Origin: Citrus sinensis
Taxonomy: Eukaryota > Streptophyta > Magnoliopsida > Sapindales > Rutaceae
Length of the DNA: 64,000 nt
Assembly: GCF_022201045.2 (NCBI RefSeq)
Contig: NC_068563.1
Span: 13,613,001 to 13,677,000 of the forward strand
Direction: 5' to 3'
The notes beneath the pieces were generated by a model. That model did no database searches. It was not told where the DNA came from and saw only the letters and a list, made by a program, of their open reading frames with translations. The number at the start of each line of letters is the position of its first letter. The first letter of the stretch is position 1. Positions 1 to 64,000 of this stretch are shown here, piece after piece. The position numbers and the translations under genes are program-made.

Positions 1-785
1 AACCCCATGAGCTATCGATGTAATGTTCCGTAACAACCATATACCCTTTCTTTTGGTTACTAGCAGTCCATATATATGTAGTCACTGCAATTCTACTCTC
101 ACAAGTTTCCAAAATACTCATTGCCTTTGGCTTTTCAATATCGTAATGCTTCAAAATTTCAGCTTTGATATTTTTCTACTAATAGTCTCAATTGAAGGTT
201 GGTGAAGCTTTAATAGTTCGTAAAACCCAATATATTCAACAAATGATAACGGAAGCTCATGCAGTACAATCATTCTAACTATAAAAACCTTCACTGTTGC
301 CATATCCCACTTTGGTTCAGTACTATAATTACTAAGAATAGTGGTTCCATCTGCTTTAGAAGAAAAAGAAAGGTGCATTTGCTGCACATTCTTGAATGAC
401 CTTTTAAGACAACGTTTAGTATCATTAATCAAGTGATTAGTGCCTTGAGAATAATGTCCTTGCATAACTAACCCACAATAATTACAAATCGCTTGAACTT
501 CCTTGCCTAACTTAATTTTTTTAAAATGATTCCAAGTATTAAAACTAATCGACCTGAACTACTCTCTTTGCTGTCAGCGCCTTGTTTTTTTTAAGCGACA
601 ACAGTAGTATTACCCCTACCGCCACGACCACTCCCACTCCTACTCCCCTGCTCTACTGTTGTTGAATCATGTTCTAATTCAGTAGTTGTATCATTATTTT
701 CTACTGCCATATCCATGACAACCCTCACACCCACACTTTCATCAGTCTCGGAGATATCTAAATCAACTCTTTGTTCATTTTCCAT
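1..785 (-). pseudogene. hAT-superfamily transposase, N-terminal part, broken
   Basis: Read on the minus strand this is the start of a RICESLEEPER/Ac-like hAT transposase that runs off the left edge. An ATG at 785 opens an acidic, Gly/Arg-rich leader that stops at 591. About 545-465 encodes a BED-type zinc finger (WNHF, then CNYC and a later H..C pair) in a shifted frame. 465-151 encodes the family motif LSFVEYIGF and a region ending SRKISKLKF, followed by a stop. After another frameshift, about 150-1 encodes SILETCESRIAV, then TTYIWT and NQKKGYMVVT, which are unmistakable hAT motifs. The family has an Asp where TTYIWT has Tyr; that Asp is believed to be the first catalytic acidic residue. With one stop, two frameshifts and this substitution it is a fossil. 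Confidence 0.85.
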
Positions 786-870
786 TACGAATTTAACAGC
801 CTACAAGAATTATGTCAAAACAAATTAAACTAACCCACCATTCCTTAAATTTCTTCCATTTTATATGTTA

Positions 871-1008
871 TTTTTTACTGTAACAACGTTCTAACATTTT
901 AAAGATACCATTTCGAATCTATTAACAACAACAATTTATTTTTAACTATAACAGCGTTCTAACATTTTAAAGATACAATTTTGAATCTATTAACAGCAAC
1001 AATCAACA
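871..1008. repeat. tandem duplication, about 70 bp x 2
   Basis: Two adjacent copies share the core CGTTCTAACATTTTAAAGAT followed by AATCTATTAACA. They differ at several positions, so the duplication is not recent. It lies in the presumed 5' leader of the hAT remnant. Confidence 0.75.
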
Positions 1009-1250
1009 ATATTTCAAGCATAAATCAAATAACAAAGCATAACACAACACAAATCAATATCAGAGCAAACATAGCACAAATCACATAAGTCAAAACAAAG
1101 TATAACAGCGGCAAAACGAAAGGCCAAAAACTCACAATTCACGCCAGCCTATCAATGGTGTTCACGGCAACCGATGGTGAAGGTGAGTTGTCACAGCTCA
1201 AAAAAGATTGTCGATGATGATGAATAGAGGAGTTGCCAAGCTGCAAGCAT

Positions 1251-1373
1251 GCGACGGTGGTGAACCAAACGAGTTGCGACGGTGGGGAACCAAACGAGTT
1301 GCGACGATGGGGAACCCGACCTTGCGATAGTGGCAAACCCAACCTTGCGACGGTGGCGAACCCAGCCGATTAG
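1251..1373. repeat. minisatellite, 22-25 bp units, about five copies
   Basis: Units start GCGACGGTGG and continue GGAACCMRAC with variants, five in a row. Short ORFs reading through it on the minus strand are low-complexity shadows. Confidence 0.7.
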
Positions 1374-1640
1374 AAAATTAGAAATATTATAATGTTTTTG
1401 GCTTAATATACTAGAGTTATTAAAATACTCATGTGACATTAGTGATTGTTTAACGGAGTTTAACGATTTAGTGGTGAAATAATAAAAACTAAAATGTTGG
1501 GTGGGAAAACATAACTGTAAAAAATTTTGAGTAAAGTGATATGTTAAAAAAAAAGTTAAATGGTAAAATGATAATAACGTTGTTGTTTTGTATGATTATT
1601 AACTGCATAACAGCTATAATAAAAGCAAATAGAATAGGAC
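1373..1640. repeat. diverged direct repeat, copy 1
   Basis: Begins near AATATTATAATGTTTTTGGC and ends with AAGCAAATAGAATAG. The same order of blocks recurs at 1894-2155. Possibly two copies of a small non-autonomous element or old LTRs; the family is not recognised. Confidence 0.55.
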
Positions 1641-1893
1641 ATGCGTATTGCTATTTATTTTTCCTTAAGAGATATTATTATTTTATCATTTAATTTTCCT
1701 TGAATGTCATTTTATTTTATTAAAATTTTGCTGACAAACCATTAAAAATAACATAAATTTTAATGGAATCTATTGCACAAATATATTTTTGACCTTTTAC
1801 ATTGTGTAAGTACAATTTAATCCTCTAAATTTACATAGAGATGATGCTTTTAATTGACAATTTAATTATTTTCAATATCGAAAATAATCAATT

Positions 1894-2155
1894 AAAAAAT
1901 TAAAAATATTATAATGTTTTTGGCATGATATACTACAGCTCTTAAAATACTCCTGTGAAATCACCATGTTTTAACAAAAAAAAGTTTAATAATGAAATAA
2001 TTAAAACAAGAATGTTAGTTGGGAAAAAATAACTATAAGAAAATTTTGATAGTAAAGTGATATGCTAAAAATATTTAGCAAAATGATAATATTCTTATCA
2101 TTTATTATGAATATTACTTGTGCACAACAACAATAATAAAGCAAATAGAATAGAA
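1894..2155. repeat. diverged direct repeat, copy 2
   Basis: Partner of 1373-1640, sharing start and end blocks (AATATTATAATGTTTTTGGC and GCAAATAGAATAG) with many indels between. It ends about 35 bp before the insertion point of the Copia element at 2191. Confidence 0.55.
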
Positions 2156-2190
2156 AATGAGAAATTCTAAAGTACAACAGAGGTACTACA

Positions 2191-2422
2191 TATTAGCCAA
2201 ACATGTACATAGATAACTACTCTCTGTTTCAATAACTTGTAATCTTATCTTATAGCTCTTTACCGTTATCTTGTAATTATCATATAGGCTATGGCTTAGC
2301 TTGTATTTATCTTATAGGCTATGACTTATCTTATAGTGTTTGGCTTATCAGCCAAGTATGCCTGACTTGTATAAATTGTAATGTTACTCATTGATAAATT
2401 ATTGATTCATACAATTTCTTCA
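2191..2422 (+). repeat. 5' LTR of Copia element 1
   Basis: 232 bp, starting TATTAGCC (the usual TG is degenerate) and ending TTCTTCA. It holds two copies of a 30-bp unit around ATAGGCTATGGCTTAGC, whereas the 3' LTR holds three. Apart from that there are only about five substitutions between the LTRs. Confidence 0.93.
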
Positions 2423-2434
2423 TGGTATCAGAGC
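2423..2434 (+). promoter_or_regulatory. primer-binding site, initiator Met-tRNA type
   Basis: TGGTATCAGAGC lies immediately after the 5' LTR and is the usual plant retrotransposon site complementary to the initiator methionine tRNA 3' end. Confidence 0.9.
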
Positions 2435-2470
2435 TCTAGTCTCTAAAGAGCACATTTTTTCCTTTTTATA

Positions 2471-3420
2471 ATGGCTGATCAAACAACACCTACTTCTACA
2501 GCCATTTCCCCTACCCAACAACCCAACAATCTACTGGGTATATCTCTATTGATGCTGCTGCTGCACAGCTTCCTTTGAAACTTACACCAGAAAACTATTT
2601 TACTTGGCGAGCTCATTTTTTATCCCCTGCTTTTGGTTATGATCTTATCAAATACATAGATGGATCATTTCCATGGCCAGACCTAACATTAACCTCTAGC
2701 AATGAAACTGTATCCACCCCAAACCCAGCATACCTTCATTGGAAACGTCAAGATCAATTGATCTTTCATTCCATCATTGCCTACTCTTCAGAAAGAGTTG
2801 CTCCACTAATTGCTTGTTCCACAACATCCAAACAAGCGTGGGATAAGTTAGCAAGACTTTATTCCAATCATAGCCGTAGCCATGTGTTTTCGCTAAGAGA
2901 GCGTCTAGCTCGCCCTCGTCGTGGATCACAATCTGTGGCAGATTATCTCAATTCCCTGAGATCTACTGCTGATGAATTATCATTGATTGATGTACCCATC
3001 ACTGATGACGATATTGTGGTTCATATTGCTAATGGAGTTGGCGCAGAATTCAAAGAAATAATTGCTGGGGTAAGAACACGTGAAACTATTATTTCTTTTG
3101 ACGAGTTATATGACAAGTTGGTTGATTTTGAAGCAACTTTGAAACGAGCAGATCCAGTGGCAATTTCTCATGTTACGACTAATGCTACACAATGACAATA
3201 TAATAAGCATGGTGCAAATCACAAGCAAGGAAACCATGGCTCTCCTATGCCACATCAAAATGGCCAATTTAATAATGGTCAATTTTCTTCCCACCCCATA
3301 ATGCCTCCAACTATCAAAATTTCACCAATAATAATGCTAATTTTGTAAGAAAGGATTTGGCTATAAGGGATTTTGTCACCTTTGTGAGCAAAAAGGTCAC
3401 ATAGCCAAAGACTGTCCAGT
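2471..3420 (+). pseudogene. Copia 1 gag, broken
   Basis: An ATG at 2471 opens a Gag leader (MADQTTP...). A frameshift near 2500-2530 moves the rest into the frame that runs from about 2550 to 3195, with typical Copia Gag motifs such as NYFTWRAHF and AWDKLARLY. A zinc knuckle of C-x2-C-x4-H-x4-C form (CHLCEQKGHIAKDC) lies at 3374-3415 in another frame. The breaks show it is inactive. Confidence 0.88.
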
Positions 3421-3459
3421 TTCTCCTCTTGCAAAAATACTCCGATGTTGAACCACACC

Positions 3460-4720
3460 ATTACATCCAATATGGTTTCCCCAAATTGGCTTGTTGATAG
3501 TGTTGCCTCACATCATGTCACAGGGAATTTTAAAAATCTAACAACTGCTTCTCCCTTACCAAGGTTCTGATTCAGTTTTAGTTGGAAATGGTACAGGTTT
3601 GAGTATTTTTCACACTGGATCTTTATCTTTATCTTCCCCTCATACCAAATTTTCTTTGCATGATGTTCTTTATGTCCCCTCTATGAATAAAAATCCAATC
3701 TCCGTATCTCAATTTTTTGCTTCAAATAATACCTCTATTGAATTCTTTCCTGAATTTTTTCATGTGAAGGACATGACCACGGGGGCGATTTTATTGCAAG
3801 GCTAGAATAAGGATGGAGTGTATGAGTGGCCAAATTCATTCTTTAGCAAATCGTCTGCACCACTTTCCTGTGTCACTATTAAACCTTCATCTTCCATTTG
3901 GCATTAGCGTCTTGGTCATCCGTCAACAGAAGTTTTAAATCATCTTTTGCGTTTTCTTCATTTATCTATTTCTGGGTCTTTAGTTCTTCTATTATGTGAG
4001 TCTTGTTTATGAAAAAAAAGTCATCGCCTCCCTTTTGGAGAGTCCACATTGAAAAGTAGTAGTCCTCTTGAACTTGGTTATTTGGATGTGTGGGGTCCTT
4101 CTCCTGTTACATCGTTGAATGGTTACAAATATTATGTGATTTTTGTTGATCACTTTACCAAGTATATTTGGCTTTATCCATTGTGATTCAAATCTGATGT
4201 CTTTGGTACGTTTTTTCAATTTAAGAACAATATTGAAAATTATTTTAAGACCAATATTGTGTCTGTTTACACTGATGGAGGTGGGGAATTTATTAAACTC
4301 AAAGATTTTTTTCTTAAGTGTGGCATTTCTCATTTATATACACCACCTTATACCCCACAGCATAATGGAACAGCTGAACGTAGACACCGACACGTTGTTA
4401 AAACCGGGATAACACTATTGTACCAAGCATCATTACCACCAAAATTTTGGTCATTTGCCTTCCAGACAACTGTCTATTTAATTAATAGGCTACGTTCTCG
4501 TACCACTGGCATGCAATGTCCTTTCCAATTACTGTTTAAAGAGACTCCTAATTACAATAAACTAAAAATATTTGGGTGTCTTTGTTATCCATAGCTTCGG
4601 CCATACACTCACAACAAATTACAACCACATTCACTTCCCTGTGTTTTTCTAGGATATTGCTCTCAACAAAGTACCTATAAATGCTTAGAGCCTAAGTCTG
4701 GGAAAAATTTTATTTCACGA
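3460..4720 (+). pseudogene. Copia 1 protease and integrase, broken
   Basis: The aspartic protease motif reads WLVDSVASHH (3487-3516): the Gly of DSG is Val, which should abolish protease activity. The GAG-pre-integrase motif (WH*RLGHPS) has a stop. The integrase core follows, with first Asp in GYLDVWG, second in YTDGGGEF (4267-4290) and Glu in NGTAERRHRH. Stops interrupt at several places, for example after WLYPL and after FGCLCYP. Confidence 0.88.
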
Positions 4721-5264
4721 GATGTGCAATTTGTTGAGTCTGTATTTCCCTATAACTCTATTACTTCTACTTTGCCTTCTTTCTCTACTTTACCTATAGC
4801 GTCTTGGCTTCCTCATTTGTTTCATGTATCTAGTCCCACTGTTTCAACTTCCAATTCTAATGCCACTCGGTCACTTGCCTCATCTGACAATGCAATGACA
4901 TCGCACTTGGGCTCATGTTCTTTGTCTGCAGAAAATTCTAATTCAAATATACAACCTCCAAGTTCATTCCAGAAGAACTCTCTTGACCCCACCCCCAATA
5001 ATCTTTCATCATACCCACCAAATACTAGCTCCACCACCATAAGTTCCCAGATCCTCACGTCCTTATCATCTCCTAATTCTATTAAAATTCCACCCACCAT
5101 TCCAGAACCCAATAATCCTCATTCAACCTTATCTAAACCTCCTTCTTCATCAAATCCACTTGTTCGAACACATCCAATGACAACCCGCTCCCAAAATAAC
5201 ATCCATAAACAAAAAAAAAAATTCTTCCACTTTAGACCATCTACAAGTACACTCCAATCATCCA

Positions 5265-6800
5265 TTGCCAACTTCTTGTGAACCCACCTCCATTACACAG
5301 GCACTTAAAGATCCTCAATGGCTTGCTGCCATGACTATTGAATATCGTGCCCTTATCTCCAATAACACATGGGACCTTGTACCTCCATCACCTAATCAGA
5401 ACCTTGTTGGCAGTAAGTGGGTTCGTGTTAAAAGGAAACCTGATGGTAGTATTGATCGATTTAAAGCTCGTCTAGTAGCTAAAGGTTTCCATCAGCGTCC
5501 TGGGATTGATTTTCATGAAACTTTCAGTCCAGTTATTAAGCCTACTATAGTTCAATTGGTTATTTGCCTAGCCTTGGCATATGGCTGGTCCTTATGGCAA
5601 CTGGATATTAATAATACTTTTCTCCATGGTCATCTTCAAGAGGAAGTGTTCATGAAACAACCCAGTGGTTTTGTTGATTCTAACAAACCTAATTTTTTGT
5701 GCAGGTTGAATAAATCAATTTATGGCTTAAAACAGGCTCCATGTGCATGGTTTACAGCTTTACATTATTTTCTACTTGCTTATGGTTTTCATCAATGTCG
5801 ATCTGATGCATCATTGTTTATTTATAACACAAATGGTGTACGAGTCTAGTTTCTTGCCTACGTTGATGACATTATTATAACGGGCAGCCATAATGCATTT
5901 ATTTCTCATTTCATTGATGCTCTTTCAGCTAAATTCTCTCTCAAAGATTTGGGGGCTTTAAACTATTTTTTAGGTGTTGAGCTTGTTCAAACAACCACTG
6001 TAATTCTCTTGTCACAGCACTCTTACATTTGTGACCTCCTGCAGCGTTTTGGCATGTGTGATGCTAAAGCAGTTGGTACTCCTCTTTCCTCCTCAGTCAC
6101 ACTTCAATTAAATGATGGGGCACCACTAGCTGATTCCACTCTATATCGTCAACTTATTGGAGCCTTACAGTATCTAACGTTAACTCAACCGGATATTAGT
6201 TTTGTTGTCAACAAATTATCTCAGTTCATGCGACAACCTTGACAAATTCATTGGCAAGCTGCTAAGTGAATACTTAGATATTTGAAAGGGACAATTTTTC
6301 ATGGTTTACATCTACGCTCATCTCAGTCGCATTCCTTGCTAGCTTACTCTGATTCTGATTGGGGAGGAAATCTTGATGATCGCAATTCTACTAGTGCCTA
6401 TGTTATTTATTTTGGAGGTAATCCAATTTCATGGTCATCCAAAAAGCAACGTTCTGTTGCTCGCTCATCTACAGAGGCAGAATTTTGAGCAATGGCTGCT
6501 GTTGTTTCATAAATATGTTGGATCAGGAACTTGTTGGATGAACTTGGTATAAACTTTTCTATGCATGTTCTACATTGTGATAATCTTGGAGCGACATACG
6601 TATGTTCAAATTCGATTTATCACTCAAAGATGAAACACGTAGAAATTGATTTTTATTTTGTTCGTGATAAAATTGCAGCAGGTCTTCTTTGTGTTTCTCA
6701 TATTCCTTCAGAAAATCTGTTGGCTGATACCTTAACCAAACCACTGTCTCGCAGTCGTTATATTGATACACGTTCCAAGCTAGGAGTTCTAGATGGAACA
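5265..6800 (+). pseudogene. Copia 1 reverse transcriptase and RNase H, broken
   Basis: The RT block starts with the SNNTWDLVPP region and includes KARLVAKGF, LDINNTFLHG and SIYGLKQAPCAWF. A TAG at 5847-5849 cuts the frame just before the intact YVDD catalytic motif at 5859-5870. RNase H motifs SDSDWGG, SSTEAEF, HCDNLGA and ADTLTKPLS follow, split by further stops near 6241, 6266, 6486 and 6510. The upstream serine/proline-rich stretch at 4724-5230 is the usual variable linker between integrase and RT. Confidence 0.88.
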
Positions 6801-6817
6801 CCTATCTTGTGGGGGCG

Positions 6818-7079
6818 TATTAGCCAAACATGTACATAGATAACTACTCTCTGTTTCAATAACTTGTAATCTTATCTTATAGCTCTTTACCATTATCTTG
6901 TAATTATCATATAGGCTATGGCGTAGCTTGTATTTATCTTATAGGCTATGGCTTAGCTTGTATTTATCTTATAGGCTATGACTTATCCTATAGTGTTTGG
7001 GTTATCAGCCAAGTATGCCTGACTTGTATAAATTGTAACGTTACTCATTGATAAATTATTGATTCATACAATTTCTTCA
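6818..7079 (+). repeat. 3' LTR of Copia element 1
   Basis: 262 bp, identical in ends to the 5' LTR but with one additional 30-bp ATAGGCTATGG... unit, which explains the whole length difference. Confidence 0.93.
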
Positions 7080-7169
7080 CTACATTGGTTAATGTATGTA
7101 TGTCATGTCTAGTTTAATTTAATATTACTACAAATTACATGGTGGTTTTCTAAAAACAAATGCACAAAT

Positions 7170-7170
7170 A

Positions 7171-7202
<32 letters not shown>

Positions 7203-7203
7203 T
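7170..7203. repeat. (AT)n(AC)n microsatellite
   Basis: An uninterrupted TA dinucleotide run followed by a short CA run, in otherwise plain intergenic sequence. Confidence 0.9.
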
Positions 7204-7566
7204 ATTTAATTAAATTTAATATAATTGATGGATTCTAGAATCTCTCCACACGTGGAGGAGAATCCAACTACTAAGAAACAAATTGAGTCATATGTTTGTA
7301 ACTTGTTGGGGCAAATGTTGTAACAATTATGGATTATTTTTCTGAAAACTACCCGTACCTACCAAATTAATTAGCTCGGATTTGTCCTTGCAATTTTTAC
7401 TTACATCCTTACATTCTATGGCCTTTCCAGATTTTTCTTATCCACATTCTAAACAAGTCGGCTGAATCTTTGACTAACTATAAAAACAATTAATAGTTTG
7501 AATTCATCATTGATCAATCATTGTGTTAAAAACACTATCCACTTCATTATGCCCGAATAAACCAAA

Positions 7567-7758
7567 GAGTAGTGCTACACATCCCAAATTTTTTATCCTA
7601 AAAAATTATCTCAAATGACGTGGCATTTATCAATTGGTTGGTGAGACAATACAATTAATTCACTTGGATATTGTAAAGAATTATCAACCACTCAATTAAT
7701 GACACATCATTTGGGATAACTTTTTGGGATAAAAAATTTAGGATGTGTAGCATTACTG
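7567..7758. mobile_element. MITE with about 50-bp terminal inverted repeats and 9-bp TSD
   Basis: The ends AGTAGTGCTACACATCC and its complement, continuing through AAATTTTTTATCC and TTATCYCAAATGA, pair over about 50 bp. A perfect direct repeat TAAACCAAA flanks it (7558-7566 and 7759-7767). The paralogous UGT promoter at 32494-32510 has the uninterrupted empty site (CGAATAAGCCAAAATGCTTA). Nine-base duplications suggest a Mutator-like origin; an 8-bp hAT-type reading cannot be fully excluded. Confidence 0.88.
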
Positions 7759-7804
7759 TAAACCAAAATGCTTATGCAGAATCTGACATCACCACTAAGG
7801 TAGC

Positions 7805-8758
7805 CTTTATTTTTCGAAATATAGTGGGAATCTTAAAAGAATTAAAATTCTAAAATTAGAAGTGTGGAGTGGAATTGAGAGAATATTATTTACTTACATT
7901 GAAATAAAAGTCTAGAATAGGAATCAAAATTCCATTTATTTGTTTACTTTAGTTTAGATAGGGAGTGAATTATTTCAAATTATAATTTTACCTTATTTAA
8001 AGAGTTGGCGCTTTTAATTACAAAGTGAAAAAAAATGTTTGTAAATAAACTATTTATTTTATTATTAATTTTAATTATATGAATTATTAATATTCTTAAT
8101 TATATTAATCACGATTTTTTATCAATTTTAGTTCTAATTATGTCAATTAAAATTATTGATAAGAGCAATACAATGAAATATTATTATAAATAATATAGTA
8201 TATAATTAATATTTTATAATAATAAAGTATTTTATATTATTAATTACTAATATTAAAAAATATATTATTATTAAAAATAAAAATATCATAATATTTATAT
8301 TTTCAAATAAAGATAGTGTATAGTAATATTATTAATTCTCTATGAATACAATAATATTATTCTTAAGTAATTTTAACTTAGAATCAACATAAGTTAATAT
8401 TTTCAACTAAATATAAAAATATTATATTTAAATAAATTTAATATTATTATTTTTAATGAATGCAATATTATTAAATAATATGATCATATTATTTAAATAA
8501 ATATAATATTATTATTTTAAATAAACATACCTTTATTCTATGTTAATAATATAATTATATTATATTTAATAAATAATAATAAAAAAGAAAAAGAAGAAAG
8601 TAGATTTCCACTCCATCTTCACTCCACACTAAAAACAAAAAAATGAGTGTACCCCACAGACTTCCACTTCTCTTCTTAAATTTCTCTTCTTAAATGTACA
8701 AATAGACATTACAGTACGCTCCCCCTCTAGCAATTAATCGCACAATAAAGTGCTAACA
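7805..8758. other. AT-rich insertion in the leader of the left UGT copy
   Basis: The sequence just left of 7805 (AAATGCTTATGCAGAATCTGACATCAC-type block) matches the block directly upstream of the intact UGT, which there lies only about 20-30 bp before the ATG. Here about 950 bp of very AT-rich DNA separates them. Near its ends are inverted blocks AGTGTGGAGTG (about 7860) and CACTCCACACT (about 8622), so it may be a non-autonomous DNA element, but I could not define termini. No ORF. Confidence 0.5.
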
Positions 8759-8771
8759 TTCCTTTGTACAG

Positions 8772-10285
8772 ATGACAAGAGGAGATTCACTCGTCTATGC
8801 AACTTCAGCCATGATATCCGAAGCTAGCCAGTTTCATTTTCTCTTGCTTCCTTTCTTGGCTCAAGGTCATTTGATTCCCATGATTGATATTGCCAGATTG
8901 CTTGCACAGCATGGAGCTATTGTGACTATTGTCACAACGCCGGTTAATGCAGCAAGATTCAAAACAGTGCTCGCTCGTGCCACACAATCTGGGCTACAAA
9001 TTCGACTTACTGAGATACAGTTTCCTTGGAAAGAAGCAGGATTACCAGAAGGTTGCGAGAATATAGACATGCTTCCCTCGATAGACTTGGCCTCCAAGTT
9101 CTTCAATTCTCTTAGCATGCTTCAATTGCCTTTTGAAAATTTGTTCAAAGAGCAAACTCCTAAGCCCTGCTGCATAATCTCTGACATGGGCCATCCTTGG
9201 ACGGTCGATACTGCTGCCAAGTTCAATGTTCCAAGGATTATTTTCCATGGATTTTCTTGCTTCTGTCTCTTGTGCATGAACCTCTTGCGCGATTCAAAGG
9301 TTCACGAGAATGTTGCATCTGATTCAGAATACTTTAATATACCTGGTTTGCCTGATCACATCGAATTTACAAGAGTTCAGATACCAATACCCACCCATAA
9401 GCGTGATGACAAGAAAGAGCTTCGAGAGAAAATTTGGGCTGCTGAAAAGAAAACATACGGGGCTATTATAAATACCTTCGAAGAGATAGAGTCGGCATTT
9501 GTTGAAGGCTGCAAGAAAGGCAAACAAGGAAAAGTTTGGTGCATCGGGCCTGTTTCTCTGTGCAACAAAGAAAGCATAGACAAGGTTGAGAGAGGTAACA
9601 AAGCAGCAATTGATGTTCCCGAATGCTTAACATGGCTTGATTCGCAACAACCAAGCTCGGTAGTGTATGTTTGTCTGGGAAGTATTTGCAATCTAACATC
9701 TTCACAACTGATTGAGCTTGGTTTAGGCCTGGAAGCATCTAAGAAACCATTTATTTGGGTTACAAGGGTAGGAAGTAAATTAGAAGAACTAGAGAAATGG
9801 CTTGTAGAAGAAAATTTTGAAGAAAGGATTAAAGGGACAGGTCTTTTGATCCGAGGTTGGGCACCACAAGTAATGATATTGTCACACCCTGCAGTAGGAG
9901 GATTCTTAACACATTGTGGCTGGAATTCATCTCTGGAAGGGATATCAGCCGGGGTTCAAATGCTTACATGGCCACTTTTTGCAGACCAATTTTGTAACGA
10001 GAAGTTGATTGTGGAAGTTTTAAGGATTGGTGTGAGTGTTGGAGTGGAAGTTCCAATGAAGTTTGGGAAGAAGAGAAGATTGGAGTGTTGGTGAAGAAGG
10101 AAGATGTCCAAACGGCTATAAACATACTAGTGGATGATGGAGAAGAAAGAGATGCAAGAAGAAGAAGAGCCAAAGAGTTTGGAGAGTTGGCACAGAGAGC
10201 TTTAGAAGAAGGGGGATCTTCCTATAACAATATCAAATTGTTTATCCAAGATATCATGCAACAGCCATCCTCAGAAGTGATATAA
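8772..10285 (+). pseudogene. UDP-glycosyltransferase, UGT73 family-like, frameshifted
   Basis: Single-exon family-1 glycosyltransferase that would transfer a sugar from a UDP-sugar to a small acceptor in the cytosol. The first ATG (8772) adds 13 residues before the start usual for UGT73C-type proteins ([10 protein letters not shown], 8811). The catalytic His in AQGHLIP (residue 33) and the Asp in CIISDM are present, as is the whole PSPG box from WAPQ to DQ. At 10065-10067 there are three Gs where the intact paralogue has four. The frame therefore shifts soon after the PSPG box and ends at 10094 ([10 protein letters not shown]). The original C-terminus continues at 10085-10285 ([11 protein letters not shown]...). 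The last alpha-helical segment, which packs on the N-domain, is lost. A sequencing error in the G run is possible. Its promoter is also disturbed by a MITE and an AT-rich insertion. Confidence 0.88.
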
Positions 10286-10511
10286 GTATTGTTCCTTTAA
10301 TTTCATATTGTTATCCTTACCTTGATTTAAAAAAATTTTAATTTGGATTTTTGTTTCAAGTTTGTTTGATAAAATATTGCGATTAAATGAAAATTGACAA
10401 TTACTGCTTATCACGGGTATCATGTGCCCCTAGGACATGAAAGGAAACAGAACAAAGTGAAGCTGGCTTGCTTCTGTATCCATGGCAATTTTCTTGAAGT
10501 CAGAAAAGACT

Positions 10512-10560
10512 AATGGGGTTGAGATTTGAGATTTGAGATTTGAGATTTGAGAACCCCATT
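10512..10560. repeat. heptamer array bracketed by inverted repeats
   Basis: Four and a half copies of GAGATTT (10521-10551) sit exactly between AATGGGGTT (10512-10520) and AACCCCATT (10552-10560), a perfect 9-bp inverted pair. Confidence 0.85.
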
Positions 10561-10872
10561 TTTCGCGTAGGATGACTGATGGTATTCTACCGAGCCGTTG
10601 AAATTCTAGCTCTTCTCTAGTGCTGATGTAAGAGCGTACATACGCAATTTCGTTTCTCCAATTAATAAGAAGTGGTTCACAAAAGCAGCTAGCTTATTTG
10701 TGTGCATGTACAGCTTTCGAGTGCGTATTGACTTTTCGCAAGAAAAGACAAGGAATCAAAGTTTAAAAATTGACCACAATTGATTAATTCTACCAGGTAC
10801 TGTATGCTCACACACCTCAAGGGTCTCGCTAAATTAGAGTTTGCGTAAGTTACGGTGCATGAATTTAATCAA
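10561..10872. other. non-coding flank of the MULE
   Basis: No ORF or recognisable element. It ends with the left copy of the MULE target duplication TTTAATCAA (10864-10872). Confidence 0.6.
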
Positions 10873-11250
10873 GGAAAATGAGATTCTTCCCACGTTAAGC
10901 ACCACAATAAGCACCAAACGGTGCGTTTTGGACATACTATAAAATGAGCCAACTCACGTGTAATACACATAGCAATCCCAACACACGCGCAATCCATCTC
11001 ACGCGACGCACAACTTTTCTCCATTTGCTCTCACAGAAATCTCACTGTTCTCAAACCTTCTGAGGGTGCTCGGCGTTGGTCTCTGGCCGTGGGTCTGCTG
11101 TCTCTCTTCCCTGTCGTCTCTATTCTCAAACTTTCTCGGCGGTGGTGCTTGGCATTTGTCTCTGGCCGTGGATCTCTCGTCGTTGGTCTCTCACCGTGGG
11201 TCTGCTTTCTCTCTTCTCTATCGTCTCTGCTGCTCTCAAATTGTGTAGGT
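10873..11250 (+). repeat. left terminal inverted repeat of the MULE
   Basis: Begins GGAAAATGAGATTC and contains a tandemly reiterated CTCTGGCCGTGGGTCTGCT-like part. A possible splice donor (TGTGTAG|GTAATGG, about 11247) at its inner edge suggests that transcription of the GRF gene starts inside it (inference). Short ORFs across it are low-complexity. Confidence 0.8.
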
Positions 11251-12669
11251 AATGGCAAATTTCGTGAGTATTGCTTGTCATTGACTATTGTGAATTATTT
11301 ATTTGTGTGTTACCGGACAAGGATGATTTTCTTTTGGAAGGGGTGAAATTGCAACTGTTCATAGTGATAGAGAGAGATTTAAGTTTGAAATTTGTTCTTT
11401 TATGTTTGAAGATGAGTAGAGAGTGATAGCATTATCCAAAAGCTAGTTTATTTCGATTATTCATCACATCAGTTAGTAAAGATTGTAAATGTGATTGCCT
11501 AGTTCCTCTCATGTTTGCTGGGTCATAATTGCAGGAAAAATAGCTTTAGTTCAGTTGGAAGGCCCTTTTGTTTTACATGACGGATGTGTGAAATTTTGCA
11601 GTGCCCTTGATTTAGATTTCCGTATTGACATGATTTCTAACAAATACAACAAGTTATAGGACTAAAAGATGAAAATATTGTATTGATATACTGGTAAGTA
11701 ATAATTGCTAGATTATTAAGTATGCATACTCAAAGCTTTGAACTAAAGAAAAATTTCTTTCAGCCCTTTAAAACCCCCAGGTAATTCACTTACAGTAAGC
11801 ACAGACAAAAACACTTCCAATCTCTAATTTTACCATATTAGAAATTTTTTCTCCACGTGTTGAAGTTAGTCATGCAAGTTGAAACCAATCTGTTTAAGCT
11901 TGGGGTTTTATGTCCTGAATCAAGGTTAAAAGTATTATAGCTTTAGCTATTCCTGAAGTGAATTTATGTTAAAAAGCTATGCACGCATTAAGTTAGTGCG
12001 AGAGTCTGCTGAAGCATATGTCAGCTGTGTGTTTGGAGCTGAGTATTCTTCATTCCACATTTTGGGTTTTGGTTGACCTCCAGCATGACTCAACCCACTT
12101 GAGTTAAAAGCCGTAGAGTAACATTCTACCCATGATATTTGAGTTTATCAAGTCACCATATTTTAATACTTCTCTGGAAAACAAATATATATGTTAAATC
12201 AGGTAGGAAAAATAAAAAGTTAATTATGGAGTTGTAATAGTGCAACTAAGGTTTTGAAACATTAAGATCTTTAGCCATTATGTTACTATCCCGTAGTTAT
12301 TTTTAAGTTACAAGAGATAATAAAAAATAACATCATATTTTAATTACTTACACTAATCCTGCAAGTGCTGATGGTCTAAAGTTACTTACACTAACCCCCA
12401 ACTAGTCAACTCCATCAATTCACTTTCATTTCTAAGAACAGAGCCATGCCCATTCTTCTCATTTGACCATATTTTTCTTCTTTTTGTTTTCTTTGTAGTT
12501 GAAATTAAATAATTTTATTTGAGCTGAATGAATGCAGTAAGATGTATTTCTTTTTTTGGGGGGGAGAAAAAAAATCAATAAGCTGGTTTTTAATATATTG
12601 GCTACCATTTTTTCTTTCTGGAAGGAATCTGGGTTGAAGTGTATATTGAACAGAATTTGTTCAATCATT
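11251..12669 (+). other. probable 5' UTR intron of the GRF gene
   Basis: No coding potential. A donor-like GTAATGG at about 11248 and an acceptor-like TTGAACAG just before the ATG at 12670 could bound a leader intron. This is inference from splice-site look only. Confidence 0.4.
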
Positions 12670-13068
12670 ATGTCTTCAAGCACAAACGAAATTCAAACAC
12701 AACTGAAAGCTTGTGATAAATGCTGCAACAACAATAAGGTCTTGCGAACTTCACGAACAAAAGAAAATCCGAATCGTAGGTTTTGGAAGTGCAAAGGATG
12801 TGGGGCTTTTGAATGGGATGATGATTGGAAGAGCAGTGAATGTAATGATTTTAGAGGGATGGAAGATCGTATTATAAATCAGAATAAAATTGACATGTTG
12901 TTAGCAGAAGTCCGCAAGTTGGGCCATCAAATCGAATGCATATCTCTTAAATTTCAGTTGCTTGAGCAAGAATTTCAGCGAAGACAACAACCAAGTGTTC
13001 TTGTAACATACGTCCCGCAAATAATGATAACTCTTTTAATATGTATTATATTTAAGTTGTGTAATTAA
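12670..13068 (+). CDS. GRF zinc-finger protein with C-terminal membrane segment
   Basis: 132 residues from the ATG at 12670; the open frame extends upstream to 12556, but that part has no family similarity and precedes a good splice acceptor. Residues 15-44 carry a GRF-type zinc finger: CDKC, then VLRTSRTKENPNRRFWKCKGC, then FEWDDDW. Residues about 64-105 are charged and helix-prone (possible coiled coil). The last 20 residues are hydrophobic (MITLLICIIFKLC), like a tail anchor. GRF fingers occur in nucleic-acid enzymes and in many small plant proteins of unknown role. It lies inside the MULE and converges with the transposase. Function unknown; a helper role in transposition is speculation. 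Confidence 0.82.
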   Translation: MSSSTNEIQTQLKACDKCCNNNKVLRTSRTKENPNRRFWKCKGCGAFEWDDDWKSSECNDFRGMEDRIINQNKIDMLLAEVRKLGHQIECISLKFQLLEQEFQRRQQPSVLVTYVPQIMITLLICIIFKLCN

Positions 13069-13274
13069 TTAATGTATTGTTAGTGCAATGACTTGTTGAA
13101 CCAGTTTTTAAGATAACTTTGGTATTGATGGGGAAATGATATTCCTTTTTTTGCAATAAATTTGTTGGTAGTCCATAACTCCTGTGTCATTTGCTTCTTT
13201 GAATCAATTAATTTTTCCTCTGTTGCAAAGCCAAATATAATCATTTATAATTATAATATTTTGACCAAATAAAA

Positions 13275-13995
13275 AGCAATAACATAATTCCTGCACTTCT
13301 GCACTTTAAAGAATTCCAAAATTCCAGTAGCATAACAATTTCTGCACTTTCCAGAATTCCAGTACAATAACAGAATTTCTGCACTTCTGCACTTTAAACA
13401 ATTTCTGCACTTTCCAGTAGCATAATAATTTCTGCACTTCTGCAGTTTAAATAATTCCAGAATTCCAGTAACATAACAATTTCTGCACTTTCCAGAATTC
13501 CAGTACAATAACAGAATTTCTGCACTTCTGCACTTTAAACAATTTCTTCACTTCTGCACTTTAAATAATTCCAGAAGTCCAGTAACATAACAATTTCTGT
13601 ACTTTCCAGAATTCCAGTACAATAACAGAATTTCTGCACTTCTGCACTTTAAACAATTTTTGCACTTTCCAGTAGCATAACAATTTATGCACTTATGCAC
13701 TTTAAATAATTCCAGAAGTCCAGTAACATAACAATTTCTGTACTTTCCAGAATTCCAGTACAATAACAGAATTTCTGCACTTCTGCACTTTAAACAATTT
13801 TTGCACTTTCCAGTAGCATAACAATTTATGCACTTCTGCACTTTAAATAATTCCAGAATTCCAGTAGCATAACAATTTTTGCACTTTAAAGAATAACAGA
13901 ATTCCAGTAGCATAGAATACATCCAGAATTCCAGAATAACATAAAACAATTTCTGCACTTTAAAGAATATCAGAATTCCAGTAGCATAGAATTAA
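13275..13995. repeat. complex minisatellite between the two MULE genes
   Basis: Interleaved blocks such as TTTCTGCACTTCTGCACTTT, AATTCCAGTAGCATAACAAT and CCAGAATTCCAGTACAATAA repeat over 700 bp. The landmark CAGAATTTCTGC recurs at about 13371, 13512, 13626 and 13767, giving alternating 141- and 114-bp higher-order spacing. Minus-strand ORFs reading Cys/Asn/Tyr-rich repeats here are artefacts. Confidence 0.85.
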
Positions 13996-14162
13996 AAAAT
14001 AACAGAATATCATTTATCCATCCACCATTCCAGTAGCACACAATTAAGGAATAACAGATTTGCAGCATCTCCCTCAATTCCAATCCAATAGCACATGACC
14101 AAATAATAACACAGCTGTAGCATATAAATCTAATAAAGGAACATGCAAGAACAAAAACAAGA

Positions 14163-16880
14163 TTATTCTACGAAATCACTTCGAAACTCCTTATCAACTT
14201 CATATTCATTATCTTGCTGAAAGAGTAGCTGCTGAAAATGTCCAGGCTGCTGGAATTGTGGTTCCTATTAAAAAGAAAATTAAATATTTTGTTATAATAA
14301 AAGAGAATAAAGTAGATAATATGAATAAATACTAAATTTATCACCACTTACCGTACAAGAATTTTGTGTAGGTGTTAGATAAACATTATCCCCAACCATA
14401 TGAGGTAAGCTCATAAGACCCTAAAACAAACATACATTAAATGAAGAGATAATAAAAAAATCATAACACATACTATGAAAAACTTACATTATAATAGTCC
14501 ATAACTCCATGTGGGTACATATTCATATCAATATAACTTCCTTCAGGATTTTGAAATGCCTACAGTGGATCAATAATATATTAGAAAAACGTCTATGATT
14601 AAGTAATAAAAATCAACGACATGCATTTGAATTCCATAAAACCTACCGTTACAACATTGTTCTCGTGTGTTGGGACCACAGTCGGCACTTGCTCATTCAC
14701 CTGTCCATCCTGTAAAGTCAACAAAACATACATTTGAACATCTTTTATGTTAGAAATTTTTTAACTTTAATTAAATTCAAAATACATTTTAAAAGTACCT
14801 TTGCATTGGAACGTGAGGAATTTATTTTAGATTTTGAAAATTTATTAGATTTCTTTCTTTGACAAGGTGGTCGACCTTTACGACGCCGAGCTGCTGGATC
14901 TCTAACTGTTTCTACTTCCACACTACAACTTCCTTGGCCTGTAACAACAGTTACTTCATTATCTCCGCAAAGAATTGCCTTTGATAAATCCCCCCGTACA
15001 TTCTCAATCCAATTGAAAACAAGATTAGAGCTTTCAATAGTATGTGCAGCCATATTTGCAACCTCCGCAAAAGTAGCACACATTTTCTCATATCGTTTTT
15101 GCTCATCCGTACAGCTATGAAGCTCATAACTCGTTTTCACTCTACTATGGCATCTCCACACATCTTTTCTCCATCTTCGTAAAATATATTTTTCTGGAAG
15201 TACTTCTACGTCATTGCGGATCATGATTGCAATGGCATGCCTACAAAGAATACCTCTAAATTGGAACCTTGAGCAGCTGCAACGTATTTCACCATTTTCT
15301 TTTTCAAAATAAACTTCAAAAAAGGTTCTCTTTTTACCCTCTCCAACTTTGACATCCTCTCTAACAATATTTTCACAACCCATAGAATTGACATATTCGC
15401 AATACATTTTCCGAATCATTTCTTGCTGAAATTCTTGAAATTTTGAAATAGTGTACACATCTCGAACTTGCCTCTCCATTGCGTAATCGGTTACACATGG
15501 CATTTGTTGGGAAAGACACCTGACATCTTCTTCAACTTCCTTCTGAACTTTATTCTTCAATGCACAACTGTATTGCTCTACAAACTGCTTCAAAGTAGTC
15601 TTTGAGTTAACATAACCATCAAAAAATGCATTCATGCTTTCACTACGTTGAGTAGATGACATTCCTGCCCAAAACGTATTGTTTAGATAACAAGGTACCC
15701 AATGATGCCTCTCGTCATATAAGCCTCGTAACCATTCGTTATCCCCCAAATCATATTCTGTAATCATATGGTGCCAAGTTTCCTCAAATTTCGTAGCACT
15801 CTGGGAATCATAAACAGCACAATGCAAGACATTACTTATGTTACGATATTCTTTATAACCCCCTAGCTTCTCTGGAACTTTCTTCATTATATGCCATAAA
15901 CACCACCGATGTCGAGTATTGGGAAAGACATTCTGAATTGCAACTTTCATTGCCCTGTCTTGATCTGTAATGATTCCATTAGGAGCTAAATTAGACATGC
16001 AAGATAGCCATGTTCGAAATAACCACGTGAATGTCTCAATATCTTCGTGTGAAATCAATCCACACCCAAACAGAATAGAATGCCCATGATGATTAACTCC
16101 TACAAATGGAGCGAACGGCATATCATACTTATTTGTAAGATACGTGGTGTCAAATGTAACAACGTCTCCAAACTCCTTGTACGCTTCCCTATTCCTTGGC
16201 TCGGCCCAAAAAACATTTTTTAATCGTCCCTCATCATCCACTTGCATACTAAAGTAAAACCTATTATCTTCTACTTGCATTTTCATAAAATAGTTTTGAA
16301 GAGCAGCAGCATCCCCATCTCCAAGCCGCAATCTTCTTTCTTTTTGGACATGATTTCTACAATCTCTTTCTATGAATGTCACATTTTCATGACCACCAGC
16401 CTCAATAACAAGTGATTGATAATTCTTACATAATCTGATTCCTGCTCGATCATTTACATCAAGCCTTTTTTTTGCATATGTATTGAGGCTACGATTGCAC
16501 CGAAAATACTTGGATTTGGTTGGAGTTAACAGCACATGGTTGTGTTCAAGATTTAAGCTTCGAATTGTCCACTTTCCATCATCCCCTAAACCAGCTCCCA
16601 ATCTAGCATTGCAGCCTGTTTTTGCATTAGGTTGGGGCTTTAAAATATTCACAGATTTGCTTCTTGTTTCACCACTTCTCCCACAAGCAAAAGTCACATT
16701 TCTAAGAATCCCATCACTATCCTTTCTACTAGTTCTCCTCAAAATCGGAAACCCTTTTCTTTTACCGTACTCTTTGAAGTAAATAAACAAATCAACATCA
16801 CTATCAAATGACATCCCAATTATTGGCTCATCGTTCTCCTCAAATTTCTCCAACTCTTCAACTTCGATGTCTTTTTCCAT
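14163..16880 (-). CDS. FAR1/FRS-type MULE transposase, five coding exons, intact
   Basis: DDE transposase of the Mutator/FAR1 family. Exons read on the minus strand: 16880-14799, 14709-14647, 14559-14488, 14420-14352 and 14264-14163. All junctions are GT-AG and in phase 0, giving 795 residues. Residues about 35-116 form the FAR1 DNA-binding zinc domain (FACGR, TGCNA, HNH). The MULE core has D244 (FDTTY), D306 (ITDQD) and E414 (SESMN), and a SWIM zinc finger has C534, C536, C546 and H548. The C-terminal exons are Gln/Asn-rich. I chose the ATG at 16880 because the upstream open frame has no ATG and a splice acceptor (TTTTGTAG) lies at about 16891, implying a leader intron reaching toward the right terminal repeat. 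Clear TIRs and TSD argue for a transposon gene rather than a domesticated FRS regulator. Confidence 0.92.
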
Positions 16881-16894
16881 ATTATTTATTTCTA

Positions 16895-17259
16895 CAAAAT
16901 TGAAATAATTCACATTGACAAAATGAAAGTAACAAAATACAAATAATTCAGCACAACCTCACACAACTAAACTAACTAGTGATGCAAATTGTGAACACAA
17001 ATTTAATATATACCAGCAGAATTTGCAGCATACGAGATGCCTTTGATTGGAATTTAGTGATTTTTTATTTAATATATAACCCAATGTGCTTATTAATTTT
17101 CCAATGGATGCTGATTTAATATATAAAGATTATTGCGCAATTGATACCCTTAAGATTATTGCGCAATTGATTTAATATATAAAAATTTGACTTCACAATT
17201 GAATCTTCACACATTCGGAATTATTACAACCAAAATTGGGCATTAATTAAACCAATTAC
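16895..17259 (-). other. probable 5' UTR intron of the MULE transposase gene
   Basis: No coding potential. A donor-like GAG|GTAATTGG (about 17260, minus) and an acceptor at about 16891 could bound a leader intron. Inference only. Confidence 0.4.
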
Positions 17260-17799
17260 CTCCACGAATTGATTACGACGGCTACAACTATCTACAGGGC
17301 AGACAGAGAAAGAGAAACCCAACGAGATGCGCGAGAGAGATCCACGACGAGAGAAAGTCGAAGGAGAGAGCAGCGAGATGAGTGAGAGGCCGGATGAGAG
17401 AGACCCGCGGTGAGAGAGAGAGCCACAGCCGAAGACAGACCCAAGGCGAGAGAGAGAGACCCACGGTGAGAGAGAGAGCCACTGCCGAAGACAGACCCAA
17501 GGCGAGAGAGAGAGCCACAACCGAAGAGAGACCCACGCTCGAGAGAGAAAGAGAGAAAGAGAGAAAACTGAAAGACAGAGCAATCCCACGATGAAGAGCA
17601 GAGCTTGAAGATGGCAAAGAACTGGCTGCAATTGAACTCGTTGCTTGGTGTGAAATGCATGAGTGAGAGTGATGCATGCGTGAGATGAGATGCGCGTGCA
17701 GTGTGTTTGCTTGTTCAAACAGTGCCCTTTTATATTACAAATAAAACGCACCGTTCGGGACTTACTGTGGTGCTTATTGTGGGCTGAATATCGGTGTTG
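17260..17799 (-). repeat. right terminal inverted repeat of the MULE
   Basis: Inverted partner of 10873-11250. Read on the minus strand it starts CAACACCGATATTC, has CACAATAAGCACC and AACGGTGCGTTTT, and ends in CTCTC-rich repeats. Overlapping low-complexity Ser/Leu ORFs in all three frames are not genes. Confidence 0.8.
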
Positions 17800-17808
17800 T
17801 TTAATCAA

Positions 17809-18984
17809 TCCAGCTGGTTACTACTTTTTCATGAATTCAACGGAATCCGTCGGGTTGAGCAGGCTGTAAGTAAGTTACGTGAAGCAATTGCCCGCATCTC
17901 AATCAATCACGGACTAAACGCTTCAAACTTCTAATTTTGCATAATCATTGAGGAGACAGATGTAGTGACGGGTCAATAATTGGCCATATGTATCATTTTA
18001 TGGCAGCGCTTAACTTACATTTGTTGTAAGTAACATTCCGAGAAAATGAATCGTTGGATTCCTCAATTTGCAGATTCAACAACTGTGATGAAAGTTAACG
18101 CAAAATTAGGTTCAGGTATTGGCTGTAAATTCATTTTTAAAAACAAAAGAATGGCAACCTGCTAAAACGGTTGTTGAAAAAACTAAGCTAAGGGGTTAGT
18201 CGGTAATGATAATTTTAGAGGGAAATGATGAGTGACGAGCGGTCGTCTGGATATTCCAGAAAATTCAAGACAGAAAGTACAGTAATTAGGTTTTGAAAGA
18301 GGGAAAGCAATAGAAGCAGCAAACGAGATAACCAAATTCCTATTTCATTTTTTCAGATCACAAATTGGGGAAACCAAAAAAATTACAGCACCATAAAATC
18401 GAAGGTAGAGGCGCTGGAATATCACAGAAAATGCTAAAATTTGAAGCATCATCTTGTTAAGTTGTCTTCACCATATATTTTCCCTCACATCATTCCTTGT
18501 TATGGGTGGGTCGTTATTATTGGAACACGGTGATTTGGAAAAATCCCAAAATTGATCCTGATAAAAGCACGACAGCAAAATGAGCATGGGTTACGGCTGT
18601 AAGTGAAGCTTAGTGAAGGGTGCATATCAAGGGTTAGGAATGAAATGATGAAAGTAGGAAATTTGTTAGTTTATTTTAGTGGAAAGGTAAAATGTTAAGC
18701 AGATGGAAAGAAATGACAGAGCAAATTGAACCGGCTATAATGAGAAACGCCTGGGATTGACTTTACCATTGATCCATTTTGCAACCGGTTTCCAACCGGT
18801 TTCAACAAGTTTTTATTATTGTCCCAAATTGACACGTGTTGCGCTTACATCAGTTAATTGGTCATGTCAGTTATGTTTCTTACATAAATTGTAACGTAAG
18901 CTTACCCTCATTTTATGGTAGGCTTAAGTCACATCACCAATGCTTGGAGTATTATTCCATTATTGGGAAAATAAATCAGACGTG
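17809..18984. other. non-coding stretch between MULE and Copia 2
   Basis: No ORF above 60 codons and no recognised family. It has scattered GTAAGTTACG/CTTACAT-like words and a short direct repeat of AACCGGTTTC (about 18782-18804). It probably represents the pre-insertion intergenic DNA continuing from 10863. Confidence 0.5.
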
Positions 18985-18989
18985 TTTAC

Positions 18990-19498
18990 TGTTTAATAAA
19001 TAAAATAATAACAATAGTAGATTAAAACCTGAAACACGTATTGAATACGCTTTTCTTAAAGCGTTAATTGCCCTCTCTCGGTAGAGATTACTTATGAATT
19101 TATTGACAAATCGCTTTTAGGATATAACAAGCCTTTAATGTGAATTTGCACCAAACAAAAATGAAGAATTCACTAAAAAAATATGAATACTTTATATCTG
19201 GTAAAATTTTTATTTTTATGCTGTAGGAAATTAATAAGGACAAAACTTATAAAGAATTGAATTATTTTTTGAAAGTCATCTCCATTATCCTTATATAGAC
19301 TTTTAAAACAGACACCCCACCATCAAACATTGTGATTTTTACAATACCTACCATCAAGTATCGTGACTTTTCGTAATTAGACTTGACCACAACCCCACCA
19401 AGCATCATGATTTTTCATAATTAAATTTGACCATAACTCCACCTAGTATCATAACTTTTCATAATTAAATTTTATTCTTACTTGACCAAAACACAACA
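18990..19498 (-). repeat. 3' LTR of Copia element 2
   Basis: 509 bp at the left end of the minus-strand element. It includes three diverged copies of a CATAACTCCACC...TTTTCATAATTAAA unit, shared with the other LTR. Confidence 0.92.
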
Positions 19499-19984
19499 AT
19501 CCCCCACTTGGTAAAAAATGAATAAAGGAGACACCAGCCAGAAATATTACATAGTTTATGCATAAAGAAATGTATATTTCGATTTGAACCTTACCTTAGT
19601 ATAAGTATCACAAAGATTAGTCAAAATTCCAGGTAGCTTGAAGCTTTAAACCAGCTATTTCTATATGACCAAACCGGTAACACCATACACACTACTACTT
19701 TTGTGTTCATATTTTCCACATTATTCTCGCTTAGTACTTTTAATGGCCATGTGCTAATCCTGTTTCATGAACTTTCTTGAGAGAAACTCTAACACTCATG
19801 TCTTCAAAGTTCATATAGCAGATAAATTCTTTGAAGTAAATGGGATTTCTGAAAGAAGATCCCTTTTCCACTCAGCTTCTTTCTATGTTGCTGCCAAAGC
19901 AATAAACTCATATTCCATGGTTGAGTGTGTGATGCAAGTTTGTTTCTTGGATCCCCAAGAAATTGCACCACTCCAAGTGTAAAC

Positions 19985-22970
19985 TCAACCTATAGTGGAT
20001 ATGCTATCTCCTACACTCGATATCCAGTTGGCATCTATATATCCTTCTAAAATAGTAGGGAAATTTGAATATTGGAGACCAAGTCCTTTGGTTTTCTTCA
20101 AATAACCCAGAACTCTACTAATGGCCTTCCAATGTTCAACATTTGGATTGCTAGTAAATCTACTAAGTTTACTAACTGCAAATGTGATATCATGTCTAAT
20201 ACATTGCGCAACATACATAAGACTTCCAATAACACTTGCATACTCAATTTGAGCCATCGCTCTTCCACAATTTGAAATAAGCTTGATGCTTGGATCAAAA
20301 GGAGTGTTAGCTTCTTTGACATTCAAATGGCTAAACTTCTTCAACACCTTCTCAGTGTAATGAGATTGACATAAAGCAAATCCCTCTTTATTTTGCTTTA
20401 CCTTTATACCCAAAATAGTATCAACTTGTCCAAAATCCTTCATTTAAAATGTAGAAGGCAGAAATCTCTTTGTTTCTAACACACATTTCATATTGTTGCT
20501 CAAAATTAACATGTCATCAACATAAAGACAAATTATAACAATAAAATCATTACTTATCAGCATTGTTGTTAACAAAACCATTAGAAAGAATAGTAGAGTC
20601 AAACTTTTGATGCCATTGTTTAAGTGCTTGTTTTAATCCATACAATGATTTGACAATTTTGCATACCTTCTATTCATTTCTAAGTAGAACAAGCCCTTCT
20701 GGATGTTCCATGTAAATCTCTTTATCGAGATTTCCATTTAACATATAAACACTGTTGTTAACAAAACCATTAGAAAGAATAGCAGAGTCAAACTTTTGAT
20801 GCCATTGTTTAAGTGCTTGTTTTAATCCATATAATGATTTGACAATTTTGCATACCTTCTATTCATTTCCAGGTAGAACAAGCCCTTCTGGATGTTCCAT
20901 GTAAATCTCTTTATCGAGATTTCCATTTAACATATAAACACTGTTGTTAACAAAACCATTAGAAAGAATAGCAGAGTCAAACTTTTGATGCTATTGTCTA
21001 TGTACTTGTTTTAATCCATACAATGATTTGACAAGTTTGCATACCTTCTATTCATTTCCAGGCAGAACAAACCCTTTTGGTTGTTCCATGTAAATCTCTT
21101 CATCGAGATTTCCATTTAAGAATGCAATTTTAACGTCTATTTGATGAATATAAAGGTTATGGATTGAAGCTAAAGCAAATAGTATTCTGATAGAAGTTAT
21201 TCCAGCCACAGGTGCATATATGTCAAAATAATCAATTCATTCTTTTTGTCTAAATCCCTTGGCTACTAATCTAGCCTTAAAAGTTTGAATGGTACCATCC
21301 GTATAGTATTTTCTTCTAAATACCCAATTACCACCTATTGGTTTAGAACCATGTGGTAAGTCAACAATTTCCCAAGTGTGGTTTGATATAATTGAATCCA
21401 CCTCATCATTTATTGCATCTTTCCAAAAGTAGAATCTCTAGAAGCCATTGCTTCTTTGTAACTTTTTAGATCATCTTCAATTTGAAGAACAATGGGTATT
21501 TTTCTAATTAAACCCCCATTATTTCCTTCTACCAAGTAATGGGAAATTAATTGAGAATCAATTTCATTGGATTCCAACTCCTTTTGTTTTTTTACTCTTT
21601 GGCTTTTACGAGGTTCATTTGGTTGTTGCACAACCTTATGAATTATCTCCTCCTGAGATTTTTTATTATCTGGAGTTTGGGATTGTTTTGCACAAGTTAA
21701 TAAATTCTCAAAGAACTCCACATTTCTAGATTCAATTATGACATTAGACTCCAAATTTAAGAGTCTTTATGCCTTGTTATTAATAGTATATCCAACAAAT
21801 GCACATTTAATAGCTCCTGGACCCAATTTTGTTCTCTTTGGATCCGTGTTCTTACAATATGCAAGACACCCCCACACTTTAGAGTATCCAATATTAGGTT
21901 ATCTTCCTTTCCATATCTCATATTGAGAAATCATAGATTTCTTTAAAGGAATTCTATTAAGGATATGACATGCAGCAAGAATTGCTTCTCCTCATAAACT
22001 AAATGGCAATTTAGCATTTAATAACATAGAGTTAATCATCTCTTGAAAAGTTCTATATTTTCTTTCTGCTAATCCATTTTGTTGAGGTGTATGGGGTGCA
22101 GACCATTGATGTATTATACCATTTTCTTCATAAAATGCATTAAATTCATTTAGAAAATATTCTCCACCTCTATCACTTCTTGGGATTTTAATCTTTCTTC
22201 CTAGTTGGTTTTCAACTTCTGCCTTATAAGTCTTAAAAACATTAAAAAATTCATCTTTACGTCTCAACAAATAAAAATAGGTATATCTAGAGCAGTCATC
22301 AATAAATGTTATAAAATATCTTTTACCACCTCTAGTTAATATATCATTTAATTCACAACATAATGTATTAGGTCTAAAAGTTCATATGATCTTTTAATAC
22401 TATGAAATGGTTTCTTGGTCATTTTGGCTTTTATGCATGTTTCACACTTCTCAAAACTATTTATATCACAGGATAGCGTACCACATTTAACCATTCTTTT
22501 ATTGGTACTAATTCCCATATGTGCTAATCTACCATGCCATAAAGAAACGGAATCAACCATATAAGCCAAAGAATTATTTTTATTACCATTATTGTCAATA
22601 ATACATAATTTCATCATTCCATCACAAGAGTACCATTTCCCAATAAATATGCCATTTTTGGACAAAATTAATTTACTTGATTCATACACAGATTTAATTC
22701 CAGGCTTGATAAAAAGATCCCCACTGACAAGATTCCTATTCATATCGCGAACATGAAGAACTTGGCCAAAATAATCTTCCTTCTAGAAGTGAAAAAAAAA
22801 TTCCACATTCCCTTTGCCAAGCACTTTGGATTGGCCTTCATTTCCCATCTGAATCTCATGTTCATTAGTGACATTTTCATAAGTCTTGAAAAAAACATAG
22901 GAAACATGAACTGTGGCACAAGTATCATACCATAACCTTGAACATTGCCATGGATAGCATTGATATCGCT
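19985..22970 (-). pseudogene. Copia 2 pol (protease, integrase, RT, RNase H), broken
   Basis: Read leftward. At 22740-22940 there is an atypical protease region with a VHVSYVF-type motif and no DSG. At 22348-22743 is the GAG-pre-integrase region (SLWHGRLAHMG, CETCIKAKM). At 21992-22270 is the integrase core with SDRGGEYF and the Glu in QQNGLAERKYR. At 20460-21490 is the RT, including YVDD at about 20510-20521. At 19985-20443 lie the RT/RNase H connection ([26 protein letters not shown]). Stops and frameshifts are frequent, and the RT holds a 189-bp triplication (20562-21130). It cannot be functional. Confidence 0.87.
20562..21130 (-). repeat. in-frame 189-bp triplication inside a Copia RT
   Basis: Three head-to-tail copies with landmark GTTGTTAACAAAACC at 20565, 20754 and 20943, exactly 189 bp (63 codons) apart. 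Each encodes the RT stretch around LYGLKQ. The two left copies are closest to each other, and the right copy is more diverged. Confidence 0.92.
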
Positions 22971-22974
22971 CACA

Positions 22975-23850
22975 ACAGGGACAATCTCTTCCTCTATAGT
23001 ATTTACTTTTTCTTTTTTATTTGGCTTCTTTCGAAACTTACAATCACGGTCAAAATGTCCTACTTTGCCACAGACAAAGCATGCTCCTTTGGGTCTTTTG
23101 AATTTCTTGTTATCCTTTTTAGGACCAAGAGAATTCCCCTTTTTTATGGTTACTCTTACTGGAACTTTTCGGTTTGCTCACAATATTGGCCTTTGATGTG
23201 CCTTCATAAGACTCTTCAGTTTTATCCCTTGATCTCGATTCTTCCTCAATACGAAGATGTTTGTGAATTTTTTCAAGAGAAAAAACTTCACTATTGTGAC
23301 TAATCCTCTTCTTAAAACCATTCCAAGATGGAGGCAATTTAGCAATTATTACTCCAACTTGAAATGGTTCTGGAAGATCAATTTTGACAACCCTCAGTTT
23401 GTTGACAACAACTTGCAATTCATGTACTTGAGGCAACACAGGTTTGTTATTAATAAACTTAAAATCAAAGTACTTAGAAATTAAAAATTTCTTTGTACCT
23501 TCCTCCTCTGCTTTGTATTTGTATCCCAAGGCATTCCATATTTCCTTCCTAGAAGAAGTGTTGGTTTAGAGATCATACAATTTGTCTGATAAGGCATTCA
23601 AAATATGTCCCCGGCATATAAGTTCATCCTCTTGTCGTTTCTTGCGCTCTACTTTCAATTCTTCACTATTTGTTTCTGTAGGTTCTGGAATGGCCTTTAA
23701 ATTTGGATTTAAAATATAGAAAATTTTCAGAGTAGTCAACATGAACTTCAATTTGTCTTGCCAACGACATCGAAGCGATCTAGTTTCACCAAATCTTGAT
23801 TCATCAATTTGATGGTGGCAATGGTGGTTTTGGTCTCCAAAATTAATGCT
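22975..23850 (-). pseudogene. Copia 2 gag, broken
   Basis: Starts near 23840 with a leader resembling the NQDLVKLDRFDG family motif. It continues through the RCRW..KLKFMLTTLK region (23750) and the frame 23529-23119 (LPQVHELQVVVNKL, PPSWNGFKKR). A zinc knuckle (CFVCGKVGHFDRDC) lies at about 23035-23080 in a different frame. Several shifts and stops separate the pieces. Confidence 0.82.
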
Positions 23851-23857
23851 TTAAGAT

Positions 23858-24366
23858 TGTTAAATAAATAAAATAATAACAATAGTAGATAAAGACTTGA
23901 AACACGTATTGAATATGTTTTCCTTAAAGCATTAATTGCCCCATCTTGGTAGAGATTGCTTATGGGTTTGTTGACAAATTGCTTTCAAGATATGACAAGC
24001 CTTTAATGTGAATCTGCACCAAGCAAAAGTGAAGAATTCACTAGGAAAATATAAACACTTTATATCTGACAAAATTTTTATTTTTATGTTATAGGAAATT
24101 GATAAGGACAAGACTTATAAAGAATTGAATTATTTTTTGAAAGCCATCTCCCTTGTCCTTATATAGACTTTTAAAACCGACACCCCACCACCAAACATTG
24201 TGATTTTTGCAATACCTACCATCAAGCACCATGACTTTTCATAATTAGACTTGACCACAACCCCACCAAGCATCATGATTTTTCATATTTAAATTTGACC
24301 ACAACTCCACCAAGTATCATGACTTTTCATAATTAAATTTTATTCTTATTTGATCAAAACACAACA
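23858..24366 (-). repeat. 5' LTR of Copia element 2
   Basis: 509 bp, same length and ends as the left copy, with numerous transitions between them. Confidence 0.92.
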
Positions 24367-24371
24367 TTTAC

Positions 24372-25521
24372 ACTCAGAGAATGGTGGGGATTTCGGTGCC
24401 CTAATTTCAGCTAGTGAAAAACCTCATTATTGAAGCTCATTAGCCTAGCTAATTCATTTTTTACGATGGCAGAACCACTCTCGTACCTACAGCATCCCCA
24501 AAATTTTAGAATTTTTTTTAGTAGTAAATAATTTTTTTAAAATATTAAGTAAAGAGTAAAAGTTGAGAAAATATTAATAATAGGTAACTCGTAAACTTTA
24601 GAAACACATTGATAATATTCGTTTTATTTCATTGAAAGTTTTGGAGTAAATTGGAGGGAACACATCAACCATCTAATAAGCAAGGGTAAATTTTATTGTG
24701 CCCCCTACTAGAGTGACTAGTTTCAAAATACCCCCCAAGGATACGAAAACATCACTCAATCCCCCAATTATCGTGATCTTTCTGTTAAAGTTATGAGCTT
24801 AAATGGTAAAATCGTATTTGAACAAATACCATAACGAGCGTTAGCCTAGAGAATTGTGACATGTCAAATCAAGGCAGTCTTTCAACCACTCCCTAGAATT
24901 TTATAATTTTATATAGGGTAATATAAAATAAGTTATTTTCAAATTTTTAATGAGAAAATATATAAGTGGTTAAATTTAAAAACAGCAAAGGATCATTTTC
25001 TCTTAATGCGAATCATCATCTTGTTTATAGTTTAGAGAGAGAAACTTTGAAACAGAGCATCAAATATTGGCCATAAACAATGCATTTTTTGTTCGAAAGA
25101 CAAAAAAAATTGACTATTGGAGAATGATTGCTGGTAACAACAACCTTACGATGGCAGAGGTAAGGAATTTATTTTTTTCATTCAGTTATTTCCATTCAAA
25201 GCGTTTAGCAGCATTGTTTTAAAATGTAGGACAATATTAACTAGAACAATGACCTACATATATGAAAAATTTGTTCTATAATTTTTATTATTTGAAGAAA
25301 AATAGGTTTAAACCCTAATTCTTAGTGAATTGGGGCATTTTGTTTTCATTGTACCATTAACAAGATTTATAGTATTTCCTTTACAAATCAGTTGCTGCTA
25401 GAGATTTTAAAAAATGGTTGTTTAGCAAACATAACTAAAAAACTGAGTTATTGATATATTCCCTATATGTTTTGGTTTTGGTGATTGATATTTTGGTGTT
25501 GCTTTTAATTTTAAAGATATC
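24372..25521. other. non-coding, possible terminal repeat of a MULE near 24687
   Basis: No gene. GGGTAAATTTTATTGTGCCC at about 24686 resembles the ends of plant MULEs and could be the left end of the element carrying the MuDR remnant, but I found no matching right end. 25045-25160 may be a degenerate first exon (CAAATATTGGCCATAAAC...). Confidence 0.4.
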
Positions 25522-27563
25522 ATGCCTACATTGGTGTTATTATTGATATTTGTAAGGCTTTTGTTATGGAAGGGGCATTTGAGGGTTAAAGGCATTGTCA
25601 AATTTCGGACTTTGCACAACATACACACCTGTAAAGGCCTTGATAACAATCCTGAGGTAAATGAAGTTTGGATAGCAAGAAAGTACCGCAATAAAGTGCT
25701 TACTGATCCAAGGATAGCTATTGACACACTTGTAAATGATCTGAAAAAAAATACATGGGGTGACTGTTGCTCCACAAAAGTTTATAGGGCAAAGAGAAGA
25801 ATTTTAAAATCAACTGTTGGTGGTGACCATGTTGAGAGCTTTAACTCATTGTGGGATTATGCAAATGTCATCAAACAGCAAATGTCAAGGGCATTGGCCT
25901 TGTTGAAGGTGACAAAGCATGACACACTTGCTAATAAGTGCAGGTTTCAAAGGTTTACGATGAGCTTCCTAGACCTTAGAGATGGGTTCAAGGAGGGTTG
26001 TAGGCCATTCATAGGGCTTGATGACTATCACTTGAAGGGGCCATTTGAAGGTATATTTTTATCAACGGTAAGTTTGGATACAAATCAAAAGATATTTCCC
26101 ATTGCAATGTGTGCTTGTGATTCTGAGAATACTGAAAGCGGGACTTGATTTTTGGGCCACTTGCAAGAGTATTTAGTTGATGACAGGTAAATGACATTCA
26201 TGACTGACAGGCAAAAGGGAGTATTTAATGCACTTCATTTGGAGTTCATTGGAGCACAAAATAAGTTTTGTGCAAGACATGTGTTTGTGAATCACAAGAC
26301 AAGATTCCCACAAGTGGAGTTGAGGGATGAGTTTTGGAGGGCAGTTAGAGCATCAAGTAAAGATGTTTTTGTAAAGGCAATGAATGGCATACGAAAAATT
26401 GATGAAGATTCATTTCAGTGGCTGAGAAAGTTAAATCCTAAGCATTGGTCAGTGCAGGCCTTTGCTAAGTTTGTAAAGTGTAATCACACAACAAACAACA
26501 TGACAGAGAGTTGGAATGCATGACTTGGTGAAATGAGGAAACCACTAGTTATAGCTTTGGTGAAATACATTAAGAAGCGCATGATGAAAGCAATAATTGA
26601 GAGAAGACAAACTTGTTTGAAGTGGCCAAGTGATGTTCCTGCTTTTATTAACAAGAAGATGAACAATATGCTAAAGGTTAGTAGGAATTATCACGTCATA
26701 CCAACAAGTGATGCCTTATATGAAGTTGAAATAGGCCAAGAGTTTTATATTGTCAACCTTGATGAGCATACATGTAGTTGTGGGTTGTGGCAGATCAGTG
26801 GCTTACCTTGTAAGCGTGTAATGCCTTGTATAGCTCACATTAGGGCTACTTATGAGAAGTCTATTGCCCCTTATTTCTAAAGGATGCATATTTGAGATGC
26901 TATGCTGGCATTATTCATCTATTACCAGACAAATCTAAATGGGCACATGTTGAAACTGATGAAATATTACCCCCAATTGTTCAAAAACCACCTGGCAGGC
27001 CTAAGGCATGTAAAATAAGGGAGGCTGATGAACCACCAGCACATAGAAAAAGGTTTGCAGTATGTTGTTCATACTGTCGAGGTATTGGTCACAATATAAA
27101 GGGCTGCCTTGTTGATCCAGCCAATGCACATAAGAAGACCAGGCGCATATTGGTCAGTTTAAAGTTGCTTAAAATTTAATTTTTAATTTTTCATATTCTT
27201 TTAGATACTATTACGTTATCTTGAAATTACCCCCACCCAGAGTGACTATATATGGGGTAAACTGATGTTTTCACATTTTTTGGGATATAAATTAAAGTCT
27301 TGTAACTATATATTGGGAGTAATATGAATTTATCATAAGGATTGGGTGTACTAACATTATAATTACAAAATTTACTTAACTGTGCTAAACAGAAGCATCG
27401 CAAGAACTTGGCAGTAGCCTCAAGCTCAGGAGCATCATTTACAAGAGTGAACACTGTCGGAAACTCAACACCTAGTGGATCAGCAGCTCAGCCATCACCT
27501 AATACTTGTACGCCTACCCCAAAACAATTAACAAGAGGTTCAACAACAAAGAAGAGGCATTGA
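25522..27563 (+). pseudogene. MuDR-type MULE transposase, broken
   Basis: Clear MuDR-family protein. The N-terminal region (LRVKGIVKFRTLHNIHTC) is followed by the DDE core, with first Asp in FIGLDDYHLKG, second in FMTDRQKG (26200-26223) and Glu in NNMTESWNA. All three are still present. A SWIM finger (CSCGLWQISGLPCKR, about 26770-26815) has Arg in place of the last His. A CCHC knuckle (CCSYCRGIGHNIKGC) follows at about 27062-27106. Stops occur at about 26146, 26191, 26521 and 26878, with a frameshift near 26880. A final exon, 27393-27563, seems to be spliced from a donor at 27153 (GTCAGT). The true 5' end is not found. Confidence 0.87.
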
Positions 27564-28189
27564 AATTGGAGAGGGAGGCAAATCTAGTGGAATCACTCCA
27601 CAATCTGGCCCAATTCAAACAAAGAGAGATTTGAAGAGCAAAGCAATCGCTTAAATTGGCTTTAAGTTTTTTCTTTTTCTTTAAAAAATAATGTTTTATT
27701 TACATATAAGATATTTTTTTCTTTTTCTTAAAAAAATTAATCTTTTGTTTTGCCAAAATAGAAACTACTAATTGGGGCTTTATGTTGTAGAAAAATACTA
27801 TTATAGTGAATGGCATGATAGTAGTAGTATGGACATTCATAGAAAATGGTGCTGCTAATTTTGATATTTTGATGTGCTTTTTAACACACTGCTACTACAG
27901 TGTAGTATATATATGTAATTAAAACCTAATTGTAGACTTTAAAAAAATGAGACGCAGTATGTGTGCTCATGTTTTTTTGGAATTGTTAATTTAATAATTT
28001 TATCTAATTAGTTAGGCTTAATTACTATTTCTTTAAAATTGCTTATTAAGAACTTCGCGGTAAAAATCAAATGAAAAAACCTAGTCAAGAGGAAAAAAAG
28101 AGTACAGTGCACATGTGTCTAGTTTAGTTGTAGAATTTCTTCTTTTGCAAGATTGCACTTCCCCTAATGTTTGCTCCACTAATGATTAA
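27564..28189. other. non-coding AT-rich stretch
   Basis: No ORF, no recognised repeat apart from T-rich tracts. It separates the MuDR remnant from the degenerate Copia that follows. Confidence 0.55.
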
Positions 28190-31100
28190 TTTGATAATCT
28201 GTTCAAATGATGCATGCCAGTACTGTATACGATTTTCTCAAATGTTGAAGTGGGTAGAGTTTTAGTGAATATATCTATAAAATTATCTATAGAGCGTATC
28301 TACTTAATATCAATATTCTTGTCATGTTAGAGCTCATGATATTCCGTCTCTTTTAATATATCCTCCTTTGAGTTGAGTAATGCAAGCAGCATTATCCTTA
28401 TATATCATGTTGGGGCATCCGCACTTAAAGTTAATTTACAGGTGCTCTGGATGTGATTAATGATAGACCGCAACTATGCATATTCTTAACATGCTTCATG
28501 CAATGCAAGGATGTTAGAGTAATTCAAGGATATAGCAAGAGTCTACTTCCCAGATTTGTAAAAAATTACTATACCATTGTAAGTAAAATCATATCCCATT
28601 TATGAACTTTATGAGGATCAGATAAATAACCTGCATCAACATAACCAACAAGACCTAATTTTTTTGTTAATTTATTAGATTTAAATAAGCTCATATCAAT
28701 ATTCCTACGAATATAATGAAAAATATGCATGACACCATTTTAATGTTGTCCAATTGGTTCATAACTAAACCTTGCTGACACGTTTAGTGAAAAAGTATGC
28801 ATAGGCCAATATATTAAAGCGCCAATGACATTCAAATATGGTACTTTAGAATGCAGTATATGTTCATCATTCTCTTTAAGATAAAAAATATCGTTGTTAG
28901 GATCAAGAGACCGAACTACCATTTGGGTATTCAATGGGTCATCTTTATCCATATTGAAATATTTCAATATCTTCTTTGTATGATTTAATTGATAGATAGA
29001 GATACCATTAGATCTATACTCGATATGTAGCCCAAGATAGTATCTAGTTTTTTTTCTAAATATTAATTTAAAAGTCCCTTTTCAAATAATCAACAACCTT
29101 TTGGAGATCTTCAAGTTCTAATTAAATTGATATCTCTTTATATACGGTATAATAGTAAATCCATATTCTGACTTCTTTATGAATAATTAAGGACAAGTAG
29201 GGTCATTTATGTATCCTTCCTTAATCAAGTATCCATTGAGATGATCATACCACATATGTCCATATTATTTTAATGCATACAAAGATTTCTATAGCTTTAT
29301 AAAACATAAGTTATATTATGGTGACTGAGATGCTTCAAGCATTTTGAATAATTTAGGATTTTACACACACACAAACACACATTTAATGAGCTATAGCAAT
29401 ATTTTGTCGCCACATCCATAACATGCAAATCAAGCTTCTAAGATATAGCCAAACTAATCAAGAATCAGAATGTAACTGTATACATTACTGATGAATATGT
29501 CTCATTTATAATTAATACCAAGTATCTTTGAGAAACCTTGTGCAACAAATTGTACTTATATCTAATGACCTCATTCTTTTTGTTACATTTTCGAACAAAT
29601 ATGCATTTATATCCAACTAGTTTAATACCAATAAGTTTTTTACTATAGGTCTAAAAACATAGCATTTGGCTAAAGAAACCAATTCTACGTGGATTGTTTC
29701 TTCACATTTGGGCCAATCATGCATTAGTATGAATTTATTGATGGATTGTGGTTCAATATCATCATTTAATAAGTTATGGCCACTGTGAACGCAAAAACAT
29801 TGTTGATAATTTTTTCTTTATAATTCGACACTTTCTGTGTGTGAACAACGCTTATAGATTTTTTTCATTTTGAGCCTCATCAAGGGCATCAAGGGCTTAG
29901 TCCATTTATTAGGTATTTGCCTCTTTAAGAGGAAGTGTTACTATAAGGACACAGATCTCATCAAAGAACTTTTCCTCTAAAAGAACACTCTCAATTATAG
30001 CTTGATCATTAACAATAATATGATCTTGATTTTTCACCATTTTTTATTTATATGCAGTACTATCTTTTGAACTAAGTGGTCTACCACACTTCAAGTTTGT
30101 CATAGAGGATTCAACAGCTACCTTTTATTAGAATGCTTAGTAGGAAAACTTACTCGGCCAAGTTCATTTGTAGCTGGTATATATGATGATTATAGATGGT
30201 GAGTCAAATCTCACATAAACCCCTAAATGTCATTGGGGTCCCGTTTTAAGTATGTTGGGGAGGTGCAACAGTCACTTGTACAGTGTGACCAAAGTGTGTA
30301 GATGTAATATATTAGGTTGATGCTCTAGTATCAATTGTAATGAGAAATACTGGTGATAGATGTCAGGCCTCAAGCAAGTCAATGCCACATTGTGCAAATA
30401 GTGTGTCCTTATTTAGAAGTAGGTAATTGAATATATAACAATAATATTCTTACAATTACTCTTAGGCATTTGATAAAGGATTCTGCTAATCCACTTTTAG
30501 TACGCATATGTGGTACTAGGTGTTCTGTATCAATCTCAAATGACATGTAATAATCATAAAAAAACTTAGAAGTGAATTCATACTCATTGTCTAGTCTTAT
30601 AGTCTTGATTGGATAGTCTAGAAAATGTGCATGTGCACTTGACCTAATATCTTATGCAAGCTATCTAAGAAATGCAACATATAATAAATAAACATATGAC
30701 CATCGTATAAATGCATCAACCACTAAGTGGGTGAATAAGTTCACATATACCTCCTTAAATTATTTATAAAAATAATGGAGATTCAAGACTATCTTTTAAA
30801 ATAGATGGTTTGATTACTAACTTACCTTGGGAACAAGTACTGCAACTATTTTCACAAGATAAAAGAATCTCCAAATTCTTTAAGGCGTCCATCTATGCAT
30901 TATAATTAATCCAGGGTGACTGAGAGGATCATGATGGATCACAAAGTTTCTAGTTCATTACTGCATAGTTTTTAGTAGCTTTTAATTCTGTATAATACAA
31001 ACCAACTGAGAGAGTTAAAAGGTTCTTAAATGTACGTTTCTGGTCAGAGACACTAGAAGTTTCGAATTATTCTCATATACTGTCTCTATAGGAAATTTAG

Positions 31101-31974
31101 TTAACGAACTTTTTTGAATGTCAAAAGATTTCTTCTAGATTTATGTGACTACAGAGCATCACAAATACATAAGCATGTACCATTTGTTAATAAGAACATG
31201 ACTCTTCCAAGGCCCTTAATCTGATCTACAAGAGATAGTATTCACCTTAACTTCACTTAATATTAAACTCACAAATATTCCTCATTACAAATAATAATAT
31301 ATATAGTTGTACTGTTAGCTAAACACATTTATATCCTTTCAAGAGAAAAGTATGTTAGATAACATCCTAATAGATAAAAGCAAAATAGATCTAAATATAA
31401 AAGTTTATAAAACATATTAAATGGTCTTCCATCCACCCAATATTAATTGTGGGTTGGTTCTGAATAATGCAGAATTATATTTTTTGATGCTCTCGTAGTC
31501 GAAGGTTTCACCACTAAAATGAAGAAGAATAATTAATGACTTTAAGTGGCAAATCTCTCTTGTAGATCTTTGACGACCTGTTTTTAAGGATTGATGAAGA
31601 AGATGACGACGGAAGATCATGGCTTTGGTGCGATCTTGAGCGGAAGTGTTGTTAACAAGCTTGATTATGTTGCGAGGTCTATAGCATTAAGATGAATCTC
31701 TTCAATTAATATTCAAAATCTTCTGATGTATTGAAAGATCTCTAAATTTTGAAGTTAAAAACTTCAATCTTTAATTGATTTCTTCAGATTCTTGATTTAA
31801 GTCTTCGCTGTAGAGCACTAGTAGAAAATAAACAAAATCTAAACCTTATTTCCTAATGTGGAAGATTCAAATTAATGACAACCACAAAGGATAGTTGTAT
31901 TAAATATACAAATGAAATAAAAGAGTAAAGGGATAAACTACTCCATGTACCAGAGCCATATCATGCTCATAACG
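28190..31974 (-). pseudogene. Degenerate Ty1/Copia polyprotein, minus strand
   Basis: Heavily mutated but readable right to left. Integrase pieces lie at about 30880-30450 (SCQACSQGKL-like, then IRLDNEYEFTSKF and GLAESFIK). RT pieces lie at about 29330-29100 (SLYALK, MWYDHLNGYLIKEGY). The RT/RNase H connection lies at 28967-28740 (MKYFNMDKDD, VPYLNVIGALIYW). The RNase H tail lies at about 28300-28200 (FTKTLPTSTFEK). Dozens of stops and indels make it an old fossil. The gag region toward 31974 is barely recognisable. Confidence 0.78.
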
Positions 31975-32330
31975 TGTTATGCCTATGTAGAAGTATTCTA
32001 ATATTCAAAGAAAAAATAAAAAGAAATAGGGAAAGAGAAAACTTTCATTATCATTCAATATACCCTGGATGAATTATAAATGTTCACATTGATAGCTTCT
32101 ATTTATAGAAAAATGTAACTGACTATTGGAATTCTGAATTCAATCGATCATTGGAATTTCGAAACTTAGAACAGAAAATTCAAAACTTAGAACTCAATGC
32201 AGAATTCAAAACTTATGTGCCAATAGAAATAAAGTGGAAGATTGACAAATAAATTCACAAATATTTTAGCTTAGAATTTCTTTTTAACTTTAAAAAAATA
32301 AAAGTAGTAACCAACTAAGCAATGCGATTA
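31975..32330 (-). repeat. probable 5' LTR remnant of the degenerate Copia
   Basis: On the minus strand the sequence ends ...CATAACA and is followed by CGTTATGAGCATGA, a variant of the CGTTATCAGCACGA primer-site context common in one group of plant Copia elements. A TATA-like CTATAAATAG lies at about 32094-32106 (minus). The outer border is approximate, and no partner LTR was found. Confidence 0.45.
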
Positions 32331-32562
32331 AGCAAATTTTGGTTCTCTTATATACCTTATATTCCCTTTCTACATTCCTTTCAGAAGCTAGACTAGTTCT
32401 CTCCAGAACTTAACCATAGAGTGAAGACTTTGAAGAAACAAACAAAGATTGAATGATAAGTCAATGTGGAAGAACATTAACCACACCTTTATAGCCGAAT
32501 AAGCCAAAATGCTTACGCAGCCTCCGACATCACAATCAAGTTGCTGCCACTCCTTCGCATAA
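32331..32562 (+). promoter_or_regulatory. core promoter and leader of the intact UGT gene
   Basis: A TATA-like TTATATACCTTATA at about 32348-32361 lies some 200 bp before the first ATG. 32494-32545 is homologous to 7545-7566 plus 7759-7805 upstream of the broken copy, minus the MITE. The degenerate Copia ends just upstream, so only a short native promoter remains. Confidence 0.5.
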
Positions 32563-34071
32563 ATGAAAAGAGATTACCTCGTCTATCCTGATTCAGCCAT
32601 GGCGTCCGAAACCAGCAACTTTCATTTTATCTTGCTTCCTTTCTTAGCTCAAGGCCATTTGATTCCCATGTTTGACATTGCTAGATTGCTTGCACAGCAT
32701 GGAGCTACTGTGACAATTGTCACAACCCCAGTTAATGCAGCAAGGTTCAAAACAGTGCTTGCTCGTGCCCTACAATGCAGACTACAAATCCGACTCATTG
32801 AAATACAATTTCCATGGCAAGAGGCAGGATTACCTGAAGGTTGCGAGAATTTCGACATGCTTCCTTCAATAGACTTGGCCTACAACTTCTTGACGTCACT
32901 TCAAAAGCTTCAATTGCCTTTTGAAAATTTGTTCAGAGAGCAGACTCCTCAGCCCTGCTGCATAATTTCTGACATGTGCATTCCTTGGACGGTGGATACT
33001 GCTGCCAAATTCAATGTTCCAAGGATTATTTTCCATGGATTTTCTTGCTTCTGTCTCTTATGCTTGGACATCTTGCGTGTTTCAAAGGTTCACGAGAATG
33101 TTTCATCTGATTCAGAATACTTTAAGGTACCTGGCTTCCCTCATCACATTGAATTTACTAAAGTTCAGTTACCAATATCCCCCCCGACTGATGAATTGAA
33201 AGAGTTCAATGACAAAATTTTGGCAGCTGACAAGAAAACATACGGGGTCATTATAAATACCTTCGAAGAGCTTGAGTCAGCATCCGTAAAAGAATACAAG
33301 AACGCCAAACAAGGAAAAGTTTGGTGCATCGGCCCTGTTTCTCTGTGCAACAAAGAAAGCTTAGACAAGGTGGAGAGAGGTAACAAAGCAGCAATTGATA
33401 TTCCCGAATGCTTAACATGGCTTGATTCGCAACAACCAAGCTCGGTAGTGTATGTTTGTCTGGGAAGTATTTGCAATCTAACATCTTCACAACTGATTGA
33501 GCTTGGTTTAGGCCTGGAAGCATCTAAGAAACCATTTATTTGGGTTTCAAGGGTAGGAAATAAATTAGAAGAACTAGAGAAATGGCTTGTAGAAGAAAAT
33601 TTTGAAGAAAGGATTAAAGGGAGAGGCCTTTTGATCCGAGGTTGGGCACCGCAAGTAATGATATTATCACACCCTGCAGTAGGAGGATTCTTAACACATT
33701 GTGGCTGGAATTCATCTTTAGAAGGGATATCAGCCGGCGTTCAAATGCTTACATGGCCACTTTTTACAGACCAATTTTGTAACGAGAAATTGATTGTGGA
33801 AGTTTTAAGGATTGGTGTGAGTGTTGGAGTGGAAGTTCCAATGAAGTTTGGGGAAGAAGAGAAGATTGGAGTGTTGGTGAAGAAGGAAGATGTCGAAACG
33901 GCTATAAACATACTAATGGATGATGGAGAAGAAAGAGATGGAAGAAGAAGAAGAGCCAAAGAGTTTGGAGAGCTGGCAAAGAGAGCTTTAGAAGAAGGGG
34001 GATCTTCTTATAACAACATCAAATTTTTCATCCAAGATATCATGCAACTGCCGACCTCAGAAGTGATGTAA
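32563..34071 (+). CDS. UDP-glycosyltransferase, UGT73 family-like, intact
   Basis: Cytosolic family-1 glycosyltransferase of 502 codons, no intron. From the second in-frame Met (MASETSNFHF, 32599) it would be 490 residues, the usual UGT73C length; the first ATG gives a 12-residue extension that is also present in the paralogue. In full-length numbering, the catalytic His is H32 (AQGHLIP) and its Asp partner is probably D137 (CIISDM). The PSPG box spans W361 to Q404 (44 residues) with HCGWNS at 379-384, E387 and DQ at 403-404. W382 and the final Gln favour UDP-glucose. UGT73C relatives act on flavonoids, brassinosteroids, triterpenoids and other acceptors, so the substrate cannot be told from sequence. 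It is the working partner of the frameshifted copy at 8772-10285. Confidence 0.95.
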   Translation: MKRDYLVYPDSAMASETSNFHFILLPFLAQGHLIPMFDIARLLAQHGATVTIVTTPVNAARFKTVLARALQCRLQIRLIEIQFPWQEAGLPEGCENFDMLPSIDLAYNFLTSLQKLQLPFENLFREQTPQPCCIISDMCIPWTVDTAAKFNVPRIIFHGFSCFCLLCLDILRVSKVHENVSSDSEYFKVPGFPHHIEFTKVQLPISPPTDELKEFNDKILAADKKTYGVIINTFEELESASVKEYKNAKQGKVWCIGPVSLCNKESLDKVERGNKAAIDIPECLTWLDSQQPSSVVYVCLGSICNLTSSQLIELGLGLEASKKPFIWVSRVGNKLEELEKWLVEENFEERIKGRGLLIRGWAPQVMILSHPAVGGFLTHCGWNSSLEGISAGVQMLTWPLFTDQFCNEKLIVEVLRIGVSVGVEVPMKFGEEEKIGVLVKKEDVETAINILMDDGEERDGRRRRAKEFGELAKRALEEGGSSYNNIKFFIQDIMQLPTSEVM

Positions 34072-35200
34072 ATGTTGTTCCTTTAATTTAATATTGTTGT
34101 TCGTACCTTTCAGTTCAAAAATTTTATTTCGGAACATTGATGTCGAACTTGTATCGATCACATTGTTTATGTATGGAAGTTATTGCTTTCTAGACTTGCA
34201 TATGACTGAAGTTAGTCGATATGGCAATCGGGACATTCGATAAGAAACACATTCCCAAAATGCAGCCACCAGCTCCTTATAGTTTTCAGCTGAAGACTAA
34301 TGTGCTTTAACACGAGTTCTTCTTTTGCAAAGCTGAATCCCGTCGCTTGATTAACTCCTGTCGCTTTAATAGTGCAACAGTATTAGCACTTACTCTTGCG
34401 AACATATAAGCTTCTATTTGTCGCCAAACAGCAATTAAATTTTCGACAAACGAACGGTGTCGTTGTCTTACAACCAGGGGTACCACCACTTTGAAGAACG
34501 GTCGTTACTCTGTGCAATGTGGTAGCAGTGAACAATGGCAGCTTTATAAATTGTCCGTAATTTTAATCACCATTTGGTAGTAAATGAAAGCTCATACGCC
34601 AAGGAGAGTACCATCGTGTAAATGGGGCAACAGAGATCCCACAATCCCATTTATCTCCTTAATGAATGGTGGGGCCGGCACTATCCGATTTGGTTCAGTT
34701 CTAGCCCAGAACCAAACCGAACCGAAAACATGCAATTCCTTAAAATTAAAACCCAAGACGAACCAAACTAAAGAACCGAACCGAACCAAACCAAATTCAG
34801 TAAAAACAAACTGGATGCCCACCCCTAATTTGAACGGTGTCCCATGGCCGTCAGCAAAGGCTTATGAAGGCCAGTTGTGAGACCTCTTGTTTTTAGCTTT
34901 CATCTTTTAAGTTATTAAAAGGACAATTGTACTTCACAAAATAGTAAGGGTAGCAAAGTTTTTCATTATAATAATCAAGAATAGATGATAATATGAGCTG
35001 ATTATAAGTTCAAATGCACCATCAAATTCCACTTGTATATCATTTAAAAACATTCCAACACACATGGAAAGTAAGTTTCCAATGGTTTCAGTTTAAATAT
35101 TTGGAATTTGTCTACAATTTTTTCCAATGGTTTCAGTTTAAATATTTGGAATTTGTCTACAATTTTACATAATTTTGAATCGGAATAGCAATATCTGCAT
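34072..35200. other. UGT 3' flank and AACCG-rich spacer
   Basis: 34072-34140 matches the 3' flank of the left UGT copy (TGTTCCTTTAATTT...). 34690-34800 is rich in GAACCGAACC words, as is 38600-38710, probably an old retroelement border; the ORFs there are low-complexity. No gene seen. Confidence 0.5.
35076..35165. repeat. perfect 45-bp tandem duplication
   Basis: 35076-35120 and 35121-35165 are identical (TTTCCAATGGTTTCAGTTTA... to ...CTACAATTT). It lies downstream of the uL18 gene, possibly in or near its 3' UTR. Confidence 0.95.
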
Positions 35201-35560
35201 CAATCACTTATTTCCTGATAACTTTATACAAGAAAACAGAAAGTGACACATATATACCTTGCGTGCATCATAGGGTACAAAGGAAAGGAATGGGAAAAGG
35301 AAGTAACATACAATTATTTCTAATCTCGAAACAGTAAGAACTATTTCAATCCAATCCCCTTCTTCAACAAAAACAACCACTTCTACAAGTTCTCTGAAAG
35401 CACTTAAACTAGGTCGTAAATGCACACTAAAATTCTGTTCAAAATAAAACAATCAAAACATGACAAACACATATCCCATCACACAATCATTCCATAGATC
35501 AACAGACGGCAATCATTTATAGCAAAGAACTAGCAGGAACTACAATTCTTTAAGCTGAAT

Positions 35561-35905
35561 CTAAAGCAATTTGACACCAGATTCCCTCAGAGAATCAATA
35601 ACGGCTTTCACTTTACCATGATATCTTTGTTCTCTCTTCAAGAAAACAGTAACAGCAGGTATATCCTTGAGAAGAAGTCGCTCACCTAGAATTTTCCCAA
35701 TCTTGGAAGCAGCTGCCACATCCCGAGTGCACCCTATGCTCGACCTCAGGGCCTTCTCCTGTGAGGTTGCAGATGAAGCCACTGTGGCTGTTGGTGAGTG
35801 GATCACTTGCGCACTCACATACTTGTTCGTAAAGTGCATCCTCAGGACATATGGCTTCAGAAAGTTGGAAAGTTTAGGTGGCCTAACAGGTGGAGGAATT
35901 ACCAT
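35561..35905 (-). CDS. Ribosomal protein uL18 (L18p/L5e family), organellar type
   Basis: 114 residues beginning MVIPPPVRPPKLSNFLKPYV and ending AVIDSLRESGVKLL. This is the compact plant L18p/L5e-family protein, presumably the mitochondrial large-subunit uL18 that contacts 5S rRNA. The conserved blocks HFTNKYVSAQVIH, VASSATSQEKALR, RDVAAASKIGKILGERL and REQRYHGKVKAVID cover the whole protein. No cleavable presequence is obvious. A splice acceptor (TTTTGCAAAACAG) lies 2 bp before the ATG, and a donor at 36526 follows a likely non-coding exon, so a 5' UTR intron (35908-36526) is inferred. It is the only clear housekeeping gene in the window, is intact, and stands between transposon blocks. Confidence 0.88.
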   Translation of the reverse strand: MVIPPPVRPPKLSNFLKPYVLRMHFTNKYVSAQVIHSPTATVASSATSQEKALRSSIGCTRDVAAASKIGKILGERLLLKDIPAVTVFLKREQRYHGKVKAVIDSLRESGVKLL

Positions 35906-36526
35906 CTCTGTTTTGCAATTAGATTACGCATTAATATTCAGTATAACTACGAACAGCAGCATAAAATGGCCTGAATTAACAAGGAGATAAGCAATTCTTC
36001 TTAAGCGAATTCCCGGTCTAGCGATGCAGCAAGCAAGATACAACTACACACACTGACTGACAAGATTCCGTGGAATGGAAAACCTATACTGTGAGACAAA
36101 AGTAATCGTGACCCTTTTAACGATGATATAAGAAGGTTGGCCATAAACTAAATTAATCCAACCTGCTCCCTAATCAATCCAGACCCAACAAAGAACAAAC
36201 TGAGGGTATGTTTGTAACTACAGTAAAAGCCTCAATATGAGTTTCGGTTTCAGTTTAAAAGCATAACTACGAAAATATTTGACAAACACCCAATTGACAG
36301 CGAGTGATTCCAGTCCATCAGCTACCTGTGGACTGGAATAAAACAATAACGATATGCGACTCAAAAACAAAGTATCTCAGACATTAATGAAGAAGAGAGT
36401 TATTACCTAGGTTTAATTTGGAATCACCATCAGAACATCGCGACATAGAAATGAAATTCCAAAAGAAAATGCCGATAAAACTATGAAGATACAAATTAAA
36501 TGCCAAGAAAACTAAAACGAAATTAC

Positions 36527-36660
36527 CATAAATATGAGTTCTTCAGTAGCAGCGTTGATGGTCCGGCGTCGAGAAATAGGAGGCAGCGGGAGCAAAGACA
36601 AAAATGCGTCCGTCCTCTTAAAATGTCTTATAAAACCCCCACATTTTTATGTTTACAATT
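36527..36660 (-). promoter_or_regulatory. 5' UTR exon and promoter of the uL18 gene
   Basis: On the minus strand a TATA-like TTTTATAAGAC (about 36625-36636) precedes a GC-richer leader (GCTCCCGCTGCCTCC) that ends at a donor ATG|GTAATTTC at 36527/36526. Inferred from sequence look only. Confidence 0.5.
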
Positions 36661-37713
36661 TTAACCTTAAAAATTAAAAAACAAAGTGATATTATTTTTT
36701 AGCCTATCTGCTGTTTAAAAAAAAAAAGGAAAAAGAAAAAACTCTGGTTTTCTATTTTTATTATCCGAAGATAATACTTCTATTGAAATTATTTTACCTT
36801 TATATTATCTGATTATGCGAGATAATTAGGACTGAAATAAATATTTCACTATTCACACAAGAAAGTTTATTGAATTTGAAATAGTCCATATAAAGAATGA
36901 ATATTAAGTTTTTTTTTAAAGAAAAAGTCATGATCTTTTATTTGATTTTGTTAAGAAATAAAAATAAAAGGGATGATTTGAAATAAGGTTATTAATACTC
37001 AAATTTAATCGAAACTAAAATAGAGGCGGCTCGAGAACATTATTTAAGTTGAGAAATTTAATAGAGAGAGAAAATTATGATCGTTAGAGAGGGAAAATAA
37101 AGATTTTAAAAAAATAAATGTGTAAGGTTATTTTGTAATTAAAGTAGAAAATTGGGTTTAAATTAGTTTTCTTGCTGCTGGTGTGTAATAATAATAGTAA
37201 TGACATTAATGATGATAATAATAATAATAATAATAATTAATATAATAAATTCAATAATGATGATGAGCATAATTAATTGAGGATAATTTAAGAATTATAA
37301 AAATTCAATAAGGTGAAATGGGGAGTTCGAGAAGTGAGAACTTGATTTCCACCTACCCTCATAGGTATCAAGTTTCTATTCTTTAATTCTAAGTAAATAT
37401 CATAACTTACACCTATAAATCATACTTTTTAAAATTCAGAATAAACAATTTTATTGGATAAATAGAGTAACCTTAAATATTTACATTGATAATTTTGAAT
37501 CAATCGAGAACAGCTAGAAGCCGCAGTGTCTGCTCACTTGAACGGGAGTGACAGTAGTGGTAGCGTGGTGGGCGTTTGTTACTGACATCAGTGGCTGTAA
37601 CGTCGGTGTGGCTGTGTGTTGTGAGTGAAGGTTCGTTTTGTCTTGTTCGCAATGGAGAAAGAATAAGAAAGAGTGAAATACTTAGGGATTGCGTTGTTGC
37701 CTTATGTATTTAC
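36661..37713. other. non-coding AT-rich stretch with a (TAA)n run
   Basis: No gene. A (TAA/ATA)n microsatellite is at about 37213-37238. Poly-A/T tracts elsewhere. Confidence 0.6.
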
Positions 37714-37714
37714 A

Positions 37715-37770
<56 letters not shown>
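37714..37770. repeat. (CA)n(TA)n(TG)n microsatellite
   Basis: A short CA run, about 30 bp of TA, then ten TG units; the array is self-complementary. It directly abuts the fold-back element that starts at 37771. Confidence 0.95.
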
Positions 37771-37771
<1 letters not shown>

Positions 37772-38538
37772 GGAGAAATTATCACTGCACCACCTCTCTT
37801 TTATCTTATTTTCATCTAACCACCACAAAATTTTAACATATTTTTTGCATCACCTTTCTTTTTAAATTTGTATCAATTAGCCACTTTTGCACTAACACCA
37901 TTAAATAATTTAAATAAAATGTTAAAATAAATTAAAGGATCATTTTATTTTATAAAAGATTTGAAAAAAAAACCTTAAATTTAATAAAAAAATAAATCTC
38001 AAATAGAGGTACTCAGTTGATTTTTATTAAATTTAGATTTTACAAAATTTTAATAATTATTTTTAATAAAAAATTATAATGTTGCAATATTTTAATAAAA
38101 ATAACTGAATTTATTTATTAAAAAATTATAATTTTGCAAAATGTTATTAAAATAACTGAATTTATTTATTAAAAAATAAATTCCAAAACTTTAATAATTT
38201 AGGGGATTTTTATTAAATCCCAAAATTTTGTAATTATTTTTATAATTATAATTTTTATTAAAAATAAAAATTCTAATTTTGGGATTTATTTTTTATTAAA
38301 TTTAGGAGTATTTTTATAATTATAATTGTTTATTTTCAAAGTTTTTATAAAATAAAAATAGTCTTTTAATTTATTTAGGAGTAAAATTATCATTTCTTTA
38401 AATTATTTAATGGCGTTAGTGCAAAAGTGGCTAATTGATACAAATTTAAAAAGAAAGGTGGTGCAAAGAACATGTTAGAATTTTGTGGTAGTTAGATGAA
38501 CATAAGGTAAAAGAGAGGTGGTACAATGATAATTTCCC
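37771..38538. mobile_element. Fold-back / long-TIR non-autonomous DNA element
   Basis: Starts GGGAGAAATTATC and ends with the complement GATAATTTCCC. The two arms pair over at least 145 bp at high identity (for example CACCTTTCTTTTTAAATTTG and ATTAGCCACTTTTGCACTAA with their complements) and more loosely for another 100 bp. The interior is AT-rich and non-coding. The flanks are TG/TA microsatellite, so the target duplication cannot be read. Confidence 0.88.
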
Positions 38539-39106
38539 TATATATATATAATTTATTTTGTTTAGAGGCTAACCCGATCGGTTTATAAAATTGAACCCGA
38601 TCAAGTTGTTAAGGTCAACCTGAACCGAACCAAACCTGAACCGAACCAAATCCGAAATTTATTTCGGGTTCGATTCAGCTCGAGTTGACTCGATCCGAAC
38701 ACCCACCCCTACCCCTTGGATCTATGTGGAAATTTAGACCTAATGTCAACACACCAGTACAATTGTGAGAATATTTCAATATAGCTGTGGCATATAATAT
38801 TCTTGATCCTCTATTTATTCTTAGAGTAGTTAATTAGGATCAAGTCACATAATATCCAAACTAGTAAAAAAACACAAAAAAATAAATATAAGAGAGTATT
38901 ATGTTTATGATTTGAATATCAAAAATGAATCCCAACACCTTAGCACTTCTAAAATTTAGATTATTTCTTCTTAATTTACTTTTATACAACTACTTTCATT
39001 TAATTATTGATTACCAGATTTTTATTCTTATAATTCGTTCCCAAACTCATGAGATTATATTTTAACTAAGCACTCTTATTATTGGGAGTAATCAGCCACT
39101 TTTGAG
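38539..39106. other. non-coding, AACCGAACC-rich patch
   Basis: 38570-38710 carries GAACCGAACC-type words (compare 34690-34800). No gene. Confidence 0.5.
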
Positions 39107-39424
39107 TCATATCCAATAACGTAAAACAATGCCCAACCTTATCCCAAAAACACCGAAGAACCGGCCATGACTATCTCTAAAAACAACCCCGCAAGTCGAC
39201 ATACCACGATTATTCTTGAGAAGACTATCAGAATTTACCTTAACAAACAAAATAATAATAATAGAGAGGATGTCAAAACCCTTGAATGATCTAAGTTGCC
39301 GGCACCAACTAATCTTGATAGCAATATTTTTAAGAAGAGATAACTCCAAGAGAGAAGACACATAGCCTGGGCAAACAGAGGACGAGGAACGAAGAAATGA
39401 CTTGCAAGTGTGAAGATAGCTCAT
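39107..39424 (-). pseudogene. LINE-type RNase H (RVT_3) fragment
   Basis: The minus-strand frame contains VKVNSDSLLKNNRGMSTCGVVFRDSHGRFFG, closely resembling the VKVNTDGA...GCGGVFRD signature of the RNase H domain at the end of plant LINE polyproteins. The catalytic Asp of that signature remains, but the rest of the domain and element is missing. Confidence 0.72.
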
Positions 39425-39453
39425 TATGCAGAAGTGAAGAAGAAGAATCAGCG

Positions 39454-39734
39454 TGTCAAGTTACCAGCTGTCATTAGTGCCACGTCAGAAGATCCACGTC
39501 AGCAGCAGTTACCAACCTAACTAACTTCACAATGCACACGCTGTATTTGGTTATTGATTAGCTGAGTGAGCTTGTGTTTAATAATTAGTTAGTCAATGTA
39601 AGCATGTATAAATAGCTGCAAGTTCGTGATTGTTGTTATGTACAAAATATCAGTTCATTAATGAATAAGAAATTTTCCTCTGTATTTTCTCAGTTGCCAA
39701 ACAGCAGCACTTATTCATTTTTACAATTTCTTCA
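39454..39734 (+). repeat. 5' LTR of Copia element 3
   Basis: About 281 bp from TGTCAAG to TTTCTTCA, with a TATA-like TATAAATAG at about 39606. The left border is inferred from TG and length, as no partner LTR is in the window. Confidence 0.7.
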
Positions 39735-39746
39735 TGGTATCAGAGC
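39735..39746 (+). promoter_or_regulatory. primer-binding site of Copia element 3
   Basis: TGGTATCAGAGC follows the LTR end directly, the initiator Met-tRNA type site. Confidence 0.9.
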
Positions 39747-39751
39747 CAATC

Positions 39752-42118
39752 ATGGCAATCACAAGCAATCAAAATACAGTAGCTGCAAATCAAACGACCT
39801 TTTCTTTCATCACACCAATCAAATTAGATAGATCTAACTACATGCCTTGGAAAAATCAAGTCCTGGCCTCCATCAGAGGAAATCGACTTGAAGGATACAT
39901 TAATGGAGAAAAGATTGCACCAAATCGATTCATAGCATCATCAAGCTTTGCCGAAACAGCTGCTGGATCTTCTCAACAGATCGAGAATCCTGAATACACA
40001 ATTTGGAGATCTCAGGATCAAACATTACTCAGCTGGCTTCTTAGCTCAATAACTGAAGATATTCTCAGTCTAGTTCACTCATGTACTACTTCATTTGATG
40101 TATGGAAAACATTAGAGAAAAGGTTTGGTGTACAATCTGAGGCTAGAGTTCTTCAACTTAAGTATGAGATGAGTGTCTTAAGAAAAGAATCACTAATTAT
40201 TGAAGAATATTGCTTAAAAATGAAACAAGTTACAAACGAATTGGCGTGTGCTGGTAGTCCTGTATCAGATAGAGATATGTTGCAGTAAATTCTCAATGGT
40301 CTAGGAGCTGGCTATTTGGATTTAGCTACTTTTATCACAGCAAGCAAATTGGATTATGATGATGCTTATGCTTTATTACTCACTCATGAAGCTAGACTTG
40401 AACAAAGTCAAAGTGAAAAACACATGTTTAATGCAAATTATGCTAATATGTCTAACTGGAATAATAATAGTATGATGAATGCATACTATGCTCAAATGAG
40501 ATGTCAAGCTAGGAGAGGAGGATATACAGGAGGTGTCTAGGGCAATTATAATAGTCATTCAAGTGGTAGAAATGGCATGTTTAATGGTAGAGGAATATTT
40601 TTGAACTCTCATGTAAGAGGTTTTCCTGCCGGAACTGGTCATTTTGGTAATCATGGAAGAAATCAAATGATGATGGGAAGTAATAGATTTGGTTCTTCTG
40701 AAAGAGGTTCTTTTAGTAGTACTGGTTTCATTGGTACTGGGAATTTACCTTCTTTTGAATCACAAGCATCCAACAGTGATGATTCCATGAATACATGTCA
40801 GATTTGCTTCAAAGCAGGACATACAGCTGTTGAATGCTGGCACAGATTTGAAGAAAACTACATACCTCAGCCACCAAGACAATTTCAGAGAGGAAAAGGT
40901 TCAAATTCTGCTTACATAGCTAATTATGAACATGCATACATGCCTCACTATCCAACAAATGATGATCCATGGCCTGTCAATAATATTGGATTACAAGTGT
41001 CACATTCTGGACATTCTTGTGTATCTGACTATTCTGGTATACCCTGGGCTGGAGCTGCTTCTGCTGCATATTGTGAAGGACCTGCAGATGAAGGTTGGTA
41101 CCTAGATAGTGGTGCCACTCATCATCTGACCAACAGCATGGGCAATCTAAATATCAAAGATGAGTTTAGAGGTAATGATAAGCTAATTATTGGTAATGGT
41201 GAAGGTTTATCAATAACTCATATTAGTGATTCTTATTTTTCATTCAAGAGTTCAAAATCTAAACCTGCAGATTCACATATTGCACTTAAAGATATTTTGC
41301 TTATTCCCTCTATCACAAAGAACCTAATAAGCATTTCCAAACTTACCACTGACAATAACATTTCTGTTGAATTTCTTGGATCATTTTGTGTTGTGAAGGA
41401 TTTGCTGAAGGGACAAGTTCTAATGCAGGGCATTGCTGAGAAAGGATTGTATAAACTACTGGTCAAACCTTTGTCTTCTACCAAGAATTTTGAGTCATCA
41501 TCTGTTGTGTCTCATAGTCAAGCTAATAAACCTCTGTCAATGTTATCATTCTGTCATCTTGCTTCTCATATGCCATCTGTAAAGTTCATAAATAATCCAA
41601 ACAATTGTTTGCAGAATGGTTTTGATGTATATTCTAATAAGCCTAATAAAATAGCTCTTTTACACAGAAGATTTGGCCACCCAAATTCTCAAAGCTTATT
41701 GCATTTACTCAAACTTCATCATGCTGATAAGTTTTCTCTGAATATGGTTAAATAAGCAACACAACATTTCTGTGAAGCATGTCAGTTAGGTAAAATACAC
41801 AAATTGCACTTCCTAGTTACAAAAATCAAAACCAAATCAGCACTTAAGCTTATACACACTGATCTTTGGGGTCCCTCACCAGTTATTTCAAGAGAAGGCT
41901 TTAGATATTATATTAGCTTTGTTGATGATTTCACTAGATATACTTGGATTTACCCATTGAAGTTGAAATCAGAAGCTTTAGAAGTTTTTAAGCTATACAA
42001 GTTGCAAGTTGAAAACCAGTTCCAAACAACCATTAAGATACTGCAATCTGACTGGGGGGGGAGAATACAGATCATTCACTGAATTTTTAAACTAGTGTGG
42101 CATTTTATTTAGGCACTC
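39752..42118 (+). pseudogene. Copia 3 gag, protease and partial integrase, broken
   Basis: The ATG at 39752 starts a Gag with motifs LDRSNYMPWKNQV, LSWLLSSITEDI and DVWKTLEKRF. Stops at about 40286 and 40538 interrupt it. The frame 40577-41755 carries a Gly-rich stretch, a zinc knuckle (CQICFKAGHTAVEC), an intact protease motif WYLDSGATHH (41096-41125) and the GAG-pre-integrase domain (LHRRFGHPN). After another stop, 41804-42082 has the integrase first Asp (HTDLWG) and second Asp (QSDWGG). An eight-G run at about 42052-42061 then shifts the frame. Truncated at 42123. Confidence 0.87.
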
Positions 42119-42123
42119 TTTGT

Positions 42124-43488
42124 TGTGCAAATTTTAATGTACTCGCAAGCGCACGAATCTATTATAGTATAGACCAATGGTGACGAGTGTCGATCCCACG
42201 AGGAGGTGGATTTTAATTGTGTGTAGAATTAATTTTATAAATGGGTGATTGGATTTATGGTGGAAATGATTTGGAATATGCTAAAACTTAAATTAAAATG
42301 GCGAGAATAAATTCTAAAATTGGAATTGAAATGGCGAGAATAAATTGAAGAGAATTCTATTGAGATGACGTACTTGGGTATCTGGATCCGTATCAACATG
42401 CATCATGGGCTAAATAATCTGTATTAATGCCAATTAAATCATGAGGGGGGAATCCACACCTCATGAACCACGCTCTAATCAATATGGTGCTAAGGACTTA
42501 TCGTGCCAAATAATAATAACCTTGTACTAGAGAGCCGGTGTAACCAAGGCGGTATCTAGACAAGACTATTATTTGTCGACGAGAAGTCAAAACATCCACA
42601 AAAATTAGAGGGGAAGAGAAAATAAATTTACCAAATTAAGCCCATGACACATGTTGAGACTTCACCTTCAACCCAAGCTTGAAAGAAAATTAGCCACTCA
42701 TAATTGAACTAGGGGCAAAATGTGAATTTATTAAAATACGAAGAAAATACAAGATGGAGAGAGAATTACAGAAAATGGATCCCAAAAATGGATTCAGAGA
42801 TATCAAATTAGGGGGGGGAGGCCCCCTTTTTATAAATACATTAAGTAAATTGTGGCCATCAGATTAAAAACAGTTTGGACGCTCAGGATTTCGCCACGTC
42901 ATCAGTCAATAGTACGCGTGAACAGTACGCGGTTTGACCACGCGGATGAACAGTAACACGGTTTGACCCGGGTGAACAGTGATGCGGTTTGGTTGAAAAT
43001 AATCCTGTGTGATGCATGTACCGTACGCGAGATTTTTGGTCCACTGATATGCTGCCACGTCACCATCAACAGTACATAAGAATTTTAGTCCAACAGGATC
43101 GTGACACCTCATCAGTCAATGCCACATCATCGGTCAATGCCACGTCATCGATCCGTCTATATGAACAGTGCCGTGAACAGTAACGTATACAGTACCATAC
43201 ATGTGAATAATACCGTACATGTAAACAGTGTCATTTTTTCTTTTATACTCCTCCTAAGGTTTTCGACCGTCCTGAGTTCAAAAGTGATGTCCGTTTTGCC
43301 ATCTGATCTGTCGTTTATTGTGAAATGACTACGATGCTCCTAAAATACATAAAATACTTAATTAAAATAAAACACACATAATTAAATCAAAAGAATGTTA
43401 AATTCATAAAAGTAAAGGTGTTAGTAAAACTTGTAGTGTAAAATGATGATTTTCTCCTTTATAAATATACATTTTCTAACACTCAACA
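42124..43488 (-). repeat. 3' LTR of Athila element A
   Basis: 1365 bp; on the minus strand TGTTGAGTGTTAG ... TTTGCACA. It is matched end to end by the LTR of element B (52698-53723 plus 60624-60979). The plus-strand words CGCAAGCGCACGAATC and TCGATCCCACGAGG near the left end are shared. Confidence 0.9.
42829..43150 (-). promoter_or_regulatory. LTR promoter: TATA box with upstream TGACGTGGC boxes
   Basis: On the minus strand TATAAAAAGG (about 42838-42829) is a good TATA box. Upstream of it, GACGTGGC occurs at about 42893-42900, 43053-43060 and 43138-43145, the latter two or three within TGACGTGGC; this is the plant bZIP C/G-hybrid box. Many TGAACAGT words fill the same interval. Element B keeps the TATA (about 53400-53412) and the nearest box (about 53469). 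Confidence 0.6.
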
Positions 43489-43502
43489 CACCCCCCAACC
43501 AG
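43489..43502 (-). other. polypurine tract of element A
   Basis: CTGGTTGGGGGGTG on the minus strand, directly before the 3' LTR. The same sequence is at 60980-60993 in element B. Confidence 0.8.
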
Positions 43503-45004
43503 CTTATTGCTAGTCCCTAGCAAATAAAGGGAAAACAAAATTCAAAACCAAAATGATTTTTCTTTATTTTATTTAGAAACACTCGTGTTTATTCAATCAG
43601 ATTAATGATAGCAATCAAATAAAAGTATAAGCATTATCTCTAGTCTAAAGCAACATCACACCCACATCAACCATCCACATGAATCAGCCCAGTAGACTTT
43701 GATATAGCTACTTTCAAGAATGACATGTCAAACCCCAAAATCTCACTAGAAGTAGTGACACTCTCACAAAGAAATTAAACCCAATAAAAATAGTCACTCC
43801 AATGAATGGTAATTGAGAGAAAATTATAAAGAAGTGATATCACATGCTCTCACCAAGATGAAATAAATATGCCCTCAACTTAGAAATAATACAATCTCAA
43901 GTCAAACAAAAATGCTAGTCAACCCAATTTATTTATCTCTTTTTTTTCTTTTATTTATTTTTTTTTTTTGTTATGCACCACTACATCTTTTTAGCCCATA
44001 TAACTAGCTTCTACTTCAGAATATAGTTCCCTAAAATCAAGAAGGACTTTTATTAGGACGTAACGTAGGCTAGGGACATGGCTAACAAAGAAGGAAAATA
44101 GGGAAAACAAAGTGTATGTTTGAGAAAAATACAGAGAATTTTTTTTTTTTGGAAGTTGCAAGGTGGATTTCACCTATTATTGTTATTTTTATTCTTTTGA
44201 AACAACAACTTTTGTTTTGTTTTGTTTTTTTGTTTTTTTATTTTTTGCTTTTATTTGGCATAACTTCACTGAACAAAATAATTATTTACATTTTCTCAAA
44301 CATAAATAGGTGACGGAACTTATAAGACATTGGGTAATACTCCAAATCGGAGTAGGTCAAGATGATAAGTTGACAAAGAAAAGGTTTTCATTTTTTTTTA
44401 AGTCTCAAAAGGGTTAACTATGGATATTTAATAAAAGGGATGGCTAGAAAGGCTCAAACGGATCAAAGATGGCCTTTCCATCGTCTTTTAGGGCTCTAAA
44501 TAATCATTCATATCTACTAGTTAGATGGGCCTCCCAATGTAGCAACACACATTTTTTTTTCTTTTTTTTAAAGGGTTAACTCAAAAGAAATCTAGAGATC
44601 GCGTATACAATAATAAATTGTTAAGCTGTATAAAGAATGGGCAAAAGGGTTACTCTCCAAGAAAAATGATAGGCTCAAAAACTCACTTGGTACTTATTAT
44701 GACATGTTCATTCCTTCAAGCAACTCATATTTGTCTTCGACATCAACATGTAGAGTAGCAAACATAATGTAACATCACTTAAGACCAAAGATAATACAAA
44801 TACTAAAATTTGAAATAAATCATGTCATCCAATGTCAAAACAAATCACACAATTTTATTTTTTAAACAACATTCTACCCCCCAACCTATTCTAAACATGA
44901 AAGGAAAATATACATGCAGAAATGTGAAAATGATGCATAAAAACTAATTAGAAAACTTATACGTAAAATGATAGAAAACGAAAATGGTTTTTTTTTTTAA
45001 CTTA

Positions 45005-45050
45005 GAAGATGCATTTCTAGAGGCACTACACTCCATATTCAGCCATCTTC
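45005..45050. repeat. 46-bp motif, copy 1 (element A)
   Basis: Starts GAAGATG and ends CATCTTC (inverted ends), with the core CACTACACTCCATATTCAGC. It recurs at 45186-45231 and at 62485-62530 and 62644-62689 in element B. Confidence 0.85.
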
Positions 45051-45185
45051 GACTCAAAAATTTGAAAATATATATTTATAAGGATAAATTAAAAAGAAGA
45101 AAAATAGACATCAAAACATAATAAAGAAAAAGAAAATGTCTGAAATTTTTTTTGTATTTTTTATTTTTTAATTTTTTTTAATGAT

Positions 45186-45231
45186 GAAGATGCGTTTCTA
45201 GAGTCACTACACTCCATATTCAGCCATCTTC
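45186..45231. repeat. 46-bp motif, copy 2 (element A)
   Basis: Same motif as at 45005-45050, with only a few differences. Terminal inverted ends TGAAGATG/CATCTTCA. Confidence 0.85.
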
Positions 45232-45414
45232 AACACAAAAAGTTAGTAACAGTTAGTTTCTACAACAAAAAATCAGTAAAAACTTAACCAAGATTCCACA
45301 ATTGTCGACTATTCCCTCCCCCCAACCAGAATGAAACATTGTCCTCAATGTTTGAAAGGAAAGAAGTAGAGTTTAGAAGACATCACCTGGGTGGTGTAAC
45401 ACAGAAGAAAATAT

Positions 45415-46083
45415 TTACAAGCGGAGAGTTAAATCTAATTTGTACTTCTTACTGCGGCTACTGTTACCATCATTATTGGGGCGCTCCAACACAAAAGTCC
45501 AGAGGTCTGGCTCCGGTTTATAAGCTTGTAATAGATCAAGTAGCTCATTAGCAGTGTGAGCACAAATAAAAAGTTTTTTCACATTAGAAGGAATGAAATA
45601 GTTTTTTATTGCATGGTTAAGAAATGCGATAAAGCCATCATAAAAGTTATTGACATTTAACAAACTGATGGGTTTCTGGTGGATGTGCAGATGGGCCCAA
45701 GATGCTACTGTGATAAGTGCCTCTAGTGTTGCAAGATCTCCTGGAAGGAAAATAAAAGCATCAGCATGATTAAGCATTCCAGTTATTCTTTCTTGCATAC
45801 CTGAGACGACTAACTCTTCTCCAGTTGATAAGTCAGACGAACTGCCCAATGGTTTTAAGACTCTTGGGATGATGCCTAACACTTGACTTCCTCTTATAAA
45901 AGCTGCTTCTGAGACCATTTTTGATAACCCTCGGTTACCTCCTCCATACACCAAGGGTAATTTTCTCGCTGCTATGCTGCGACCAAGATCTATGGCTGCC
46001 TCAACGAACTCTTTATGTTTGCCATATGTAAATCCAGAAAGCACACAAATGTTCTTGAATTGTCTATTGGGAGTAGCTGCCAT
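45415..46083 (-). CDS. LOG-family (cytokinin-activating-type) ORF inside Gypsy element A
   Basis: 222 residues from the first in-frame ATG (46083, MAATPNRQFKN). LOG enzymes release free-base cytokinins from their riboside 5'-monophosphates in the cytosol. Visible motifs are VCVLSG-like ICVLSG at 12-17, YGGGNRGL at 46-53, VLGIIPRVL at 68-76, the conserved Arg in MQERI (R99), PGDLATLEAL at 114-123 with the conserved Glu (E121), and QKPISLLNV at 136-144. The canonical PGGYGTLEE loop is changed to PGDLATLEA, so phosphate binding or catalysis may be altered. The length matches plant LOGs (about 210-230). Plant LOG genes have several introns and this has none, fitting passage through RNA. It is in sense with pol, after integrase. 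Element B has the same ORF. Whether it is an active enzyme is unknown. Confidence 0.87.
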   Translation of the reverse strand: MAATPNRQFKNICVLSGFTYGKHKEFVEAAIDLGRSIAARKLPLVYGGGNRGLSKMVSEAAFIRGSQVLGIIPRVLKPLGSSSDLSTGEELVVSGMQERITGMLNHADAFIFLPGDLATLEALITVASWAHLHIHQKPISLLNVNNFYDGFIAFLNHAIKNYFIPSNVKKLFICAHTANELLDLLQAYKPEPDLWTFVLERPNNDGNSSRSKKYKLDLTLRL

Positions 46084-46424
46084 TGTGATACTTCTCAAAA
46101 ATAATTTGTGAGTGCTTGACAAAAAAGAAATCACATTTAAGAATCTTGATGACAGTGGATCACAGTTGTGTATGAAGTAACATGTCAGTGTCAAATAACG
46201 TGTAAAGCACGTGGCTCGCTAGTCAAAAAGGAAACAGTAAAAGGGAAAAAGCAAACAGCAATAAGGAAAAAGCAAACAGTAATAAAATTATTAAAGATAA
46301 TAATGCACACAATAAAACAATAGTGAAATAAAATAACAGTAAAGTGGAAGGATATTTACAGGTAGTTGCAACTGTGTCTCACATCTTCCTCTGGTTTTAC
46401 GTCCAGAAACGGCTTGAACGCCCT

Positions 46425-46982
46425 CTATAGGTCAAGGATAGGCTTCCCATCCAGTTTTCTTATAAACTGGCAAACAGGGTTGTTTATAGTCAGATTCCAG
46501 AGATTATATCGTGCATGCTCTTTCTGGAATAATGGCCATAACTGGAGAATCGCTCCTTGCACATATCCACTGGGATGCGTTTCAAGAGACAAATGGATAT
46601 CATCCAATGACTCCTTATTCAAGCAATCCCTAATGAATTGAATCTTATCTTCCTTGTTATCAGACACCATTCCTAAAGAACATGGGTTTTTATTGTAACT
46701 CATTCTGGCACACTTATGACAAGCAACAAAAATTCTTCGAGCTCGTCGTTTTCTTGCATAATTTCCTTTACCACAACCAGGCATGTATGCAATAAATTTT
46801 GGAGGTAACTCACCTGCCGATCGTACTTTAGCCTCGATTAACCAACGGATGTCAGCATGTATGTTATTCCTCATGAGTAATCGCATGCGTTCGAACTGAG
46901 CTTTATAGATCGTAAGGAGGGCATTCTGAGGAAGTGAAGGGAATCGCTTGTGAAGCTTCGCTAGAATCTCGTTTCTGTCCAT
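46425..46982 (-). CDS. unrecognised 185-residue ORF of the Athila element
   Basis: Starts MDRNEILAKLHKRFPSLP and ends RKLDGKPILDL. I do not recognise it. It is helical-looking at the N-terminus, then has a basic stretch (NYARKRRARRIF) followed by CHKC and a further Cys, which could bind zinc or nucleic acid. It has no signal peptide and no membrane segment, so it does not look like a classical env. It lies between integrase and the LOG ORF on the same strand. The C-terminal 45 codons are present in element B (63861-64000) with the same stop position, so it is a family feature. Confidence 0.6.
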   Translation of the reverse strand: MDRNEILAKLHKRFPSLPQNALLTIYKAQFERMRLLMRNNIHADIRWLIEAKVRSAGELPPKFIAYMPGCGKGNYARKRRARRIFVACHKCARMSYNKNPCSLGMVSDNKEDKIQFIRDCLNKESLDDIHLSLETHPSGYVQGAILQLWPLFQKEHARYNLWNLTINNPVCQFIRKLDGKPILDL

Positions 46983-47162
46983 ACTTTCGCCTCAGAATAT
47001 CAATTATTATGGGAAACTGAAGTAACCGACTTGATTGTCACAGAGTATCGTTATCCGCCACTTCACCGGGGTAACAAACTAAAGCACACAAACAAAAAAA
47101 CAAATTAAAACACACAAAGAAAATTAAAATCGTCCTCTTATTGAATTCACCTCAAGCTCCAA

Positions 47163-47357
47163 CTAGATGTCGTAAACACTTCTCTCAATATCTCTGAGTT
47201 GGCTTTCTAGACCCTCAACATAGGATACTAACTCTGGTGGTTGTAGAGCCCAAATGCGATGTGTTTTACAAAATTGAATCTGCCTTTTGAGATGAGTTTT
47301 GACACGTTGAAGTGGTTTAAGAATGTTCAGGAGGAACGGTCTAAGTAAGGTACTCAT
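47163..47357 (-). CDS. small 64-residue ORF of the Athila element
   Basis: MSTLLRPFLLNILKPLQRVKTHLK... to ...LRDIERSVYDI; a basic N-terminal half and a heptad-like acidic C-terminal half. No family recognised. It sits between integrase and the 185-residue ORF on the same strand. It could be chance; no second copy is in the window to compare. Confidence 0.35.
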   Translation of the reverse strand: MSTLLRPFLLNILKPLQRVKTHLKRQIQFCKTHRIWALQPPELVSYVEGLESQLRDIERSVYDI

Positions 47358-47483
47358 GATAAAAAATGATAAGAGAAAACTTAATAGTTAAACAAACACA
47401 CTTATGCAAAAATAATTTCAATTAGCAAAAGAATAATATAAAGAAAAAAAGAAAAAAATCAAATCACCGAAAAGAAAAAAAAA

Positions 47484-48810
47484 TCAATTCAAATTTGGTG
47501 GGTCACTCAAATTTATTTCGATGTCTTCTCCAAGTGGTTGGTATTCTAGATATGGCTTTAATCTTTGACCATTAACTTTAAACGTGACACCGTTCTTTGG
47601 GTCCTTAATTTCAATTGCCCCATGTGAAAAAACAGTATGAACAATAAATGGGCCAGACCAACGAGAGCGTAACTTACCTGGGAATAGGTGCAAGCAAGAA
47701 TTGAATAAAAGCACTTTCTGACCTGGAGTGAACGATTTTCTCATAATTTGCTTATCATGGAAGACTTTCATTCGTTGCTTGTAAATCTTGGCATTTTCGT
47801 ATGCATCATTACGAATTTCTTCAAGTTCTGCCAGTTTTAATCTTCTTTCTGAGCTGGCTTGTTGCATGTCAAAATTGAATTTCTTGATGGCCCAATATGC
47901 ACGATGCTCGAGTTCCACAGGTAGGTGGCAAGCTTTTCCATACACTAGCCTGTAGGGTGACATCCCAATCGGGGTCTTGAAAGCCGTTCTATATGCCCAT
48001 AATACATCATCAAGTCTTAATGACCAATCTTTTCTGTCTGGCCTCACCGTTTTTTCTAATATGTGCTTTATTTCTCGATTGGATATCTCAACTTGGCCAC
48101 TGGTTTGCGGATGATATGGGGTCGCCACTTTGTGAGTGATGGAATACTTTGTCAAAAGAGCTTTGAATGCTTTGTTGCAAAAGTGGGCACCATCATCACT
48201 TATTATTGCTCGAGGGAATCCAAAGCGCGAAACAATGTTGCTTTTCAAAAATCCTATCACCACCTTGTGATCATTGGTTCTACATGGAATTGGTTCTACA
48301 TGGAATTGCTTCTACCCATTTCGATACGTAGTCAACAGCAACCAATATGTATTGATGGCCAAAAGATGGGGGAAAGGGTCCCATGAAGTCGATACCCCAT
48401 ATGTCAAAAATCTCAACCACTAAAATTGGATTTAGTGGCATCATGTTCCTTCGTGTAATGCTCCCCATTCGCTGACACCTATCACACGAAGAACAGAAAG
48501 TGTAAGCATCTCGAAATATAGATGGCCAATAGAAACCACATTGTAAAACTTTAGTCGTTGTTTTCTTAGCACTGAAATGGCCTCCACAAGCTTGTTCATG
48601 GCAGAATGAAAGGATATTCTGAATTTCACTTTCTGGGACACATCGTCTAACAATTTGATCCGCACAATACTTGAACAAATACGGGTCATCCCAAAAGAAA
48701 TTCTTTATCTCTACAAAGAATTTAGCCTTATCTTGCTTGGTCCAATGCTCTGGAAGTTTACCTATAACAAGATAATTAACTATATCAGCATACCAAGGTA
48801 ATACTCCCAC
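47484..48810 (-). pseudogene. Athila integrase, frameshifted
   Basis: 48810-48280 carries the zinc-binding HHCC region ([17 protein letters not shown]) and the first catalytic Asp ([10 protein letters not shown]). 48263-47484 carries the second Asp (IISDDGAHF), the Glu ([12 protein letters not shown]) and the C-terminal domain (SRWSGPFIV). The two halves are in different frames because a 16-bp word (GGTTCTACATGGAATT, plus strand) is tandemly duplicated at about 48278-48309. All catalytic residues are kept. The N-terminus was originally joined to the RNase H ORF and is now separated by a solo LTR. Confidence 0.9.
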
Positions 48811-48824
48811 TCATTAATTGTTCA

Positions 48825-50274
48825 TGACACAACTTAAAAGTAAATTTTAACTCCCAAGTATAAGAGTGTCTTGTTGTATTATAACTCAGTGAGTCCGAGG
48901 TCAATCCACAAAGAAAAGATTTAATTAGTTTATTTTATTTTATCTAAAAATTGAAATTAAAACTTGAATATAAACAACTTAATTTAAATGAAACTATGGA
49001 ATTGAACTAGTTAGGGTTATGGATCCACTCTTAGAAATAAATAAAACTTAATAAATTCTTTTTGCCAATTTGTTTTAGATTTATTACCCAAAAGATTAAT
49101 TATACAAATTATTATTATTTTCCCTTTAATTTTATGATGGATTAAGTATTTATTGTGCCAAAATTTAATTTGTCTACAATAAGTCAAAATACCGTTTCAC
49201 CATGCCTTATATTAAGATCTTAAGAATTTATTGTGCCAAATTCATTTGTTTGTCTACAATAAATCAAATTTTCAAAATATAAAACATGTATAAAAGTAAA
49301 TAGAAAATAATTTAATTTATAAAATTAAACATAGAATTTGATTAAATCATATTTATTTCTTAAGAGTTTCACCTTCCCCTAACTAATATTATTTAGTTAA
49401 GCATAATTAAAATAAAAAGAAGTAGTAAAATTGAATTACTTATAATTAAAAGAAATAAAAACAACTAAAATTGGAAATAAAACTAATTTTATTAATGAAA
49501 ATAATTATACAAAATATTAAAAACACACCTGGAAATCAAGATTACAAGGAGATGGAGAGAATTTGAGAAGAAGAGAGTTGTAGAGAGATGATCAAAACAT
49601 AAAAATGAGGCTCTATTTATAGAAAAATAAATTCATAATCCAGTGCTTTGCGGTCCATCATAGGCTTCATGCATGTGCTCCTCACAACCCTTAGATCAAG
49701 ATCCAATGGCTGGTCAAACTTCCAAAGTCAACATCACACATGGCATCATTTGACTCGTCCGATTTACCCAAAGAACGGTTGAGATTTGGCGGGTTAATGG
49801 GTGGATCGGGTCAACCCGAATACAAAGATTCGGATCCTCCAACTTGCTTCACCAACCATTGCCACATGGCACAATCATGGCCATTGAATCATGAACGGTT
49901 GAGATTTAGTCAAGATTGCCAGTTATCCCATGCACTCATATCTATTGTAAGCTCATTTCATCATCCAATCAGTGCTCAGTCAATAGGAAAAGTCAACTTT
50001 TTTTACACAAGCCCAATTTTAAGCCGATCTTGACTGATCTTAAGGTTTTCGGACCTCCGGAATCTAAATTTGACCTCCGTTTATCTGTTTGAAGCCTCGA
50101 AGTACGTGAAATTAATAATTTTCCTAATAAACACATAAAAATACACAAAATTAAATATATTTAAAACATAATTAATAATTCATAATATATTACATAAACA
50201 CAAATATAAATTATAACATAAGCATAAAATAACATATTATCGCTTGATAATTAAACAATTTTTAATACTAATCA
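48825..50274. mobile_element. solo LTR inserted in the Athila pol gene
   Basis: 1450 bp, TGACACAACT ... ACTAATCA on the plus strand, with TG/CA ends and a perfect 5-bp target duplication GTTCA (48820-48824, 50275-50279). It splits the pol frame between RNase H and integrase. It resembles the element A LTR in general layout (for example TAAGAGTGTC, TTTCGGACCTCCGGAATC) but is a different family. No internal coding sequence. Confidence 0.9.
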
Positions 50275-50279
50275 GTTCA

Positions 50280-52183
50280 TCTGGAAATGACTCATTCAAT
50301 ATTAATGGCTCTGTAATTGTGTCAAAATGGAGACGAGAGAGGTGGTCCGCCACAACATTTTCTGTCCCTTTCTTATCTTTGAATTCCAAGTCAAATTCTT
50401 GTAAAAGTAACACCCAACGAATTAGTCTAGCTTTTGCATCTTTCTTTGTGAGAAGATATTTAAGAGCAGCATGATCTGTGAATATAATTATTTTACAACC
50501 AATGAGATAAGATCGAAATTTCTCTAATGCAAACACTACTGCTAGCATTTCTTTCTCAGTAGTTGAATAGTTCAATTGTGCATCATTCAATGTCATACTA
50601 GCATAGTAAATAACGTGGGGAATTCGATCAACTCTTTGTCCTAATACTGCTCCTACTGCATAATCAGATGCATCACACATGAGTTCAAATGGTAAGCTCC
50701 AGTTCGGGGCCTGAATGATGGGTGATGATGTCAACAACTGCTTTAATTTTTCAAAAGCCACAATACATGAATCATTAAAGATAAAAGGTACATCCTTAGC
50801 AAGTAAATTGCATAAGGGTCTAGAAACTTTGCTAAAATCTTTAATGAAACGTCTATAAAAACCAGCATGCCCAAGGAAAGATCTTACTTCTCTTACTGTT
50901 TTGGGTGGAGGAAGATTAGAAATGAGATCCACCTTGGCTTTGTCAACCTCAATACCTTTGCTCGAAATGATGTGACCGAGAACAATACCTTGTTTTACCA
51001 TAAAATGGCATTTCTCCCAATTTAAGATCAAGTTCTTCTCGATACATCTCTGCAGAACTAGTGTTAGATGATGTAAACATTGATCAAACGAATCACCAAA
51101 GACAGAAAAGTCATCCATAAAGACTTCAAGGAATCGTTCAACCATATCAGAAAAAATGCTCAACATGCATCGTTGAAATGTAGCAGGTGCATTACATAAT
51201 CCAAATGGCATTCTCCTATATGCAAATGTGCCAAAAGGGCAAGTGAAAGTGGTCTTCTCTTGATCTTTTGGTGCTATGGGGATCTGATTGTATCCTGAGT
51301 AGCCATCTAGAAAGCAATAAAATTTATGGCCTACTAATCTATCAAGCATTTGATCAATAAATGGTAAAGGAAAATGGTCTTTACGTGTGACAGAATTCAA
51401 CTTTCTATAATCAATGCATACACGCCATCCTGTAGTTACTCTAGTGGGTACCAATTCATTATCGACATTCGTAACTACTGTGACTCCTGACTTTTTGGGG
51501 ACAACTTGCACAGGACTGACCCATGAACTATCAGAAATGGGGTAAATGATACCTGCATCTAATAGCTTAAGGACTTCAGTTCTAACAACTTCTTTCATAT
51601 TAGGATTTAATCGACGTTGCATTTCCCTAGTAGATTTAGCATTTTCATCAAGGTGAATGTAATGCATGCAATCTGCAGGGTTTATACTTTTAATGTCTGC
51701 TATGGTCCATCCTAATGCCCCTTTGTGCTCTTTTAAAACATCCAACAACTTACTTTTTTGTTCGTCATTGAGGGATGATGAGATGATTACTGGCAGAGTG
51801 CTTTCTTCTCCCAAAAATGCATATTCCAAAGTGTTGGGCAATGGTTTGAGCTCGAGTTTCGGTGGTGATTCTGATGATGGGATGAGTTTCTTCTCTGATG
51901 GTGCTAGTTGTTCAACTCGTGACTTCCATTTATTAGTGTCCATGGATGGTGCTAAGTCAAGCAGGGCGTTGACCTCATCGACCGATCTGTCAATATCAAA
52001 ATCCAAACCAAAGTGAGTTAAGCATGTCTGTAAAGGGTCATCACTAAGGTTTGAAACAAAAGAGTCATCAACTAATGTTTCAATTAAATCCACATCAACA
52101 ATTCCATCATCTGCATCGTGAGGTTGTTTGGCAATGTTGAAAATGTTGAGCTCCATAGTCATGTTGCCGAATGACAACTGCAT
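50280..52183 (-). pseudogene. Athila reverse transcriptase and RNase H
   Basis: An open frame of about 640 codons. An acidic linker is followed by the [35 protein letters not shown] and the catalytic FMDD at about 51115-51126. The connection follows, then RNase [32 protein letters not shown] and ADHLSRL. The RT itself looks intact. The frame is separated upstream from protease by a stop (about 52200) and a frameshift (about 52295), and downstream is terminated by the solo LTR. Marked as pseudogene because the polyprotein cannot be made as one chain. Confidence 0.9.
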
Positions 52184-52287
52184 ATTTTCAGTCCTGCATT
52201 AAATGTGAGCATCCGCAGTTGCCAAGAAAGGTCGGCCTAGAATAATGGGGATGTGCTTCTTTGAATCCTGCATTGGTTGAGTGTCAA

Positions 52288-52683
52288 TTACAATGAATCA
52301 ACAGGAAAATAAAACTTGTCTACCTGGATAAGCACGTCCTCCACAATACCACGAGGTATTTTCGTGGACCGATCTGCAAGTTGTAACACCACTAGAGTTG
52401 GGTGTAATTCTCCTAGTCCAAGTTTCACGAATACTGAATAAGGCAACAGATTTACACTAGCTCCTAAATCCAACAAAGCATTCTCAATTGTGTGGTTCCC
52501 TATACTACAAGAGATAGTGGGGGAGCCTAGGTCTTTGCATTTTAAAGGAATTTTATGTTGGAGTATAGAACTGACGTTTTCTGTTAAAAATGCCTTCTTT
52601 TGAACATGCATATTTCTCTTTTTAGTACAAAGGTCTTTAAGAAACTTGGCATAAGATGGAACTTGTTTAATAGCATTAAGCAA
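52288..52683 (-). pseudogene. Athila protease and end of gag, truncated
   Basis: Contains the Athila-type gag/protease junction (AIKQVPSYAKFLKDLCT) and retropepsin motif ALLDLGASVNLLPYS, then LQLADRSTKIPRGIVEDVLIQVDKF. Its upstream part is cut off by the LTR of element B at 52698, and a one-base loss near 52295 shifts the frame toward RT. Confidence 0.88.
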
Positions 52684-53723
52684 AGGGATGTTAATGTTGT
52701 GAAAATTTTAATGTACTCGCAAGCGCACGAATCTATTGTAGTATAGATCTATGGTGACGAGTGTCGATCCCACGAGGAGGTGGATTTTAATTGTGTATAG
52801 AATTAATTTTGTAAATAGGTTGTTGGATTTATGGTGGAAATGATTTGGTATATGCTAAAACTTAAATTCAAATGGCGAGAATAAATTCTAAAATTGGAAT
52901 TGCAAGGGCAAGAATAAATTGAAGATAATTCTATTGAAATGACGTACTTGGGTATCTGGATCCGTATCAACATGCATCATGGGCTAAATAATCCGTATTA
53001 ATGCAAATTAAATCATGAGGGGGGAATCCACACCTCATGAACCACGCTCTAATCAATATGGTGCTAAGGGCTTATCGTGCCAAATAATAATAACCTTGTA
53101 CTAGAGGGCCGGTGAAACCAAGGCGGTACTAGACAAGAATATTATTATTTGTCGACGAGAAGTCAAAACATCCACAAAAACTAGAGGGGAAGAGAAAATA
53201 AATTTACCAAATTAAGCCCATGACACATGTTGAGACTTCACCTTCAACCCAAGCTTGAAAGAAAATTAGCCACTCATAATTGAACTAGGGGCAAAATGGG
53301 AATTTATTAAAATACGAAGAAAATACAAGATGGAGAGGCAATTACAGAAAATGGATCCCAAAAATGGATTCAGAGATCTCAAATTAGGGGGGAGAGGCCC
53401 CCTTTTTATAGATACATGGAGTAAATCATGGCCATCGGATTAAAAATAGTTTGGACGCTCAGGATTGCGCCACGTCATCACTCAACAGTCCACGGTTTGA
53501 CCACGCGGATGAACAGTAACACGGTTTGACCCGACTTTGAACAGTAACGCGGTTTGACCCGGATGAACAGTAACGCGGTTTGGTTGAAAATAATCCTGTG
53601 TGATGCATGCACCGTACGCGAGATTTTTCGTCCACTGATATGCTGCCACGTCACCATCAACAGTACATAAGAATTTTAGTCCAACAGGATCGTGACACCT
53701 CATCAGTCAATGCCACATCATCG

Positions 53724-55166
53724 TGTTAACATATATGTTTCCATAATATTGATTTTGATGATAACAAACAAGATTAAGAATGATATATCTTTTAAGCTTA
53801 GATTGTTTTTATTCTTTTTAAATAAATCATTATTTTTACATTATAAAGGTTTTATATTTAATGGAAAAATGATTTTATGAAATTGATTGTTTTCATTCTT
53901 TTTAAATAAATCATTATTTTCACATTATAAATGTTTCATATTTAATAGAAAAATGATTTTATGAAATTGGTTGTTTTTCAAAGTTTATGGTTTAATTGAA
54001 ACATTTTGAAAACTTTGAAATAAACAAGTATTGCTTGAAATTTTGGAGAATGACTTATTTGAAAAGTGTCATAGCATTTTGGGCTATACCATAATTTCAG
54101 AAAGTTTTGGGATTAACAAAGCATTACTTAGAAATTCTGAAATTGGACCTATGTGCAAAGTTTCATAACGTTTTGGGCCGTAATATAGTTTTATAAAGTT
54201 TTGGGGTCAAACTGTAAATTTCGAAAATACTTTCACTGTAGCAATCACTGTAGCAAACGGCTAACCGTTTATTTAAAACGGCTAACCGTTTATTTAAAAC
54301 GGCTAACCGATAATTTCCAGAAAGCATGTTCTGCAAAGTATTGTTAAAATGATGATTCTGCAAACTAACGGTGAACCGTTTACTTAAAACGGTTAACCGA
54401 TTATTTCCAGATTGCTAACCTTGAACCGTTTAGTAAGAACGGTTAAACCAAATTTGTTTTGCAGGTTTCTGGAAATTAACGGCGAAAGGGTAAGCCTAAA
54501 CGGCTAACCGTTTATTTGAAATTTGGCCCAACGGTAACTTTGACCAACCAAAACGGCTAACTGTTTATGGTTAACGGCGAACCGTTTTCTGTCCGACAGT
54601 TTGTAACGGCTAGATTTTCAGCTCTAACTATAAATAAGCTCATTCAAATTCAAAGGAGGTTGATCACAACACAATCATTGAGCTTATATTCGAGAATACA
54701 ATCTTCATTGAGCTTTAAACACATTCTCTCTTCATCTATTCACACATTGGGCATTGATTTGTAATCTTAAATATTGTGTGAGAGAAAAACAATTTGTAAT
54801 CTTCTACTTTGAGTGATTGTAAGTGTTGGGATACACTTGGGTTAAGAGATTGGGGATAATCTCTTGTTGTAAAGGTCCATTGACACCTTGGAAGTCAATT
54901 GTAAGCGTTTGAAGCCTTGGGAGGCTAGCTTAGTGAAATCCTCAAGCCCGGTGTGCTTGGAGGCGTGGACGTAGGCGGGGATTGCCGAACCACGTAAAAA
55001 TCCTTGTGTTTGTTTTCTCTTCCCTTACTCTTTTAATATTGTTCATGATTGAATTTATTGTTTTCAATTTGATTAAGGCAATAGATTAAATTGTTGTGTG
55101 GTTTGCCTAGGATAATTTTTAAAATCCCAATTCACCCCCCTCTTGGGTTGCCTAGTTAGTATTTCA
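53724..55166 (+). repeat. 5' LTR of the Sirevirus-like Copia
   Basis: 1443 bp, TGTTAACATATATG ... GTTAGTATTTCA. The short ORFs at 54163-54363 and 54567-54764 recur identically in the 3' LTR and are not genes. Confidence 0.95.
54255..54636 (+). promoter_or_regulatory. LTR U3: cluster of AACGG/CCGTT words before a TATA box
   Basis: Twelve AACGG and six CCGTT words lie in about 355 bp (54256-54609), several paired as palindromes of the type AACGGCTAACCGTT. They end about 20 bp before TATAAATA (54629-54636). AACGG is the core of the MSA element bound by three-repeat MYB factors. The cluster is repeated in the 3' LTR at about 59707-60088. Confidence 0.65.
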
Positions 55167-55168
55167 TT

Positions 55169-55180
55169 TGGTATCAGAGC
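55169..55180 (+). promoter_or_regulatory. primer-binding site of the Sirevirus-like Copia
   Basis: TGGTATCAGAGC, separated from the LTR end by TT; initiator Met-tRNA type. Confidence 0.9.
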
Positions 55181-55250
55181 GAGGTACTCTTGTATAGACT
55201 TAACCGTCTAGAGTTAAAGATCAATAGCAACCCAAATTAGTTCAACTTTC

Positions 55251-56405
55251 ATGGAAGGCCAATCCACCACTAGACCTCCATTCTTTGATGGTAATGACTA
55301 TCCTTATTGGAAAACTAGGATGAGAGTGTTTTTACAAGCCTTAGATTATGAAATTTGGGAAGTTGTTTGTGATGATTTACTCATTCCTAGAAAGAATGTT
55401 TTAAGTGAATTGGATAAGAGAAAGATGTCTTTAAATTCCAAGGCTATGAATGCTTTATTTTGTGCCTTAGATAAAAATGAATTTCATAGAGTTTCAAATT
55501 GTTCTAATGCTTATGAAATTTGGAGAAAACTTGAAATTGTGTATGAGGAGACTACAAACGAGGAGGAATTTCATGAAGTGTCGAATTTGGCACTTATGGC
55601 AATTGGAGATGAATCGGATGATGAACTTGATGAGGTAAGTGATCCAACATATGATGAATTGTATGATGCTTTTAAAGAATTGTATGATGAGTGGATAAAA
55701 ATTGGTAAAAAGAATGCATGTCTTAAAAAGAAAATGGTAGAGCCCAAAAATGAAAATGAATCTCTATGTGCAAAGATTACATGCCTAGAATTAGAGAATA
55801 AAACATTGCATGATAGAGTTGCATTATCAAATGAGAAATCTAGCACTTCACATGAGCATCTAGAATCATATGTAGATGACTTGAAAAATGAAAAGAATGC
55901 TTTACAAAAATGCAATGATTCATTAAATGAAAAGATTAAAGGACTAGAGTTAGATAATAAAATGTTGCATGATAGAATTGCATCATTTAAAGGTAAACAA
56001 AGTATTTCATATGAGCATGAAAAATCACATGTTGATGAGTTGATGAAAGAAAATGAAGTGCTTAAGAGAAAGAGTAATGAGCTCAATGAAATTGTTTTGA
56101 AATTCACAAATGGGCAAAAGATGTTGGATAACATGCTTAATTCACAAAAATGTGTGTTTGATAAAGGAGGACTTGGGTATAAGCCTTACTTGAAACAAAA
56201 ATATTATAAGAATTATTTTGTTAAGGCTACCTCCACAAATGATCAAATTGTATGTCATTATTGCAATCAAAATGGTCATATGAAGAATAGATGTCCAATT
56301 AAAAGAAATGTGTATTATGGAGTCAAATGTATTTGGGTTCCAAAAGGAACTAAATCTAACATTCAAGGACCCAAGAGTATTTGGGTACCAAAGGGTACAA
56401 CTTGA
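55251..56405 (+). CDS. Sirevirus-like Gag, internally shortened but open
   Basis: 384 residues. The start MEGQSTTRPPFFDGNDYPYW and the motifs RMRVFLQALDYEIWEVV and ALDKNEFHRVS are the Sirevirus Gag N-terminus. After IWRKLEIVYEET the usual UBN2 middle segment is missing and the frame jumps to EEFHEVSNLALMAIGDESDDE. A long charged heptad region follows (about residues 140-300, predicted coiled coil), then a zinc knuckle C-H-Y-C-N-Q-N-G-H-M-K-N-R-C near residue 335-348 and repeated IWVPKGT motifs. The frame is fully open, which fits the youth of the element, but the internal loss probably affects assembly. Confidence 0.82.
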   Translation: MEGQSTTRPPFFDGNDYPYWKTRMRVFLQALDYEIWEVVCDDLLIPRKNVLSELDKRKMSLNSKAMNALFCALDKNEFHRVSNCSNAYEIWRKLEIVYEETTNEEEFHEVSNLALMAIGDESDDELDEVSDPTYDELYDAFKELYDEWIKIGKKNACLKKKMVEPKNENESLCAKITCLELENKTLHDRVALSNEKSSTSHEHLESYVDDLKNEKNALQKCNDSLNEKIKGLELDNKMLHDRIASFKGKQSISYEHEKSHVDELMKENEVLKRKSNELNEIVLKFTNGQKMLDNMLNSQKCVFDKGGLGYKPYLKQKYYKNYFVKATSTNDQIVCHYCNQNGHMKNRCPIKRNVYYGVKCIWVPKGTKSNIQGPKSIWVPKGTT

Positions 56406-56922
56406 ATTTATTTTTGTAGGTACCATAAACAAGGAATGGTGGAGAGTTCCTTGATGAAGCTTGTGGAGATAATCACTTGATCATAATCTAAAGCAAAAAT
56501 AATGAGGCAAGATGATTTAATTGTTTTGGTAATTATTATTGCCTTATTGATTATAAGTGATGGTATTTTAATCTTAGTAAATATTTAACACTTCATTTGA
56601 TATCATAACATTAAGTGCATTAACATGATGTGGATAAGTTTATCTTGGCTATTTACTATATTGAGTGAATCATGATAAATGAATTTGCGAAAGTATGCTT
56701 GTATGTTTACATGATGGAATTATCATTGTGTTTAACATTGAGTGCTTTATCATGATGCATGGTTATATATATAAGATGATAGCTTGTCAACTTATCATGA
56801 TAGATTTGTTTGATTTTTAATGATTATGTAATGCCTAAGCATGATAAATAAGTGATATGCTTTAATTCTAAATCTTTGAATATTTACATATTTCATGATT
56901 GTGTGATGTATATGCATGATAG
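56406..56922 (+). other. non-coding remains of Sirevirus-like pol
   Basis: AT-rich sequence with many GCATGATAAAT-type words and no usable frame, where protease and early integrase would be expected. Confidence 0.5.
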
Positions 56923-57561
56923 ATGAGTTATATGTTATTTCTTGCATTAGAAGTGATCATGGTGGATAATTCGAAAATCATGCATTTGAGATTTTTTTGT
57001 AATGGTTTTGCCATTGAATATAAATTTTCATCACCTAGAACTCCACAACAAAATGGAGTTGTAGAGAGAAATGATAGGTCTATTAAAAAAAAAATGGTTA
57101 AGACCACATTGATTAGATATCATCTCAATAATACTCTCTATGAGCTTTGGAAATATAGAAAACCCAACATTAATTATTGCAAAGTTTTTGGATGCAAATG
57201 TTATATTTTGAACACAAAAGATAATCTTGGCAAATTTGATCCAAAATTTGATGTTGGTATTTTTCTTGGCTATTCAAACACAAGCAAAACTTATTGAGTG
57301 TATAACAAAAGAACTTTGATTATGGAAAAATTTATACTTGTTATATTTGATGAGTCTAATTCTTCCTCTATGGAGAAAGTTGTTTTTGATGATAATGTAG
57401 ATGAAGAGCTACAAGAAGATTATCAAATGATAGCCAAAAGAATGCACCACTTGAAAATCAAGAGGAGCAACATGAAGAAACAAATGCGAAGTAAAATGAA
57501 GGTACTTCTCAAATACTCCCCAAGGAGTGGAGGTATGTTTCTTCTCACCTTAAGAACTTAA
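56923..57561 (+). pseudogene. Sirevirus-like integrase fragment
   Basis: 56923-57297 contains SSPRTPQQNGVVERND, with the catalytic Glu, and the C-terminal features FGCKCYILN and FLGYSNTSKTY. A TGA at 57295-57297 separates it from a linker frame to 57561. The catalytic Asp residues upstream and the whole RT/RNase H are absent. Confidence 0.82.
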
Positions 57562-59175
57562 TTTTGAGAGATCCATCACAAGGTGTAACTACTATATCAT
57601 CTCTTAAAAATATATATGAGTATTTGTAATAATGGATTTGATCACTTGTTCTTTAACTCATCATTATGGCTTTTCTTAGTAGTCATGTTGATTTTTATGA
57701 TCTATATATTGGCATATGTTGATTTTGATGATTTATATACTGCCATTATGTACTTATGCTTTGCTTAAGTTTTGATGATAAAATTTGTGCTTTGATGATT
57801 CCATTGTATTTGATGAAGTTTGATCTTATGGAATCTATGATTGGTGAATGGATACATTTTTGTTTGTGCTTTCTTGACGCATTGTTAAATATGCATAACT
57901 TGCTTTAAATGATATCGAAAAAAAGGAGAAATTCATATACTTCGATATTTTTAAGCATATGAGATTTTTTTTTATTAAAATGTCACATTAGATCTTTGAT
58001 GTGTTTAGTTGTCTTTATTTATAAAATGTGATTGATAATTATGGAGCTTGGATAGTTGATAATATGCATGCCAATTTGGTAAACAAATCAAAACCTCTTT
58101 GCGAAGAGTAATTTTCAAAAATTCGGCATAAACTTGGAATAATTTGATTTCTTGATGATTTTGATAATTGATAATTATATATGCTTGATTTGAAGTCTTG
58201 ATGATTGATAGGGGGAGACAAATATGATATGTTTTTAGATAAAATCTTTTTGGTTAAATTTTTAATTGGCCATATATTTAGGGGGAGCATATAATATGAT
58301 TTTGGATAATATGCATTTTGATTTTTTTTGTCCAAAGGGGGAGACAAAGTAATATATCATTTCGATGTTATCAAAAGACGGAGAATAATATGCATTTTAA
58401 GTAATTGTTTTGATAATTGATATTTGATTATGATGATGATTTTGATGATTTTGAGATATGATGACGATTTGATTACATGGGTGTTTTATATGATAATTTC
58501 ATATTATGAGTTGTTGATTTGGTAATTAATGGAATAATGGGACATGATATTTTGGTGTGATTATTTGTGTATGGAGTTGGCTTTTATCATGATCTATAAT
58601 AATTTGGGAGTAATATTATTAATCTTGTATTTGAGGTAATGCTTGTTGTTAGGGGGAGATTCTTTCAAAATTTCTACTCAAACAACATGGGTAACAAATT
58701 TGCTACTTTTATTCTTTTCCTTTACGTTTTCTTTTTTATGATGAAAGGGGAGAAGAATACATGTTTTTAAATTTATAAAAACGTTTTCTTTTTTATGATG
58801 AAAGGGGAGAAGAATACATGTTTTTAAATTTATAAAAAAAAAAATTTGCTACTTTTTTTTTCTTTGCCAATTAAGTTTTTCTTTTTGATGATGAGGGGGA
58901 GAAAAATCCATGTATTTAAATCATTAACTTCGCTAATTGGCAAATTGTAAGAGCAGATTATATTTAGGGGAGTAATTTGTGGAATCATTTTTTAAATACA
59001 TGAAATGTTTGTCATCATCAAAAAGGGGGAGATTGTTAACATATATGTTTCCATAATATTGATTTTGATGATAACAAACAAGATTAAGAATGATATATTT
59101 TTTAAGCTCAAATAATTTTTGTGGAATCATTCTTTAAATACATGAAATGTTTGTCATCATCAAAAAATGGGAGAT
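57562..59175 (+). other. long 3' non-coding region with serial purine tracts
   Basis: 1.6 kb with no gene. AGGGGGAG-type tracts occur at about 58210, 58280, 58336, 58651, 58745, 58802, 58893 and 59025, the last directly before an LTR-start copy. This array is typical of Sireviruses. A 58-bp tandem duplication (about 58727-58842) also contains one tract. Confidence 0.75.
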
Positions 59176-59262
59176 TGTTAACATATATGTTTCCATAATA
59201 TTGATTTTGATGATAACAAACAAGATTAAGAATGATATATCTTTTAAGCTTAGATTGTTTTT
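58979..59262 (+). repeat. 142-bp tandem duplication across the PPT/LTR junction
   Basis: GTGGAATCATT occurs at 58979 and 59121, and the LTR start TGTTAACATATATG at 59034 and 59176, both 142 bp apart. The left unit has the better purine tract (AAAAAGGGGGAGAT), the right one AAAAAATGGGAGAT, yet only the right one leads into the full LTR. Confidence 0.9.
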
Positions 59263-60618
59263 ATTCTTTTTAAATAAATCATTATTTTTACATTATAAAG
59301 GTTTTATATTTAATGGAAAAATGATTTTATGAAATTGATTGTTTTCATTCTTTTTAAATGAATCATTATTTTCACATTATAAATGTTTCATATTTAATAG
59401 AAAAATGATTTTATGAAATTGGTTGTTTTTCAAAGTTTATGGTTTAATTGAAACATTTTGAAAACTTTGAAATAAACAAGTATTGCTTGAAATTTTGGAG
59501 AATGACTTATTTGAAAAGTGTCATAGCATTTTGGGCTATACCATAATTTCAGAAAGTTTTGGGATTAACAAAGCATTACTTAGAAATTCTGAAATTGGAC
59601 CTATGTGCAAAGTTTCATAACGTTTTGGGCCGTAATATAGTTTTATAAAGTTTTGGGGTCAAACTGTAAATTTCGAAAATACTTTCACTGTAGCAATCAC
59701 TGTAGCAAACGGCTAACCGTTTATTTAAAACGGCTAACCGTTTATTTAAAACGGCTAACCGATAATTTCCAGAAAGCATGTTCTGCAAAGTATTGTTAAA
59801 ATGATGATTCTGCAAACTAACGGTGAACCGTTTACTTAAAACGGTTAACCGATTATTTCCAGATTGCTAACCTTGAACCGTTTAGTAAGAACGGTTAAAC
59901 CAAATTTGTTTTGCAGGTTTCTGGAAATTAACGGCGAAAGGGTAAGCCTAAACGGCTAACCGTTTATTTGAAATTTGGCCCAACGGTAACTTTGACCAAC
60001 CAAAACGGCTAACTGTTTATGGTTAACGGCGAACCGTTTTCTGTCCGACAGTTTGTAACGGCTAGATTTTCAGCTCTAACTATAAATAAGCTCATTCAAA
60101 TTCAAAGGAGGTTGATCACAACACAATCATTGAGCTTATATTCGAGAATACAATCTTCATTGAGCTTTAAACACATTCTCTCTTCATCTATTCACACATT
60201 GGGCATTGATTTGTAATCTTAAATATTGTGTGAGAGAAAAACAATTTGTAATCTTCTACTTTGAGTGATTGTAAGTGTTGGGATACACTTGGGTTAAGAG
60301 ATTGGGGATAATCTCTTGTTGTAAAGGTCCATTGACACCTTGGAAGTCAATTGTAAGCGTTTGAAGCCTTGGGAGGCTAGCTTAGTGAAATCCTCAAGCC
60401 CGGTGTGCTTGGAGGCGTGGACGTAGGCGGGGATTGCCGAACCACGTAAAAATCCTTGTGTTTGTTTTCTCTTCCCTTACTCTTTTAATATTGTTCATGA
60501 TTGAATTTATTGTTTTCAATTTGATTAAGGCAATAGATTAAATTGTTGTGTGGTTTGCCTAGGATAATTTTTAAAATCCCAATTCACCCCCCTCTTGGGT
60601 TGCCTAGTTAGTATTTCA
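59176..60618 (+). repeat. 3' LTR of the Sirevirus-like Copia
   Basis: 1443 bp, matching the 5' LTR at all positions I compared except A at 53908 versus G at 59360. Confidence 0.95.
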
Positions 60619-60979
60619 CATCGGTCAATGCCACGTCATCATCCGTCTATGTGAACAGTGTCGTGAACAGTAACGTATACAGTACCGTACACGTGAATAG
60701 TACCATACATGTGAATAGTGCCATTTTTCCTTTTATGCTCCTCCTAAGGTTTTTGACCGTTCTGAGTTCAAAAGTGATGTCCGTTTTGCCGTCTGATTTC
60801 TCCTTTATTGTGAAATGACTATAATGCCCCTTAAATACATAAAATACTTAATTAAAATAAAACACATGTAATTAAATCACAAGAAGGTTAAATACATAAA
60901 AGTAAGGGTTGTTAGTAAGACTTGAAATGTAAAATGACGGTTTTCTCCTTTATAAATATGCATTTTCTAACACTCAACA

Positions 60980-60993
60980 CACCCCCCAACCAG
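60980..60993 (-). other. polypurine tract of element B
   Basis: CTGGTTGGGGGGTG on the minus strand next to the LTR end, identical to element A. Confidence 0.8.
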
Positions 60994-62484
60994 CTTATTG
61001 CTAGTCCCTAGCAAATGAAGCGAAAATAAAATTCAAATTCAAAATGATTTTTTTTTTTAAATTTAGAAACACTCATGTTTATTCAATCAGATTAATGATA
61101 GCAATTAAATAAAAGTATAAGCATTATCTCCAGTCTAAAGTAACATCACACCCACATCAACCATCCACATGAATCAGCCCAGTAGACTTTGTTATAGCTA
61201 CTTTCAAGAATGACATGTCAAACCCCAAAATCTCACTGGAAGTAGTGACACTCTCACAAAGAAATTAAACCCAATAAAAATAGTCACTCCAATGAATGGT
61301 AATTGAGAGAAAATAATGAAGAAGTGATAACACATGCTCTCACCAAGATGAAATAAATATGCCCTCAGCTTAAAAATAATACGATCTCAAGTCAAATAAA
61401 AATTGTTAGTCAACCCAATTTATTTATTTTTTTTTTATATGCACCACTATATCTTTTTAGCCCATATAACTAGCTTCTACTTTAGATTATAGTTCCCTAA
61501 AATCAGGAAGGACTTTTATTAGGATGTAACGTAGGCTAGGGACATGGTTAACAAAGAAAGGAAATAAGGAAAACAAAGTGTATGTTTGAGAAAAATGCAG
61601 AGAATTTTTTTTTTTCAAGTTGCAAGGTGGATTTCACCTATTATTGTTATTTTTATTCTTTTGAAACAACAACTTTTGTTTTGTTGTTTTTTTTTTTTTT
61701 TGCTTTTTTTTTTTTTGTATAACTTCACTGAACAACATAATTATTTACATTTTCTCAAACATAAATAGGTGATGGAACTTATAAGATATCGGGTAATACT
61801 CCAAATCGGAGTGGGTCAAGATGATAAGTTGACAAAGAAAATGTTTTTTTTTTTTAAAGGCTCAAAAGGGTTAACTATGGATATTTAATAAAAGGGATGG
61901 CTAGAAAGGCTCAAACGAATCAAAGATGGCCTTTCCATCGTCTTTTAGGGCTCTAAATAACCTTCCATATTTACTAGTTAGATGGGCCTCCAAATGTAGC
62001 AACACACACTTTTTTTTTCTTTTTTTTTATTTTTATTTTTATTAAGGGTTAACTCAAAAGAAATCTAGAGATCGTGTATACAATAATAAACTGTTAAGCT
62101 GTATAAAGAATGGGCAAAAGGGTTACTCTCCAAGAAAAATGATAGGCTCAAAAACTCACTTGGTACTTATTATGACATGTTCATTCCTTCAAGCAACTCA
62201 TATATGTCTCCGACATCAACATGTAGAGTAGCAAACATAATGTAACATCACTTAAGACCAAAGATAATACAAATACTAAAATTTAAAATTAATCATGTCA
62301 CCCAATGTTAAAACAAATCACACAAATTTTTTTTTTTTTTTAAACAACATTCTACCCCCCAACCTATTCTAAACATGAAAGGAAAATATGCATGCAGAAA
62401 TGTGAAAATGATGCATAAAAACTAATTAGAAAAGTTACACATAAAATGATAGAAAACGAAAATGAGTTTTTATTTTTTTTTAAA

Positions 62485-62530
62485 GAAGATGCGTTTCTAG
62501 AGGAACTACACTCCATATTCAGCCATCTTC
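62485..62530. repeat. 46-bp motif, copy 1 (element B)
   Basis: Counterpart of 45005-45050, ends GAAGATG and CATCTTC kept. Confidence 0.85.
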
Positions 62531-62643
62531 GACTCAAAAGTTGGGAAATGTATATTTATAGAGGAGAAATTAAAAAGAAGAAAAATAAACATAAACACAT
62601 AATAAAGAAAAAGAAAATGTCTGAATTTTTTTTTTTAAACGAT

Positions 62644-62689
62644 GAAGATGCGTTTCTAGAGTCACTACACTCCATATTCAGCCATCTTC
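62644..62689. repeat. 46-bp motif, copy 2 (element B)
   Basis: Counterpart of 45186-45231. Confidence 0.85.
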
Positions 62690-62871
62690 AACACAAAAAG
62701 TTAGCGACAGTTAGTTTCTACAACAAAAATTAGTAAAAACTTAACCAAAATTCCACAATTGTCGACTATTCCCTCCCCCCAACCAGAAAGAAACATTGTC
62801 CTCAATGTTTGAAATGAAAGAAGTAGAGTTTAGAAGACATCACCTGGGTGGTGCAACACAGAAAATAATAT

Positions 62872-63540
62872 TTACAAGCGGAGAGTTAAATCTAATTTGT
62901 ACTTCTTACTGCGGCTACTGTTACCATTATTATTTGGGCGCTCCAACACAAAGGTCCAGGGGTCTGGCTCCGGTTTATAAGCTTGTAACAGATCAAGTAG
63001 CTCATTAGCAGTGTGAGCACAAATAAAGAGTTTTTTCACATTAGCGGGAATGAAATAGTTTTTTATTGCATGGTTAAGAAATGCGATAAAGCCATCATAA
63101 AAGTTATTGACATTTAACAAACCGATGGGTTTTTGGTGGATGTGCAGATGGGCCCAAGATGCTAGCGTGATAAGTGCCTCTAGTGTTGCAAGATCTCCTG
63201 GAAGGAAAATAAAAGCATCAGCATGATTAAGCATTTCAGTTATTCTTTCTTGCATACCTGAGACGACTAACTCTTCTCCAGTTGATGAGTCAGACGAACT
63301 GCCCAATGGTTTTAAGACTCTTGGGATGATGCCGAACACTTGACTTCCTCTGATAAAAGCTGCTTCTGAGACCATTTTTGATAACCCTCGATTACCTCCT
63401 CCATACACCAAGTGTAATTTTCTCGCTGCTATGCTTCGACCAAGATCTATGGCTGCCTCAACGAACTCTTTATGTTTGCCATATGTAAATCCAGAAAGCA
63501 CACAAATGTTCTTGAATTGTCTATTGGGAGTAGCTGCCAT
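62872..63540 (-). CDS. LOG-family ORF inside Gypsy element B
   Basis: 222 residues, same start (MAATPNRQFKN) and stop as in element A with no insertion or deletion. Nine residues differ (for example KLPLV/KLHLV, QVLGI/QVFGI, ITGML/ITEML, TVASW/TLASW). The YGGGNRGL motif, the MQERI Arg and the altered PGDLATLEAL loop are the same. About ten further base changes are silent. The open frame continues upstream without stop to 63711, but no ATG lies there and that part is poorly conserved, so I start at MAATP. As in A it is intronless and in sense with the retrotransposon. Confidence 0.87.
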   Translation of the reverse strand: MAATPNRQFKNICVLSGFTYGKHKEFVEAAIDLGRSIAARKLHLVYGGGNRGLSKMVSEAAFIRGSQVFGIIPRVLKPLGSSSDSSTGEELVVSGMQERITEMLNHADAFIFLPGDLATLEALITLASWAHLHIHQKPIGLLNVNNFYDGFIAFLNHAIKNYFIPANVKKLFICAHTANELLDLLQAYKPEPDPWTFVLERPNNNGNSSRSKKYKLDLTLRL

Positions 63541-63860
63541 TGTGATACTTCTCGAAAACAATTTGTGAGTGCTTGACAAAAAAGAAATCACATTTAAGAG
63601 TCTTGGTGATAGTGGGTCATGGTTGTGTATGAGGTAATATGTCAGTGTCAAATAACGCGTAAAGCACGTGGCTCGCAAGTCAAAAAGAAAACAGTAAAAA
63701 GGAAAAAGCAAACAGTAATAAAATTATTAAAGACAATAATGCAAACAATAAGAAAATAGTGAAATAAAATAACAATAAAGTAAAAGGATATTTACAGGTA
63801 GTTGCGACCGTGGCTCACATCTTCCTCTGGTTTTACGTCCAGAAACGGCTTGAACGCCCT

Positions 63861-64000
63861 CTATGGGTCGAGGATAGGCTTCCTATCCAGTTTTCTTATA
63901 AACTGGCAAACAGGGTCGTTTATAGTCAGATTCCCGAGACTATATCGTGCATGCTCTTTCTGGAATAATGGCCATAACTGGAGAATCGCTCCTTGCACAT
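63861..64000 (-). CDS. 185-residue-type ORF of element B, C-terminal part
   Basis: Partial: the last 45 codons or so before the right edge, ending KLDRKPILDP, with the stop at the same place as in element A. It matches A except for several replacements (YSLGNLTINDP versus YNLWNLTINNP). Function unknown. Confidence 0.6.
   Translation of the reverse strand, partial: VQGAILQLWPLFQKEHARYSLGNLTINDPVCQFIRKLDRKPILDP

Follow-up and report, generated by a model that had tools for sequence, protein, structure and literature searches.

Why does a Gypsy retrotransposon of Citrus sinensis carry an ORF of the LONELY GUY (LOG) family, and is the encoded protein still a cytokinin-activating enzyme? The question is raised by two ORFs found in the tandem members A and B of a 64,000-nt stretch of genomic DNA (the window), each 669 nt long from ATG to stop and free of indels relative to each other. 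The coordinates in the initial annotation are correct, and both ORFs read on the minus strand. Both exceed the curated cut-off of 27 for PF03641 (Lysine_decarbox), with scores of 94.1 and 96.6 bits (Pfam E-values 1e-26 and 1.8e-27), and the closest solved structure in a PDB sequence search is Arabidopsis At2g37210 (2a33; E 1.6e-43). The 19 base differences between the two ORFs, 10 synonymous and 9 nonsynonymous, count the same by hand and by the Nei-Gojobori method, and correspond to dS 0.0705, dN 0.0176 and omega 0.25.

Organization of the tandem region

Along the minus strand, B is represented by its 3' part, with second ORF, LOG ORF and spacer. An LTR follows, and then A, in which protease, reverse transcriptase (RT), RNase H (RH) and integrase (IN) precede a second ORF, the LOG ORF, a spacer and the 3' LTR (Table 1), the latter preceded by a G-rich polypurine tract. 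ORF map, Pfam matches and LTR mapping agree that the LOG ORF has the orientation of pol and lies downstream of integrase, before the 3' LTR, which is the slot originally proposed. A and B had been taken for two elements; two LOG-bearing copies are indeed present, but they are not free-standing, forming a tandem with one common LTR (A's 5' and B's 3' LTR) split by a nested copia element. Since the two LTRs of A belong to a tandem, their divergence does not necessarily date a single insertion.

Table 1. Features of the LOG-bearing tandem, in order of position in the window
Feature	Positions	Strand	Remarks
3' LTR of A	42121..43488	-	TGTTG...CAACA, about 1.37 kb
LOG-family ORF, tandem member A	45415..46083	-	222 aa; PGDLATLEA instead of PGGxGTxxE
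Second extra ORF, upstream of LOG in A	46425..46982	-	185 aa; basic YARKRRAR, Cys-rich cluster
Integrase region of A	47484..48810	-	two overlapping frames (H2C2 zinc binding, core)
LTR of second LOG-bearing subfamily, inside pol of A	48825..50236	-	outer edge approximate
Reverse transcriptase and RNase H of A	50237..52198	-	last residues may belong to the inserted LTR
Aspartic protease region, joined straight to LTR	52288..52707	-	weak Pfam match, below cut-off
Common LTR (A's 5', B's 3'), part after copia insertion	52695..53723	-	
Nested copia element	53724..60618	+	LTRs 53724-55166 and 59176-60618, 99.93% identical
Common LTR, part before copia insertion	60619..60978	-	
LOG-family ORF, tandem member B	62872..63540	-	222 aa
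Second ORF of B, 3' end	63861..64000	-	cut by window edge

In A the LTR runs straight into the protease region, so that gag is missing, and pol is disrupted by an LTR (about 1.4 kb) of a sister LOG-bearing subfamily. It is a damaged, gag-less tandem copy, with an intact LOG ORF all the same. The sister-subfamily LTR resides, about 99% identical, at no fewer than 40 other places, many of which form pairs that flank LOG ORFs at a spacing of about 11.3 kb. Judged against at least 41 places of this LTR, it lies 1.4-1.7 kb downstream of the LOG in 15 of the 150 best-scoring LOG places, and on both sides in 12; 29 of the 41 LTR places listed fall within 10.5 kb of a LOG place, the best 150 of 1560 LOG candidates being considered. 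Another tandem occurs at locus L011, where the LTR is followed by a primer binding site, TGGCGCCGTTGCCGGGGA, which we take to be complementary to tRNA-Asp; A itself has no primer binding site.

Copia-like frames were seen by eye on the plus strand at window positions 40541-42082, ending just beside the 3' LTR of A, so that an older element may in turn enclose the tandem. Positions 13286-13936 contain five overlapping copies of a direct repeat, which are 63-95% identical to a reference copy. Neither Rfam matches nor tRNA genes were detected in the 64,000-nt window. Upstream of the LOG of A, a T-rich tract ends in CTAG; since most of 40 copies have CTTG or CTCG there, it was rejected as the acceptor site from which a subgenomic LOG RNA might be spliced. 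A TCAAG nearer to the LOG of A, kept in nearly all copies, is a lead.

Class of the carrier element

RT, RH and IN of A exceed the Pfam cut-offs, the protease falling below (22.3 bits vs. 24.3). By the order protease, RT, RH, IN and the presence of LTRs, the LOG carrier is a Ty3/gypsy LTR retrotransposon, and the LOG-bearing family probably belongs to the Athila lineage. An archaeal-type second RNase H marks the Tat lineage; no match to this domain was found among the seven proteins scanned, the RH-IN junction of A being broken by the foreign LTR. The Athila ORF-1 domain PF03078, present in 16% of Athila elements (PMC6317226), has 80 matches in the genome. Comparison of 79 of them (all except C3:12695731, near which no LOG place is listed) with the 150 best-scoring LOG places gave three pairs within 16 kb, one in fitting orientation.

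Copy number and independence of insertions

The genome searched amounts to 299.7 Mb in 11 contigs, nine of which, 24.8 to 52.3 Mb in size, contain LOG places. The ORF is found at 40 of 40 scored places, spread over all nine large contigs. These best 40 matches are about 97% similar to the LOG of A, and in 32 of the 40, a sample biased to good copies, the ORF is intact. In a genome scan with PF03641, all 150 places scored, the best-scoring of 1560 candidates, are open and without stops. Elements were also picked by integrase DNA, blind to LOG, at 40 or more places, including A and two copies already sampled; 17 of the remaining 37, making up the lower-ranked part of the list, were analyzed. The initial annotation had raised the question whether members of the family lack the ORF, or hold it broken: all 17 carry the LOG in its slot, 14 intact, two with stops and one with a frameshift. 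Independent witnesses are few in this set, since eight of 16 integrase-picked copies, all intact, are identical to each other.

Local duplication, segmental or in tandem, might by itself have made A and B similar, and the sharing of one LTR by the two is what such an event would leave. Yet the 40 places are distributed over nine contigs, and the DNA beyond the LTR differs in 17 of 17 readable copies (L011 runs into its tandem neighbour), which indicates independent insertions. Furthermore, 47 of 53 other copies are closer to B, in number of differing sites, than A is. B is not merely a local duplicate of A, and duplication as sole source of the similarity is scarcely credible. The LOG-bearing family is multicopy, at least three subfamilies carrying the ORF.

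Selection on the LOG ORF

Retention of the LOG as a cargo under purifying selection, proposed from the comparison of A with B, is supported by the family at large. Variants were counted in 55 full-length ORFs of the family of A (39 LOG-picked, 16 integrase-picked; L036 and L066, both frameshifted, set aside), the LOG-picked copies being best matches to A and the sample therefore biased to intact ones. Variants seen once (private) are distributed among nonsynonymous (N), synonymous (S) and stop changes as 80:35:5, shared variants as 30:42:2 (Fisher p 2.3e-4), the neutral N:S expectation being 2.4-3.3 (L036, a frameshift, left out). Variants seen 2-4 times include N 22, S 21 and stop 2, those seen five or more times N 8 and S 21. 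Private variants fall on codon positions 1/2/3 as 51/33/36, the commonest ones as 7/1/21. When identical copies are counted once (47 distinct), the contrast is 81:39:5 vs. 29:38:2 (p 0.0018). It weakens in the 55 copies upon removal of C>T and G>A changes (p 0.029), and is not significant when the 16 integrase-picked copies are treated alone in this way (p 0.20).

The L050 and L047-type subfamilies are 77-79% identical to A at the DNA level. Between the three subfamilies dS is 0.6-0.8 and omega 0.17-0.24 in seven comparisons, only three sequences spanning this depth; a value near 1, which would speak for absence of selection, is far from these figures. Inside the family of A, omega varies from 0.14 to 0.35 in five pairs. 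In the second subfamily it is 0.34 for L047-L048 and 1.0 for L047-L051 (4 silent, 14 replacement), the latter value being read as decay of L051 after insertion.

Indel-rich flanks around an indel-free ORF had been noticed in A and B, and the same holds for the copies compared to A (39 others; 37 for the LTR). Per kb, the median number of gap openings is 0 for both LOG and second ORF, against 3.1-15.8 for the three spacers and 9.6 for the LTR; the corresponding mismatch medians are 2.9% (LOG), 4.0% (second ORF), 4.5-6.9% (spacers) and 6.4% (LTR).

The ORF might be intact merely because the elements are young, the LOG being a functionless passenger. Such a view accommodates the closeness of the best 40 copies to A, the identity of some of them and the neutral look of private variants, not the paucity of replacements among shared variants, the low omega between subfamilies, or the near absence of indels from the ORF when spacers have many, and is highly improbable. 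The LOG ORF is under purifying selection in replicating lineages, and decays in a roughly neutral way after insertion. Since copies decay about neutrally once inserted, the constraint must have been exerted during replication of the element, and the protein is therefore probably of benefit to the element or to the cells where this replication takes place.

Origin of the element LOG

Four host LOG genes (L052-L055) are split by introns where the element ORF is continuous, their exon blocks being LVYGGG..GGRHVxG, IPKTLxPRE, TGE..FIALPG, GGYGTLEEL..HDKP and VGLLNV. In L055 the second block (IPKTLxPRE) was not found, and some residues differ. Two stretches of contig C7, L056 and L057 (near 1.41 and 1.37 Mb), are related to host LOGs and contain in-frame stops; they are probably host LOG genes, or decayed copies thereof.

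In a tree from which L084, one of ten bacterial loci, was left out, nine element LOGs form one clade (100/100), and a split supported at 100/98 separates this clade and six plant LOGs from eleven bacterial ones. Absence of introns would also be explained by a bacterial or viral source. Such a source is favoured by the long stem of the element clade (1.13 changes per site), by the modest 81/85 with which the plant LOGs hold together, and by the warning of the tree program that the long element and bacterial branches meet. Against this source stand the grouping with plant LOGs, the finding that Arabidopsis LOGs are the best solved matches, and the count of relatives confirmed in viral contigs, zero, 66 stretches having matched the pattern; we regard it as very improbable. 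That a spliced plant LOG mRNA was captured, as initially suggested, is supported by the introns of the host genes and by the plant grouping in the tree, and capture followed by purifying selection is very likely.

Rewritten active site

Numbering of the element LOG coincides with that of the LOG of Corynebacterium glutamicum. In the latter, R99 and E122 are proposed as catalytic, G116, A117, G118, T119 and E121 bind AMP, and the proposed prenyl pocket is lined by M96, H97, K100, E125 and W129; replacement by Ala of AMP-binding and catalytic residues, S19A excepted, nearly abolishes activity (PMC4979012). All three subfamilies sampled have PGDLATLEA or PGDLATFEA where the consensus is PGGxGTxxE. 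Substitutions include G116D, A117L, G118A and E122A in the nucleotide-binding and catalytic motif, H97Q, K100I and E125T in the pocket; M96, R99, T119, E121 and W129 are retained.

Both sets are stable within the family of A, Q97, R99, I100, D116, A118 and T125 being found in 55/55 copies, as are M96 and T119, E121 in 54/55, and W129 in 51/55, the remaining four having stops. R99, the proposed catalytic Arg, is also found in 5/5 of L047-L051. At position 122, 52 of the 55 copies have Ala and three have Thr; among eight further copies, Ala occupies it in L047-L051 and L075, Pro in L076, and Val in L077. The proposed catalytic Glu122 is absent from 63 of 63 element LOG copies read. Between subfamilies omega is 0.067-0.092 in block 92-150, 0.20-0.32 in adjoining blocks, in a test made on three sequences with block limits picked after viewing the alignment. 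The motif block is the most constrained of the three compared, and the altered pocket appears, at the sequence level, to be the part that selection guards. The LOG Rossmann-like fold is kept in the predicted model (pLDDT 79.8, pTM 0.77), the best structural match of which is 2a33 (TM 0.92 by target).

Changes at these sites have to be read with care. AMP is present in crystals of a Pseudomonas LOG chain whose residue at the E122 position is Ala (5zbk; 5zbj has Glu), so a change of E122 alone need not stop binding. Some pocket positions are different in MmLOG (PMC4979012), and wheat LOGs with identical critical residues vary in activity (PMC11593424), so that residues alone do not foretell activity. 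The same variability, along with the kept fold and the retention of R99, T119, M96, E121 and W129, would be compatible with an element LOG still active on cytokinin nucleotides, as phosphoribohydrolase or, like some plant LOGs, as 5'-ribonucleotide phosphohydrolase, which would raise cytokinin or riboside levels and favour dividing, transposition-permissive cells. Given the Ala, Thr, Pro or Val at position 122, the replacement of the phosphate-loop glycines 116 and 118 by Asp and Ala, and the loss of K100 and E125, we hold an active enzyme to be rather unlikely. The cytokinin-activating cargo implied in the initial annotation is doubtful, the catalytic motif being altered in every subfamily sampled.

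The explanation that we prefer, with a probability of about 0.65, combines capture of a LOG, long selection, and repurposing of the protein. A Ty3/gypsy family, probably of the Athila lineage, would have taken up the transcript of a plant LOG gene, already spliced, into the slot that separates integrase from the 3' LTR; the nucleotide-binding and catalytic motif has been rewritten, and the block around it is the most conserved of three. The product would no longer be an ordinary cytokinin-riboside-5'-monophosphate phosphoribohydrolase. It may keep the fold and serve as a ligand or nucleotide binder or, alternatively, pair with host LOG subunits, which would reduce or retune the activation of cytokinin by the host in cells with an active element. 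LOGs are dimers, and the prenyl pocket is common to both subunits across the interface. The specific assignment to either role, ligand binder or partner of host LOGs, is tentative, and we would give it somewhat less than an even chance.

The second extra ORF

The ORF upstream of the LOG shows a LOG-like pattern of variation. In 31 copies, 21 of which are intact, N:S:stop changes are 79:28:12 among private and 23:26:1 among shared variants (eight gapped or partial copies, and that of B at the window edge, were left out). At least 150 copies were found in the genome, 147 of these without stops. Carla_C4 (PF01623) matches nine of nine copies below cut-off (best E 0.0035; 17.7 bits for the ORF of A vs. 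a cut-off of 20.9), Viral_NABP (PF05515) five of nine, and a C2H2 zinc-finger family two of nine. This weak resemblance to nucleic-acid-binding proteins of flexiviruses is a lead, not a family assignment. A search of viral contigs confirmed none of 47 pattern stretches as relatives, that of solved structures gave one weak match (E 0.037) to an unrelated enzyme, and no published account of the resemblance was found in the literature search.

Flexivirus nucleic-acid-binding proteins act as silencing suppressors. The two ORFs could conceivably form a module kept by selection, and directed at the host, in which a LOG pseudoenzyme would retune cytokinin by binding host LOG or its ligands and a basic, Cys-rich protein would act in a suppressor-like way; we consider this speculative and unlikely.

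Comparison with known systems

Two Athila-like elements similar to LOGL4 were reportedly noticed by Steinbauerova et al. in 2011. The initial annotation knew of no description of a LOG in a retrotransposon, and has to be corrected on this point, the LONELY GUY (YgdH) domain being already reported in Gypsy consensuses of C. sinensis and C. clementina, as well as of P. trichocarpa with a looser filter, a result said there to agree with the 2011 Genetica report by Steinbauerova et al. (PMC9289625). The published Citrus elements, listed there among those with non-canonical domains, have the same kind of cargo, and are very probably the same families as those analyzed here. Presence of the domain is what the accessible part of that report documents (PMC9289625); evidence for selection on the ORF, for a changed active site and for a companion ORF is added here. 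In a partial literature search, with subscription papers mostly outside, PMC9289625 was the one paper found to place a LOG in retrotransposons, and no description was found of selection on the element LOG or of its altered active site. That Gypsy elements of Citrus carry a LOG is known already; what is new is a rewritten active site that has been conserved.

An extra ORF of known origin is seen here under strong purifying selection alongside a rewritten enzyme motif. One small protein makes the question of extra-ORF function testable, and a hormone pathway is indicated as a possible retrotransposon target.

Extra ORFs of plant LTR retrotransposons, including the env-like ones of Athila, are highly divergent and mostly devoid of conserved domains (PMC7264820, PMC6317226). 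Unlike these, the citrus element LOG has clear kinship to a cellular enzyme. It shares fold, core length, Arg99 and the GGG stretch with the plant LOGs At2g37210 (2a33) and At5g11950 (1ydh), and is 38-40% identical to them over the aligned structure, but has PGDLATxEA in place of PGGxGTxxE, and an extra C-terminal tail, modelled with low confidence from residue 194. An orchid Gypsy element which captured an AlkB m6A RNA demethylase likewise has an enzyme domain fixed as extra ORF; the orchid domain is active in vitro (PMC9289625), whereas the citrus element LOG has lost key catalytic residues.
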